56,104 nt of DNA, from the NCBI GenBank assembly GCA_938002665.1, contig CALLAE010000011.1, positions 1-56,104 on the forward strand, in the 5' to 3' direction. Below the pieces are notes generated by a model. That model made no database searches and was not told the origin of the DNA. It worked only from the letters and a program-made list of their open reading frames with translations. The DNA comes from an uncultured Saprospiraceae bacterium. GTDB lineage: Bacteria > Bacteroidota > Bacteroidia > Chitinophagales > Saprospiraceae. A program made the translations under genes and the position numbers. Position 1 is the first letter of the stretch; each line of letters opens with the position of its first letter. Positions 1-56,104 of this stretch are shown here, piece by piece.

Positions 1-250
1 CAGTCGCAACTATACTTTCGGTGGGTATCTTGCTCAAGGAAAAACTATTCCTGAAGTGCATCAGCTTATGGAAGAAACAGCAGAGGGATATCGTACGATT
101 AAGTTTGCAAAGAGAATAGTGAGCGCTGCAGAAATAGATGCGCCTATGATTTCCACCTTGTACCAAATTGCATATGAAGGTATTCAGGTAAAGAAAGCCT
201 TAATTGAATTGATACAAAATCCGCTTTCCATAGATGTTGACTTTCTGTGA
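1..250 (+). CDS. gpsA: Glycerol-3-phosphate dehydrogenase [NAD(P)+], C-terminal fragment
   Basis: The reading frame is open from base 2, with no start in the window, so only the last 82 codons are present. The translation begins SRNYTFGGYLAQG and continues with an AEGYRT segment. These match the C-terminal helical domain of GpsA, where an SRN-x-x-x-G stretch is followed by VEG/AEG-x-x-T. GpsA reduces dihydroxyacetone phosphate to sn-glycerol-3-phosphate in the cytoplasm for phospholipid synthesis. The helix ending in PLSIDVDFL also fits the family C-terminus. The call rests on motif recognition of a partial sequence. The gene converges with the SprB-repeat adhesin and shares a terminator-like hairpin with it. 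Confidence 0.82.
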   Translation, partial: SRNYTFGGYLAQGKTIPEVHQLMEETAEGYRTIKFAKRIVSAAEIDAPMISTLYQIAYEGIQVKKALIELIQNPLSIDVDFL

Positions 251-282
251 AAAGCCAATATTTTAGTTCACTGCTTCTAATA

Positions 283-303
283 ATCACAATAAATTATTGT
301 GAT
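283..303. repeat. 10-bp-arm inverted repeat downstream of gpsA
   Basis: ATCACAATAA and TTATTGTGAT flank a single central base, giving perfect 10-bp arms. It lies between gpsA and its terminator. As RNA the arms would have to open around the centre, so a DNA-level protein site or a minor 3' hairpin is possible. No function can be assigned. Confidence 0.4.
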
Positions 304-331
304 AGTCAGGACAAAATCTGAATGATGCAAA

Positions 332-364
332 GAAAAAAGGGACCTCTAATGAGATCCCCTTTTA
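332..364. terminator. Probable bidirectional terminator between gpsA and the SprB-repeat adhesin
   Basis: An A-rich arm (AAAAAAGGGACCTC) and a T-rich arm (GAGATCCCCTTTT) pair with one or two mismatches around a TAAT loop. The A and T tracts on either side suit rho-independent termination on both strands. It lies between the convergent ends of gpsA and the adhesin gene. Confidence 0.7.
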
Positions 365-382
365 GATTGTTATTTCAAATGT

Positions 383-3300
383 CTATTTGGTAATTGCTAT
401 CTTCTTGACAGCTATCTTATTATCTACTATTATTTCTAAAGAGTATACGCCTGCTGGAATATTATTCACATCTATATTATACACCTTGTATCCTTTTTCC
501 AACTTAACATCTAGTATCAACCTATCTGCTATCATACGACCTAGATGATCGATTAGACTTACTTTTATCTCAGAGGAATCTTCAAACAAATCTATTCCTA
601 CATTTAGTTCGTCTAATACTGGATTTGGAAAAATCTTCACATCAAAACCCTGTACAGGTCTTTCTTGAGAATTATTGACAGAAACCACTTTAGAATAACT
701 AAATGTCTCATCTAAATCTACTTGTTTGACTCTGTAATAATTCACTCCGTTACTGAATCCTAAATGGTTATAGCTGTAATCTAAAGTACCGCTATAGGTG
801 CCATAAACAGATTCTACAAAATCTACACTTAGGAAGTTATCAGTAGTGCCGTTAGATACTTGGATTTCATAGCGGCTAACATTTCTTTCATTGGAAACTT
901 GCCATTCTACTTTATTGGTCTTATCCATATTCTCTACTGTTACATCTACCCAAGTCACTGGTAATGATTCTGGCATGAGGCCTGCATCTACAGAAGGCAC
1001 ATGATCACCAGGTCTTACTGTATACACCTGAGTGGTGTTAGGCCCATTACTCCCATCTACATCACTATCTGTTGTGTCATCAGTCCCTTCATTTGGTAGC
1101 GTGATAGTATATCCAGTAGGCAAGTTGAATTGAACATAATACTGATCTTGAGGTAACATATCCAACATGTACCTCCCATCTGAGTCTGAAGTGGCAGTAG
1201 CTATCATCTCTCCATCAAGATTTATAGCCTGAATTTCTACTCCCCGTACACCTGGCTCAGTAGCATCCCTCTGACCATCCGCATTGTTATCTTGCCATAC
1301 AAAGTCTCCAATAGTCCCCGCAGGGTAAAAACCAGCACCAATATCACATTTCTCATCTCCTGACTCTACCATGAAGGCATCTGTAGTCCCTGGACCAAAA
1401 GCCCCTGTGACATCAGAATCTATATTTTCATTAGATCCAATATTGGCCATAGCTGCAACTAATCTGTTAGGTGGATTATTGAATTTAACATAGTACTCTC
1501 CTGGAGCAACACAGAACTTAAAATAGCCATCATCAGAAGCTGTTCCTGGCTTATGATCTGTATATAGTGTCTCTACCTTAACATAGAAAGGACCTACATT
1601 TCTATATAGCTCAACCTTCAATCCATTGATACCATTTTCATTGTTTTGCCATGTGCTATTCTCATTCAGATCAAACCATACCAACTCACCAATTTTTGCA
1701 CATTTAAATACACCATAATCTCTACTCAAGTCAATCTCACCAGGTCCTAAAGTGAAGATAGGAGTTGTATGCTCACCATTAGTGCCATCTACATCACTAT
1801 CAGAATTGGTGTTTCCAGATGAATTAGGAAAAGTAGATGTGTATTCGTCTCCAGGAATAAATCTAACATAGTAATCTCCTGGCGGCACATCATCAAAATA
1901 ATACTGTCCGTTGCTATCTGTTATCTGTATTGCTATAAGATTCCCTAGATGATTATACAACTCAACCCTGATATCAGAAATAGTTGGTTCACCAGGGTCT
2001 TGTATTCCATTACCATCTATATCTTCCCATAAAAAATCCCCCACTGCACCATTACATACTGGAGCTGAGATAGATATACCAGGGTCAGAAGCAGAGCATC
2101 CATTGGCATCCAGGACTATGATATCATAGGTCCCTGCTCTAAGAGAAGAGAAAACATTGTTTGGACTAGTTGTGACACCTCCATCTATACTATATGTAAA
2201 AGGTCCTGTACCACCAGTCACAGTTATAGTTATACTCCCATCAGGAGAGTTACAGTTTGTATCATCTAATACTGCAACTGCAAGGGTAATCGTGGACGGA
2301 CCTGCAAGTGTCACAGCATCTGTTATCTCACAATTATTGGCATCAGTAACTATTATGTCATAAGTACCAGCACCCAATCCTGTAAATGAATTGCTTGCAG
2401 AGGTTGTTATTCCTCCATCTATACTATATGCCAAGGGAGCAGTACCGCCAGTAGCAGTTATAATAATTGTACCATCATCTGTACTACAAGACATATCATC
2501 AGTGCTTGCTATCGACATTGTTATTGCTGAAGGGCCAGCCAGTGTCGCTGTATCAGTAACATCACAATTATTAGCATCAGTTACAACTATATTATAGGTT
2601 CCAGCTCCTAGCGATGTGAATGCATTACTTGTAGATGTTGTAGCACCTCCATCTATGCTATAAGAAAGAGGAGCTACCCCCCCAGTAGCTGTAATCGTAA
2701 TCGTTCCATCATCTACTGTACACGAAGTATCATCTGTACTAGCAACAGAAATCGTATAAGTGCCTGGACCAGTTAGTATAGCCATATCAGTAACCTGACA
2801 GCCTGTCGCTCCTTCCACAACTATATCATAAGTACCTGCTCCCAGGCTAGTAAAGACATTATTAGCTGAACTGGTCGCACCACCATCTATGCTGTAACTA
2901 AGCGGGGCAGTCCCACCAGAAGCTGTGATAGTGATAGACCCATCATCGACAGAACAAGAACTATCATCAGTCGTAGCTACCTCAGCTATTGTTATGCCTG
3001 AAGGACCTTGAAGAGTAGCTGTAGCTAATTCTTCGCAACCATTAGCATCTTGCACCACTACATTATATGTTCCAGCCCCTAAGGCGGTAAAGGAATTACT
3101 TGAACTAAAAGTAGAACCGCCATCTATACTGAATTGTAGTGGGTCAGCACCACCAGATACTGCTGGAGTAATACTACCATTATCATTAGTACAATCTGTA
3201 TTATCTACTTCACCTAGATCAGTTATCGTCATAGAAGCTGATATATCTACAGTAACTGTGGCAATACCTGAACATCCTGTGTCATCAGTCACTGTAACCG

Positions 3301-5512
3301 AATAGGTCGTACTAGTCGCCGGTGTAACTGTGATACAATCAGTTACTTCTGCAGTATCCCACAGATATGTATAAGGAGCTGTTCCTCCTAGAGGGTTAGT
3401 AACACATAAGGTCGAACTGTTTCCTGAACAAACTACATCAGGACTAGCATTTACATCAAAAGTTATAATTGGGCATGCACATGGACAACATCCATTTACA
3501 ACATCGATATCTCCAAAGAATCCCTTTTGTTGAGAATCAGGAGACCTAGCTAAGTCTACCAAAACCGAAGTTTCTGGCCTTCCACCTGATAGTGGCATAT
3601 ACTGAATTCCATAGATACAGCCAAAATAGGTACAATCGACTCCCTTAAGAGCATCACCAGTAGAAACCACAAATGTATCTTCTCCCTCCACGCAGCCAGA
3701 AGGACTCATCCCCGCATAGGCAAAATCTATTCCTCCCAAAGAATTTGTACCATCATTAACTGTTCCTACTTGATATTGATAATCTTGATTGCCTGCCGGA
3801 GGAACATTTACAGAAGTCCAAGTAGCTGTACTTCCATCATATCTTAAAGTTCTTGCAAGGTGTGGTGAGATAGCAGGAATCGTTGAGTTAAATCCAGACT
3901 CTGCTAATAGCATAATAGTTCCGGTTAAGTCAAATTCTATATCAATAACTGGACTACTATAATCACTAGAGCTATTTTCAGTTTCTGATACGAACGGCAT
4001 TGTTACTTCTAGTAAATCAGTACCAGCAACAAAATCACAGGTTACTGGATCTATCGCTACAGACCTTACTGTATTTCTTGTCCCATTATCTATCGCATCA
4101 TTAGACCATACCGAATAGTATAGTCTATTCTCTGCATAATTATAAGCCAGTCCAACCACTCTCTCTCCTAATGGAGCCAGACCCGTGACTCCATCATCTG
4201 GAGCTAAGGGGTCATATGTAGATAAGAGAACTCCTGAAGGATCATGTCTATATATCATACCATCATCCAGATTTGTAGAAAATATTTGTTCACAACCTGT
4301 CTGATACTCTAGCTGTCCGATCCCAGCTGTTCCTGGCAAAGTAGCTATGACTACCGGATTTCCAGTCGCTCCATCTATTTGTATCAAATCAGCACTAGAG
4401 ATAGGTGTTATAAGATTATATAAAGATGATAATCCCGTGTATATATTATTAGCCCCATCAACTGTAACACCAAATACTGAACCACCCAAGTCTCCTGTTG
4501 TCCAAGAAAATGCTTTTGCCTGTAATTCATCTGAAACATCATCAAATACTTGACCTGCAGTGTAAAAATCATTTAGAGGCTGAATACGATCTATTGCTAA
4601 GGTTACTGGATCATTTGATGTCGGCAAGCAAGTGTATATTGCATCTCCTACTTGTAAAATATTTCCACTATTACAACCTATGTAAAAGGGTCCTATGTTT
4701 TCAATACATGACATATCAGTATCTCTAACTTGGAGATCATAAGTGCCAGATGGCAAATTGTCAAATGAATTAGATAAAGACCAGGTAGCCCCACCATCTA
4801 TACTGTACTCATATATTCCTGTACCACCAGTTGAGGAAATTGTAAAACTTCCATTACCTGTAGGATCACATAGATTATCTACAGTAGTTGCTATTGTTGA
4901 TTGAATTGGCGGAGCAGGTACACCTATAACAGTATAGCAAACTTCAATTTCTATAGCATCTACCTCAGGCATTCCGACTTCTGTAGTTGAAAAATTTTCT
5001 AAGGAGAAGATTAGCCCAAACAATGGATCATTTAATAATTCTGGAGTTAAAGTCGTTCCCCAGCCTCCCGCTGGATTATAGGTAGCTGTTTCCCAGCTCC
5101 CAGTCATATTGGTCCACGTACTTGTTACATCAGCAGCATTGACAGAAGAAAAGGTGAAATCTCCAAACTTGAGTTGGAAATTTTCATCTCTAACATCTCC
5201 TGATGTTGCATTATTCCTTCTTGTCAATGTAAAGGAGACATTGTCTATGGTTGCATTACACGGAATAGCAAGACCAAAATCCCATACCCCAATAATTGAA
5301 GTTGAGAGACCAGGATTCATAGGAACAAAACTCAAAATTTCCACACCACTCCCATCTGGGGTATCTGTGACATCTGGTATACTAGTCCATACAGCTGTGT
5401 TACCTACTCCAGAGAGTCCAGAACTACTAGCATAATTAGTAACACATTGCGCTTGAATATTATTAAGCGAAAGCGACAAAACAAAAATCAGGCAAAGGGC
5501 AAACTTATTCAT
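383..5512 (-). CDS. T9SS-secreted surface protein with SprB repeats and SdrD-B-like domains
   Basis: Large secreted protein, probably displayed at the cell surface. The frame opens at 5578, but I prefer the ATG at 5512 (MNKFALCLIF): it starts a clean signal peptide ending near NIQAQ, has AAAGG just upstream, and lies about 100 nt below a -7 promoter element. Numbering from 5578, a first SprB-like unit lies near residues 230-300. A propeller-like region spans about 300-700 and a PKD-like segment about 705-780. Five tandem SprB-type repeats (GG-x-APL-x-YSIDGG, then LGAGTY) span about 780-1170. Three SdrD-B-like domains (VGDFLWEDIDGNGIQD type) span 1172-1534, and a type A T9SS sorting domain beginning VKIFPNPV spans 1649-1731. 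SprB is the mobile gliding adhesin of Flavobacterium; function here is inferred only from shared repeats. Confidence 0.85.
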   Translation of the reverse strand: MNKFALCLIFVLSLSLNNIQAQCVTNYASSSGLSGVGNTAVWTSIPDVTDTPDGSGVEILSFVPMNPGLSTSIIGVWDFGLAIPCNATIDNVSFTLTRRNNATSGDVRDENFQLKFGDFTFSSVNAADVTSTWTNMTGSWETATYNPAGGWGTTLTPELLNDPLFGLIFSLENFSTTEVGMPEVDAIEIEVCYTVIGVPAPPIQSTIATTVDNLCDPTGNGSFTISSTGGTGIYEYSIDGGATWSLSNSFDNLPSGTYDLQVRDTDMSCIENIGPFYIGCNSGNILQVGDAIYTCLPTSNDPVTLAIDRIQPLNDFYTAGQVFDDVSDELQAKAFSWTTGDLGGSVFGVTVDGANNIYTGLSSLYNLITPISSADLIQIDGATGNPVVIATLPGTAGIGQLEYQTGCEQIFSTNLDDGMIYRHDPSGVLLSTYDPLAPDDGVTGLAPLGERVVGLAYNYAENRLYYSVWSNDAIDNGTRNTVRSVAIDPVTCDFVAGTDLLEVTMPFVSETENSSSDYSSPVIDIEFDLTGTIMLLAESGFNSTIPAISPHLARTLRYDGSTATWTSVNVPPAGNQDYQYQVGTVNDGTNSLGGIDFAYAGMSPSGCVEGEDTFVVSTGDALKGVDCTYFGCIYGIQYMPLSGGRPETSVLVDLARSPDSQQKGFFGDIDVVNGCCPCACPIITFDVNASPDVVCSGNSSTLCVTNPLGGTAPYTYLWDTAEVTDCITVTPATSTTYSVTVTDDTGCSGIATVTVDISASMTITDLGEVDNTDCTNDNGSITPAVSGGADPLQFSIDGGSTFSSSNSFTALGAGTYNVVVQDANGCEELATATLQGPSGITIAEVATTDDSSCSVDDGSITITASGGTAPLSYSIDGGATSSANNVFTSLGAGTYDIVVEGATGCQVTDMAILTGPGTYTISVASTDDTSCTVDDGTITITATGGVAPLSYSIDGGATTSTSNAFTSLGAGTYNIVVTDANNCDVTDTATLAGPSAITMSIASTDDMSCSTDDGTIIITATGGTAPLAYSIDGGITTSASNSFTGLGAGTYDIIVTDANNCEITDAVTLAGPSTITLAVAVLDDTNCNSPDGSITITVTGGTGPFTYSIDGGVTTSPNNVFSSLRAGTYDIIVLDANGCSASDPGISISAPVCNGAVGDFLWEDIDGNGIQDPGEPTISDIRVELYNHLGNLIAIQITDSNGQYYFDDVPPGDYYVRFIPGDEYTSTFPNSSGNTNSDSDVDGTNGEHTTPIFTLGPGEIDLSRDYGVFKCAKIGELVWFDLNENSTWQNNENGINGLKVELYRNVGPFYVKVETLYTDHKPGTASDDGYFKFCVAPGEYYVKFNNPPNRLVAAMANIGSNENIDSDVTGAFGPGTTDAFMVESGDEKCDIGAGFYPAGTIGDFVWQDNNADGQRDATEPGVRGVEIQAINLDGEMIATATSDSDGRYMLDMLPQDQYYVQFNLPTGYTITLPNEGTDDTTDSDVDGSNGPNTTQVYTVRPGDHVPSVDAGLMPESLPVTWVDVTVENMDKTNKVEWQVSNERNVSRYEIQVSNGTTDNFLSVDFVESVYGTYSGTLDYSYNHLGFSNGVNYYRVKQVDLDETFSYSKVVSVNNSQERPVQGFDVKIFPNPVLDELNVGIDLFEDSSEIKVSLIDHLGRMIADRLILDVKLEKGYKVYNIDVNNIPAGVYSLEIIVDNKIAVKKIAITK
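2070..3240 (-). repeat. Five tandem ~234-bp SprB-type coding repeats
   Basis: The CCATCTAT(A/G)CT core, antisense of SIDGG, recurs near 2178, 2411, 2645, 2879 and 3120, a spacing of about 234 bp or 78 codons. The encoded units share D(D/N)-x-x-C, TGGTAPLSYSIDGG-like and SLGAGTY-like motifs. An array this regular is a likely site for repeat-number change by recombination. Confidence 0.85.
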
Positions 5513-5553
5513 AACCTTTAATGAGTTTTTTAATAAAATCATCACGGTAACAA

Positions 5554-5570
5554 GTGTCAGTTCTTGACAC
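5554..5570 (-). other. Hairpin in the leader of the SprB-repeat gene
   Basis: GTGTCA and TGACAC form a perfect 6-bp stem with a 5-nt loop, about 42 nt upstream of the preferred ATG at 5512. It would lie in the untranslated leader if that start is used. A role in mRNA stability or translation is possible but not shown. Confidence 0.45.
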
Positions 5571-5598
5571 GATTGCATACCGAAACATTTAGGTTACT

Positions 5599-5629
5599 GC
5601 TTTGGGAATAAGTCAGAATCACAAAAATA
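5599..5629 (-). promoter_or_regulatory. Promoter of the SprB-repeat gene: -7 element plus shared downstream box
   Basis: On the minus strand TATTTTTG (5622-5629) matches the Bacteroidota -7 consensus TAnnTTTG exactly. After 9 nt comes CTTATTCCCAAAGC (5612-5599). Almost the same box occurs at the same 9-nt distance upstream of the 1632-residue T9SS gene. The predicted leader to the ATG at 5512 is about 100 nt. No convincing -33 TTG is visible. Confidence 0.55.
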
Positions 5630-5768
5630 ACATATTATAATTATTTATAATGTATAAATATATATTTTTTAGATATTTAGAGCAGAAAACGTCATTGTTT
5701 GATGTTTATCGACCATTTTGGTAGTCCTATGTTGCTAGATTGTTCATATCTTGAACCCAAATTGCCCA

Positions 5769-6323
5769 ATGACAGTCGACTTACAAGATTTATTTCCCAG
5801 TATTAAAGGCATGGACGAGAAATCAATTTATGCCCTTCTCAGAGCTTTGAAAAACAACTTTGACCCTAATATTTTCGATTATTTTAAGTTTAAGCAATCC
5901 TTGTTAGCTATGTCCAAGCTTTCTATGGATAGTGATACCTCCTATAAATCTGCCTTTGCCACAGCCTCCACTATGGGCCTGACAAAAGAGAAACTTGTGG
6001 ATTCTGCTAGAAAGTATATTTCTGTACTGGATAATGAAAGAGAATCCTTTGCCACTGCTCTTCTTGCTAGAAAAAAACAAAAGATAGATGGCAGAAAAGA
6101 AGAAGTAGTTGGTCTAGAGAAGAAAATAGAAGAGTATAAAACCCGTATACTGGAATTACAAAGAGAGATCGAAATCTTTCAAGAAAGGATAGATACGGTA
6201 GACCAGGACGTAGATGCCGCAACTATCCAGATTGAGGGAACAAAAAACAACTTTCTAAGTGTTTACAATACATTAGCGAAAGCTATAAATGACGATATCG
6301 ATTCCATCACTAACTATTTATAA
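5769..6323 (+). CDS. Coiled-coil protein, unknown function, paired with a PspA-like gene
   Basis: Soluble protein of 184 residues that I do not recognise as a named family. The frame also allows a TTG at 5751, but the ATG at 5769 (MTVDLQDLFPSIKGMDEK) is the natural start. The N-terminal half is mixed helical. From about residue 90 to 170 it is a charged heptad-rich coiled coil with the run KKIEEYKTRILELQREIEIF. There is no signal peptide or membrane segment. It ends 7 bp before the PspA-like membrane protein gene and is followed by no terminator until after that gene, so the two are probably an operon. A partner or regulator of the PspA-like protein is an inference from position and shared coiled-coil character. 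Confidence 0.6.
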   Translation: MTVDLQDLFPSIKGMDEKSIYALLRALKNNFDPNIFDYFKFKQSLLAMSKLSMDSDTSYKSAFATASTMGLTKEKLVDSARKYISVLDNERESFATALLARKKQKIDGRKEEVVGLEKKIEEYKTRILELQREIEIFQERIDTVDQDVDAATIQIEGTKNNFLSVYNTLAKAINDDIDSITNYL

Positions 6324-6330
6324 GATATAA

Positions 6331-7335
6331 ATGGCAAATAAAACTAAAGCCCCTGATTCTTTTTGGAGTAAACCGGAAGGCAAAACTGGTGCCTTATTCC
6401 TTGTTTTTATGGCAGCTGCTCTTGGCTGGGTAGGTATAAATTTTGGTAAAGCTATAGTAGGCTTCGCTGGACTACTTTTGGGTAAGATTGTAATATTCGG
6501 AGTACTTGCTGTTTTGATACTGATGGCTCTAGATGGTAGGACAAGAAATCTAATCAGCTATATGTACAGAGGAATCATGAAAAAGATCACGAGCATATTC
6601 GTGACCATAGATCCGATGGGTATACTGAAAAACTACATATCAGACCTAGAAAGCAATCTCAAAAAAATGGGAAAGCAAATAGGAAACCTCAAGGGGCAAA
6701 TGCGTAACCTAAAAACCCAACTAGCTAACAATAATCAAGAGATAGAACAAAATCTTGCCATAGCAAGAAAGGCAAAGCAAATAGGAAATGAAAAACAACT
6801 TGTTCTTTCTACTAGAAAAGCAGCAAGGCTCAAAGAGACTAATAAGAAATACGTTGCTTTGCACAACAAGCTAGCAGTACTCTACAGAGTTCTTACTAAG
6901 ATGTATTCTAATTCTGAGATTTTGCTAGAAGATACAAAAGACCAAGTAAGAGTCAAAGAGCAAGAAAGAAAAGCTATCAGAGCAAGTCATTCTGCTATGA
7001 AGTCTGCTATGAGTATCATTAAGGGAGATCCTGATAAGCGAGCAATGTTTGACCAAGCTATGCAAGGTATCGCAGATGATGTGGCTAATAAAGTAGGTGA
7101 GATGGAAAGATTTATGGAATTGTCTTCAGACTTTATGTCATCAATAGATCTCCAAGAAGGCATCTTTGAAGAAAAAGGTCTTAAGATGCTAGAAGAGTAT
7201 GAAAAGAAAAGTACCCTCCTATTACTAGGTGGTAAAGAAGAAGCAGACGAAATACTAGATCTCAACGAACCTAGGAAAGAAGTCGAATACCGTAAAAGAG
7301 ATGATAAGTCTGATTACGGTAATTTCTTCGAATAA
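6331..7335 (+). CDS. Membrane-anchored PspA/IM30-like (ESCRT-III-like) coiled-coil protein
   Basis: Protein of 334 residues. Residues about 18-66 are strongly hydrophobic and probably form two closely spaced membrane helices. Then comes an IDPMGILKNYISDLE segment, resembling the start of PspA/Vipp1 helix 1 (DP-x-x-L-x-x-Y-I-x-D-x-E), and a long charged coiled coil to about residue 280. The short C-terminal tail is acidic or basic and unstructured. PspA/Vipp1 proteins bind membranes from the inner face and form ESCRT-III-like polymers, but they normally lack N-terminal transmembrane helices, so this is an unusual anchored version. Function in envelope maintenance is inferred, not shown. A strong terminator follows directly. 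Confidence 0.55.
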   Translation: MANKTKAPDSFWSKPEGKTGALFLVFMAAALGWVGINFGKAIVGFAGLLLGKIVIFGVLAVLILMALDGRTRNLISYMYRGIMKKITSIFVTIDPMGILKNYISDLESNLKKMGKQIGNLKGQMRNLKTQLANNNQEIEQNLAIARKAKQIGNEKQLVLSTRKAARLKETNKKYVALHNKLAVLYRVLTKMYSNSEILLEDTKDQVRVKEQERKAIRASHSAMKSAMSIIKGDPDKRAMFDQAMQGIADDVANKVGEMERFMELSSDFMSSIDLQEGIFEEKGLKMLEEYEKKSTLLLLGGKEEADEILDLNEPRKEVEYRKRDDKSDYGNFFE

Positions 7336-7357
7336 AAAAAATAAACCCAAACTTTAC

Positions 7358-7386
7358 AAGGCCGACATATTTTGTCGGCCTTTTTT
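7358..7386 (+). terminator. Rho-independent terminator after the PspA-like gene
   Basis: AAGGCCGACA and TGTCGGCCTT form a perfect 10-bp stem with a 5-nt loop, followed by a T tract. It ends the coiled-coil/PspA-like operon and lies just before the apbE start, which argues against the TTG start at 7372 for that gene. Confidence 0.92.
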
Positions 7387-7395
7387 CGATTCACT

Positions 7396-8502
7396 ATGTC
7401 GTATAAATTTAGAATACTAATAGCAGCTCTCCTTTTTACAGCTTGCAAGCATGAGCCAAAAAGTTCAACTCCAGACCCACCTACTGTAGAAAAAACTCTT
7501 TACAAAAAGTTCCATGGTAAGACGATGGGAACAACATATAGTGTAACCTTTTATGATCCTGAAAATGCTATAGTTCAGTCTCAGATAGATAGCGCCTTAA
7601 TAGAAATAAATCTATCTCTTAGTACTTACATAGACAGCTCTACAATATCTAAAATTAACAATGGAATCAAGTATGGAGAAAAAGTCACTTTACTTGTAGA
7701 CTCTCAATATAAAGAATATATCAGGACGACTCTACCACATGATATTCACTTCATAACTAACTTTGAAAAGGCGGGAGAAATATTTAGAAACAGTGATGGT
7801 TATTTTGATCCGACTGTCATGCCGCTGGTTAATTACTGGGGGTTTGGCTATGACCCAAAGGTTCCTGTGACAGAAGTAGACTCTTCCCGAATAAAAAATA
7901 TATTGAAGACTATCGGTTTTGAAAAACTCAATTTAGAATATGATTCCAAAGAAATGGTTATCATAAAATTGGAAGGAGCGGAACTGGATTTTAGTGCTAT
8001 CGCAAAAGGCTATGGTGTAGATTATATAGGAAAGCTATTAGCCTCTGCCAATATTGTCAATTACATGGTAGAAATAGGAGGAGAAGTTGTAGCAGCTGGA
8101 GAAAGCCCAAGCGCTCAGCCATGGAAAGTAGGACTCAATACTCCAAAAGAAGAAGCTAGTCTGACAGACTTTTCTGGTATAGTCCTTTTGCAAAACCAAG
8201 CACTAGCCTCATCAGGTAACTATAGGATCTTTCATGATGTAAATGGAAAGAAATACGGTCATGAACTAAATCCCAAAACAGGTTTTCCTCAAAACAGCGA
8301 AGTACTAGGTGTTTCCGTCATCGCACCTACCTGTATGGAAGCAGATGCAATTGCAACTGCATGCATGATACTAGATCTGAAGTCTGCCTATAAGTACATA
8401 ACAGACTATCAGCAACTAGAAGCTTGTTTTTTTACAAGTAATAGTGAGGGAAAAATCATTTCTAAAATCACCCCAGGTTTTTCAAAATATTTAGCTCGCT
8501 AA
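7396..8502 (+). CDS. apbE: FAD:protein FMN transferase, ApbE-family lipoprotein
   Basis: The enzyme attaches FMN from FAD to threonine residues of target flavoproteins such as NqrB, NqrC and RnfG, outside the cytoplasmic membrane. I start it at the ATG at 7396; the upstream TTG at 7372 lies inside the terminator hairpin. The N-terminus is a lipoprotein signal with lipobox LFTAC (Cys17). Family motifs are GTTYSVTFY, YFDPTVMPLVNYWGFG, the LDFSAIAKGYGVD signature, GGEVVAAG, GHELNPKTG and the late EADAIATA that supplies a metal-binding Asp. The 368-residue length is normal. It converges with the SSS symporter gene, leaving one base between the stop codons. The likely client, a Na+-NQR or Rnf complex, is not in the window. 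Confidence 0.9.
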   Translation: MSYKFRILIAALLFTACKHEPKSSTPDPPTVEKTLYKKFHGKTMGTTYSVTFYDPENAIVQSQIDSALIEINLSLSTYIDSSTISKINNGIKYGEKVTLLVDSQYKEYIRTTLPHDIHFITNFEKAGEIFRNSDGYFDPTVMPLVNYWGFGYDPKVPVTEVDSSRIKNILKTIGFEKLNLEYDSKEMVIIKLEGAELDFSAIAKGYGVDYIGKLLASANIVNYMVEIGGEVVAAGESPSAQPWKVGLNTPKEEASLTDFSGIVLLQNQALASSGNYRIFHDVNGKKYGHELNPKTGFPQNSEVLGVSVIAPTCMEADAIATACMILDLKSAYKYITDYQQLEACFFTSNSEGKIISKITPGFSKYLAR

Positions 8503-8503
8503 A

Positions 8504-10261
8504 CTATCCAGACACTTTAGCCCACACCATCCTTAATACTCCTAAGCTCACCAGCCCAACTACTGCTGCTATTCCCGCTTGAGCAAGGTTGCCTAGCAAC
8601 AAATAGCCAAGGCAGAATAACAAAGCATAGATCATAAGTGAGCCGCTGATCATCGCTGTCAACTCAGCACCTAATTTCTGTTCTGGAATAGAGCTATGTG
8701 CTTTTGTATTTACCCTACCCCAGCCCATAGAGAAGGGTCTTATTCTATCATAAAAACTTTGTAGGAGTTTCTGCTCGGTCACAGGTGTAAGGTATGTAAC
8801 CAATACCCACACAATAGTAGTAATGACAACATTGGTGAGCATTTTCTCATAGCTACTCATATCCCCTGTGTATCCTTTCTCCAGATAGACAGCAACTACA
8901 AAAGAAGATACCATGGCTGCTATTTCTGAGTAGGCATTGATACGCCACCAGAACCATCTAAGAATAAAGATGAGACCTGTACCCGCTCCTATCAGAAGTA
9001 TTATACTGAACGCTTGGAGTGCATTAGTCAGTAAAAGTGAAAACAGTGCTGCCAGCACCATCAATGCTACGGTAGCTACTCTCCCTACTCTTACCAATTG
9101 TGCCTCAGAGGCAGCTGGATTAATCGCATTCTTGTACAGGTCATTAGTGATATAAGAGGAGCCCCAGTTTAGATGTGTAGAGATGGTAGACATGAAAGCA
9201 GCAATCAGTGAAGCCACTACTATACCCAAAAGCCCCTTCGGTAAAAAAGTCAGCATAGCAGGGTATGCTAAGTCATCATTTATAATCGATTTGTCTATCT
9301 GAGGAAAGGCGGCTTCGAGACTAGCAAAATCAGGAAACACTATGACTGAGGCCAAAGCGATAAGTATCCATGGCCAAGGCCTCAAAGCATAATGAGCAAG
9401 ATTAAAAAGTAGAGTCGCTGCTAAGGCATTAGATTCGTTTCTGGCTGCCAACATCCTCTGCGCTACATAGCCTCCCCCACCAGGCTCTGCACCCGGATAA
9501 TAGGATGCCCACCATTGTACAGTAAGTGGAATTATAAAGAAAGCCAAGAAAGCATCTTTGTTATCAAAAGACGGTATAAAATCCAACTTTGGCATCACAT
9601 CTTTATGAGCAAGAAGTCCATCCATTCCCCCTACCTGGGGCAGATTGATAATAAAGTAGGCTGCCCATACTGTACCTATCATAGCCAATATAAACTGAAA
9701 CAAGTCTGTAAGTATGATTCCTTTAAGCCCACCCAGTGAAGCATATGCAACTGTGACCACAGAGGCAATCATAATTGTCTGCACGGGAGACAAGCCTAAG
9801 AGCACACTACCTATTTTTATTCCTGCCAGACAGACCGTAGCCATCACTAAGACATTAAAAATAATACCGAGATAAAAAGCTCTGAAAAGTCTGAGGAATC
9901 TAGCTGGTTTCCCACTGTACCTTGCCTCATAAAATTCCAAATCGGTCAGAAAACCTGTTCTTCGCCATAACTTAGAATAGACAAATACTGTAAGCATTCC
10001 TGTCAATAAGAAGGCCCACCAAACCCAATTACCAGAAATACCGTCTTTTCTAACAATGTCCGTAACTAAATTAGGCGTATCAGCGGAAAAAGTAGTCGCT
10101 ACCATAGAGATACCCAATAACCACCAAGGCATATCTCTAGATGATAAGAAAAAGGATGAAGAGCTTTTGCCTGCTTGCTTTGCACTATAAATACCTATAA
10201 CCATCGAAACAACAAAAAATGCAGCAATTATGAACCAGTCTAGAATGTCAAGGTTTACCAT
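8504..10261 (-). CDS. Sodium:solute symporter (SSS/SLC5 family)
   Basis: Integral inner-membrane transporter of 585 residues with roughly 13 hydrophobic helices. It opens with LDWFIIAAFFVVSMVIGIY and a SSRDMPWWLLGISMVATTFSA segment; the R-x-M-x-W-W-x-x-G-x-S-x-x-A-T-x-F-S-A pattern is the hallmark first helix region of SSS proteins. A second recognisable part is ASLIAAFMSTISTHLNWGSSY, typical of the helix lining the Na2 site. It should import an organic solute with Na+. The substrate cannot be read from sequence; sugars, amino acids and carboxylates are all carried by relatives. It is monocistronic and divergent from the DUF5686 gene. Confidence 0.88.
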   Translation of the reverse strand: MVNLDILDWFIIAAFFVVSMVIGIYSAKQAGKSSSSFFLSSRDMPWWLLGISMVATTFSADTPNLVTDIVRKDGISGNWVWWAFLLTGMLTVFVYSKLWRRTGFLTDLEFYEARYSGKPARFLRLFRAFYLGIIFNVLVMATVCLAGIKIGSVLLGLSPVQTIMIASVVTVAYASLGGLKGIILTDLFQFILAMIGTVWAAYFIINLPQVGGMDGLLAHKDVMPKLDFIPSFDNKDAFLAFFIIPLTVQWWASYYPGAEPGGGGYVAQRMLAARNESNALAATLLFNLAHYALRPWPWILIALASVIVFPDFASLEAAFPQIDKSIINDDLAYPAMLTFLPKGLLGIVVASLIAAFMSTISTHLNWGSSYITNDLYKNAINPAASEAQLVRVGRVATVALMVLAALFSLLLTNALQAFSIILLIGAGTGLIFILRWFWWRINAYSEIAAMVSSFVVAVYLEKGYTGDMSSYEKMLTNVVITTIVWVLVTYLTPVTEQKLLQSFYDRIRPFSMGWGRVNTKAHSSIPEQKLGAELTAMISGSLMIYALLFCLGYLLLGNLAQAGIAAVVGLVSLGVLRMVWAKVSG

Positions 10262-10380
10262 GTAGAAATTGAGTTATCCTCTAAAATAGGAATATAATAC
10301 TTCTATGAAAGTATCCGTTTATTAGACAAACTACAAGAATAACTTATAGCAAGAAATATCTGCTTTTAATCCACTAATAG

Positions 10381-10388
10381 TACTTTTG
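10381..10388 (+). promoter_or_regulatory. -7 promoter element of the DUF5686 gene
   Basis: TACTTTTG matches TAnnTTTG exactly and lies 35 nt before the TTG start at 10424. Transcription would begin at about 10395. The same TACTTTTGCAC string precedes dusB. A clear -33 TTG is not visible. Confidence 0.55.
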
Positions 10389-10423
10389 CACCCTCAACTT
10401 TCTTTACTACTAAATCTAATTGA

Positions 10424-13027
10424 TTGGCACTGACTCTTACTTCTAGTTCTATTCCACTTTTTTCTCTAAAAAAACTTTGTTTTATAATTTGTCTTCTGTG
10501 CTACTCTAGTACAACATTTGCCCAAGATCTGACTGTAGTAAAAGGTCGGGTATTCGATGCTAAATCCAAACAGCCCCTCCCTTTTGTAGACGTCACTTTC
10601 AAAGGTACCTATGTAGGTGCCTCTACAGATTTAGATGGTCAGTACAAGATAAAAACTAAAAACCCTTCAGATACTTTGATGGCGACCTTTGTGGGTTACA
10701 AGACCTCTTATAAATTAATCGCTCAAGAAGACCGAAACAGAGTAGATTTTTACCTAGAAGAGGAAGGAATAATGGGTGAAGAAGTAACTATTATCGGTAA
10801 AAAGGCGAAGTACAAAAAGAAGAATAATCCCGCTGTAGAACTTATCCAAAAAGTCATTGCAAACAAAGACAAGAATAGAATTGAATCTCAGGATTATTAT
10901 AATTACGAACAGCATGAAAAAATAGAAATAGACCTCAATAACATCACTCAAGATTTTGTAAATGATAAGAGATTCAAAAACTTCTCCTTTCTATGGAATT
11001 ATCTAGATACCTCTGAAGTAAATGGTAGAACATATCTTCCATTGTTCATGCGAGAGATTCTTTCTACGCATCATTATCAAAAAGAACCTAAGATAGAGAA
11101 GGAGCGGAGAAATGCAGTGAAGATGACAAAGTTCGATGAGTCTATAGATCTCCACACTGTAACTGGTGCAATAGATCTGTTATATGATCCAGTGGATATT
11201 TATGAAAATAGCATCAGTATTTTAGACAATGATTTTCTGAGCCCGCTCGCGCCATGGGGAGTGAATTACTACAGATACTATATCATAGACACCACATATG
11301 TCAATAATCAAAGCGCCATTCACATGGCCTTCATTCCTAGAAACAAAACATTCATAGGCTTTACTGGGGATCTCTATATTTCTAATGATGACAAATACAA
11401 TGTGCTAAAGACCGTCTTAGGTGTGACGAAAGATATAGCACTTAATTTTGTGAGAGATATAAAAGTAGTGCAAGAGTTCAGAGAGCAAGACGGTATCTAC
11501 ATTAAGAACAGAGATGAAATAACGCTAGACATTGCAATCACTGATGGAGGCCTAGGGATGTACGGTAAGAGAAACAGCGTACTAGAGAATTTTACTTTCG
11601 AACCACCAGATGACCCTAACTTATTGACAGGGCTAGGAAGCCTAATAGAAGCAGAGGATGCTTATGAAAAACCAGAAAGCTACTGGTCTGATAATAGGTT
11701 ATCACAACTGACAGAAAAAGAGCAAGGCATCTATGAGATGATAGATACTCTTGTTACCATCCCCACCTACAAAAGACTAGTACTGACCACGAAAATAATA
11801 GCTACAGGATACATCCCAGCTGGGCATATCGACATAGGAGATCTTGGCGCTTTCTTTAGTAATAATGATGTAGAGGGATGGCGATTTAGATTCGGTGGTG
11901 AAACCTCCCACTCTCACTCTTCTAAGTATCAGTTAGAAGCATATGCTGCCTATGGATTAAGAGATAAAAAATTTAAGTACCATGGGGCATTCACCTACTC
12001 ACTGACAGATGACTGGCGGAAAAATCCTAAGAACCTGCTGACTGCATCTTATACCCATGATGTAATTTTTCCTGGACTACAGTTAGAGTTTATAGAGGCT
12101 GATAATTTCTTGACCTCCATAAGAAGAGGGGAAGCCAATCAGATGCTCTTTATGGATAAGTATTCATTGACTTACTTTAATGACACTGACTTTGGTTTTT
12201 ATAAATTAGGAATAGAAAATACTGCTAGGCGGCCTTATGGTTCTATGAAATTCTTAGCTACAAGAGATGGGATGACTAGAAATATATCAGATGTACATAC
12301 AATGGAACTCAATGTAGCGGTAGAGTATTCTCCCAATGCTACCTTTCTTCAAGGCAGAAAAAACAGGGTCCCCGTCATAGATAACGTACCACGTTTTCAA
12401 ATGAGTTACACTGGTGCATTCAAAGGCATTCTGGGTTCTGAACATGCCTATCATAAGTTAGCGCTTATTGCCAAAAAGAGAATTCCATTATCTATCGTAG
12501 GACGATCGCTTGCAGAAATGGAGGTAGGTAAGGTGTTTGCAGGTGATGACCTTCCCTATATTTTACTCTATATTCCTAGGGCAAATCAATCCTACTCTTT
12601 CCAGCGGAACTCATTTAATACAATGAATTTTCTTGAGTTTGCCACTGACCAGTATGTAAGATTCGCATGGCAACATTTCTTTGATGGTTATCTAATAAAT
12701 AGGATTCCACTGATCAGAAAGCTAAACTTAAAAGAAATCTTGACAGCAAAAATTGTATGGGGCTCTTTAACCAATAGACTCAACCCAAGTAACCCAGGCA
12801 ATGAGCATCTCATTCAATTCAACGAGAATGAAAACGGCCAAGCTTTTACGTACCCACTAGAAGGGAACAGACCTTACATAGAATATGGTTTTGGTATCTA
12901 TAACATTCTACGATTTCTGAGATTCGATTTAGTAAAAAGAGCCAATTATCTTGATCATCCCAATGTGGAAAAATTATGGGGGGTAAAGGGTCTAGGATTG
13001 AGAGTCAAGATGAAAGTGGAGTTCTAG
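10424..13027 (+). CDS. DUF5686 outer-membrane protein with CarboxypepD_reg-like domain
   Basis: Secreted or outer-membrane protein of 867 residues. It has a signal peptide (KKLCFIICLLCYSSTTFAQ, cut near residue 34). A carboxypeptidase regulatory-like beta-sandwich spans about residues 37-120, with VKGRVFDAKSKQPLPFVDV and FVGYK. A long DUF5686 region follows, ending in beta-strand-rich sequence with a C-terminal aromatic residue (VKMKVEF), as in outer-membrane barrels. The family is widespread in Bacteroidota but its role is unknown. An in-frame TGA directly precedes the TTG at 10424 and there is no in-frame ATG before about residue 85. The start is therefore non-ATG: this TTG, or possibly CTG or ATT a few codons later. 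A TAnnTTTG element 35 nt upstream supports it. Confidence 0.82.
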   Translation: MALTLTSSSIPLFSLKKLCFIICLLCYSSTTFAQDLTVVKGRVFDAKSKQPLPFVDVTFKGTYVGASTDLDGQYKIKTKNPSDTLMATFVGYKTSYKLIAQEDRNRVDFYLEEEGIMGEEVTIIGKKAKYKKKNNPAVELIQKVIANKDKNRIESQDYYNYEQHEKIEIDLNNITQDFVNDKRFKNFSFLWNYLDTSEVNGRTYLPLFMREILSTHHYQKEPKIEKERRNAVKMTKFDESIDLHTVTGAIDLLYDPVDIYENSISILDNDFLSPLAPWGVNYYRYYIIDTTYVNNQSAIHMAFIPRNKTFIGFTGDLYISNDDKYNVLKTVLGVTKDIALNFVRDIKVVQEFREQDGIYIKNRDEITLDIAITDGGLGMYGKRNSVLENFTFEPPDDPNLLTGLGSLIEAEDAYEKPESYWSDNRLSQLTEKEQGIYEMIDTLVTIPTYKRLVLTTKIIATGYIPAGHIDIGDLGAFFSNNDVEGWRFRFGGETSHSHSSKYQLEAYAAYGLRDKKFKYHGAFTYSLTDDWRKNPKNLLTASYTHDVIFPGLQLEFIEADNFLTSIRRGEANQMLFMDKYSLTYFNDTDFGFYKLGIENTARRPYGSMKFLATRDGMTRNISDVHTMELNVAVEYSPNATFLQGRKNRVPVIDNVPRFQMSYTGAFKGILGSEHAYHKLALIAKKRIPLSIVGRSLAEMEVGKVFAGDDLPYILLYIPRANQSYSFQRNSFNTMNFLEFATDQYVRFAWQHFFDGYLINRIPLIRKLNLKEILTAKIVWGSLTNRLNPSNPGNEHLIQFNENENGQAFTYPLEGNRPYIEYGFGIYNILRFLRFDLVKRANYLDHPNVEKLWGVKGLGLRVKMKVEF

Positions 13028-13066
13028 GATATTGTCGGCTGCAGCTTGTGACAAAAAGAAAAAATC

Positions 13067-14491
13067 CTACTGCTTCACTTCTAGGCCGAGCTTTTCTCCC
13101 TCCCCCAGCATAAAAGCGTAGGCTGCATCATAGTCATTTGGTATAAGGCCGTCTAATATACCTTCTCTGATACTATCTTTAATAACGCCTACCTCTCTGC
13201 TAGGCTTGAGACCAAAGGTTTTCATTATAATCTCTCCTGTAATAGGTGGCTGCCAGTTTCTGATTTCATCTTTTACCTCAACTTCTTTAAGCTTGACTTT
13301 CACTTTCTCGTAGTTCTCTTTTATTCTTTTAACCTTGGCTGCATTTTTAGAGGTGATATCTGCTTTACATAACATCATCAGGTCATCTATATCATCACCT
13401 GCATCGAAGAGAAGTCTTCGCATGGCAGAATCTGTTATGTCCGCATTAGTCAGTGAGATGGGACGCAGATGCAGTCGTACTAATTTTTGGACATATTTCA
13501 TTTTGCTGTCTAAAGGAAGTTTTAGCCTCTTGAAAATCTTAGGGACCCATCTTGCTCCCACGACTTCATGGCCATGAAAGGTCCAGCCTTGTTCTTTAGA
13601 AAATCGCTTAGTAGGCGGCTTAGCTATATCATGCAAGATAGCTGCCCATCTCAGCCACAGATCTTCTGTATCCATAGCCAAGTTATCTAGCACCTGTAAG
13701 GTATGATAGTAATTATCCTTGTGGCCTATTCCATTGATAACCTCTACGCCTCTCAGTTTCTCAAACTCCGGCAGCACAAGTTCTAGGAGTCCACATTCAG
13801 ACATCATATCTAATCCACGAGAAGGGATAGGAGATACTATCATCTTATTCATCTCCGTGATAATCCTTTCCATGGAGACGATCCTCATCCTATCCTTATT
13901 AGCCTTGATACCTTCTAAGGTTTCGGGATGGATGTCATAATCAAGCTGTGTTGCAAACCTAATAGCCCTCATCATTCTGAGTGGATCATCAGAGAAGGTT
14001 TGCCCAGGAGCAAGAGGTGTACGTATAATTCTTTTAGACAAGTCAGCCCTCCCATCAAAAGGATCTAAGAGCTCTCCGAAGTTATCTTCGTTAAGTGCGA
14101 CAGCCATGGCATTAATAGTGAAGTCTCTCCTGTTCTGATCATCTTCTAATGTTCCTGCTTTCACTTCAGGCTTTCTAGAGTCATCACTATATGATTCCTT
14201 TCTAGCCCCGACAAACTCTATCTCTAGCCCCTCTACCTTTATCATAGCCGTCCCAAATCTTTTGAAGACCACCACAGGACTATCCAGTTCTAGCAGCTCA
14301 GAAACCCCTTGCGCCAGCTTTATCCCATCGCCTACACAGACCACATCTATGTCTTTATTATAAGAAGGCCTATTGATCAGTCTGTCTCTGACGAGTCCGC
14401 CTACTACATAAGTAGGATAGCCTAGGGCATCTCCTACCTCACCTATTTTTCTGACGATAGGTAATTCTTCTTCGTAAAAGAAAAATTCCAT
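13067..14491 (-). CDS. cca: CCA-adding tRNA nucleotidyltransferase with HD domain
   Basis: Adds or repairs the 3' CCA end of tRNAs in the cytoplasm. Class II nucleotidyltransferase motifs are plain: GGLVRD (residues 31-36), the catalytic DID at 47-49 and RRDFTINAMA at 121-130, which continues into the LLDPFDGRADL segment. A C-terminal HD phosphohydrolase domain follows, with HTLQVLDN and ILHDIAKPPTK. The length of 474 residues fits HD-containing bacterial enzymes. The gene starts two bases after the dusB stop, so it is very likely co-transcribed with that other tRNA-maturation gene. It converges with the DUF5686 gene over a 39-bp gap. Confidence 0.93.
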   Translation of the reverse strand: MEFFFYEEELPIVRKIGEVGDALGYPTYVVGGLVRDRLINRPSYNKDIDVVCVGDGIKLAQGVSELLELDSPVVVFKRFGTAMIKVEGLEIEFVGARKESYSDDSRKPEVKAGTLEDDQNRRDFTINAMAVALNEDNFGELLDPFDGRADLSKRIIRTPLAPGQTFSDDPLRMMRAIRFATQLDYDIHPETLEGIKANKDRMRIVSMERIITEMNKMIVSPIPSRGLDMMSECGLLELVLPEFEKLRGVEVINGIGHKDNYYHTLQVLDNLAMDTEDLWLRWAAILHDIAKPPTKRFSKEQGWTFHGHEVVGARWVPKIFKRLKLPLDSKMKYVQKLVRLHLRPISLTNADITDSAMRRLLFDAGDDIDDLMMLCKADITSKNAAKVKRIKENYEKVKVKLKEVEVKDEIRNWQPPITGEIIMKTFGLKPSREVGVIKDSIREGILDGLIPNDYDAAYAFMLGEGEKLGLEVKQ

Positions 14492-14493
14492 GT

Positions 14494-15492
14494 CTATGCT
14501 GGGATTAATTGATCTGTGGAATAATAGGCATATAGCTCATCCAGAATTTCGTTGAGAGTACCTGGATCATATTCTGTAACAAGACGAGAACGGAATTGCT
14601 TGACATTTCTCAGCCCGCGGAAATAGTTAGTGTAGTGCCTGCGCATCTCTACTACACCTAATCTTTCCCCTTTCCATTCTATGGATCTAGTGAGATGTTC
14701 CCTAGCAGCTTCTACCCTTTCCTTCAGAGTAGGTGGATCTATGAGCTTGCCAGTCTCAAGGAAGGTTTTTACCTCTCTAAAGATCCATGGGTTTCCTATA
14801 CTTCCCCTTCCTATCATGATACCATCCACTCCATATCTATTTTTATATTCGAGGGCCTTTTGAGGACTATTAATATCACCATTACCGAAGATAGGAATGT
14901 GCATCCGAGGGTTGTCTTTTATATTACCTATACGTGTCCAGTCAGCCTCGCCCTTATACATTTGCTTTCTCGTTCGGCCATGAATAGATAGTGCCTTGAT
15001 ACCGACATCCTGTAGTCGCTCTGCTACGTCTTCTATCTGTATGGTGTTGTCATCCCACCCCAGTCTTGTCTTGACTGTGACTGGCAGATTAGTGGACTTG
15101 ACGATGGCCTCCGTCAGACGGACCATTCTGGGAATGTCTTGAAGAATACCTGCACCTGCCATTTTGCAGACTACTTTCTTTACAGGGCACCCAAAATTGA
15201 TATCCAAGACTTCTGGCTGAGCTTCCTCCACTATTTCTGCTGCTCTCCGCATAGAATCCATCTCAGCACCGAAGATCTGAATACCTACAGGTCTTTCATC
15301 ATCATAGATATCTAATTTTTGGACACTTTTATGAGCATCCCTAATGAGCCCCTCCACTGAAATGAATTCAGTATACATCATATCACAACCCTGCTTTTTA
15401 CATAAGGCCCTAAAAGGCGGATCGCTTACATCCTCCATGGGAGCGAGTAATAGTGGGAATTCGCCTAGTTCTAGATTTCCAATCTTCACCAT
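14494..15492 (-). CDS. dusB: tRNA-dihydrouridine synthase B
   Basis: FMN-dependent reductase that converts uridine to dihydrouridine in tRNA D-loops. The N-terminus VKIGNLELGEFPLLLAPMED is typical of DusB/NifR3. Other motifs are DINFGCPVKKVVCKMAGAG, with the catalytic Cys109, then VTVKTRLGWDD, IHGRTRKQMYKGEADW and IFGNGDI, with GIMIGRGSIGNPW binding the FMN phosphate. The 332-residue length is normal. It is the first gene of a dusB-cca operon. An exact -7 element ends only five bases before the ATG, implying an mRNA with almost no leader. Confidence 0.94.
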   Translation of the reverse strand: MVKIGNLELGEFPLLLAPMEDVSDPPFRALCKKQGCDMMYTEFISVEGLIRDAHKSVQKLDIYDDERPVGIQIFGAEMDSMRRAAEIVEEAQPEVLDINFGCPVKKVVCKMAGAGILQDIPRMVRLTEAIVKSTNLPVTVKTRLGWDDNTIQIEDVAERLQDVGIKALSIHGRTRKQMYKGEADWTRIGNIKDNPRMHIPIFGNGDINSPQKALEYKNRYGVDGIMIGRGSIGNPWIFREVKTFLETGKLIDPPTLKERVEAAREHLTRSIEWKGERLGVVEMRRHYTNYFRGLRNVKQFRSRLVTEYDPGTLNEILDELYAYYSTDQLIPA

Positions 15493-15496
15493 AGTG

Positions 15497-15504
15497 CAAA
15501 AGTA
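15497..15504 (-). promoter_or_regulatory. -7 promoter element of dusB-cca
   Basis: On the minus strand TACTTTTG matches TAnnTTTG exactly and is followed by CACT and then the dusB ATG. If transcription starts about 5-7 nt after the element, the mRNA is leaderless or nearly so. Confidence 0.55.
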
Positions 15505-15574
15505 AAGGGTATTTAGTTATTTTGGGCGATAACGACAGCTCAATTAGCTAGACTGGCATTTAAAAATACATCAT

Positions 15575-16123
15575 ATGAAAATCTACCTCGCAATATTGAT
15601 CAGTCTCATTAGCCTGGAACTTATTGCTCAAAAACATAATATGCAAAAGACAATACATGATTTTACAGTGTTAGACATAGAAGGAAAAGACTATCCTCTA
15701 GCTCAATTAAAAGGAAAAAAAGTTATGATAGTGAATACGGCCTCCAAATGTGGGCTTACTCCGCAGTATGAAGAATTGCAATCATTATATGAATCCTTTA
15801 AAGAAGACGGGCTAGTCATTATAGGCTTTCCTGCTAATAACTTTATGGGCCAAGAACCTGGCGACGAAAAAGAAATTGCAGCATTTTGTCAGGCTAATTA
15901 TGGCGTTACCTTCCCTATGATGTCTAAGATAGAGGTGATAGGGGACGAGCAGCACGAGCTATACAAATACTTAACATCCAAGTCACTGAATGGCGTAGAA
16001 GACTCCGAAGTACAATGGAATTTCCAGAAGTACTTGATAGATGCTTCTGGCAAAATAGCCAAAGTAATAGGACCTAAAACAAGCCCTAAGGATTCTGAGA
16101 TTATAGGCTGGCTCAAGTCCTAA
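15575..16123 (+). CDS. Cysteine-type glutathione/thioredoxin peroxidase, exported
   Basis: Reduces hydroperoxides. The family motifs are intact: NTASKCGLTPQY with peroxidatic Cys59, FPANNFMGQEP with Gln93, and VQWNFQKYLID with Trp148. Cys105 in AAFCQANYG sits where thioredoxin-dependent members keep the resolving cysteine, so thioredoxin is the likely reductant. The first ~19 residues (MKIYLAILISLISLELIAQ) look like a signal peptide, suggesting a periplasmic protein. A cytoplasmic form from Met23 is possible. The gene is divergent from dusB and converges with nhaB with only two bases between the stops. Confidence 0.9.
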   Translation: MKIYLAILISLISLELIAQKHNMQKTIHDFTVLDIEGKDYPLAQLKGKKVMIVNTASKCGLTPQYEELQSLYESFKEDGLVIIGFPANNFMGQEPGDEKEIAAFCQANYGVTFPMMSKIEVIGDEQHELYKYLTSKSLNGVEDSEVQWNFQKYLIDASGKIAKVIGPKTSPKDSEIIGWLKS

Positions 16124-16125
16124 GT

Positions 16126-17595
16126 CTACAATAGATACATTACGCCTATTAGGCCCACTGTCCCGAGTACTATCGTATAAGGGAAAGCCATTTTCACCAT
16201 TTTCATATATGAAAGGTTGATAAGTGGAGCTAAAGCAGAGGTGAGTAAGAAGAGGAAAGCCGCTTGGCCATTAGGCGTTGCAACACTTGGAAGATTGGTT
16301 CCAGTGTTTATTGCTATGGCTATTTTCTCATATTGATCTCGAGTGAGGCCACCATTTTCAAAAACTTGTGCGACTTCACCCATGTACACTGTAGCCACAA
16401 AGACATTATCGCTGATCATAGAAAGTAGCCCATTAGCGAGATAGAACATAGCAGGCTGCTGACTCGCCTCTAAGTCTAGTGCCCATTGTATAATAGGTGT
16501 AAATAAATGCTGATCATGTATCATCGCCACGATAACAAAGAATACAACTAAAAGTGCTGTAAAGGGCAAGGCTTCTTCAAAGGCTTTGCCTAGAGAATGC
16601 TCTTCTGTTATTCCCATGAAAGCCGTCTGAATAATAATCAATCCTAGACCTATAAGCCCCACAGAGGCAACGTGGAGCGCGAGGGCAGCTATCAGTAGAA
16701 TACCAGAAACAGCTTGCACGATCAGATTATACTTTTCACGAGCAGTTCTATTTCTATCTTCTTCTTCAGTATAATTTTCAATTATCTTCCTGGCCACTTC
16801 AGGTAGCTTAGTACCATAATCAAACCAACCAGTTATTTCTAAAAGGATAGTAGTTATAAGACCACATACTAATACAGGCATTGTTACAGGAACCATTTTA
16901 GTAAAGAAAGTTATGAAGTCCCAACCCATGGTATTGGAAATCAATAAATTCTGAGGCTCCCCTACCTGTGTACATACACCTCCTAGCGCAGTACCCACTA
17001 TACCATGCATCACAAGAGACCTAAGAAATGATCTAAACTGTTCTAAGGTTTCTCCACTCAGTTCCTTTCTATCCAGGACACCACTATCATCATAATCTGC
17101 AGAACTAGAGTGAATCTTATGATATACACCATAGAAACCTACTGCTACACTTATGAGTACTGCAGTAACGGTTAGTGCATCTAAAAAAGCAGATAAGAAA
17201 GCACCTAGAAATACAAAGAGAAAAGAGAGTACGACCTTGGATCTAATCTTAGTAAAGGCTTTACTGAAGATGTACATCAGTAAGGGCTTCATAAAGTATA
17301 TACCAGCCACCATAAAGACTAGTAAAAGAATCACTTCTAGATTATGCTCTATCTCTGCAAATGCATGCTTAGGAGTTGTAAGCTTGAGGATTAAGGCTTG
17401 TATGGCTAATAATCCACCTGACTGAAGGGGGTAGCACTTTAAAGCCATCGCAAGAGTAAATATAAATTCCAGTATAAAGACCCAGGCTGTTATCATAGGA
17501 CCTACAGTATAGAGTAGTACTATGTTAAGCAAAAGAAATCCTAAGATTGTGTATTTGTACCAATTAGGGCTATTGCCTAGAAATGACTTAAACAT
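16126..17595 (-). CDS. nhaB: Na+/H+ antiporter NhaB
   Basis: Inner-membrane antiporter of 489 residues that exports Na+ in exchange for protons. The N-terminal half resembles E. coli NhaB closely: [25 protein letters not shown], a [19 protein letters not shown] run and a [27 protein letters not shown] stretch. [14 protein letters not shown] and the late [29 protein letters not shown] also match. An exact -7 element lies about 50 bp upstream. It fits the other sodium-linked genes of the window (oadGAB and the SSS symporter). Confidence 0.93.
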
Positions 17596-17646
17596 GAGTT
17601 ATGGTTATAAGACTTTACAGTCGTGATTTCGTTTAAATTTTCGGCA

Positions 17647-17654
17647 CAAAATTA
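17647..17654 (-). promoter_or_regulatory. -7 promoter element of nhaB
   Basis: The minus strand reads TAATTTTG, an exact TAnnTTTG match, giving a leader of roughly 45 nt to the nhaB ATG. No -33 TTG is evident. Confidence 0.5.
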
Positions 17655-17714
17655 AATTATTATAGCATCTAACCTTAGATATACCTGCGGAAAATCATAT
17701 ATACAAGGAATAAT

Positions 17715-17757
17715 AAAAAAAAGCAGTACTCTTTATAAAGAATACTGCTTTTTTTCA
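17715..17757. terminator. Terminator of the 1632-residue T9SS gene
   Basis: AAAAAAAGCAGTA and TACTGCTTTTTTT pair, with an inner TCTTTATAAAGA palindrome separated by one mismatch. A and T tracts on both sides suit both directions. It lies just past the stop of the 1632-residue T9SS gene and upstream of nhaB. Confidence 0.85.
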
Positions 17758-17777
17758 TGTATCTGAAAAATAAGATC

Positions 17778-20700
17778 CTAATCTAATAGAATCATTTTCT
17801 CTATGGATCTGAAGTTATCTACGACTAATTCATAGTACAATACCCCCGATACATTGAGGTCAGATCTAGAGAATAACACTTTGTTAATTCCTTTTTCGGC
17901 TCTTCTTTGTTCCTGATAGATCAGGCGCCCATTTATATCATATAGACTTAACTTAATCTCTTTATCGGCTGGTAGGTAGTACTTAATCTCAGTCTCTGTC
18001 GTCCATGGATTTGGTACATTTTGATATAACTTGATTTCCTTATTGTCTAAGTCATCTTGTTCAAAGTTCACCTTAAGTCTTAAGATTTCATCTGATACAT
18101 AAGCTTCAGAATTCAGTCCTGTAATGTCAACTTCTACGATATCACTAGTCCACGAATCTTCTAGAATATTCACTTTAACTTTAAAGAAAAGATCTGATGA
18201 TGCATCGGCTTGGTTTGTATCCCAACTGATGTCCAACTTACCATCTTGCAGTTTTGTAGAATTAAAATTAGCTGCAGATAGTTTAGTTGCTAATGGTATC
18301 AGCTCTATTACTTCAACTCTATCCGTGTCGAAAAATAGCGACGTTTGCAGACCATCTAATGTCGCATCAGAAGGAAAAGAAAATACAATTTCGGAATTCT
18401 CACCTCTAGTGTACTTTTTCTCTTTTGCAATTAAATCAAAATTAATATGAGACCTACTGGAAATCGCGCTGTTTGCATTAAGTTCTACAGTATTATTGAC
18501 ATCACCTACTTTGACACCAATAAAATCCACTTCCATATCAGCCGTCAGATTATGAATAATATAATTCTCATCTATGCTACTAGTAAATGGATTTAAAGCA
18601 TCAAAGAAAATCTGTGACTCATCTACCATTCTCCAAGAATCATTATTAGGAAAATCCTCATATATACCTAGAATCAATTTTCTGAGCTCTACCAAGTCTA
18701 CACCATTTACAGAATTCGATTTATCAATATCTGCAGCGATAATCTTGTATGGAGAACCCAATCTCTCTATACCCAAAATATGCCTTTGTATATGAATAAG
18801 GTCTAAAGTAGAAACGCCATTGAGAGGCTTGGAGTCCTTCGATGGATTGATTCTATATTGCCCACCCACTTGCATGGCAGGAAATGTGTAACTACCGGTT
18901 TCATTGGTCATTTGAGAAAGCTGTGATCCTTCTAGCTGTACCATGACTTCTTCTACTGCCTCCGCATGCTCGGTCATAACTTTTCCTCTTACTACAGCCC
19001 CACTGACGGCGTTCTGGCACTCTACAGTAAACTGTTTAGTACAATTCTCTACCCACCCACAAGGATCTGTAAAGGTTATATCTAAAGAATGCACTCCAGG
19101 ATCAGTAGGAAAGTTATAATTATAGGTTCCATTAGTTAATATGTCTTCTCTGAGATCATTAGTGCCATCTGAAAAGTAATCAACTTTTGCAACGACAAGA
19201 ACATCACCAGGAATTCCACAATTATTATTATCGTAAGCGATATCAAAGCTAACTATCAGTGCGGCTCCTCCTCCTATTCCACAATCTACAATTCTATATA
19301 TATCTTCCTCACAATCTGCCACTCCAGTCTCAGGTGTAATAGTATTGCAGCTTACCTGTATCGTTTTATTACAAGTTGCTGAAGTACCACATTCATCCAT
19401 AACTACCAGCTGAATAGCATGCGTTCCTATGGCTGAGATAGCAGAATACTGGTAGCCAGTACTGGAAGTGCCTGTCTCTAAATTATCTATAGTCCCATCA
19501 GCACCCAGATCTATTCTGGCTGAATATGAGAAGTTCCCACTCGAGGTACAGTTAGAAGAGCTAGCAGTAATATCAAACTCTACTAAGGGACCAGAGCTAC
19601 TACAGCTTGCTTCTACAAAAGAAGCATCTTGACAGCCTGCAAGTGTTACTTGATTCTGAATAAGCATATTACATAAGCTGTTATTATCCTGAATAGAAAC
19701 TGCTCCTGTACAGCTAGAGCCAAAACCATTAATATCAGTCACATAGACTGTCAATGACTGGGTTGTGTTTCTATCAGTACAATCAAAAACTCTTTCAGTA
19801 TCCGTAAGATCTGTTGCCGAAAAACTATAATTCAATGTATAGTTACAGGGATTGGATGTAGACTCTATTAATGCTGCTGGATTTACCATAGCCATATTTA
19901 TGGCAGGAGTAGCAGGATTATTATCGAGATCCATCGCTTGAATATTTACAGAAACAGATTTACATGCTACTGTAGGAGTGGTCGTATTAGTTACTGTAAT
20001 TACTTTCGTACAACTTTCCGTATTTCCACAGAAATCAGTATAACTCACTACCGCACTATGTACACCTACGGGTAGGCTTTGATTAAAGTGAATAATATTT
20101 CCTACTGAGCTAGATGTAGAAGTCAGACTCTGTCCAGAATAGAGGTAGAAGTTCAGCGTACCACTAACATTTGTAGTAGGTGCACAGTCATCCAAGGCAG
20201 TAACTGAAAAGCTAACAGGCGCTGGATTACAATTTACCGAAGTAACCTGTAGAGGAGCACAACCCGTAATAGCTGGCCCTACGTTGTTGTTTACTTTTAT
20301 AGCTTGTTGGTATACTTGTGGATTGACGCCTGATACTTCAGGAGAACAAGCATCCATAACCGTCCATGTTCTAACGATTTTCCTACAGGCATCTGAAGCT
20401 GGTCCTGCAAATGAGTAGACCTGATCAGTATAGCTATGCGATACATTATCACAAGTGCCTACAGAATATTGTGGGAAAGCATTAGCTACAGGAAGAGTGC
20501 CAGGCAAATAAGCTGAACCATTACATCCATTCGCTACCTCATAATCATCAGGCCAGTCTATACTGTTAGGATCATAGCCTGTTGCAGAACTAACATGAAA
20601 AGTTTGCGTACAACTACTAGATCCATTGTTATCAGAAGCTGTGAATATTTTTTGTATTGTTCCTATGCCACAAGTGCTATTTAGATTATTGCTAATTACA

Positions 20701-22676
20701 AAAGTAATATTAGAAGTACACTGATCAGTAGCTTGTGCAACACCATAAGTTGCACTATCATTAGGGTCAAAGGTAGTGCCGCATTCAATGGTGAAATCTT
20801 TTGGACAAGAAATTATAGGTGCTACTTTATCCTGTACTACTACCCTAGTTTCACATTCATTAATTCTTCCTGACAAGTCTATAGTTCTCAGAATTACCAT
20901 TTGTTCTGTTCCCACATCTTGACAACAAAAATTGACTCTGTCGCTGAAGCCACATGGATCTGATACTTCTATAATATACTGAAGATTATCAGAACCAGTT
21001 GCTATCTCCCATTCTCCATTTTCATTTAGCAAGACATAATTACCTGTAACCAGAGGGTCGCCATTAGCATCCAGCTGACCAGCTGACCAGTTAGTATAAG
21101 TAGGAGCTAAGTGACCAGGCCAGCTAAAAGATCCATTATGATTGACATCAGTTAAGCCTACATAGGTAGAATCAGCTAGCGCAGTTACTATATCTACTAT
21201 CCATGCCGCTTCTTCAGCAGTATTGAGGGATAGCATTTCTACCCCTAGTCCTGTAGCTAATCCGAAAGCCCAAGGGGCTGTAGTTTTCCATTTAGACAAA
21301 TAATAAAAGTGGCCATTATGATCACCCAGATAACTCATGTCATCATATCTCGGTCTCTCACAATCGCAGTTAGAATTTGGTCTTCTGACAACTGATTTAT
21401 AAAGATCACAATCATCAAAACTTCCGTCATCAAAGGTGGCAGTATGCGCTATGGCAGTACCATCTGACCTCAAAGACACAACTGAGTTCTGGTCACAAAG
21501 TGCTGTAGGAGATAAATTGTCTCTGATGGTAATCAAGGTAGAACAGCTTGCAGAATTATCACAAGCATCATACACAGTATAAGTGACAACGGAACTTCCA
21601 CTAAGAGTTACGACTGGGTTAGTTGTCGCATTATTTATGAAGCCTCCATCATATTTTACATCTGTCTCAATAACTCTAGTACAATCATCTGTAGCAGATG
21701 GTAATTGTAATTCTAAGGTTCTGTCACAACCTACTGATCCATCCGCATCATATTCTAGTACAGTGGGGCAAGAAATAATCTGCGGTAGTTCCGTATCATC
21801 TATTTCTAAGGTCTGGACATGATTATATTCCACCGTGTTGTTACATGACCATTCGTACACATACCAGGTACGCATTAACTTTTTAGAACAACCAAAATCT
21901 ACAATTACCACATCTCTATACTCTACGCTTATACTACAGTATAGGTCTGTGTATGGGAATATTGCCACTCCATTAGAGGTAGGAACTCCTGTTACAGATA
22001 TATCTGGTGTTCCTTCACTATTAATTGGGTCTTGGCAAGTTAAGTTAGTATCATCTACTGTCAGAAAATCATTTGGCCATACTATGGTACTAGGATCAAA
22101 TTTACTTAAGGTAATAGATTGAGAACAAGAAGAGGTATTGCCATAGCTGTCAGTTGCTTGATATACTTGGCTTACTTCTTTTATGAAATCATCATCACAA
22201 GATATGACCTCTATATCTTCTCCTAGCAAACTTATAGTTGCATCTGAGCATGCATCCACAGCAGTTGCTGAGTAAGCATTCATATCATAACAGTCTATAG
22301 TTATATCTGCGCAACTGATTACTGGCGGCAGTTTGTCTTCTACATGTATATAACCCCAGCACATATTTCCTGCACTATTTGTGACCTTACCTGTAACTGT
22401 TGTCCATAGATGATTCTCGTTTAGAATATTGGCTGGAATAATTGCACCTACAGCAGTTCTTAATTCTAAAGTATAATTAAGACCAGCAGTCGATTCACTT
22501 AATAAATCTTCAGCAGTTAACGTAGACATACAATTCAAGCCAAGAGAAAGATTTACATCTTGAAGGCATGAAATTGGTAAATCTTCAGCAGTGACCGAGA
22601 TAGGGTTTAGAATAAGGCTTGCGAAAACGAAAGCAACTATTCCTTTCAGAGATATAAATGATCTTCTGGATTTCAT
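17778..22676 (-). CDS. T9SS-secreted multidomain protein with C-type-lectin-like and dockerin-like domains
   Basis: Secreted protein of 1632 residues with a signal peptide of about 30 residues (ISLKGIVAFVFASLILNPI core). Cys-rich HYR-like beta-sandwiches ending in CSKKLMRTW and SCSTLITI segments are followed by a C-type-lectin-like domain at about 430-583. That domain (FYYLSKWK to VNFCC) is degenerate: WEI replaces WND and the usual cysteine is missing. A dockerin-like pair of EF-hand-type motifs spans about 1280-1360 (LNGVSTLDL, AADIDKSNSVNGVDL). Then come a cohesin-like sandwich and a T9SS sorting domain from about 1551 (LYQNVPNPW). Residues 35-995 and the C-terminus match the neighbouring 4733-residue protein, so the two are paralogues. 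Surface adhesion or glycan contact is inferred. The dockerin here is part of a single secreted chain and does not imply a cellulosome. Confidence 0.83.
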   Translation of the reverse strand: MKSRRSFISLKGIVAFVFASLILNPISVTAEDLPISCLQDVNLSLGLNCMSTLTAEDLLSESTAGLNYTLELRTAVGAIIPANILNENHLWTTVTGKVTNSAGNMCWGYIHVEDKLPPVISCADITIDCYDMNAYSATAVDACSDATISLLGEDIEVISCDDDFIKEVSQVYQATDSYGNTSSCSQSITLSKFDPSTIVWPNDFLTVDDTNLTCQDPINSEGTPDISVTGVPTSNGVAIFPYTDLYCSISVEYRDVVIVDFGCSKKLMRTWYVYEWSCNNTVEYNHVQTLEIDDTELPQIISCPTVLEYDADGSVGCDRTLELQLPSATDDCTRVIETDVKYDGGFINNATTNPVVTLSGSSVVTYTVYDACDNSASCSTLITIRDNLSPTALCDQNSVVSLRSDGTAIAHTATFDDGSFDDCDLYKSVVRRPNSNCDCERPRYDDMSYLGDHNGHFYYLSKWKTTAPWAFGLATGLGVEMLSLNTAEEAAWIVDIVTALADSTYVGLTDVNHNGSFSWPGHLAPTYTNWSAGQLDANGDPLVTGNYVLLNENGEWEIATGSDNLQYIIEVSDPCGFSDRVNFCCQDVGTEQMVILRTIDLSGRINECETRVVVQDKVAPIISCPKDFTIECGTTFDPNDSATYGVAQATDQCTSNITFVISNNLNSTCGIGTIQKIFTASDNNGSSSCTQTFHVSSATGYDPNSIDWPDDYEVANGCNGSAYLPGTLPVANAFPQYSVGTCDNVSHSYTDQVYSFAGPASDACRKIVRTWTVMDACSPEVSGVNPQVYQQAIKVNNNVGPAITGCAPLQVTSVNCNPAPVSFSVTALDDCAPTTNVSGTLNFYLYSGQSLTSTSSSVGNIIHFNQSLPVGVHSAVVSYTDFCGNTESCTKVITVTNTTTPTVACKSVSVNIQAMDLDNNPATPAINMAMVNPAALIESTSNPCNYTLNYSFSATDLTDTERVFDCTDRNTTQSLTVYVTDINGFGSSCTGAVSIQDNNSLCNMLIQNQVTLAGCQDASFVEASCSSSGPLVEFDITASSSNCTSSGNFSYSARIDLGADGTIDNLETGTSSTGYQYSAISAIGTHAIQLVVMDECGTSATCNKTIQVSCNTITPETGVADCEEDIYRIVDCGIGGGAALIVSFDIAYDNNNCGIPGDVLVVAKVDYFSDGTNDLREDILTNGTYNYNFPTDPGVHSLDITFTDPCGWVENCTKQFTVECQNAVSGAVVRGKVMTEHAEAVEEVMVQLEGSQLSQMTNETGSYTFPAMQVGGQYRINPSKDSKPLNGVSTLDLIHIQRHILGIERLGSPYKIIAADIDKSNSVNGVDLVELRKLILGIYEDFPNNDSWRMVDESQIFFDALNPFTSSIDENYIIHNLTADMEVDFIGVKVGDVNNTVELNANSAISSRSHINFDLIAKEKKYTRGENSEIVFSFPSDATLDGLQTSLFFDTDRVEVIELIPLATKLSAANFNSTKLQDGKLDISWDTNQADASSDLFFKVKVNILEDSWTSDIVEVDITGLNSEAYVSDEILRLKVNFEQDDLDNKEIKLYQNVPNPWTTETEIKYYLPADKEIKLSLYDINGRLIYQEQRRAEKGINKVLFSRSDLNVSGVLYYELVVDNFRSIEKMILLD

Positions 22677-22698
22677 TATAATCGATTTTTAGAATTTC

Positions 22699-22726
22699 CT
22701 GAATGACCTGGTTAAAAGTCATTCAG
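22699..22726 (-). other. Hairpin in the leader of the 1632-residue T9SS gene
   Basis: CTGAATGAC and GTCATTCAG form a perfect 9-bp stem with a 10-nt loop, ending 23 nt upstream of the ATG at 22676. All three T9SS genes of the window carry a hairpin in a ~100-150 nt leader. Confidence 0.5.
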
Positions 22727-22765
22727 TCTTTGTGACAAACTCACTAGATAAATATGTGTCTTGCC

Positions 22766-22797
22766 GCTTTTGGGATAAAGCAAGAAATGCAAACATA
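22766..22797 (-). promoter_or_regulatory. Promoter of the 1632-residue T9SS gene: -7 element plus shared downstream box
   Basis: On the minus strand TATGTTTG (22790-22797) matches TAnnTTTG exactly. After 9 nt follows CTTTATCCCAAAAGC, nearly identical in sequence and spacing to the box at the SprB-repeat gene. The leader would be about 107 nt. Confidence 0.55.
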
Positions 22798-22859
22798 TTA
22801 CATATTTTTATAATATGTAATATGTTGTAGTACAAATTATAACGAAATTGAGTAAAAGG

Positions 22860-24257
22860 CTAGTTTTTCAGTCTTAATCGATGAGAGTTGTTATGATTGA
22901 AGATATTCATATCATTAATTTCAGCTCCAAATAAGACATTGAGGGTTATAAATGAATGGATTTTTTCAGAGCTAAGAACAAATCTATCAACATTTATTTT
23001 CTTGATATCAGCATTCAAAATTAGGTCTTGATCTATACTGTACTGCTCTATTTGCGAATCTATCTGTTCTTGAATCGATCCTATATTATCTTGGATAGAG
23101 AAACTAAGAAGTTCTTTGAGCTGGTTTTTTATTTTGCTCTTAAATAGCCATGCAGCAGCTCTATGCACAACATTTTTTGTCTTAATATTTATATCGATAT
23201 CATCTACATAGAATGCTTGCTTATCATTATCAAAAATTGGACTTCCCGTAATCAGTAGCTGTCCATTAACAGAACCTGAAACATTTGAAGACACTACTAA
23301 TTTATCTTTCTTGTTACTCACTTCAATATCATTAAGCGTAATGCTTTTGTTATCACTGGAAAATGTTTTCCCTTTATAGTTTTCATTTAGATATTGATTT
23401 ATTTTCTCATAGCTGAGATTTATAATAATATTTATATGAGATACTTCATCAAGACTTTCTTGCCAAGAAAATTCTGGAAGTCCTAATTCTGGAATTATTA
23501 CAGGTTTCTCCTCAGTGATTATTGATTCACCATGGACTGTAATATTACCTATGAAATATTCTTCCTCATTGACAATTTCTGACATATAGATTTTCTGAGG
23601 AGATATACTGACCCATGAATTCATAATGGTATCTATCTGAATAGGGTTCTCTACGTACTTAAGCATCTCCAATACTTTATCCTTGATCGCTAATTGATCA
23701 TTGATAGATTGATCGATTTGGCTTTCAAGTTGCGCTTTACTTTTATCAATAATATTATTGGCTAGTTTACCCAATGGAATAGAAAAACCTCCCAGCGATA
23801 ATTTGGGTTCTTCTAGCCACTCATAATACTCAAGACTGGTTCCAGTGACTAAATTCCAGCTAGAATCTATATCAATAGAGGTTATGAAACTGAGATCCAG
23901 TATTCCACTCGCTTTTATGTTATTGATTATGGTGCTCTTTGTGATGCCTATTTCGATAGGAAGCTTAGTTAGTACTTTTCTGCCAGAGATTTCTATTTCA
24001 GCTAGTTCTTGCTTTTTTACAACTATCTCCATTCCCATCGCATCCATTGCCATCCCATTAGAGAGATAAGCGTCTATAATTCTATTGAAGGTGTCTTGCG
24101 ATGTCTGCTTACTTAACTTGTAGTTTAAATTCAATGTGGATTTCAATTCAGGCATAACAAACTTTGTCTTAGACTCCTCAACTTTGGACAAATCTTTTGA
24201 TGATTTACAACTGCAAATTAATAGAACAGTCAGTGAAAGTATGGCTAAGTTTCTCAT
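22860..24257 (-). CDS. DUF4403 family lipoprotein
   Basis: Envelope lipoprotein of 465 residues: the signal MRNLAILSLTVLLICSC ends in a lipobox with Cys17. The rest alternates short beta strands with amphipathic helices (SQLESQIDQSIND-like). It carries the LPIEIGITKSTI and WVSISPQKIYMSE segments that I associate with DUF4403. The family's function is unknown; a lipid-binding, BPI-like fold is only a guess. The gene sits between two paralogous T9SS giants on the same strand. A strong hairpin upstream of its start ends read-through from the giant, so it probably has its own promoter. Confidence 0.72.
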   Translation of the reverse strand: MRNLAILSLTVLLICSCKSSKDLSKVEESKTKFVMPELKSTLNLNYKLSKQTSQDTFNRIIDAYLSNGMAMDAMGMEIVVKKQELAEIEISGRKVLTKLPIEIGITKSTIINNIKASGILDLSFITSIDIDSSWNLVTGTSLEYYEWLEEPKLSLGGFSIPLGKLANNIIDKSKAQLESQIDQSINDQLAIKDKVLEMLKYVENPIQIDTIMNSWVSISPQKIYMSEIVNEEEYFIGNITVHGESIITEEKPVIIPELGLPEFSWQESLDEVSHINIIINLSYEKINQYLNENYKGKTFSSDNKSITLNDIEVSNKKDKLVVSSNVSGSVNGQLLITGSPIFDNDKQAFYVDDIDINIKTKNVVHRAAAWLFKSKIKNQLKELLSFSIQDNIGSIQEQIDSQIEQYSIDQDLILNADIKKINVDRFVLSSEKIHSFITLNVLFGAEINDMNIFNHNNSHRLRLKN

Positions 24258-24281
24258 AAAATTCTTTTAGTATTGTACGTC

Positions 24282-24316
24282 AAAAAGGCCAAAATGTAAT
24301 CCATTTTGGCCTTTTA
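24282..24316. terminator. Perfect 14-bp hairpin upstream of the DUF4403 gene
   Basis: AAAAGGCCAAAATG and CATTTTGGCCTTTT pair perfectly around a 5-nt loop, with A and T tracts on either side. It lies 25 bp upstream of the DUF4403 start and would stop minus-strand transcripts leaving the giant gene. Confidence 0.88.
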
Positions 24317-24509
24317 ATTTTACTAATTATAGTTCTACAGGGTTATGCAATTCTCTTGGGAAAAAAAATTCCATATTCATTATTTTTTGGGATGGCCTCT
24401 AAACCGTTACTATATTTTTTGTTTTTCTATTGAATTCCGTGGGGTAATAATAAAGAGTGAATGTGTACAACATAGTATTACAAAATATTTAAGAGTGAAA
24501 AAAGAAAGA

Positions 24510-24544
24510 ATGTGGAAGTGATAATTTGATTACCACTTCCACAT
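24510..24544 (-). terminator. First terminator of the 4733-residue giant gene
   Basis: ATGTGGAAGTGATAAT and ATTACCACTTCCACAT form a 16-bp stem around a 3-nt loop. The single mismatch becomes a G-U pair in minus-strand RNA, and a pyrimidine/T-rich tail follows on that strand. It starts six bases past the stop codon. The rest of the gap up to 24257 holds the second hairpin and nothing else I can identify. Confidence 0.85.
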
Positions 24545-24549
24545 GGATA

Positions 24550-27500
24550 TTATTTAATTAAAATCATTTTCTGAGTGACGCTACTCTGACTTGAGATTAT
24601 CTCATAGTAGTAAATTCCACCAGAGCTAAGGTCCTCTTTATCGAGAATTATCGTGTTATTACCTTTGATACCATCTTCACGAGTACTCGAGACTAGTTCA
24701 CCTTCTACATTATAGACATTGAACAATACATTTTCTGCAGATGGCAGATAATACACGATCTCTGTAGACATAGACCAAGGGTTTGGACTATTCTGATAAA
24801 CAGTAAATCTATCACTTACATATTCTTCAATAAACTCAAGCTCAACAGCCTGAACCTCGTCATCTAGATAAGCTTCAGGTCTTAAGCCCGTTTCACTTAT
24901 GGTCAGATAATCACTAGTCGCTACGTCATCCTTGTACTTAAGTTGCAATCCGAATATATCCGCAGAATAGAAGTTTTCTAGTGATGCAAAATTTGCATTC
25001 CAACTGAAACTAATAATTCCTTCTGCTGCTCTATTCATATTGACATTAGCAATAGTTAGATCATCTACTAATGGAATAAACTCAAGTATCTCTACACTTT
25101 TCGGATCTAACTCTATAGTATATTGGAAACCTTGCAACTTTTCTATTTCGTACATAGAGAATTTCAGTTCACTTACTGACCCCTTAGAATTTGTTACTTC
25201 AGGTACAGAAAGTCTGACTTTCTCTCCACTTCGCTTATCTAAAGTCTCTCCGTCAAAAGCGGGGATAACTGTACCATTTACATCTCCTACTTTGACACCG
25301 ATGAAGTCGACCTCCATTTGATCTTGGAAATCATAGATGATATAGTTCTCTGGTATACCAGCAAGGAATGGATTAGTAGGGTCAATAAAAGTATGACCTG
25401 CATCAACAATTCTCCAAGAAGTGTTTGATGGCAATTCATCATATAGCCCTAAGATTAATTTTCTTAATTCCACAAGGTCTAACCCATTTACTTCGTCTGA
25501 TCTATTGATATCAGCAGCAATAATTTTATAAGGTGAATCTAATGGCTCTAATCCAAGTACATGCCTTTGAATAATGATTAAATCCAGAGTAGATACACCA
25601 TTAAGATAATCCTTGTCCTTTTCAGGTAAGATCATATAGCTATCGCCTGTCTCTACACTTTCAAATGCATAGTACCCTTCTTCATCTGTCATATAGCCAT
25701 CCATGTTACTCCCTTCTAGGTTTACCATGACCTCTGGAAGCATTTCATCATCTTCTGTATAAATTCTTCCGACAATATCATCTATAACAGGTGAGTTACA
25801 GTGTCCAGCTGGATCTAGTACTTGCAACTCATTATTGCAAGAATCTAAAAGAGTCGTCCCTGACCACAAGTATACCCAATAACCACCTGGTACTATTCCA
25901 CCTGCATTAGCAGCATCTGCACAGTCAACTATGAAACTAGTAGTCATGTTATCAGTATTGCTAAATGACACCAAGAAACTATCATCAGGACAGTTGGAAT
26001 CGATTTCTGCTAATGCCTGATCTATCGTGACCAAACCTGTCTGACTAGGCTGTATACTTTCCAGTATCTTACTACAAGATAAAATAGATGCAAACGTATC
26101 CAATACGGTAACAGTATACTCGCAGGTGCTAATGTTGCCACAATTATCATCAGCTGATACCATAACCGTAGTTTCCCCTCCTGGATATGTTCCAGCAGCA
26201 TTAGCTATATTCATGTTGTCAGCGAATTCAGAATCATTACTTCCTGTAGGATTCATTGTACATGGATCAGATATCATTACCGGTAGATCTACAAATAGAC
26301 TGCACACTGTTGCATTTTGCGGAATGTAAGCTACCACATCTGTACACGTGATCATTGGTCCTTCTCCATCATTTAATATTATGGTTTGTTCACAAGTAAA
26401 GCTATTAGTTGTGCACTCATCTAGTATAGTCCAAGTTTTCAAGAAAGTATCTATACAAGTACCAGTAGTCTGTGGTGAGACATCTTGGAAAGTAGAATCT
26501 ACTACGATACTTACACATGGTATGTTAGGTGGCGTAATTATTGGTGAGCCAGCATATATATCTCCTAAATCTATACAACCATCTAAGGTTACCTCAGACA
26601 TAGGACAGGTAATATCACCTTCAACAAATGGAGGCAACTGATCTACAGTTATCACCTGAGCACAAGTAACACTGTTTATACCATCGGAAATAGTGAAGGT
26701 TCTAGTAAAGGTACCTAATCCACAATTTCCAAGCTCAGTGAGTAATGACTCTACTGGTGCTGTAAGATTTGCAGGACAGTTATCTGTCGCTGTCGCTTCA
26801 CCAAATAGACTGATATTACTCAACATTGAATTTCCACATTCGACTGTAACATCAGCTGGACATGTAATCACAGGTGCTATTTTATCCTCCACTGTTACTG
26901 TAGCTGTACAAGTGGAGCTGTTTCCTCCCGTTGTTGTTACAGTTAATACAACAGTATTTGCTCCTATATCACCACAATCAAAATCAGTAGGTGTTACTGA
27001 TAGATTAACATTCGTACCACAACCAGCATTACTGCCATTGTCTACTTGATCAGCTGTAATCGTACCATTACCAGTATCATCAAGGCAAACAGTAACATCT
27101 TGAGTAATACAAGTAGGATCACTAGTATCAGCTATATTAACTGAAGTAGTACACGTACTACTATTTCCACAATCATCTGTAACCGTCACGGTAACTGTTT
27201 GAGGTCCAACTTCTGAACAATCAAATGTTGCTGGAGTTATAGATGAACTAGCAGGTGCAGTGCCACAATTATCCGTATACACATCTAGTACATCTCCTAC
27301 TGTAAGTGTCACAGTAGGTGGTGTTCCTATTAAATCAAAACTTAGACCTGATTGCAAAGTACACGTAGGAGCAAAGTCATCTTCTATAGTAACATTGGTC
27401 GTACAGGTAGTCGAGTTACCATTATCGTCTGTCACTGTTGCCGTTACCACTACAGGACCAGGTTTATCATCACAATCAAAACTTGTTATATCTATTGTCT

Positions 27501-30500
27501 GTATTACCGGATCACATTCATCATTGGCACTTATAATAATATCTGCTGGAGCTAAAGAAGCATTTCCACTTGCATCTAGGTTCAGATTGAAATTATTAAG
27601 ACAAGTGACCGTCGGTGGAGTAACATCTTGAACAGACACATTAGACTTACAAGTTGCTGAGTTTCCATTACTCGATGTAACAGTCAGTATCACACAATGA
27701 GGATTCAGTGGAATAGAATTACATCCAAAGAAATTAGGGCTCACCTCCAAAGTTGCATTCGGATCACATCCTGCTGTACTACTAATATTGATGTCATCTG
27801 CTGTTAAATTCAACATTCCATTAGGCTCAAGATCCAGCGTAATATCTGGTACTACATTACAAGTAGGGACAGATACATCCTGTATAGTTATCTGTGTACT
27901 ACAGGTACTAGTATTCCCACAGCCATCATCCACCGTAAGCGTAATTGTTTTCAGTCCTAGGTCCATACAAGTAAAGTTATTAGGACTTATACTAGAGTTT
28001 GTAGGAGCAATGGCACAATTATCTGTGTAAGTGTCTAATACATCATCTATTTCAACAGTAACCACTGGAGGATTCCCAACAACATTAAACACTTGGCCAC
28101 TCAATAGAGTACAGGTAGGATCTATTCTATCTCTTACTGTGACATTTGTCGTACAAGTTGCAGTGTTCCCACTGTTATCTGTTGCCGTTGCTGTCACAAC
28201 CACTACTTCGGCTTTGTCAACACATGTGAAAAACTCTCGATCTATTCCAACAGTATGTCCAGGACAATTATCAGATGAACCAGTAACAATAAAATTACTA
28301 GTTATTGTCCCTTCTCCGTCTTCATCTAGATCCAAAAATCTAGCAGTTCTACAAGATAATATTGGATCTGTAGTGTCTAAAACATTGACATTAGCATTAC
28401 AAGAAGAGGTATTACCATTCACATCAGTAACGGTTAATGTTACTGCATTTGAAATGCCTTTGTTAGCACAATTGAAAGTATTCTCTGATAGACTAAATGG
28501 ATTATTAGCTAATCCACAAGCATCATTACTACCATTATCTATCTGAGCACTCGCGATAGAAACCGTACCAGCTGCTCCTACTTCTACAGTTATCGACTGA
28601 CAGATGGCAGCAGGAGGAGTCTTGTCTATTATCGTCACTACAGTTGTACATTGGTCTGTTTGTGGATTGGCATTGTTATCCATAACAGAAAGCATGACTA
28701 CCTTAGGACCTACATCATCACAATCAAAAGACATAGGGTCTATGGCCATAGCCTCTATACCGCAATCATCTGAAGAACCATTATCAATATCAGCAGCTAA
28801 TAATGTAGCGATTCCATTATCATCTAGACATAAATCAAATGGATCCTTACACCTAGCAACAGGTGGCTGATCAGCGATACTTACTTCAAAGTTACAGTTA
28901 GTTGTATTTCCACATATATCAGTCACAACAATAGTCGCAAGGTATGTATCACATACATCTGTGACCTGTGGTACTGTCAGTTCAGTAGATACAATATCAC
29001 AATTATCAGTTGCACTGATAATTACATCATCTACATCTATGATAGGCTCACCACTAGCATTAAGAGTAGTGGTTACTCCACCTATACATGATAATACAGG
29101 GTCTATTTCATCTACTATTAATACCCGCGTCTGACATGCTGGGTTGTTAGATACATTACCCTGAGCATCTGTAACAACTACATCTACGATATTAGTGGTT
29201 AGCTTATTGGCACAAGTAAAGGTCGTCTGGCTCAGGTCAAAAGTTATATCTAATCCATCACACCTAGCCTGAGATCCACTATCTATTTGATCAGCAGTTA
29301 ATGTTGCTTGCCCATTAGCATTTACCAAAAGGGTTATCTCGTTGATAACACTGCAGATTGGCTCTAGATTACATTCAACCATAACTTCCGCTGGATCATA
29401 ATCATCGCTATCATTAGGATTATCAGGAGCATCGTCAATGTCATTATCGGTACCTGTCTCACTAGGTGTATTAGAGTTATCACCTGGAGAGCTATCTTCA
29501 TCAGGTACTCCCAGCGCATTATTAGCAGAAGTAATCTCTGCATCATTGATAATCATAGCTCCTGTAAAATTAGGATCTATTTGTAATTGAATTTGTCTTG
29601 TTGCAGAATTTCCGAAAGGCAAGTTCCCAAAATTCAAACTTGGATTCGGACCTGCACCCCACCCTACATTCGTGTTAAATGTAGATTGAGTATAGATTAG
29701 ATTAGCTGGTACATAATCTGTCACTTCTACATCAGTAGCATCAAGACTACCTTGATTCACAACAGTAATAGAGAAGGTAACAATATCTCCTGGCTGATAC
29801 ATCGCTGGACCTCCAGGTGCTAACATCTTAGTAAGTGCCAAATCAAAGTTCTGACCTACTGTAATCATTGCCCAATCCTCATCATCATCATCGCCATCAC
29901 CATCGCCATCCTCATCTACGTTCTTATCAGTAGCTGTGTTACTATCTATATCAAATAGATCACTTCCATCTGGATCTATAATCTGAGCATCATTTAATAT
30001 AGATGTGCCCATAAATGCCATGTCTATTTCGAAAGTAATAGTTACAGTAGAAGAACCTCCAGCTGGAATAAATGCAATAGGTGAATTTATCCGTGCGGCT
30101 CCACTTATTATGCTCCAGTTACTATCTACTAGATTAAGACCCACAGGGATATCATCTTCAACATATACAGTTGTTGCATCAAGGGACCCTTGGTTAGTTA
30201 CCACAATATCATAAGTAACAGTACTGCCTTGCATGTAAGGCCCAGGTGTTGTAGTAGAAATATTTTTCTCCAAAGCCAAATCATATCTATCCACTATGAT
30301 CTCAGCTGGATCATAATCATCATTATCGTTAGGATTATCTGGTGCATCATTCACATCATTATCACTAGCTAACTCTGAAGGCGTACCTTGATTATCGCCA
30401 GGAGTGGAATCATCATCAGCTAGATTCAAGGCATTATCAGCAGCTGTGATTTCTGCATCATTCACCAGACTAGTTCCAGTAAAGCTAGGATCTACTACTA

Positions 30501-33500
30501 ATTCTACTTGAACAGTCGCGCTACTAGAAACTGGAACATTTCCAATAACATTAGTCGGGTTAGGTCCAGCAGACCATCCTGCACTACTGTTAAATCCACT
30601 ACTCACATAAGTAAATCCAGCAGGCACATAATCAGTTACTGCTACATTAGTAGCATCTAATGAACCTTGATTAATTACCGTTATATCAAAAACAACTACG
30701 TCACCCAACAAGTATGGACCAGCAGAAGAAACAACTTTAGTTAGAGCTAAATCAAAAGACTGACCGATAGCTATCATTGCCCAATCCTCGTCATCGTCAT
30801 CACCATCACCATCGCCATCCTCATCTACGTTTTTATCAGTGGACGTATTACTATCTATATCAGCTCTATCACTATTATCAGGGTCAATAATCTGCGCATC
30901 ATTAAGAATAGAGTTACCCATGAACATCTCATCGATTTCAAAAGTAATCTTAACTGTAGCTGAATTTCCAACTCCTATAAAAGCGATAGGATTAGTCAAG
31001 ACTGCAGCTCCACCAGACACCGTCCAATTATTATCATTCAATATTAGTCCAGCAGGAATATTATCCGAGACATACACAGTTGTCGCATCTAGTGTTCCTT
31101 CATTAGTAACTGTTATATCATAGCATACTGCATCACCTGGCATAAACGGACCAGGAGTTGTACTACTTATACCCTTAGATAAAGCAAGGTCATAAATTTG
31201 AACTACATCCACTTTAGTAAGATCATGATCATCCTCATCATTATTAGAATTATCCAAAATATTATCTCCTCCAACGATGTCGTTAGTCTGGTCACTATCT
31301 GGCGTACTATCTAAATCTGCTCTACCTGGTGTACTCGGATCATTATCATCATCTGCGCCTGTTATCTCTGCAAAATTTATTATGCAGTCACCCATGAAAT
31401 TATTGTCTATTGTAAGAGTAATAAACTCCGAAGCAGATCCTCCTGCAGGAATAAATCCTATCAAATTATTCAAAGTAGCTATGCCACCAGACATAGTCCA
31501 ATCAGAATCATTAAGAGTAAATCCTACAGGCACATAATCTGCAATACTGATATTATAAGCATCTTGATTTCCTTGATTAAGAACTATTATTCTGAACTCA
31601 ACATTATCTCCAGGACTGAATGGTCCAGAATTATTAGTAAAGTCTATTTGCTTAATTAATGCTAAATCAAACTCTGGACAGAAATCACCATCATTGTTAT
31701 CCTGAACTTCTATTGTGGTTTGACAACTAGCAGAGTTGCCAAACTCGTCAGTCACACATAGATATACTATCTGCGAACCTATATCTGTACAATCAAAACA
31801 AATCATATCAGTAGGGTCATTATCACAAAAGCTAAGGCTTATCTCATTACCACAAGGGTGGCTAGAGTTGACGTCTAGCATGTGCGGGAAGATACAAGCC
31901 ATTTCATCATCAGGAATACCATCATTCCCAACAAGATCCATAGGCTCAAGTGCAACGCTAAGACCTGACTTACAATAAGCAAGAGGTGCTTTTTCATTTA
32001 CTACCCAGATCTCTTTACTACATGTAGAAACATTCCCACATAGATCAGAAAAACTAATTAGGGCAGTGTGGTGGCCCAATGGTAACTTGTTATTGAAAGC
32101 TACAACATTAGAAACTAAACAATCCTCTATATCAAAAGTACCGTCACTGTCTAAATCTATACGCAGACAATTTTGCAATTGTGCATCAGGAGTACAATCA
32201 TCATGAGCAACAACACTGAAAGTAACTTCTCCATTCTCACATTCTTGAGAACTTACTCTTAACTCAGCACAAGATGCCTCATCTATAACTGGACCATCTG
32301 TATTTATAACTTTAATTGTTTGATCAAATACAACAGTCATAGGCAACCCATCGGCATCATTTTGACACCAGTCTATTACTGACCATTTTCTGAGTATCTT
32401 AAGACAAGCATCACTTCCTGGACCTGCAAAAGAGAATACCTGATCCTCAAATGTAGCATCTACAAGATCACATGCATCCACAAGATAAGTAGGATATGCA
32501 TTCTCAGCTGGTAGGTTATCAGGATGCAGCGTACCAAAATTACAACCTAAGTCAGTATCAAAATCTAACGGCTTAACGATAGCATCAAAATCAAAAGGGT
32601 CATTATTCTCAAATAAGATCACCTGATCACAGCTACTTGCTCCACTTGCATCCTCTGCAGTAAATCTTCTGATAATTCTACCTAACCCACACTGGTTTCT
32701 TTCATCTATAATTTCTGTGTTTAGATTAACTACACAACTATCACTAGCTGTAGCAGTCCCATAAGTCTCTAGATTATTTAAGTCAATCTGATTAGAACAA
32801 TCAAGAACAACATTATCTGGACAAGCAACCACAGGTGGTACTTTATCTTGGACTTCAATATTTACCATACAGTCATTCACATTTCCAAAGTAGTCTATGG
32901 CTCTGAGCACAACCATTGATTCCTGACCTACATCAGCACAACAGAATGATACTTCAGAACTGAATGCACAAGGATTAGACACCTCCATCACAAATCTTGC
33001 TCTAAAATCACTTACATCATTCCACTCGCCATCAGCATTGACTACTACACATTCACCATTACCTGCTGGATTCCCACCTTCCCATTTATTGAATGATGGT
33101 GCTGCATGGTTATTCCAAGTAAAATCACCGTTACCCGACTTATCTTTTAGTCCTATGTAGTAAGGCACTCCCGGAAGATACTCACTGACTTGTTCATATA
33201 TCCAATCATGCTCTCCTTCAGACTCTAGTGTCACTAAAGATCCACCATAAGCAGAAGCATACGCAAAAGCTTTAAAACAAGGTCTTTCAAAAGAAGATAG
33301 ATAGTAATATCTACCATTTCTTTCTCCAAGGAAATGCATGTCATCATATTTTGGTCTGTCACATTCACATGGACTATCCATTCTTCTGACAAGAGTCTTG
33401 AAAAGGTCACAATCATCGTAACTACCATCATCAAAAGTCTGCGGAAATGCTTTTGCAGTTCCATTTAATCTTAGAGATACGACAGAATTTTGGTCACAAA

Positions 33501-36500
33501 TAGCTGTAGGAGAAACATTATCCATCACTGTAACTCTATAATCACAAGTGGAATTATTGCCACACTGATCATAGACATTGTAAGTAATCAGATTATCAGC
33601 GGCTGCAGTAAGTGTTACTGATTGAGTAGTATAATTCTGTATAAATCCACCAGAATAATTTACATCAATAATGAAATTATCTACAGTACAATCATCTGTA
33701 ATCTCCGGCAATGGAATAACATATTCACTATCACATCCTACAGTACCATCAGTATTTATCGTAACATTAGCTGGACAGTCAACCCATGGAGGTCTATTAT
33801 CCGAAATCTCTATAGTCTGTACTCTTCTTAAAGGATCTGCACAGCCATCATAGACTGTCCATGTTCTCATAAGTTTCTTAGAACATCCAAAATCTATTAT
33901 CACAACATCTCTGTAATCAACACCGATGTTACAATACAAGTCATTAACTGGATAGATAGGATTTCCACCTATAGTTGGAACACCTGTCATAGCTATATCT
34001 GGATTACCTTCTTCATTTAAGATAAGTCCATCACATGATAATGCATTATCATCTATAATTGTGTAATCAATCGGAATTTCGATTTCGTCTAAGTCTATAG
34101 GTAGAACATTTATCTTTTGTGTACATGGCTGCGAAACATTTCCAAAGCCATCTTCAGCCACATAAGTTCTATATATTTCTTTTATATAATCAGCACCACA
34201 AGGAAGTGGTGTAGTCGTTTCTCCTGTTTGAATATACTCAGCTGTGCTACAGTTATCTATAACTAGAGGTTCATAATTATGCATTTGATAGCATTTCACT
34301 TCTATGTCATCACATTGGATCTGAGGAGGTAGCTTATCTTCTACATTTATAAATGCCCAACAAGAATTTCCAGAACATGGGTTCATGACCTTAGCCATTA
34401 ACTTGGTCCACAGATGCTCTTCTGTTACATTATTTCCTTGTATCACATTACCATAAGCATCTGTCAGTATTAGCTGATATGCAACACTTGCTGACATATC
34501 ACTCGTCAGTATGTCTTCAGGATACAAAGTAGACTTACATCCATTATCTAGAGATATATTTAATTCATGCTGACATGACATTGCTTCATCATCCATACCT
34601 ACTTGTACAGAAAGACTGACTGGAGCAACACAATCATTAGGACAATGTGGAATAAGTACAAGGTCATGAGGCCCTGCACCCGTACCCCACTCTATTGTTA
34701 TAGAGTTACTAGCTCCTGTTCCAGAACCAGTCATTCCTGTACCAGAACCAGTGGCATTAGTCCCAGGAACATTCACAATAGTACCAGCTCCAGCACCGCC
34801 ACTCAAGAACCAACTAAATCCTACACAATCATCATACTTAGGATCGCTAGTGTCTACAGTGTAAGTATGCGTACTATTAGCACATACTGCACCTAATCCA
34901 TCACCTTCCACTAGTGGAGAACAATAATCGCAATCTCCTCCTTCTATGGATAGATATACTCCCCATCCATTTGTTGCTCTTAGAGTAAAGGGCTGCGCAT
35001 CTATACTTTTACCTCTCAAGATGTAGCAGCTTGTCCCATCCCCATTAGGACGTTCTATAAATTGCTTACCTGTAGGACCAGTCGCATAGCTCACTGGTGA
35101 ACCCACAGCAGAGGCGATATCATAAAATTCGTATTCGAAATCGATGAACCAATCCTCACCTGAAACAGAGGTTATCTTAATCTCATTTCTAAATTGTCCA
35201 TTATGAGAATCAGAGGCATTATTCAAACAATAGCATTCCTCACTGAACTCAATTGTAGGTACAAAAATCATAGCTGGATCAGAATCATCTTCATCATCTA
35301 AGCCAGTACCATCTAGATAATCATCCATAGCAGATACAGGCATTCCACCTGCATCATTCCCCATTATTGCATCAGGGGATGAATCGATATCATTTCCACT
35401 TATATCATTGTTTTGTACATCATAAACTTTACTTATCTCTGCATAATTTAAGTAAGCACCTGTAGGACCATTAGCATTGATTTGTAATTCTATCTGGTCT
35501 GTGTAGACTTTACCTGGCAGAAGAGGCGACAAAAAAGTAACATCTTTATATGCCATAGCTCCACTTGCATCCAGAGTCCATGCATTATCTACTAAAGTCA
35601 TGTTAGCAGGAAGGAAATCTACAATTTGGATTTTCCCTATTGCAGCAGTTCCTTGATTATGTACTTCTATATCAAAAATTACTGAGCTGCCTAACTGATA
35701 AGAAGTTTGCGATACCTTTTTTATCAGTGCTAAATCTATCGCTCTGATAGATACACCTGCTGGGTCATGATCATCCTCATCCACAATGGCATGATCTAAA
35801 ATCATCCCATCCGTAGAAGTATAAGGAACGCCTCCTACGTCATTAAACATATCGGTATCAGGATAAGAATCGAAATCCTGAGTAATAGAAGGGTCAGCAG
35901 AAACAAATCCTGAAATTTCAGCATAGTTCATAAGATCTTTCTGCGTATTTGTATTTCCGATTGTAAAGCTAACTGGGACTGTCACAGAAGCGCCAGCAGC
36001 TAATACTTGATTATATTGATACTTTAATAGTTGTGGATTCACTTGCGTCCATCCTTGATTATTGGATTGATTAAAAATCAAACCAGCTGGATAAATATCT
36101 GCTATCTCAAATGAACTAGCATCAACATTCCCCTGATTAGTAACTTCTATATCAAAGGTGACTATCTCACCTGCATCGTAGGTTCTATTATCTCTGTTTA
36201 CTTTACTTAAAGCGAGATCAAAAATATACACCATTGCGGGGTCTTCATCGTCTTCGTCTATAATACCTACATCTGTAATGAGATCGTCAGTGTTAGAAGC
36301 AACGACACCTCCTATGTCATTAGTCGCATCATCGTCAGAAGTAGAATCTATATCTGAATCTTGGTTGCCATTAGAATCCATTGTATAGCTAATCTCCGCA
36401 TGATTAACTAAATCATCAAGATTTCTAGAACCCACTAATTTCAAACGTATTTTTTCTTTATGATCCTGGCCTGGTAATAAAGGATTATTGATCATCAGTT

Positions 36501-38751
36501 TTGCCATACCATTATTATAGACCCAGCCTGGATTCAGGCTAGCATCAAAATGATATGCAGGTGATATATAATCAACTATCTCATAATTAGTCGCAGCAAC
36601 AGAACCCTGATTATAAACCCGTATTTCAAAATCGATTATATCTTTATACCTATTATTATTAGGCGTCAGATTAATCTTCATTAAGGCTAAATCGAAATCA
36701 GTTGCTGGCTTAAGTCCAATATCGAAAGTTGTATTATTTCCAGATGGCACAACAGAAATCGCTGGAATGCCTCCTAGAGCTGAACAATTATGCATAAAGC
36801 TCACATCAGATCCCGTGTTGCTGCCTGCTGACATGACTGTCGGAGAATACAAGATATTATTAAAGTCATATGCACCTAGCGCGGAATCAAATGCACTAGG
36901 ATCTAAGGCAACATAATAAGTGCTTCCTGCATTTACGCCAGAAGAAAAACTATAATTTCCATTCGTATCAGTTGTAGTTGTTCCTATTAAGTTACACTGG
37001 CTATCATATAAACTCACATTGGTGTTGCTCATCGCTGATTCACCTGCATCTTGTACACCATCACAGTCAGAATCAATCCATACATAATTACCTATCTGAG
37101 GACTAATAGTACCGCAGCCTCCGACTATGTCTCCAAAGCCTGTGGCCTTTCCAAAGTAATTAGCGATATTCTGATTATATAATTCTCTGACTCCTACCTT
37201 CTGTCCAGAAGTAGTACTGTACCTGTGTAGACCTCCAGAGTATGCAGAGAAAGCTGGATCAAATACTGAGGCAACCACTTCATTATTACCAGGTAATACA
37301 TACACAGAACCTAAAGCGATTTCAGGGTGATTAGAAGGATTAGCTGGAAAAAAATCTTCACCAAAAAATTCACCTCCGCCAGGTCCTTGATTATTACCTA
37401 CTCCAGTGCCTGTGTAAGAACCGGCAGAACCATTACTTTCCAAGATCCATCCACCATTAGAAGGTGTAGCTAGTAAAATATCTCCGAACTGATCATCTAT
37501 TCTAGAAGATCCGCCATCACAGTAAGAATGGCCTATCCTATCAGATAGTGCCAGTATCATATTATTATTTGAATCAAAAGCTATATCAGTTAACCACTGC
37601 ATCGTTTGCTTAGCAGCTATATTATTATCACTCCAGTAACCATAAGAATAAGTATCACTGAAGACAAGACTGAAAGCCCCAGAAGAAGTATTCATTTCAT
37701 AAACATGAATACTCGTATCATTTTCATTAGAAGAATTCTCGCCAGTACAAGTTACCCCTACATAGACTGATCCATTATGATACTCAACGCCAAAAATGCG
37801 ATTATCATTAGTACTGCATCCAGGATTGGGAACTTGGTATGCAGTTGTACTAGCCGGTGTAGGATTTGTTGCATCTATTTTTACTATTGTATTATTAAAT
37901 AAATTAGAAACATATAGGGCAGCTCCTGCATCATCTATTGTGAGGCCTCCTAGCCCCACCTTACCTACCTGTAAGCCGTAAGCACATGAAGCTGAATTAC
38001 TTGCACTAAGTGAACCTACATTCTGCCCGAGAGCTCCGAGCTTAGCAAACACTGAAGTTGAAGGTGTGCCATTAATAGATGTATTATATATTGCGTCTAT
38101 TCCTCCAGGTCCTAGTGAGGAATGCTGCTTTACAAATGCCGAAGAAAACAGCGACTGCGTACTCTCTCTGTAAGCCATACCCCATACTGCTCCTGTCTCT
38201 GCCTGAGTGGCATATACATTAACTTGCGAGCTGGCGTTAAAGCTATTCACCATTCCTATCAGCGTTTCTTGACCTGGACTATTAGTGCCTAAGCCATTAA
38301 CAAAGCAAGATAAGTACACCTCAGTTGTAGACCCACAGGTACCTCCACTAGAGCTCAGCCCTATGCCTGCATCACAAAAAGGTGCAGTGGCAAACTGGAT
38401 ATCCCCTCCATTATCAGTTCCTAGATTAGAAACTTGGAAATTATTTCCTAGTGAATATTCGAGGCGATAAGCATTGTCATCAGTTAAGCCAGTTATTGTA
38501 AACTGCCCACTAGCATCAGTTACATCTTGGGCAATCCAAGTGCCTGAAGCATCATAAGCTCTGACCAGTAATCCTGAATGGAGGCTTTCTCCTGATTCAT
38601 TAATTCCGTTGTTATTGGCATCTAGATATGCTATACCAGACAAGACCCCAGAAGGGCATTGGGCATTAATTAGATTGGAATTAAGGAATAGCGTTAAGAA
38701 TAGGGATATAGTAAAAATACCCCCGTTACGAGCACTAAACGATTTTCTCAT
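24550..38751 (-). CDS. Giant (4733-residue) T9SS-secreted surface protein with SdrD-B, DUF11, lectin, HYR-like and dockerin-like domains
   Basis: One uninterrupted frame. In order, with approximate residues: a signal peptide 1-30; an SdrD-B-like domain 31-135; a propeller-like region 145-540; a second SdrD-B-like domain 546-680. Three DUF11 repeats (FDLALMK type) cover 682-1163. A core at 1390-2350 contains a C-type-lectin-like domain at 1785-1937 with an intact WND motif. Five more DUF11 repeats cover 2358-3125. Ten HYR-like repeats of 80-84 residues plus an eleventh unit cover 3128-3950. A dockerin-like pair lies at 4378-4450 (AADINRSDEVNGLDL), a cohesin-like sandwich at about 4510-4640, and a T9SS sorting domain at 4648-4733 (VYQNSPNPW). 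Asp-rich DxDxDG-like linkers end each DUF11 unit and probably bind calcium. Long-reach adhesion is inferred. Confidence 0.85.
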   Translation of the reverse strand: MRKSFSARNGGIFTISLFLTLFLNSNLINAQCPSGVLSGIAYLDANNNGINESGESLHSGLLVRAYDASGTWIAQDVTDASGQFTITGLTDDNAYRLEYSLGNNFQVSNLGTDNGGDIQFATAPFCDAGIGLSSSGGTCGSTTEVYLSCFVNGLGTNSPGQETLIGMVNSFNASSQVNVYATQAETGAVWGMAYRESTQSLFSSAFVKQHSSLGPGGIDAIYNTSINGTPSTSVFAKLGALGQNVGSLSASNSASCAYGLQVGKVGLGGLTIDDAGAALYVSNLFNNTIVKIDATNPTPASTTAYQVPNPGCSTNDNRIFGVEYHNGSVYVGVTCTGENSSNENDTSIHVYEMNTSSGAFSLVFSDTYSYGYWSDNNIAAKQTMQWLTDIAFDSNNNMILALSDRIGHSYCDGGSSRIDDQFGDILLATPSNGGWILESNGSAGSYTGTGVGNNQGPGGGEFFGEDFFPANPSNHPEIALGSVYVLPGNNEVVASVFDPAFSAYSGGLHRYSTTSGQKVGVRELYNQNIANYFGKATGFGDIVGGCGTISPQIGNYVWIDSDCDGVQDAGESAMSNTNVSLYDSQCNLIGTTTTDTNGNYSFSSGVNAGSTYYVALDPSAFDSALGAYDFNNILYSPTVMSAGSNTGSDVSFMHNCSALGGIPAISVVPSGNNTTFDIGLKPATDFDLALMKINLTPNNNRYKDIIDFEIRVYNQGSVAATNYEIVDYISPAYHFDASLNPGWVYNNGMAKLMINNPLLPGQDHKEKIRLKLVGSRNLDDLVNHAEISYTMDSNGNQDSDIDSTSDDDATNDIGGVVASNTDDLITDVGIIDEDDEDPAMVYIFDLALSKVNRDNRTYDAGEIVTFDIEVTNQGNVDASSFEIADIYPAGLIFNQSNNQGWTQVNPQLLKYQYNQVLAAGASVTVPVSFTIGNTNTQKDLMNYAEISGFVSADPSITQDFDSYPDTDMFNDVGGVPYTSTDGMILDHAIVDEDDHDPAGVSIRAIDLALIKKVSQTSYQLGSSVIFDIEVHNQGTAAIGKIQIVDFLPANMTLVDNAWTLDASGAMAYKDVTFLSPLLPGKVYTDQIELQINANGPTGAYLNYAEISKVYDVQNNDISGNDIDSSPDAIMGNDAGGMPVSAMDDYLDGTGLDDEDDSDPAMIFVPTIEFSEECYCLNNASDSHNGQFRNEIKITSVSGEDWFIDFEYEFYDIASAVGSPVSYATGPTGKQFIERPNGDGTSCYILRGKSIDAQPFTLRATNGWGVYLSIEGGDCDYCSPLVEGDGLGAVCANSTHTYTVDTSDPKYDDCVGFSWFLSGGAGAGTIVNVPGTNATGSGTGMTGSGTGASNSITIEWGTGAGPHDLVLIPHCPNDCVAPVSLSVQVGMDDEAMSCQHELNISLDNGCKSTLYPEDILTSDMSASVAYQLILTDAYGNVIQGNNVTEEHLWTKLMAKVMNPCSGNSCWAFINVEDKLPPQIQCDDIEVKCYQMHNYEPLVIDNCSTAEYIQTGETTTPLPCGADYIKEIYRTYVAEDGFGNVSQPCTQKINVLPIDLDEIEIPIDYTIIDDNALSCDGLILNEEGNPDIAMTGVPTIGGNPIYPVNDLYCNIGVDYRDVVIIDFGCSKKLMRTWTVYDGCADPLRRVQTIEISDNRPPWVDCPANVTINTDGTVGCDSEYVIPLPEITDDCTVDNFIIDVNYSGGFIQNYTTQSVTLTAAADNLITYNVYDQCGNNSTCDYRVTVMDNVSPTAICDQNSVVSLRLNGTAKAFPQTFDDGSYDDCDLFKTLVRRMDSPCECDRPKYDDMHFLGERNGRYYYLSSFERPCFKAFAYASAYGGSLVTLESEGEHDWIYEQVSEYLPGVPYYIGLKDKSGNGDFTWNNHAAPSFNKWEGGNPAGNGECVVVNADGEWNDVSDFRARFVMEVSNPCAFSSEVSFCCADVGQESMVVLRAIDYFGNVNDCMVNIEVQDKVPPVVACPDNVVLDCSNQIDLNNLETYGTATASDSCVVNLNTEIIDERNQCGLGRIIRRFTAEDASGASSCDQVILFENNDPFDFDAIVKPLDFDTDLGCNFGTLHPDNLPAENAYPTYLVDACDLVDATFEDQVFSFAGPGSDACLKILRKWSVIDWCQNDADGLPMTVVFDQTIKVINTDGPVIDEASCAELRVSSQECENGEVTFSVVAHDDCTPDAQLQNCLRIDLDSDGTFDIEDCLVSNVVAFNNKLPLGHHTALISFSDLCGNVSTCSKEIWVVNEKAPLAYCKSGLSVALEPMDLVGNDGIPDDEMACIFPHMLDVNSSHPCGNEISLSFCDNDPTDMICFDCTDIGSQIVYLCVTDEFGNSASCQTTIEVQDNNDGDFCPEFDLALIKQIDFTNNSGPFSPGDNVEFRIIVLNQGNQDAYNISIADYVPVGFTLNDSDWTMSGGIATLNNLIGFIPAGGSASEFITLTIDNNFMGDCIINFAEITGADDDNDPSTPGRADLDSTPDSDQTNDIVGGDNILDNSNNDEDDHDLTKVDVVQIYDLALSKGISSTTPGPFMPGDAVCYDITVTNEGTLDATTVYVSDNIPAGLILNDNNWTVSGGAAVLTNPIAFIGVGNSATVKITFEIDEMFMGNSILNDAQIIDPDNSDRADIDSNTSTDKNVDEDGDGDGDDDDEDWAMIAIGQSFDLALTKVVSSAGPYLLGDVVVFDITVINQGSLDATNVAVTDYVPAGFTYVSSGFNSSAGWSAGPNPTNVIGNVPVSSSATVQVELVVDPSFTGTSLVNDAEITAADNALNLADDDSTPGDNQGTPSELASDNDVNDAPDNPNDNDDYDPAEIIVDRYDLALEKNISTTTPGPYMQGSTVTYDIVVTNQGSLDATTVYVEDDIPVGLNLVDSNWSIISGAARINSPIAFIPAGGSSTVTITFEIDMAFMGTSILNDAQIIDPDGSDLFDIDSNTATDKNVDEDGDGDGDDDDEDWAMITVGQNFDLALTKMLAPGGPAMYQPGDIVTFSITVVNQGSLDATDVEVTDYVPANLIYTQSTFNTNVGWGAGPNPSLNFGNLPFGNSATRQIQLQIDPNFTGAMIINDAEITSANNALGVPDEDSSPGDNSNTPSETGTDNDIDDAPDNPNDSDDYDPAEVMVECNLEPICSVINEITLLVNANGQATLTADQIDSGSQARCDGLDITFDLSQTTFTCANKLTTNIVDVVVTDAQGNVSNNPACQTRVLIVDEIDPVLSCIGGVTTTLNASGEPIIDVDDVIISATDNCDIVSTELTVPQVTDVCDTYLATIVVTDICGNTTNCNFEVSIADQPPVARCKDPFDLCLDDNGIATLLAADIDNGSSDDCGIEAMAIDPMSFDCDDVGPKVVMLSVMDNNANPQTDQCTTVVTIIDKTPPAAICQSITVEVGAAGTVSIASAQIDNGSNDACGLANNPFSLSENTFNCANKGISNAVTLTVTDVNGNTSSCNANVNVLDTTDPILSCRTARFLDLDEDGEGTITSNFIVTGSSDNCPGHTVGIDREFFTCVDKAEVVVVTATATDNSGNTATCTTNVTVRDRIDPTCTLLSGQVFNVVGNPPVVTVEIDDVLDTYTDNCAIAPTNSSISPNNFTCMDLGLKTITLTVDDGCGNTSTCSTQITIQDVSVPTCNVVPDITLDLEPNGMLNLTADDINISSTAGCDPNATLEVSPNFFGCNSIPLNPHCVILTVTSSNGNSATCKSNVSVQDVTPPTVTCLNNFNLNLDASGNASLAPADIIISANDECDPVIQTIDITSFDCDDKPGPVVVTATVTDDNGNSTTCTTNVTIEDDFAPTCTLQSGLSFDLIGTPPTVTLTVGDVLDVYTDNCGTAPASSSITPATFDCSEVGPQTVTVTVTDDCGNSSTCTTSVNIADTSDPTCITQDVTVCLDDTGNGTITADQVDNGSNAGCGTNVNLSVTPTDFDCGDIGANTVVLTVTTTGGNSSTCTATVTVEDKIAPVITCPADVTVECGNSMLSNISLFGEATATDNCPANLTAPVESLLTELGNCGLGTFTRTFTISDGINSVTCAQVITVDQLPPFVEGDITCPMSEVTLDGCIDLGDIYAGSPIITPPNIPCVSIVVDSTFQDVSPQTTGTCIDTFLKTWTILDECTTNSFTCEQTIILNDGEGPMITCTDVVAYIPQNATVCSLFVDLPVMISDPCTMNPTGSNDSEFADNMNIANAAGTYPGGETTVMVSADDNCGNISTCEYTVTVLDTFASILSCSKILESIQPSQTGLVTIDQALAEIDSNCPDDSFLVSFSNTDNMTTSFIVDCADAANAGGIVPGGYWVYLWSGTTLLDSCNNELQVLDPAGHCNSPVIDDIVGRIYTEDDEMLPEVMVNLEGSNMDGYMTDEEGYYAFESVETGDSYMILPEKDKDYLNGVSTLDLIIIQRHVLGLEPLDSPYKIIAADINRSDEVNGLDLVELRKLILGLYDELPSNTSWRIVDAGHTFIDPTNPFLAGIPENYIIYDFQDQMEVDFIGVKVGDVNGTVIPAFDGETLDKRSGEKVRLSVPEVTNSKGSVSELKFSMYEIEKLQGFQYTIELDPKSVEILEFIPLVDDLTIANVNMNRAAEGIISFSWNANFASLENFYSADIFGLQLKYKDDVATSDYLTISETGLRPEAYLDDEVQAVELEFIEEYVSDRFTVYQNSPNPWSMSTEIVYYLPSAENVLFNVYNVEGELVSSTREDGIKGNNTIILDKEDLSSGGIYYYEIISSQSSVTQKMILIK
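26890..29370 (-). repeat. About eleven tandem HYR-like coding repeats (~250 bp each)
   Basis: The protein shows units beginning D-x-x-P-x-x-x-C and ending in V-T-D-x-x-G-N-x-(S/T)-x-C-x-x-x-V-x-(I/V)-x-D, each 80-84 residues. The first ten units share an F-(D/T)-C-x-(D/N) segment in mid-unit; the last resembles a canonical HYR domain. Units 6 and 9 (DPTCTLLSG and APTCTLQSG) are closest, as if a three-unit block had been copied. Confidence 0.8.
29380..31205 (-). repeat. Tandem duplication of a two-domain (DUF11 pair) unit of about 910 bp
   Basis: The string cccaatcctc recurs at 29871 and 30780 (909 bp apart) and ctggatcata at 29391 and 30306 (915 bp apart). Protein units 5 and 7 share TTPGP-F/Y-M, ILNDAQIIDPD and an Asp-rich DEDGDGDGDDDDEDWAMI linker. 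Units 6 and 8 share GPNP and DAPDNPND. The order A-B-A'-B' indicates one duplication of a domain pair. Confidence 0.85.
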
Positions 38752-38777
38752 TTGACCTTTGTTAAAGTAAAATTCTT

Positions 38778-38821
38778 ACAGTAATAAATACAGCATAGCT
38801 AACTAGCCATACAGCTACTGT
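38778..38821 (-). other. Hairpin in the leader of the giant T9SS gene
   Basis: In minus-strand RNA the outer arms ACAGUA and UACUGU pair, and an inner GUAUGGC/GCUAUGC stem pairs with G-U wobbles around a 6-nt loop. It begins 27 nt upstream of the ATG at 38751. Function unknown. Confidence 0.4.
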
Positions 38822-38911
38822 TTGAGGGGGAGGGAGTGGTAAATTCGGTTTTCGGTCAAAATGAAATACTAAAACGCGTCCAATTAGTGGTTGAACATAT
38901 TACATTTGAAG

Positions 38912-38919
38912 CAAATATA
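38912..38919 (-). promoter_or_regulatory. -7 promoter element of the giant T9SS gene
   Basis: The minus strand reads TATATTTG, an exact TAnnTTTG match, giving a leader of about 155 nt. Unlike the other two T9SS genes, the CTTwwTCCCAAA box is absent downstream of it. Confidence 0.5.
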
Positions 38920-39053
38920 TAAACATTTGTTTAATACCATACTATATATTATAAAAATATCTAATTTGTTTTTAATCTAGTTATTAGACTCCATCCCTTT
39001 AAGTACTGTTATATTGAGGCTTTATGCATGATATAAACAAGACTTAAAAAATT

Positions 39054-40244
39054 ATGAAGGACATAAACCAGGCCTTAAAAGTTGAACTCGAAGAAATAAG
39101 AAATCAGGGGCTCTACAAAGCTGAAAGAATAATAACTACTCCACAATCTGCTGAAATACAGACAGATACAGGAGGCGAAGTCCTTAATTTTTGTGCAAAT
39201 AACTATTTAGGTCTCTCCTCAGATCCTGAAATTATCAAAGCAGCAAAAGATACCATAGATACCCATGGCTTTGGGATGTCCTCAGTTAGATTTATTTGTG
39301 GTACTCAGGATATTCACAAAAAATTAGAGCTAAGTATTGCAAAATTTGTCGGAACTGAGGATGCTATCCTCTATGCGGCAGCTTTTGATGCTAATGGAGG
39401 CCTATTTGAGCCACTGCTGAATGCCGAAGATGCCATTATCTCTGATCAGCTAAACCATGCCTCTATAATAGATGGCATCAGACTCTGCAAAGCGAAAAGA
39501 TATAGATATCTCAATAATGACATGGCTGATCTAGAGGCTAAACTAAAAGAAGCGGATGAGGCAGGTGCACGTAGAAAATTAATAGCTACTGATGGTGTAT
39601 TCTCTATGGATGGCATCATTGCCCAAGTGGATAAGATCTGCGAGCTTGCTGAAAAGTATAAGGCCATAGTGATGGTAGATGACTGCCACGCGACGGGCTT
39701 TACTGGGATGAGAGGAAGAGGAAGTGCAGAATATTGTAATGTCTTCGGTAAGGTAGACATCATAACTGGCACCTTTGGAAAGGCGCTGGGAGGTGCTTCA
39801 GGTGGATTTACGGCTGCAAGTAAAGAGATAGTAGAAATGCTGAGACAAAGGTCCCGACCTTATCTTTTTTCTAACACCTTAGCACCATCTATTGTAGGCG
39901 CTTCGCTCAAAGTAATAGACCGCCTCTCTCAGAGCACTGCTTTACGAGACAAGCTAGAGAGCAATACTACTTTATTTAGAAAAGGAATGACCGAGGCTGG
40001 CTTTGATATAGTGCCAGGAGTACATCCTATAGTACCTGTAATGCTCTATGATGCTAAGCTATCACAAACTTTCTCAAATAGATTATTAGAAGAAGGCATC
40101 TATGTGATAGGGTTTTTCTATCCAGTGGTACCTAAGGAAAAAGCAAGAATAAGAGTCCAAATTTCAGCAGGTCACGATACAGAACATATAGAAAAAGCTA
40201 TTGCAGCTTTTACCAAAGTCGGAAAAGAGCTAAAGGTTATATAA
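39054..40244 (+). CDS. kbl: Glycine C-acetyltransferase (2-amino-3-ketobutyrate CoA ligase)
   Basis: PLP enzyme that cleaves 2-amino-3-ketobutyrate with CoA to glycine and acetyl-CoA, the second step of threonine breakdown. The length of 396 residues equals that of the E. coli enzyme. Visible motifs are [25 protein letters not shown], the [13 protein letters not shown] cofactor segment and [14 protein letters not shown] with the Schiff-base Lys243. LysC-like or 8-amino-7-oxononanoate synthases share the fold, but the sequence around ANNYLGL and [10 protein letters not shown] is that of Kbl. It is followed at 3 bp by a small unknown gene and then an SDR gene, forming a probable operon. No threonine dehydrogenase gene is in the window. 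Confidence 0.93.
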
Positions 40245-40247
40245 TAG

Positions 40248-40589
40248 ATGTTACCCCAACTAACTCAATCTGAATTCAAAACCTTCATCTTGATCTATGC
40301 TGCTCACATAGACTATAACTTTAGTGATGAGGAGAAGCAATTTATAAAACAGAAAACAACTACAACGGAATTTCTCAAGATGCTGAGCTTGTTTAATGAC
40401 CAGTCTGACTATCACAGTCTAAAAATTATATTGGCACATAAAAACCAATATTACCACCTAGAAAAAGAGAAGAACAAACTATATGCTGAAATAACAGAAC
40501 TCTTCAAAGTAGATGGCGATTATTCGAGACCTGAACGCATATTTCTAGACTTCCTTGAAAGAATGATAAATCAAAACGATGGATCTTAA
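40248..40589 (+). CDS. Conserved-looking hypothetical protein (TerB-like helices possible)
   Basis: Protein of 113 residues, soluble and all-helical in appearance, with no signal peptide. I do not recognise it with confidence. The pattern of an acidic FSDEEKQFIK segment and a closing F-K-V-D-G-D-Y-S-x-x-E-R-I-F-L-D-F-L-E-R-M helix is reminiscent of the metal-binding TerB-like fold. It starts 3 bp after kbl and overlaps the start of the SDR gene by 11 bp, so all three are likely translated from one mRNA. Confidence 0.65.
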   Translation: MLPQLTQSEFKTFILIYAAHIDYNFSDEEKQFIKQKTTTTEFLKMLSLFNDQSDYHSLKIILAHKNQYYHLEKEKNKLYAEITELFKVDGDYSRPERIFLDFLERMINQNDGS

Positions 40590-41355
40590 GCTAACAGATA
40601 ATCTATTCGTTGTTACAGGAGCCACTAGTGGTTTTGGTAAGGCGATAGCAGAAGCCCTGGTAAAAGAAAATGCCAAAGTCATTATCAATGCCAGAGGTGA
40701 AGAAAAGCTCATAGATTTCCAAAAAGCCTATCCCAAAAACTTAGAGTATATCTCTGGAGACATTACTACTGATGCAACCATATCGGCACTCACAAGAAAG
40801 ATAGGAGATAGGAAATTATCGGGTTTCGTCATCAATGCTGGCGGCCCACCTGCTAAGTCATTCATCCAGACCCAACTCACTGACTGGGATAAAGCATACG
40901 AGTCTATTCTGAGATGGAAAGTAAAAATCACCAAAGAGATTCTGCCCTTACTGGAACGTCATGACTATGGCCGTATTGTCTACATAGAAAGCGCATCTGT
41001 AAAGCAACCTATAGAGAATCTTGTGTTATCTAATTCTTTGAGACTGGCTGTGGTAGGCTTTGTAAAAACACTATCGCAAGAAATAGCAGATAGAGGCATC
41101 ACCCTTAATATCCTTGCTCCAGGCTACCACGCTACCCCTGCGATGGAAAGATTGTTTGACAATAAAAGTATGTTGCTAGGCATCACGCCTACAGAAGCGC
41201 AAACGGTATTTGAAAAAGAAATTAAGGTTGGGAAAATGGGCAAGCCAGAAGATCTTGCTTCCCTCGCACTCTGGCTCTTATCGCCTTACTCTAGATACGT
41301 TACGGGACAGACCATTTCTGTGGATGGAGGGCTGATAAAAAGTGTATTTAGTTAA
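40579..41355 (+). CDS. Short-chain dehydrogenase/reductase lacking the canonical YxxxK
   Basis: NAD(P)-dependent Rossmann oxidoreductase of 258 residues. The nucleotide-binding TGATSGFG (residues 14-21), the NAGGPP segment and the C-terminal VTGQTISVDGG are typical of the SDR superfamily. The catalytic serine is present (ESASVKQ), but the expected Tyr-x-x-x-Lys is replaced by Ser-Asn-Ser-Leu-Arg just before LAVVGF. This SN-x-x-R plus NAGGPP combination defines a recognisable SDR subgroup usually annotated as FabG-like, with unknown substrate. The gene overlaps the preceding small gene by 11 bp. A link to threonine metabolism through kbl is possible but unproven. Confidence 0.85.
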   Translation: MDLKLTDNLFVVTGATSGFGKAIAEALVKENAKVIINARGEEKLIDFQKAYPKNLEYISGDITTDATISALTRKIGDRKLSGFVINAGGPPAKSFIQTQLTDWDKAYESILRWKVKITKEILPLLERHDYGRIVYIESASVKQPIENLVLSNSLRLAVVGFVKTLSQEIADRGITLNILAPGYHATPAMERLFDNKSMLLGITPTEAQTVFEKEIKVGKMGKPEDLASLALWLLSPYSRYVTGQTISVDGGLIKSVFS

Positions 41356-41456
41356 ACTTTTTGCTGGGTTACCTCTCACTCTACCTTCTTGTCTCAAACA
41401 GGATTTATAAGATTATAGGATATCTAAAAGACATGTCACAACATGGTATTTGGAAT

Positions 41457-42749
41457 TTAAATCTCTTTTTTCTCTTTCAAAGTCTCTATACTTTTCACTG
41501 CCATCTGAATCGTATCTTTTAGTGTTTCTTCAAACATTACTAGCTTGTCAGTAGTAAGCTTATCGACGAGGCTTTGTTGGTAATGACGGATAGTTATGAG
41601 CTCTAGTTCTTTGTGCACCTCTATGCTAAAACCCTGACCCAGTGCCTTCATAAATGCATCCAATTGCTTGTCCTCCACTTCATTGATACAAAGTGTAAAG
41701 CTGATCGCAGAGTTACGCATAAGGCATAGCTTTGTTCTGAACTGGTTCATCTTTGAGAAGATCACACTTAGATGCTCGGTAGTCACAAAAGAAAAATCGT
41801 TACTGGTAATCTGCAAAAGTATCACCCCTTCCTGAATCACTACTATAGGAGGATAAGTCAGACCTCCAGGGTCTGCGATCAGCGTGCCCGTTTTTTCAGT
41901 GTCCAGAAATGATCGGACTTGCAATCTTATATTTTTATTCTGTATAGGCTGTATCGTTTTGGGGTGGATAACCTTGGCACCATAATAGGTCATTTCTATT
42001 GCTTCCCGATAAGAGATTTTATCTAACAAAATTGGGTTATCGAATCTTCTAGGATCTGCAGTTAATATACCCGGGACATCCTTCCATATTGTCAGCTCTT
42101 CTATATCTAGTGCATAGGCAAAGATTGCAGCCGTATAATCTGATCCTTCTCTACCTAAAGTCGTAGTGAATCCCTTATCTGTTTTTCCGATGAAGCCTTG
42201 GGTAATTATGAAATCTGATTTTTTGAAATAAGAGTTTACTTTTTTAGAAATCTTATTTTTCGTTATCGACATTTCTACCTTCCCATCACGAAAAGTATCA
42301 TCAGTTAAAATCACGTTTCTCACATCCATCCAACTGGCACTGAGTTCCATCTTTTCTAGATAAGCTTTTATGATAGTTGTAGAAAACAATTCCCCTAAGG
42401 ATATTATCTGATCATAGATGAGCTCCTTATTCTTTTCTGTTTCCAACATGGACAAATTGTCGAAAATAAAAGACTGCAATTTTCTCTCTATTACCGCCTC
42501 CTCTAGTTCGAGTGCTTTTACGATTTCCATATGCTCATCTACAACCTTATCTAAGGCATCTAGACCTCCCTCCCTATCCTTCACATAATGACTAAAAACT
42601 GCTTCTAGTGCATTAGTCATTTTACCCATGGCTGAGATAACTACGACTATCTTTTCTCCTTTACAATTCTTGAGAATAGCACATAGATTCTTGATTCGGC
42701 TGATATCTTTAATAGAAGAACCACCGAATTTGAAAACTTTATAGGACAT
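41457..42749 (-). CDS. lysC: Aspartate kinase
   Basis: Phosphorylates aspartate as the first step to lysine, threonine and methionine. I start it at the ATG at 42749 (MSYKVFKFGGSS), eight codons inside the longest frame, because the kinase motif KFGGSS should lie near the N-terminus. Other motifs are VVVISAMGKMTNAL, the TTLGREGSDYTAAIFA substrate site and WKDVPGILTADPRRF, followed by the YREAIEMTYYGAKVIHPKTI segment. Two ACT-like regulatory regions occupy the last third. The 430-residue length fits a monofunctional enzyme. A near-consensus -7 element (GACCTTTG, one mismatch) lies about 25 bp upstream. The gene converges with the SDR gene across about 100 bp where I see no terminator. Confidence 0.93.
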   Translation of the reverse strand: MSYKVFKFGGSSIKDISRIKNLCAILKNCKGEKIVVVISAMGKMTNALEAVFSHYVKDREGGLDALDKVVDEHMEIVKALELEEAVIERKLQSFIFDNLSMLETEKNKELIYDQIISLGELFSTTIIKAYLEKMELSASWMDVRNVILTDDTFRDGKVEMSITKNKISKKVNSYFKKSDFIITQGFIGKTDKGFTTTLGREGSDYTAAIFAYALDIEELTIWKDVPGILTADPRRFDNPILLDKISYREAIEMTYYGAKVIHPKTIQPIQNKNIRLQVRSFLDTEKTGTLIADPGGLTYPPIVVIQEGVILLQITSNDFSFVTTEHLSVIFSKMNQFRTKLCLMRNSAISFTLCINEVEDKQLDAFMKALGQGFSIEVHKELELITIRHYQQSLVDKLTTDKLVMFEETLKDTIQMAVKSIETLKEKKEI

Positions 42750-42916
42750 AAATATGAATATGAATGGCCTCAAAGGTCTTTAATAGTTTAGAGAATACTT
42801 AACAAGAAGCGTATAAAAACAAGGGCTTTAAGTTTGATTGCCATTTATCTACAGGAATTAGAATAAACTTAGCAGTGAACCATACAAGTATTACAAGTGC
42901 AAAGGAATAAAATTGA

Positions 42917-42924
42917 TATTTTTG
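42917..42924 (+). promoter_or_regulatory. -7 promoter element of the oadGAB operon
   Basis: TATTTTTG matches TAnnTTTG exactly and ends 23 nt before the oadG ATG at 42948. This excludes the longer frame opening at 42897, which would begin upstream of the promoter. Confidence 0.6.
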
Positions 42925-42947
42925 TCAACCTTAGCCATTTTTATAAT

Positions 42948-43208
42948 ATGACCGAAAACCTTAATCTAGCACTGCAATTACTTCTGGTAGGAATGCTATC
43001 TGTTTTCTTTATACTAGGTATAGTGGTGGCTTTAGGCAGGATACTTATTTTTCTAGTGAACAAATTCAGTCCTGAAATTGCTAAACCTCAAATTGTCTCC
43101 AGATCTAAAACTGGATTCTCAAAACAAAAATTGGCTGTGCTTACTGCAGTCGTAGATGTAGTCACTGAAAATAAAGGCGTGATAAAATCTGTCAAAAAAT
43201 TAAACTAA
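42948..43208 (+). CDS. oadG: Oxaloacetate decarboxylase-type Na+ pump, gamma subunit
   Basis: Small membrane subunit of 86 residues that bridges the alpha and beta subunits of sodium-pumping decarboxylases. One N-terminal transmembrane helix (LLLVGMLSVFFILGIVVALGRIL) is followed by a basic cytoplasmic tail, the standard OadG layout. The start is the ATG at 42948, just below an exact -7 element; upstream codons of the longest frame overlap the promoter. The sequence alone would be weak evidence, but its place 19 bp before oadA and upstream of oadB makes the assignment firm. Confidence 0.87.
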   Translation: MTENLNLALQLLLVGMLSVFFILGIVVALGRILIFLVNKFSPEIAKPQIVSRSKTGFSKQKLAVLTAVVDVVTENKGVIKSVKKLN

Positions 43209-43227
43209 CGACAATAATCCTATTCAG

Positions 43228-45129
43228 ATGGGTAAAGAAATAAAATTAGGACTCGTATATAGAGACATGTGGCAATCTTCTGGGAAGTATATGCCCAATG
43301 TAGATGAGCTCTGTTCCGTTGCACAACCGATAATAGCTATGGGTTGTTTTGACAGAGTAGAAACTAATGGAGGTGGCTTTGAGCAGATCAATCTTCTAAG
43401 GGGTGAAAACCCTAATATCAGCGTCAGAAAATGGACTCAACCTTTTAATGATGCTGGTATTCAGACACATATGCTAGAAAGAGGGTTGAACGGTATCCGG
43501 ATGAGTCCTGTTTCTCGAGATGTCAGAAAACTCATGTTCAAGCTTAAAAAGATACAAGGGACAGATATCTCTAGGACCTTTGATGGGCTGAATAATCCTC
43601 AGAATCTGGAGCTTTCTTTCCAGTACGCCAAGGAAGGCGGCATGATTGCTCAAGGAGCGATGAGTATTACCTTCTCTCCAGTCCATACGGTAGAGTATTA
43701 CATAGATCTAGCTGACAAATACATAGATGCAGGAGCAGAAGAAATTTGCATAAAAGATATGGCGGGTATAGGCCGTCCTGTTTCTATAGGTAAGATGGTG
43801 AAAGGTATCAAGGATAGACATCCTGATGTGATCGTTAGTTACCATGGTCATTCTACTACAGGATTTTCCATAGTGTCAGCATTAGAAGCTGCCCGCGCTG
43901 GAGTGGATGTGATAGATTGTGGGATGGAACCTCTTTCATGGGGGACTGGTCATGCTGATCTCCTTACGGTACATGAGATGCTGAGAGATGCTGGTTTCAA
44001 ACTGAAACCTATCAATATGGATGCCTATATGGAAGTGCGGGCACTGACACAGAAGTTTATAGATGAATCTCTAGGTTACTATATCAATAAGAAAAACAGA
44101 TTCATGAATTCCCTCCTCATCAAGCCTGGTCTACCAGGCGGTATGATGGGTAGCCTCATGGCAGATCTAGAAAAGAATCTAGCCTCTATAAATAAGTGGT
44201 TAACAAAAAATAACAAGCCGACGATCACCCAAGATGAACTACTTATAAAGCTCTTTGATGAAGTAGGCCATACCTGGCCAAAGGTAGGTTATCCACCGCT
44301 GGTCACCCCTTTCAGCCAATATGTTAAGAACCTCTCTTTGATGAATGTGATACAGATTATCAAAGGTAAAGAGCGCTTCTCTATGATAGACGAAAACACC
44401 TGGGGCATGATGCTCGGCAAGTCAGGACAGTTACCTGGAAAGCTTGCACCAGAGCTAATTAAGATGGCTGAGCAGCAAGGCAGAGAATTCTTTACTGATA
44501 ATCCTCAAGACCTTTACCCTGATGTACTAGATGACTTCAGAGCTAAGATGAAAGAGAAAGGCTGGGACACAGGACAGGATGATGAGGAGCTCTTTGAGTA
44601 TGCGATGCACCCAGCGCAGTACGAAGATTTCATGTCAGGCAATGCTAAGAAGAAGTTTCTAGCTGACCTAGAAAAACGAAAGCAAGCAGCAGGCACTGCC
44701 TCTACTGCAGGAGTACCGCTACCCGTCCCTGTAGCAGCTAGTGCGCCTGCACTCTCTATGCCTAAGTCACTGGTCGTAGATGTCAATGGTGAAAAATTCA
44801 AAGTGCAGATAGACTACCCAGAGTCCACAACTTCTAACTCTACAAATAACAATGCGGCTGCCCCAGCCCCTCTCGCTGAAGCATTCACTGACTCAGAAGC
44901 CAACTATGTCACCTCTCCACTGGAAGGCAAATTCTTCCTTACTAAGGCAGCTGGAGAAAAAGGAATCAAAGTAGGTGACACAGTAAAAGTCGGTGACACC
45001 GTAGCCTATGTAGAATCTATGAAAGTTATCAATGCTATTACTTCTAGCTACGCTGGTACAGTAGCTGAAATAACCGTCAGTCATGGCGATGACATAGAAG
45101 AAGACCACCCTCTAATCAAGATAGTATAA
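43228..45129 (+). CDS. oadA: Oxaloacetate decarboxylase-type Na+ pump, alpha subunit (carboxyltransferase plus biotin carrier)
   Basis: Cytoplasmic subunit of 633 residues that transfers the carboxyl group of oxaloacetate (or a related acid) to its own biotin. The carboxyltransferase barrel begins with YRDMWQSS, holds EICIKDMAGIGRP with the catalytic lysine and YHGHSTTG with the metal-binding histidines, and is followed by the PYC/OadA conserved domain. An Ala/Pro/Thr-rich linker near residues 490-560 leads to a biotinyl domain. The biotin site reads ESMKV rather than the common AMKM, with Lys599 35 residues from the C-terminus. The first residues differ from the usual RD-A-H-Q-S, so the exact substrate should be treated as open. 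The neighbours oadG and oadB show that it belongs to a Na+ pump and is not part of a pyruvate carboxylase. Confidence 0.9.
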   Translation: MGKEIKLGLVYRDMWQSSGKYMPNVDELCSVAQPIIAMGCFDRVETNGGGFEQINLLRGENPNISVRKWTQPFNDAGIQTHMLERGLNGIRMSPVSRDVRKLMFKLKKIQGTDISRTFDGLNNPQNLELSFQYAKEGGMIAQGAMSITFSPVHTVEYYIDLADKYIDAGAEEICIKDMAGIGRPVSIGKMVKGIKDRHPDVIVSYHGHSTTGFSIVSALEAARAGVDVIDCGMEPLSWGTGHADLLTVHEMLRDAGFKLKPINMDAYMEVRALTQKFIDESLGYYINKKNRFMNSLLIKPGLPGGMMGSLMADLEKNLASINKWLTKNNKPTITQDELLIKLFDEVGHTWPKVGYPPLVTPFSQYVKNLSLMNVIQIIKGKERFSMIDENTWGMMLGKSGQLPGKLAPELIKMAEQQGREFFTDNPQDLYPDVLDDFRAKMKEKGWDTGQDDEELFEYAMHPAQYEDFMSGNAKKKFLADLEKRKQAAGTASTAGVPLPVPVAASAPALSMPKSLVVDVNGEKFKVQIDYPESTTSNSTNNNAAAPAPLAEAFTDSEANYVTSPLEGKFFLTKAAGEKGIKVGDTVKVGDTVAYVESMKVINAITSSYAGTVAEITVSHGDDIEEDHPLIKIV

Positions 45130-45152
45130 CTGTCTTACTACCTAATAGCTAA

Positions 45153-46358
45153 GTGGAAGTACTGAATAAGATATATGAGATGACGGCCTTCAGCCAACTA
45201 GGTCAAGACCCGTGGTCATTGGTTATGATTGTACTTGCCGTACTACTACTCTATCTAGGTATCTTTAAAAAGTACGAACCCCTCTTGCTTGTGCCTATAG
45301 GCTTTGGTGTCCTGCTAGCTAATTTTCCTGGAGGTAATATGAATGTCGTTTCTACGGAGATGGTCCCAGATATAAAGCATATGACCCTGATAGAAATAGC
45401 GGATGGCTATGGGATAATGAACATGCTCTACTATGCCTTAATCAAGACTGGTCTCTTACCGCCACTCATTTTCATGGGAGTGGGCGCTATGACAGACTTT
45501 GGGCCACTGCTTAGAAATCTCAAATTAGCACTTTTCGGTGCTGCTGCGCAATTGGGTATTTTTACTGTACTTTCTGCAGCTATGTTCTTTGGGTTTACCC
45601 CTCAGGAGGCAGGAGCGCTGGGTATCATAGGTGGCGCCGATGGGCCCACTGCCATCTACACAGCTATCAAACTTGCTCCTCACTTGCTAGGCCCTATTGC
45701 AATAGCAGCCTACTCTTACATGGCTTTAGTGCCGGTTATTATTCCTTTGGTAGTTAGATTCACCATAAGTAAGAAGGAACTTAAGATCAATATGAAGCAA
45801 CAGGATAAGCTTTATCCTAATAAGTATACTATCAAAAATCTGAAACTGGTTAAAATCTTGTTTCCTATCTGTCTAGTAATACTTGTCTCCTTATTAGTGC
45901 CTTCATCTACTCCACTGCTAGGTATGTTATTGTTTGGAAATCTGGTCAAAGAAATTGGTACTGATACCAATAGGCTATTTGAAGCGGCATCTAGTACTAT
46001 CATGAATACGGCTACCATCTTTCTAGGCCTCACTGTGGGTGCGACCATGACCTCTACAACTTTTCTTAATACGCAGACACTGATGATTATACTGGGCGGA
46101 TTTATAGCTTTTGCTTTTTCTATTCTAGGTGGTATCCTAGCTGTTAAGATTTATAATCTCTTCAATAAGAAAAAGATCAATCCTCTCATAGGTGCGACTG
46201 GCTTAAGTGCTGTGCCTATGGCTTCTAGGGTGGCTAACGAAATCGCGCTCAAGCATGACTCCTCTAATCATCTCCTCCAATATGCTATGTCCAGCAACAT
46301 CAGTGGGGTGATAGGTTCAGCTGTAGCGGCGGGAATTTTGATTAGTTTCCTCGGTTGA
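45153..46358 (+). CDS. oadB: Oxaloacetate decarboxylase-type Na+ pump, beta subunit
   Basis: Integral membrane subunit of 401 residues that decarboxylates carboxybiotin and exports Na+. The signature GIIGGADGPTAIY carries the conserved Asp of the Na+ channel, and NPLIGATGLSAVPMASRVA with the later SSNISGVIGSA are typical of the OadB/MmdB/GcdB family. About ten hydrophobic helices are visible. The frame begins with GTG at 45153; the ATG at 45180 (MTAFSQLGQ) is an equally reasonable start. Paralogous pumps use methylmalonyl-CoA or glutaconyl-CoA; the OadA-type alpha subunit upstream favours oxaloacetate. No terminator is evident before the palindrome array that follows. Confidence 0.93.
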   Translation: MEVLNKIYEMTAFSQLGQDPWSLVMIVLAVLLLYLGIFKKYEPLLLVPIGFGVLLANFPGGNMNVVSTEMVPDIKHMTLIEIADGYGIMNMLYYALIKTGLLPPLIFMGVGAMTDFGPLLRNLKLALFGAAAQLGIFTVLSAAMFFGFTPQEAGALGIIGGADGPTAIYTAIKLAPHLLGPIAIAAYSYMALVPVIIPLVVRFTISKKELKINMKQQDKLYPNKYTIKNLKLVKILFPICLVILVSLLVPSSTPLLGMLLFGNLVKEIGTDTNRLFEAASSTIMNTATIFLGLTVGATMTSTTFLNTQTLMIILGGFIAFAFSILGGILAVKIYNLFNKKKINPLIGATGLSAVPMASRVANEIALKHDSSNHLLQYAMSSNISGVIGSAVAAGILISFLG

Positions 46359-46427
46359 TTTTACTAGTATTCTAATTTAGAACTCCAGATTACCTGTAAA
46401 AATTTAAAGCATTATTGGGATAAAATT

Positions 46428-46604
46428 TGCTATTAATTTTAGCAAATATTATCATATTTTGCTATTATTTTTAGCACTTAATTACATATTTTGCTATATT
46501 TTTTAGCATTATATTGCAATAATTGCTATTTATTTTAGCAATTTACCTAATTAATTGCTTAATTTTATAGCATTAATTTAATTATAATGCTTTGAAATGC
46601 AGCA
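46428..46604 (+). repeat. Array of six inverted repeats with an exact 32-bp period, running into the ATPase start codon
   Basis: Each unit has the form TGCT(A/T)-N7-(T/C)AGCA. Centres fall at 46436, 46468, 46500, 46532, 46564 and 46596, exactly 32 bp apart. Units 1 and 4 have perfect 8-bp arms (ATTTGCTA/TAGCAAAT and AATTGCTA/TAGCAATT). The 7-nt middles of units 1-5 are T-rich on the plus strand, so the units also act as direct repeats. The sixth unit is degenerate, and its 7-nt middle (TGAAATG) contains the start codon at 46597-46599. A weak, one-base-shifted right half-site near 46408 may be a relic of a seventh. The spacing is close to three helical turns, which suits a multimeric DNA-binding protein; transcribed RNA could instead form a chain of small hairpins. 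Confidence 0.9.
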
Positions 46605-47817
46605 ATTATATGCAAAATCCAACGCTAGAATCCTAAAAGCAAAAAGCTTCCATTATCGAGATGTCATTCCAAATCTGAATCCCGAAGCTAGACTGAATAT
46701 CATAAGAGGTCTAAGAGGCGTGGGCAAGACAACCTACATTTTACAGCAAGCACATGAAAGACAAAAGGAAGAAAATAAGGTTCTGTATATAAGTCTAGAT
46801 GATTTCTACTTTCTAGATAACAGACTCTACTCTGTCATAGAAACCTTCTATAATGATGGAGGTCGATACTTGTACATGGATGAAGTTCATAAATACGCGA
46901 AATGGGAAGTAGAAGTAAAGAATGCCTATGATATATTTCCTGAGGATCTGAAAATTATGATTACAGGCTCATCAGCTCTTGAGATACATCAGAGTCATGC
47001 CGATCTGAGCAGAAGAGCACATTATTACTCGATGCCGGGTCTATCTTTTAGAGAATATCTAAAGTATAAAAAAGGCCATAATACAGAAAAAAGCTATGCT
47101 TTAGCTGAGCTCATAGCAGAAAAAGACAACCTAAGTAAGACCCTGAATGACAACATACCTGGTCTACTAGGCTTATTCAAAACTTATCTGCAGGAAGGGT
47201 TTTTCGCCATCTGCCTAGAGGATAATATAGACTATATGAGAATACTCCACCAGATAGTCGAGAATACAGTACAGATAGACCTCAGAATACATAAGAGCAT
47301 CAACATAGAAGAAAGTAGACAGATACTAGCCTTGCTGAAGCATCTCTCTTCATCAGTACCCTATCAGATAAACATATCCAAGACGGCAGAGAAAATACAT
47401 GTGGACAGAAACAAGCTGATGGAATATCTAGATCTATTGCAAAAGGCTGACCTCCTTTATAAAATCAACTACCCTCAGTCTAAAAAAGGGTCCATGAGCA
47501 AGCCAGACAAAATCTACCTCAACAATCCTAATCTTTACTATGCCCTAGATCAGTATAATAGCAATATAGGAGCGACTAGGGAAGCATTCGTACTTAACCA
47601 GTTAAAAGCTGTAGATTATGAAACCAGGCTGCATATTTCGGCTGATTACGAAGTAACTCTGAAACAAAACAAGGGAAATGCGGTATTCGAAGTAGGCGGA
47701 AAAGACAAAAAAGCAAAGCAAATAGAAGGTGTAGAGTCAGGTATATTACTTGTGGACGATACACCATTAGGCTATGGAAATAGAATGCCTTTGTATCTTC
47801 TTGGATTCTTGTACTAG
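46597..47817 (+). CDS. AAA_14/DUF4143 family ATPase
   Basis: Cytoplasmic protein of 406 residues. An N-terminal AAA_14-type P-loop domain shows Walker A GLRGVGKTT (38-46), Walker B YLYMDEVHK (91-99), an ITGSSALEI sensor strand and the LSRRAHYYSMPGLSFREYL segment typical of this family. The C-terminal part fits DUF4143, with a winged-helix-like stretch (TAEKIHVDRNKLMEYLDLLQ) and a final EVGGKDKKAKQIEGV nuclease-like strand-helix region. Members are common, often patchily distributed, and of unknown function. The start codon lies inside the last unit of the upstream 32-bp palindrome array, hinting at repression or autoregulation at the array. The gene is transcribed alone and ended by a hairpin. 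Confidence 0.85.
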   Translation: MQQLYAKSNARILKAKSFHYRDVIPNLNPEARLNIIRGLRGVGKTTYILQQAHERQKEENKVLYISLDDFYFLDNRLYSVIETFYNDGGRYLYMDEVHKYAKWEVEVKNAYDIFPEDLKIMITGSSALEIHQSHADLSRRAHYYSMPGLSFREYLKYKKGHNTEKSYALAELIAEKDNLSKTLNDNIPGLLGLFKTYLQEGFFAICLEDNIDYMRILHQIVENTVQIDLRIHKSINIEESRQILALLKHLSSSVPYQINISKTAEKIHVDRNKLMEYLDLLQKADLLYKINYPQSKKGSMSKPDKIYLNNPNLYYALDQYNSNIGATREAFVLNQLKAVDYETRLHISADYEVTLKQNKGNAVFEVGGKDKKAKQIEGVESGILLVDDTPLGYGNRMPLYLLGFLY

Positions 47818-47932
47818 ATAGGTTACATCAAAATGACAAACATTTAACAGTTTGATTTCATTACTTTTTAAAAATGCCTCCGTCTAAAAGGCGTAAAGAG
47901 TAGTTTTTTTTTCATACTGGTTCGATAATGAG

Positions 47933-47961
47933 GAGCTTCCACCTGGAAGCTTTTCTTTTTT
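47933..47961 (+). terminator. Terminator of the AAA_14/DUF4143 ATPase gene
   Basis: AGCTTCCA and TGGAAGCT form an 8-bp stem with a tight centre, followed by a TTTTCTTTTTT tract. It stands about 115 bp after the ATPase stop codon and upstream of the convergent DUF2905 gene. Confidence 0.85.
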
Positions 47962-48020
47962 CCTCTAATCTTAATGAACCCAACCAACACGATAGCTACT
48001 TATCCACGAAGCATTTTTGC

Positions 48021-48233
48021 CTATCCCATATGCTTGTATATCCTCATGAATAAATTAAACAAGATGCTGAGTAAAATCATAGAGGTAATAGGAAAGTAAA
48101 ACTTGGAGTTTGGCTTCTCTACCTTGATATCACCAGGCAGATTACCAAACCAACTAATCGCTTGCGGAAAGTAGGTGTAGAGCAATCCTATTAGCACTAT
48201 TAGAGAGTCTACTAGAATAAGTAATCGTCCCAT
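48021..48233 (-). CDS. DUF2905 small membrane protein
   Basis: Protein of 70 residues with two hydrophobic helices (LLILVDSLIVLIGLLYTYF and FPITSMILLSILFNLF) separated by a FGNLPGDIKVEKPNSKFYFP loop. The LPGDI-x-(V/I)-E and N-x-x-F-Y-F-P pattern is the DUF2905 signature, and the length is usual for the family. Function unknown; the location is presumably the cytoplasmic membrane. It stands alone between the ATPase terminator and the divergent peroxidase lipoprotein. Confidence 0.88.
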   Translation of the reverse strand: MGRLLILVDSLIVLIGLLYTYFPQAISWFGNLPGDIKVEKPNSKFYFPITSMILLSILFNLFMRIYKHMG

Positions 48234-48370
48234 TTATATTTATAAGTGATTTGAAAAGAATGAAAATTATAGATTATTAAAATCTCTTGCTGCTTAATGG
48301 CATAAATTTTGTCTCTCCACCCATTGTATTAATGCCCTTTATTGTTAATACAAACTGGATTTTACTGAGA

Positions 48371-49723
48371 ATGAAAAGGATTTCAACATTCAAACTATGT
48401 ATGTTGTCTATGCCATTTGTACTACTCATAGGCAGCTGCACAGAAGATAAGGTAGATTTATCTGCTGATCTCGATTACCAATTAGACAAGGCTATAAGTA
48501 GATACTCACCATCAGGTGACACAGATTTCTATATACTTCCCGATGAGGAAGACCTCGCCAATATTCCTCAAGATTCAAAAAACCCTCTGACTAGAGAGAA
48601 AGTACTCCTAGGTAAGTTCTTGTTTTTCGAAACAGGACTGGCAATGGATTCTAAACACAATTCTAGCCAAGGTACTTATTCATGCGCTTCATGCCATATT
48701 CCGGAAAAAGGTTTCAGACCCGACAACGTGCAGGGTATAGCAGATGGAGGAATGGGTTATGCTCATGATAGAGGTATGAATCCAGAATACACAGAAGAAG
48801 ATTTAGATGTGCAAGAGGCTCGGCCGCTTAACCTGATTAACGTGGCTTTTGTAAAAAACACAGCTTGGAATGGACAGTTCGGTGCTGATGGAGCAAATGT
48901 CAATACCAGTCATGTATGGGGGGACAGATTGGATACCAGGAGAAATAATCTTGGCTATGAAGGCTTAGAAACACAAAACATACAAGGTGTAACCACACAT
49001 AGGATGAGAATAGATAAGGAAATAGTGGACCAGTATGGTTATACTGATTTGTTTGATAAATCCTTTCCTGAATACAATGAAAGCAATAGATACTCTAAGA
49101 TTACTGGCTCACTTGCTATATCTGCATATCTAAGAACTGTAATTTCTAACAAAGCACCGTTTCAGGATTGGTTAATAGGAGATAAAGACGCTATGACTTA
49201 TCAGGAGAAAAAAGGTGCCTTACTTTTCTTTGGTAAAGCGAATTGTAATAGATGTCATTACAACCAAAACTTAGGTTCTATGGAATTCCATGCCTTAGGT
49301 GTCAATGATATGGATATGCATCCTGAATCTGTCAAAGCTTCTAATCCACTAGCGAGAAGAAATCTAGGTAGAGGTGGATTCACTAAAGAAGAAAGCGATC
49401 TGTACAAATATAAAGTACCAGGTATATACAATATAGGAGATGCCGATTTCTACTTTCATGGATCGAGTGCACGTACTTTAGAGGAACTGATAGAGTACAA
49501 GAACGTGGCTGTAAAAGAGAATGACAGAGTGCCTGATTCTCAAATGTCGCCTAAGTTTTCAGCTTTAAATCTAACAGAGGAAGAGAAAACTGACCTAGCT
49601 GCATTTATAAGAAATAGTCTGAAAGATCCAGACCTTACTAGATATCAGCCAGAGGAAATTAAGTCAGGCTTTTGTTTCCCTAACAATGATGAAATTTCTC
49701 AGACATACTTAGATTGTAACTAA
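48371..49723 (+). CDS. Di-haem cytochrome c peroxidase/MauG-family lipoprotein (copy 1)
   Basis: Exported lipoprotein of 450 residues. I start it at the ATG at 48371 (MKRISTFKL): the longer frame adds 28 residues ahead of a normal lipoprotein signal whose lipobox ends LIGSC (Cys23). Two c-type haem sites are visible, CASCH (105-109) and CNRCH (292-296), with the family segments KVLLGKFLFFE and RPLNLINVAF, and FYFHGSSARTLEELIEY near the end. Such proteins reduce peroxide with electrons from a cytochrome or copper donor, or act MauG-like on protein side chains; which applies here cannot be told. A paralogue of equal length lies 1.2 kb downstream. Confidence 0.9.
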   Translation: MKRISTFKLCMLSMPFVLLIGSCTEDKVDLSADLDYQLDKAISRYSPSGDTDFYILPDEEDLANIPQDSKNPLTREKVLLGKFLFFETGLAMDSKHNSSQGTYSCASCHIPEKGFRPDNVQGIADGGMGYAHDRGMNPEYTEEDLDVQEARPLNLINVAFVKNTAWNGQFGADGANVNTSHVWGDRLDTRRNNLGYEGLETQNIQGVTTHRMRIDKEIVDQYGYTDLFDKSFPEYNESNRYSKITGSLAISAYLRTVISNKAPFQDWLIGDKDAMTYQEKKGALLFFGKANCNRCHYNQNLGSMEFHALGVNDMDMHPESVKASNPLARRNLGRGGFTKEESDLYKYKVPGIYNIGDADFYFHGSSARTLEELIEYKNVAVKENDRVPDSQMSPKFSALNLTEEEKTDLAAFIRNSLKDPDLTRYQPEEIKSGFCFPNNDEISQTYLDCN

Positions 49724-49729
49724 GAAATA

Positions 49730-50632
49730 CTAAGTCCACAGTTTCTTTGGATAGACGCCTTTGGCTATGAGTCGATTGATCTTTTTCACTACATGGGGTT
49801 TATCCTTTTTGTAGGTCACTCCGAACCAGCTTGCTGGTGAGGTCAATACTTTAACCTTAGCGGATTTTTCCTCTATCATTTTATCCAGCGTAAAAGGAAT
49901 GAAGAATTCAGATTTTAGTTCTAGCCCTTCTTCTTTGAGGAATTTCTTAAAGAACTTATTAGTCTTAGTAAAATAGCTAGGGAAGAACCCAAACATATTC
50001 ATTGATACTAAGGTGTTAGGCGAAAGCTTCCCCTTACCCTGCTCTGTAGGAAAGGTAATGCTACCATCTTTGTTCTTAGAAATCTTAAGTGTTTCTACTA
50101 TGTCAGTGAGATAGCCTTGCTTATCGGCTTTGCATACTCCCCTATTGACAGTTCCATGATCTGATAAGGTATTTTTAAGCTTATAAGCTGCAACAGCATA
50201 CTCACTTTTATTTCTATTCCTTTTGAAAAAATCTATCAGCATTCCATAAGATTCTACACCATAGTAGTCATCTGCATTTATCACAGCAAAAGGCCCATCG
50301 ATTACCTCTGCACCCATCAGCACGGCATGCGCTGTGCCCCATGGTTTTTCTCTTTCCGCGATATAGCGAGACATATGAGGGACCTTGTATAATTCTTGCT
50401 CTACAAACTCCATTTTTATCCTATCTCCTATGCGCTCTCTGAAGTAGGCCTCAAATTCCTTTCTAAAGTGCCCTCTGACTACAAAGACAACCTTATCAAA
50501 ACCAGCCTTCTTTGCATCATAGATAGAATAATCAATAATTGTCTCTCCATTAGGGCCAAAGGCATCCATCTGCTTTAACCCTCCATAGCGACTTCCCATC
50601 CCCGCTGCTAAGACTAATAAACTGGCTTTCAT
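49730..50632 (-). CDS. Nucleotidyltransferase (sugar-phosphate NTP-transferase family)
   Basis: Cytoplasmic enzyme of 300 residues from the ATG at 50632. The N-terminal LLVLAAGMGSRYGGLKQMD is the G-x-G-x-R nucleotide-binding loop of NTP_transferase enzymes. NADDYYG supplies the metal-binding aspartate, and KPWGTAHAVLMG resembles the nucleobase-binding strand. Relatives activate sugar-1-phosphates or phosphocholine-like groups. The substrate is not evident and no cell-wall or polysaccharide genes are near. It sits in inverse orientation between the two peroxidase paralogues and converges with copy 1 over 6 bp. A near-consensus -7 element (CATCTTTG) lies about 22 bp upstream. Confidence 0.85.
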   Translation of the reverse strand: MKASLLVLAAGMGSRYGGLKQMDAFGPNGETIIDYSIYDAKKAGFDKVVFVVRGHFRKEFEAYFRERIGDRIKMEFVEQELYKVPHMSRYIAEREKPWGTAHAVLMGAEVIDGPFAVINADDYYGVESYGMLIDFFKRNRNKSEYAVAAYKLKNTLSDHGTVNRGVCKADKQGYLTDIVETLKISKNKDGSITFPTEQGKGKLSPNTLVSMNMFGFFPSYFTKTNKFFKKFLKEEGLELKSEFFIPFTLDKMIEEKSAKVKVLTSPASWFGVTYKKDKPHVVKKINRLIAKGVYPKKLWT

Positions 50633-50873
50633 AATCTGTATTTTGTTTAGTGTCAAAGATGAAATAATATTGGAAGCATAAATAATTTAGACTTGTATAA
50701 ATTGCTTGCGAAAGATTGAAAATTAACATTTTATCATGCATCATTTCTTCCTTCTGAGACGTTATAAAATAATAGGTAAGACAGTTTGCGATAATTCTGT
50801 AATCTAAAGATTATCAGCGTTTTACATATAATTTATTTTTTTAATGTCCCTTTTATTATTCCTATTATTTTTT

Positions 50874-50881
50874 TAATTTTG
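50874..50881 (+). promoter_or_regulatory. -7 promoter element of peroxidase copy 2
   Basis: TAATTTTG is an exact TAnnTTTG match, ending 22 nt before the ATG at 50904, in a very AT-rich stretch. The rest of the 270-bp gap shows nothing else I can name. Confidence 0.55.
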
Positions 50882-50903
50882 CAGTCATTCAGTAGAAGGA
50901 TTC

Positions 50904-52256
50904 ATGAAGAAACAGTTTTGGATAGCATTTAGTGCTTTTATTATGATGCTTGCCTGTACGCAAGACAGAATGCCGGAATTAATATCTCTAGATTTAGATT
51001 TAGAAGAACTCATAGAAAAAGCTGCTCCTCGGGACGCAGGAATGGACTTCTATATACTCCCAGACGAGACAGATCTACTCTCTATTCCCCAAGATAGTAT
51101 CAATAATCCACTAACTCCATCCAAGGTAGAGCTAGGTAAATTCCTATTCTTTGAAACTGGCTTTGCAACCAAGGCGAGAAATGAATCAGGTATGGGGACT
51201 TACTCATGTGCAAGCTGTCATATTCCTGAGGCGGGGTTTAAACCTGGCAACTTTCAAGGTGTAGCAGATGGTGGAGAAGGATTTGGAATAAATGGAGAAG
51301 ACAGGAGAAGAAAGTCAGATTATCTCGAAGAGGAACTAGACGTCCAAGCTATACGTCCACTCAGTCTTCTTAATGTAGCTTATGTTCAAAATACATTATG
51401 GAATGGTCGCTTTGGAAGAGAGGGAAATAATATAGGAACTGAAAATCTATGGAAACCAGAAGATGGTACAAATCTCAATGCCTTAGGCTTTGCAGCTATA
51501 GAAACACAAAACTTTGAAGGGCTAGAAACCCATAGAATAGAAATAGATAAAGAGCTAATAGATGAGTTTGGTTATACTGAACTCTTTGATGCATCATTTC
51601 CTGAGCTAAGTGAAGAAGATAGATATAGTAACCATGGAGGCTCTCTTGCTATCTCTGCTTACATAAGAACACTACTAGCTAATAAAGCGCCTTTTCAAGA
51701 ATGGCTAAAGGGGAACAGATCAGCAATGACAACGGATGAAAAAAAGGGAGCTTTATTGTTTTTTGGAAAAGCAAATTGTTACAACTGTCACTACAATCAA
51801 AACTTAGGTTCTGAGGAGTTCCATGCCCTAGGCGTACAAGATATGAGCGACAGAGCTTTCTTCAAAACCAGTGATGCTGAAGTACTAGACAGAAATCTAG
51901 GAAGAGGAGCATTCACTGGAGAAGAGTATGATAAATTCAGATTTAAGGTACCCCAGCTCTATAACATGTCGGATTCTCCATTCTACTTCCACGGAGCCAG
52001 TATTAAGGATCTTAAAGGTGTGATAGAATACAAAAACCTCGCTCAGACTCAAAGCTCTAGAATTCCGCAGAGCAATCTTTCTGAAAAGTTCATTCCCTTA
52101 AATCTGACTGAAGAAGAGCAGAATCAATTGCTATTATTCTTGGAAAATGGACTTAGAGATCCAGATCTTACGAGATACAAGCCTGACCACATCAAATCAG
52201 GAAATTGTTTTCCTAATAATGATGAAAGATCTAGAGTAGACCTAGGCTGTAACTAG
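50904..52256 (+). CDS. Di-haem cytochrome c peroxidase/MauG-family lipoprotein (copy 2)
   Basis: Paralogue of the lipoprotein ending at 49723, with the same length (450 residues), the same order of motifs, and haem sites CASCH (102-106) and CYNCH (292-296) at almost the same positions. The signal ends in lipobox MLAC (Cys18). Shared stretches include FYILPDE, KGALLFFGKANC, NLGRG-x-F and the C-terminal FPNNDE with a final GCN or DCN. Copy 2 differs most in the region after the first haem (residues 125-190) and around 310-345, which may shift the donor or substrate. An exact -7 element lies just upstream. It converges with the HU/SPOR gene over 4 bp. Confidence 0.9.
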   Translation: MKKQFWIAFSAFIMMLACTQDRMPELISLDLDLEELIEKAAPRDAGMDFYILPDETDLLSIPQDSINNPLTPSKVELGKFLFFETGFATKARNESGMGTYSCASCHIPEAGFKPGNFQGVADGGEGFGINGEDRRRKSDYLEEELDVQAIRPLSLLNVAYVQNTLWNGRFGREGNNIGTENLWKPEDGTNLNALGFAAIETQNFEGLETHRIEIDKELIDEFGYTELFDASFPELSEEDRYSNHGGSLAISAYIRTLLANKAPFQEWLKGNRSAMTTDEKKGALLFFGKANCYNCHYNQNLGSEEFHALGVQDMSDRAFFKTSDAEVLDRNLGRGAFTGEEYDKFRFKVPQLYNMSDSPFYFHGASIKDLKGVIEYKNLAQTQSSRIPQSNLSEKFIPLNLTEEEQNQLLLFLENGLRDPDLTRYKPDHIKSGNCFPNNDERSRVDLGCN

Positions 52257-52260
52257 GCTT

Positions 52261-53808
52261 CTATCTATATTCCACATATAATTCTGGAACCAGATACCAG
52301 GCTTTTCTAGATATCTGAGCTCTGATCTTGTGCAGGTATTCCGGCAGATCTTCATCACTACAATCATATCTAAAACCTACTCTTGTATGCGGGCCATACT
52401 CTTCGGTGTAGACATTATGCCCGTAGCTCGCTAGTTTTTCTTCCATCCTCTTTACATTACGGTAATCTGAAAATACACCTGTAATGATGATGCACTCCTC
52501 TACTTCTGCAGCTATCTGTTGAGTATCAGAACTGCTATCAGAACTTTCAGAGCCTCCTTGACTCTCTATAGGACTAGAATCATCAGAAGCTTGATCAGAG
52601 GAAAGCATTTCAGTGGCACTATTTTTCGCAGCTCCCCCCTTATCTACTAGACAATTACATCCTTTCCACAGCAAAAAACACAATAATAATATCCCAAGTA
52701 AACCCATGAAAGGTCCTAAGCAGCCCAAACCTTCTTTCTTAGGTGGTACTGAAGTATAGCCAGTGTCAGAGCTTAAGGTGAAGGGTTTGGTAGTTTCATT
52801 CTTTGTGATGGAAGTAGCTTTGGAAGTATTAGTTGTGGTAGTTGCAACTGTACTTTTAGGTGGTGTTTTTGTTCCTTGAGACTGTCTAAGTTTCTCATTC
52901 AGACTCATCTCTTTAGGAGCATTAGTTTCTTTAGAAGGAGTAGGGCTAGCAGCTTTTACATCTGAGATAGCGGACTTGGTTTTTGTGCTAGCTGCTGCTA
53001 AAGCTGCAGAAGTTGCCATAGTGGCTTTACCTACAGTCGTTTGCTTAGGTTCTGCTTTTACTGGAGCCTTTGCTGATGGCGCTATCTTAGTACTAGGGAT
53101 GATTACAGGATCAGCAATGCTAGATTTCTTCTTGGGAATAATCGATTTTGAAATTTTCTCTATGGTCTTTTTTGCAGGAGTAGGGTCAGCCTCTTTTTTA
53201 GGTGCTTGAGTTTTGGCTAATGATGGGGCCTTTGTAGAGGCAGGATAGGTTTTTAATACTGTCTCTTTCTTGACTTTAGGTTCTGCGAATTTAGGTTCCG
53301 CGAATTTAGGGTTTGGCTGAGCAGCCTTTACTTTGAACTTAGGCAGTACCTGTTTGGTCTGTTTTGTTTTCTTCTCTTCACTCTTATTTTTCTTCTTTAG
53401 TTTCTTAGCAGGAACTATGGGTAAGCCTTTATAGTATTTTTCTAGATAGCCTTTAAGCGGTGTCATTTTAACTTTGCCGCCTTTCTTCTCGAATTTCAAG
53501 ATACCTTCTATGTTAACTTCCTTTTTCTTGTCAAGGGCAGTGAGCACAGATTGGCTAAACATTGCTATAGCGCTTTGAGCATCCTCTTTAGAAAGACCAT
53601 ATTTTTTTGCTAGGTACTTTCTTAAAGGTTTGTTCTTAGTCTGCGTATCATAATATGTTAGATGTGCAGAGGGAGGTGACATGGTCTTCCCATCCTTAGA
53701 AAACTTGGCAGATAAATTCTCCAAAGTCAGAGAGCCTATGCCTTCTATACATACAGTCTCTCTCCTATCCAACATTTCCTCTATTGCACTAGCTATATCT
53801 ATTTCCAC
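52261..53808 (-). CDS. CCDC81-like HU-domain, transmembrane, SPOR-domain fusion protein
   Basis: Protein of 515 residues starting with GTG. Residues 1-60 (IEEMLDRRETVCIEGIGSL) and about 60-130 match the two prokaryotic CCDC81-type HU-fold domains. A Lys/Pro/Ala/Thr-rich disordered segment with repeated PKFAEPK-like motifs runs to about 355. One transmembrane helix follows at about 360-386 (PFMGLLGILLLCFLLW), then a Ser/Asp-rich linker. The C-terminal SPOR-like domain at about 437-515 (IITGVFSDYRNVKRMEEKL) would bind peptidoglycan. The layout places the HU-like part in the cytoplasm and SPOR in the periplasm. Whether the HU part binds DNA is unknown. A role joining the division-site wall to a cytoplasmic partner is inferred. 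Confidence 0.8.
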   Translation of the reverse strand: MEIDIASAIEEMLDRRETVCIEGIGSLTLENLSAKFSKDGKTMSPPSAHLTYYDTQTKNKPLRKYLAKKYGLSKEDAQSAIAMFSQSVLTALDKKKEVNIEGILKFEKKGGKVKMTPLKGYLEKYYKGLPIVPAKKLKKKNKSEEKKTKQTKQVLPKFKVKAAQPNPKFAEPKFAEPKVKKETVLKTYPASTKAPSLAKTQAPKKEADPTPAKKTIEKISKSIIPKKKSSIADPVIIPSTKIAPSAKAPVKAEPKQTTVGKATMATSAALAAASTKTKSAISDVKAASPTPSKETNAPKEMSLNEKLRQSQGTKTPPKSTVATTTTNTSKATSITKNETTKPFTLSSDTGYTSVPPKKEGLGCLGPFMGLLGILLLCFLLWKGCNCLVDKGGAAKNSATEMLSSDQASDDSSPIESQGGSESSDSSSDTQQIAAEVEECIIITGVFSDYRNVKRMEEKLASYGHNVYTEEYGPHTRVGFRYDCSDEDLPEYLHKIRAQISRKAWYLVPELYVEYR

Positions 53809-53948
53809 AAGAATAATTTTGTTACAGCATAAAGTTAATCAAGTATTTAAATTATCAACATTGGAAAATTGGTTAGGAAAAGTGAGGTTATATCGTTCTA
53901 GTTAAACATGGAATGGAGATATTCGTTGTATCTAAGAAAAGTGAAGAG

Positions 53949-55238
53949 ATGAAAATTACTAGGAAAAAGAGTAACAAGTTATTTAAGGAGGCCAAAAAGA
54001 TGTTCCCGGGTGGTGTACATTCGCCTGTCAGAGCCTTCAAATCTGTGAGTGGATCCCCCCTATTTATTACCAAAGGAAAAGGCAGTCGGATCTATGATGT
54101 GGATGGCAACGAGTTTCTGGACTTTTGTTGCAGCTGGGGACCTCTGATTCTAGGCCATAATAATAGTTCTGTCAGAAAACATATTACTAAAGCTTTAGCA
54201 AAAGGCACTTCCTTTGGTACGCCTACTCCATCAGGAAATGAAATAGGGAAATTGATACTAGATAATCACCGATTCATGGACAAAATAAGGTTTGTGAGTA
54301 GCGGAACAGAAGCAGTTATGTCTGCTATTCGTCTTGCGAGAGGCTATACCAACAAACCCAAGCTTATCAAGTTTGATGGTTGTTATCATGGACATGTAGA
54401 TTCTTTGCTTGTGAAAGCTGGATCTGGTCTTGCTACTTTCGGTGTATCTACTTCTGCCGGCATACCTGAATCGTTGGCCCAGGAGACTATTGTCCTTCCA
54501 CTGAATGATCTTAAAGCTGTAGAAAAAGTCTTAGCTAAAAGAAATGATGTCGCAGCTATTATCATAGAACCTATCCCAGCTAATAATGGCTTACTCATTC
54601 AAGACAAAGCCTATCTTAAGGGTCTAAGAAAATTATGTACTAAGCATAAAACCTTGCTCATATTCGATGAAGTGATCTCAGGCTTTAGAGTGGGATTTGA
54701 GGGTGCTGCCGGCTACTACAATATACAACCAGACCTTATCACCTTTGGGAAGATTATAGGAGGAGGGATGCCAGTAGGTGCCTTCGGTGGAAAAAACAAA
54801 ATAATGAACCACGTTGCTCCCCTTGGTAATGTCTATCAAGCCGGTACACTATCAGCCAATCCTATTGCCCTGTCTGCAGGTATCGCAATGCTGAAAACGA
54901 TATTGAAAAAGAACTTCTTCAAGACACAAGAAAAGAAAACGAAATTCTTTGTAGAAAACATCATGACACATGTCAAGAAGAAAGGCTATGAGTTCAGCAT
55001 CCAGCACATAGGCTCTATCTTCTGGTTTAACTTTTCCAAAAATAGAGTATGTACCTCAGACCAAATAGATGGTTCTAAGATGAAGATATTTAGCAAGATG
55101 CATAATCACCTGCTTAACAAGGGTATCTATCTTGGTCCTTCTGGTTATGAGGTAGGATTTATTTCCAGTGCTCATACCTATGATGACCTCAAGCATGCAA
55201 TACAGATAATTACAAAAACCTTAGACAAAGTACTATAA
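53949..55238 (+). CDS. hemL: Glutamate-1-semialdehyde 2,1-aminomutase
   Basis: PLP enzyme forming 5-aminolevulinate in the C5 haem pathway. I choose the ATG at 53949 (MKITRKKSNKLF) because family members start about 15 residues before FPGGVHSPVRAF; the frame also allows an ATG at 53913, adding 12 residues. Motifs are GGVHSPVRAF, FVSSGTEAVMSAIRLARG, the KFDGCYHGHVDSLLVKAGSG segment, IFDEVISGFR and FGKIIGGGMPVGAFGG with PLP-binding Lys268. The length of 429 residues is normal. A sensor kinase gene begins two bases after the stop, suggesting coupled expression. Haem supply fits the two di-haem lipoproteins upstream, though that is only context. Confidence 0.93.
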   Translation: MKITRKKSNKLFKEAKKMFPGGVHSPVRAFKSVSGSPLFITKGKGSRIYDVDGNEFLDFCCSWGPLILGHNNSSVRKHITKALAKGTSFGTPTPSGNEIGKLILDNHRFMDKIRFVSSGTEAVMSAIRLARGYTNKPKLIKFDGCYHGHVDSLLVKAGSGLATFGVSTSAGIPESLAQETIVLPLNDLKAVEKVLAKRNDVAAIIIEPIPANNGLLIQDKAYLKGLRKLCTKHKTLLIFDEVISGFRVGFEGAAGYYNIQPDLITFGKIIGGGMPVGAFGGKNKIMNHVAPLGNVYQAGTLSANPIALSAGIAMLKTILKKNFFKTQEKKTKFFVENIMTHVKKKGYEFSIQHIGSIFWFNFSKNRVCTSDQIDGSKMKIFSKMHNHLLNKGIYLGPSGYEVGFISSAHTYDDLKHAIQIITKTLDKVL

Positions 55239-55240
55239 GC

Positions 55241-56104
55241 TTGGGTACCGTCACAAAGAAATTCAGCCTCCTACATCTGATTGTTATCCTTTACTTGATA
55301 GCAGCCTTTAGCTGGTGGGCCATATTACTTTATAAAAAAAATCAGACCAACTATCAGCTCCAAAAAAAGCTAGCGGCTTTCGATATTTCAATAGATAAAG
55401 AAGAAATAGAAACGAGTTATCTCAAGGGAAAAAAAATGATCATCAGTGAAGGAGTTGTTTTCGGATTGTCTATCCTCTTCGGCCTCTTACTTATCAATCG
55501 TGCTTATAGATCCGAACTTAGATTAAATCAAAGGCTCAATGATTTTTTGCTTTCCATAACTCATGAACTAAAAACCCCAATTGCTTCCTTACAACTCGTC
55601 AATAAAACATTGCAGAGAAATGGGCTGAGCACAGCAGAACGGAATGAACTACTAAAGACTGGCTGGGATGAATCAGTCAGGCTCGAATCACAAGTCAACA
55701 ACATCCTCGCTGCCGCACAAATAGAGCAAGCCTATAAGTTCAACTTTGAAAAGACTGACTTATATGAACTGGCAAAGAACAGAGTCGCTAGATTTCAGAA
55801 AATGTTTCCTGAGCGAGAAATTAATATTTCAGGACAGGAAAACAGCTATGCTTCCATAGACCCAGAGTCCATACACCGCGTAATAGATAATCTGATCCAT
55901 AATGCTATTAAATACTCTGATAGAGAAAAGAAAGTGGAGATAGCAGTTGGCTCAAAAACAGAGAACACCTCTATTACAGTCAGTGATGAAGGTAGTGGCA
56001 TTCCTCAAAGCGAAAAAAATAAAATATGGGATAAGTTCTATAGAATAGGGAATGAAGAGACGAGAGAGCAGCCTGGCACAGGGCTCGGCTTGTGGATAGC
56101 CAAA
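55241..56104 (+). CDS. Sensor histidine kinase, truncated by the window end
   Basis: An open frame from TTG at 55241, two bases after the hemL stop, runs off the end of the window; 288 codons are visible. Two transmembrane helices (about 10-31 and 66-86) flank a short periplasmic loop of some 35 residues. A HisKA domain carries the phospho-acceptor in SITHELKTPIASL (His108). The HATPase_c domain shows the N box (NLIHNAIKYSD), G1 (DEGSGIP), the F box (WDKFYR) and G2 (GTGLGLW). The small loop suggests sensing within the membrane or through a partner. The start could be an internal codon, but TTG directly after hemL is the most upstream option. A response regulator would be expected just beyond the window. 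Confidence 0.9.
   Translation, partial: MGTVTKKFSLLHLIVILYLIAAFSWWAILLYKKNQTNYQLQKKLAAFDISIDKEEIETSYLKGKKMIISEGVVFGLSILFGLLLINRAYRSELRLNQRLNDFLLSITHELKTPIASLQLVNKTLQRNGLSTAERNELLKTGWDESVRLESQVNNILAAAQIEQAYKFNFEKTDLYELAKNRVARFQKMFPEREINISGQENSYASIDPESIHRVIDNLIHNAIKYSDREKKVEIAVGSKTENTSITVSDEGSGIPQSEKNKIWDKFYRIGNEETREQPGTGLGLWIAK

Follow-up and report, generated by a model that had tools for sequence, protein, structure and literature searches.

A 32-bp phased palindrome array upstream of an AAA_14/DUF4143 ATPase gene, its counterparts across the gene family and their probable role as self-operators

The window, i.e., the whole stretch of 56,104 nucleotides that was analysed (contig CALLAE010000011.1 of an uncultured Saprospiraceae bacterium, assembly GCA_938002665.1), harbors an array of short palindromes between the end of an oxaloacetate decarboxylase beta gene (46358) and a gene for a predicted ATPase (46597-47817). 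The features at this locus are:

46428 to 46444, unstranded: palindrome unit 1, TGCTATTAATTTTAGCA (exact pattern match)
46460 to 46476, unstranded: palindrome unit 2 (exact pattern match)
46492 to 46508, unstranded: palindrome unit 3 (exact pattern match)
46524 to 46540, unstranded: palindrome unit 4 (exact pattern match)
46556 to 46572, unstranded: palindrome unit 5 (exact pattern match)
46588 to 46604, unstranded: palindrome unit 6, with the ATG at 46597 inside (one-mismatch match, exact phase)
46597 to 47817, + strand: ATPase gene, 406 aa, AAA_14 and DUF4143 (ORF, Pfam and PADLOC)
46708 to 46734, + strand: presumed Walker A motif GLRGVGKTT, residues 38-46 (conservation among 43 homologues)
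47305 to 47445, + strand: predicted winged helix-turn-helix, residues 237-283, with recognition helix 271-283 (model and covariation)
47644 to 47703, + strand: candidate PD-(D/E)XK residues D350, E365 and K369 (conservation; family assignment from the available part of PMC12988326)

Elsewhere in the window, two similar ORFs (48287-49723 and 50904-52256) carry CxxCH haem motifs and by eye look cytochrome c peroxidase-like, with a nucleotidyltransferase-like ORF lying between them.

Pattern matching in the region 46404-46604 recovered five exact palindromes of the form TGCTW-N7-WAGCA and a sixth with one mismatch, stepping by exactly 32 bp (centres 46436, 46468, 46500, 46532, 46564 and 46596). 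The first-pass annotation, made from the letters alone, had described this six-unit array with the same centres and period, and all of it was reproduced, as were the T-rich 7-nt middles of units 1-5 on the + strand and the position of the last, weaker unit over the ATG of the ATPase gene. It had also held that the spacers differ completely, which goes slightly too far: they are indeed divergent, yet their mean pairwise identity of 43% exceeds the 34% predicted by composition alone (arms 91%, 7-nt middles 54%, 15-nt spacers 43%). The array is AT-rich (79%) and, with its six units, stands at the large end of the family range. The stretch 46359-46620 holds five exact units, compared with none in 1950 and one in 50 of 2000 dinucleotide shuffles. 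Throughout the rest of the organism's own genome (assembly 87.5% complete) no paired units 10-20 bp apart were found; the strict single unit TGCTA-N7-TAGCA occurs nine times in the whole assembly, four in the array and five scattered, and a reversed control pattern three times.

The ATPase scores above the Pfam cut-offs for both AAA_14 (PF13173, E 4.7e-27, 95 bits, cut-off 27) and DUF4143 (PF13635, E 4.3e-08, 33.5 bits, cut-off 28.1), and five PADLOC models of PDC-S01 (PDLC04787-04791) match it, the best at E 5.1e-32. Within the conserved GLRGVGKTT motif, which we take to be the Walker A motif, residues G38, R40, G41, G43 and K44 are invariant across 43 homologues. D350 and E365, candidate nuclease residues, are likewise invariant among 43 sequences, and K369 is present in at least 80%. 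A structure model built from 7 sequences has a low mean pLDDT (59.9), with block means of 85 for residues 261-280; of this model we used the helix-turn-helix (helices 237-251, 260-267 and 271-283) and set the C-terminal part aside. In the PDB the single protein sequence had no match, while a profile matched P-loop-type proteins weakly, with RecA fusion chains at the top. Fold searching with the low-confidence model returned generic AAA+ proteins among the 50 matches listed (TM-scores 0.21-0.27 to the query), including clamp loaders, ORC and RuvB. Viral contigs yielded no match with the single protein and four with an alignment, and two phage records match the ATPase.

Homologues were collected over 976 genomes, and of 180 loci matched we kept the window's gene and 162 homologues (163 in all) after dropping 13 duplicates, two loci without a start and two that were too short; since searches at E 1e-40 scored few candidates per genome (e.g., four), copy numbers are lower bounds. 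The phylum of these genomes was taken as Bacteroidota, the named relatives being Bacteroidetes. Paired palindromes scoring at least 21 lie upstream of 63 of these 163 genes. Among 157 controls, for which we took the upstream sequence of other genes at these loci and in the window, two reach that score. In a set of 141 distinct genes it is reached by 55, compared with 7 of 2820 shuffles, in which no period is preferred. Thus, the supposition that other ATPases of the family might have arrays upstream was borne out. One of the two scoring controls, L016, shows the motif of an adjoining ATPase array, and around 2917-3107 of that locus, close to the array with this motif, more palindromes of the TGCTTA type recur at a 33-bp spacing.

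A second scan, in which YG ends raise the score slightly (unlike in the two pair scans above), gave a confident array in 77 of the 163 genes and none in the other 86. Both the arrays and their period were computed directly: the upstream regions show periodic inverted repeats at 33 bp in 40 arrays, 32 in 28, 29 in five, 31 in three and 28 in one, so that 68 of 77 have a period of 32 or 33 bp despite differing letters, as expected if, as proposed earlier, the spacing itself is selected. Units are 17 or 18 bp long across homologues; of 141 steps from one unit to the next, 126 leave a gap of 14-15 bp and 11 a gap of 11 bp. Three properties of the window's array fail to extend to the family as rules. 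Unit number is no conserved trait, ranging from two (30 arrays) through three (35), four (9) and five (1) to six (2). The idea that all sites share one helix face is too strict, as the 29-bp class, at about 2.8 turns, does not fit it. Enclosure of the start codon is exceptional: the nearest unit is centred at -1 or +1 in only two of 77 arrays and at -10 to -17 in 54. The five genes of the 29-bp class, with its 11-bp gap (L091, L099, L136, L142 and L170), have the recognition-helix pattern R-N-T-[IV]-L-K in common.

Each half-site consists of YG and three variable bases, whose letters differ between homologues. We compared segments of the protein with the operator bases after removal of overall similarity, in 67 proteins, with one array lacking YG and nine proteins of at least 80% identity excluded. 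Whichever version of the test is used, the ten best 9-residue segments all start at residues 265-274, where the predicted helix-turn-helix has its turn and third helix, and the covariation peak spans residues 265-282. The best partial r is 0.343 (all segments: mean 0.000, sd 0.118); with hard consensus letters it is 0.314, compared with a maximum of 0.191 in 300 permutations, which ignore kinship, and the comparison of segment with segment is for this reason the better control. Taken as single columns, the three strongest (176, 303 and 298) lie outside the helix. This covariation, computed directly from the sequences, is partly readable as a code: Asp/Glu272 accompanies YGAC in 8 of 8 cases and Asn272 accompanies YGCA in 10 of 10 and YGCT in 13 of 14, while Arg271 goes with T as first base (63/63) and Lys271 with C (3/4). 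The code is not one-to-one, other operators being found in 12 of 35 Asn272 and 5 of 13 Asp/Glu272 proteins. The window protein agrees with it, pairing Arg271-Asn272 with TGCTA units.

Distant pairs of proteins with the same operator have more similar helices (0.412, 25 pairs) than those with different operators (0.314, 528 pairs). As a nearest-neighbour predictor of the operator, the helix gained nothing on the full protein sequence for close kin and surpassed it slightly for distant ones: below 42% identity the helix recovered about 1.3 of three bases, the full protein 0.92 and random pairs 1.11. Paralogues of the same genome have differing operators in 18 of 19 pairs, which is in line with random pairing (8% same); this argues against a shared host factor, yet not for selection on distinctness. 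At the family level, the operator letters apparently depend on the predicted DNA-binding helix of the ATPase itself.

The arrays also keep a register with a promoter element. Of 60 arrays, 40 have TAnnTTTG beginning 6 bp to the left of their last unit, and its final TG forms the first two bases of that unit, an overlap computed directly in these relatives. According to the part of PMC7366714 available, the primary sigma factor of the phylum has TAnnTTTG as its -7 consensus. Given that the last unit stands in this register, a protein bound to it should exclude RNA polymerase, and the upstream units should lie outside the transcript. In the window, the exact TAnnTTTG is absent from the 220 bp upstream, where seven one-mismatch sites occur, and the last unit, centred at -1 over the ATG, departs from the usual phase.

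A separate DUF4143 sample comprised 40 relatives and 72 loci, of which 45 upstream regions were usable; loci were left out for having no Walker A by pattern, as duplicates or for too little upstream sequence, and in one (L257) the start had been set inside the gene. A 20-base self-match of at least 17 occurs upstream of 28 of these 45 genes, compared with 4 of 2700 shuffles, and the lags of the 29 genes with shuffle p ≤ 0.033 are 32 in 16, 33 in seven, 22-23 in four, 44 in one and 50 in one. The palindrome-pair scan at a score of at least 22 found 17 of 45 genes, compared with 7 of 450 shuffles, and in 15 of these genes the pairs are 32 or 33 bp apart. The -7 box has no sharp position in this sample (17/45 at -45 to -12). 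Of the three further DUF4143 genes in the own genome, two show lags, of 33 and 44 bp, and the third was left unjudged because an internal start had been taken. At the 44-bp lag (L196, contig C97, an AAA_14/DUF4143 gene) two 22-bp repeats alternate within the 150 bp before the start (20/20 self-match), and at the 33-bp lag (L198, contig C153) the repeats end in TGTNACA-like arms (19/20 self-match).

Beyond the Bacteroidota, we picked 14 plasmid genes from match lists, four of them archaeal. A lag of 32-34 with shuffle p < 0.05 is present in four of the 14 (Methanosphaera, Methanomethylovorans, Haladaptatus and Aliarcobacter), i.e., in three of the four archaeal genes tried, and p < 0.05 is reached at other lags in three (Ruminococcus 40, Peptoclostridium 39 and Calditerrivibrio 28). 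The remaining seven (Lactobacillus, Acinetobacter, Sulfurimonas, Arcobacter, Sulfuricurvum, Treponema and Thermococcus) have no significant self-repeat. Two of these seven are placed between the genes of another system, on an Arcobacter cloacae plasmid between cas3 and cas4 (L201) and on a Treponema saccharophilum plasmid between hsdR and a methyltransferase gene (L203), and an array of their own is thus not expected.

We consider it probable, from sequence comparison, that each ATPase acts as an autorepressor by binding to its own array. A dimer of the ATPase would read each 17-18 bp palindrome (half-site YGnnn) through its winged helix-turn-helix, adjacent dimers would sit approximately three helical turns apart, and we infer that the phased units favor cooperative binding. 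The bound ATPase would cover the promoter and keep its own gene low until, upon a presumed inducing signal, it is titrated off or released and repression ends. Autoregulation had been suggested in the first-pass annotation, and it now gains indirect support from the helix covariation and the -7 register of the relatives; in the window itself the -7 box was not found. Besides this missing exact -7 box and the unusual phase of the window's last unit, several results speak against the self-operator reading, i.e., the 86 of 163 genes without a confident array, the position of the three strongest single columns outside the helix, the exceptions to the code at residue 272, the small gain in nearest-neighbour prediction and the low count outside the Bacteroidota (4/14).

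Alternatively, the reader could be a separate host transcription factor rather than the ATPase, given that the link between ATPase and array is drawn from sequence and that the arrays are sited at promoters. This is decidedly improbable, as the operators of paralogues differ in nearly every pair, the letters follow the ATPase's own helix and the own genome holds no further paired units. An array of up to six units does exceed what repression needs, and archaeal Orc1/Cdc6 genes often adjoin arrays of their own sites; these points, together with the 79% AT content and the clamp loader, ORC and RuvB matches of the low-confidence fold model, would suit a platform of the assembly or replication type (resembling an origin, an iteron or a centromere) for a higher-order AAA+ complex, with promoter control secondary. 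We regard such a platform as improbable, considering that 65 of 77 arrays have two or three units in fixed register with the -7 box and that several genomes carry at least 2-4 such genes.

A run of small RNA hairpins, the option raised together with the array, might instead form in the ATPase mRNA leader and bring about attenuation or control of translation. None of 200 shuffles folds as well as the 191-nt RNA (z -5.2), and in the window the last unit overlies the ATG with no exact -7 box found. However, inverted repeats fold by construction; in the lowest-energy fold unit 1 forms its own hairpin and the units otherwise mostly pair with each other, and Rfam gave no match in the window at gathering thresholds. 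In the 40 of 60 arrays whose last unit coincides with the -7 box, the upstream units would be untranscribed, and the arm letters follow a DNA-binding helix, so we hold a run of hairpins to be very improbable. Slippage can expand tandem repeats, and functionless repeats of that origin were considered too; their likelihood is close to nil, as the arms are far more alike than the spacers (91% against 43%, chance 34%) and one period with unrelated letters recurs across the family while control genes lack such arrays. Functionless slippage is already contradicted by this family pattern.

The family to which the window protein belongs by its PDC-S01 match is suspected of a role in defence. According to the available part of PMC12988326, PDC-S01 is an ATPase fused to a PD-(D/E)XK member and ranks fourth in frequency among prokaryotic defences, with 9986 instances in archaea and 29494 in bacteria; validation is pending for most such defence candidates. 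In the part of PMC4406477 available, a Thermus DUF4143 gene rises 6.6-fold with plasmid DNA when Argonaute is present and shows no such rise without Argonaute. Neighbouring defence genes, the PDC-S01 match and the Thermus response are leads, not proof, for a defence role. An unlikely though more far-reaching possibility is that these ATPases of bacteria and archaea are self-addressed machines, each gene travelling with an array that is read through a simple residue-to-base code. The array would then serve as assembly platform for a phased, higher-order ATPase/nuclease complex able to detect invading DNA or the processing of such DNA, and promoter silencing would be the resting state of this complex only.

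Under the self-operator reading, the arrays give many family members a predicted DNA ligand and a predicted half-site specificity code, the gene's own promoter would be a ready reporter in the search for the inducing signal, and many differing operator/reader pairs could serve as regulators. For a very common gene family suspected of phage defence, the arrays may thus be a handle. No title or abstract opening on such arrays was found in the DUF4143, COG1373 and PDC-S01 literature, of which most subscription papers fall outside the coverage, and the literature searched held no PDC-S01 biochemistry.

The closest known system is PDC-S01, i.e., the AAA_14 + DUF4143 architecture, whose models the window protein matches, making it a defence candidate; the accessible part of its description does not mention upstream arrays. 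Several older systems are similar in layout. Classical autoregulated repressors have palindromic operators, and here, likewise, promoter palindromes are apparently read by the product's helix-turn-helix; the difference is that the reader is an AAA+ ATPase with a putative nuclease domain and that 2-6 units are locked at 32-33 bp. BldC-type regulators bind variable numbers of repeats, their sites being direct repeats in many promoters; as in the ATPase arrays unit number varies and spacing is kept, but the ATPase units are palindromes and the own genome is without other paired units. Archaeal Orc1/Cdc6 with origin recognition boxes, plasmid iterons and ParR-parC have phased site arrays beside their own gene, so that array and DNA-binding protein gene stand side by side as here. 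The window protein has an AAA domain and a predicted helix-turn-helix, while its low-confidence fold model gave generic AAA+ matches, and a kinship with Orc1/Cdc6 initiators would be conjectural. Unlike those systems, the arrays described here lie in -7 box register. Autoregulatory operators and phased arrays are thus already known; what is new, to our knowledge, is that arrays of diverse sequence but locked period, with a code that can be read in part, recur across an AAA+ ATPase family.
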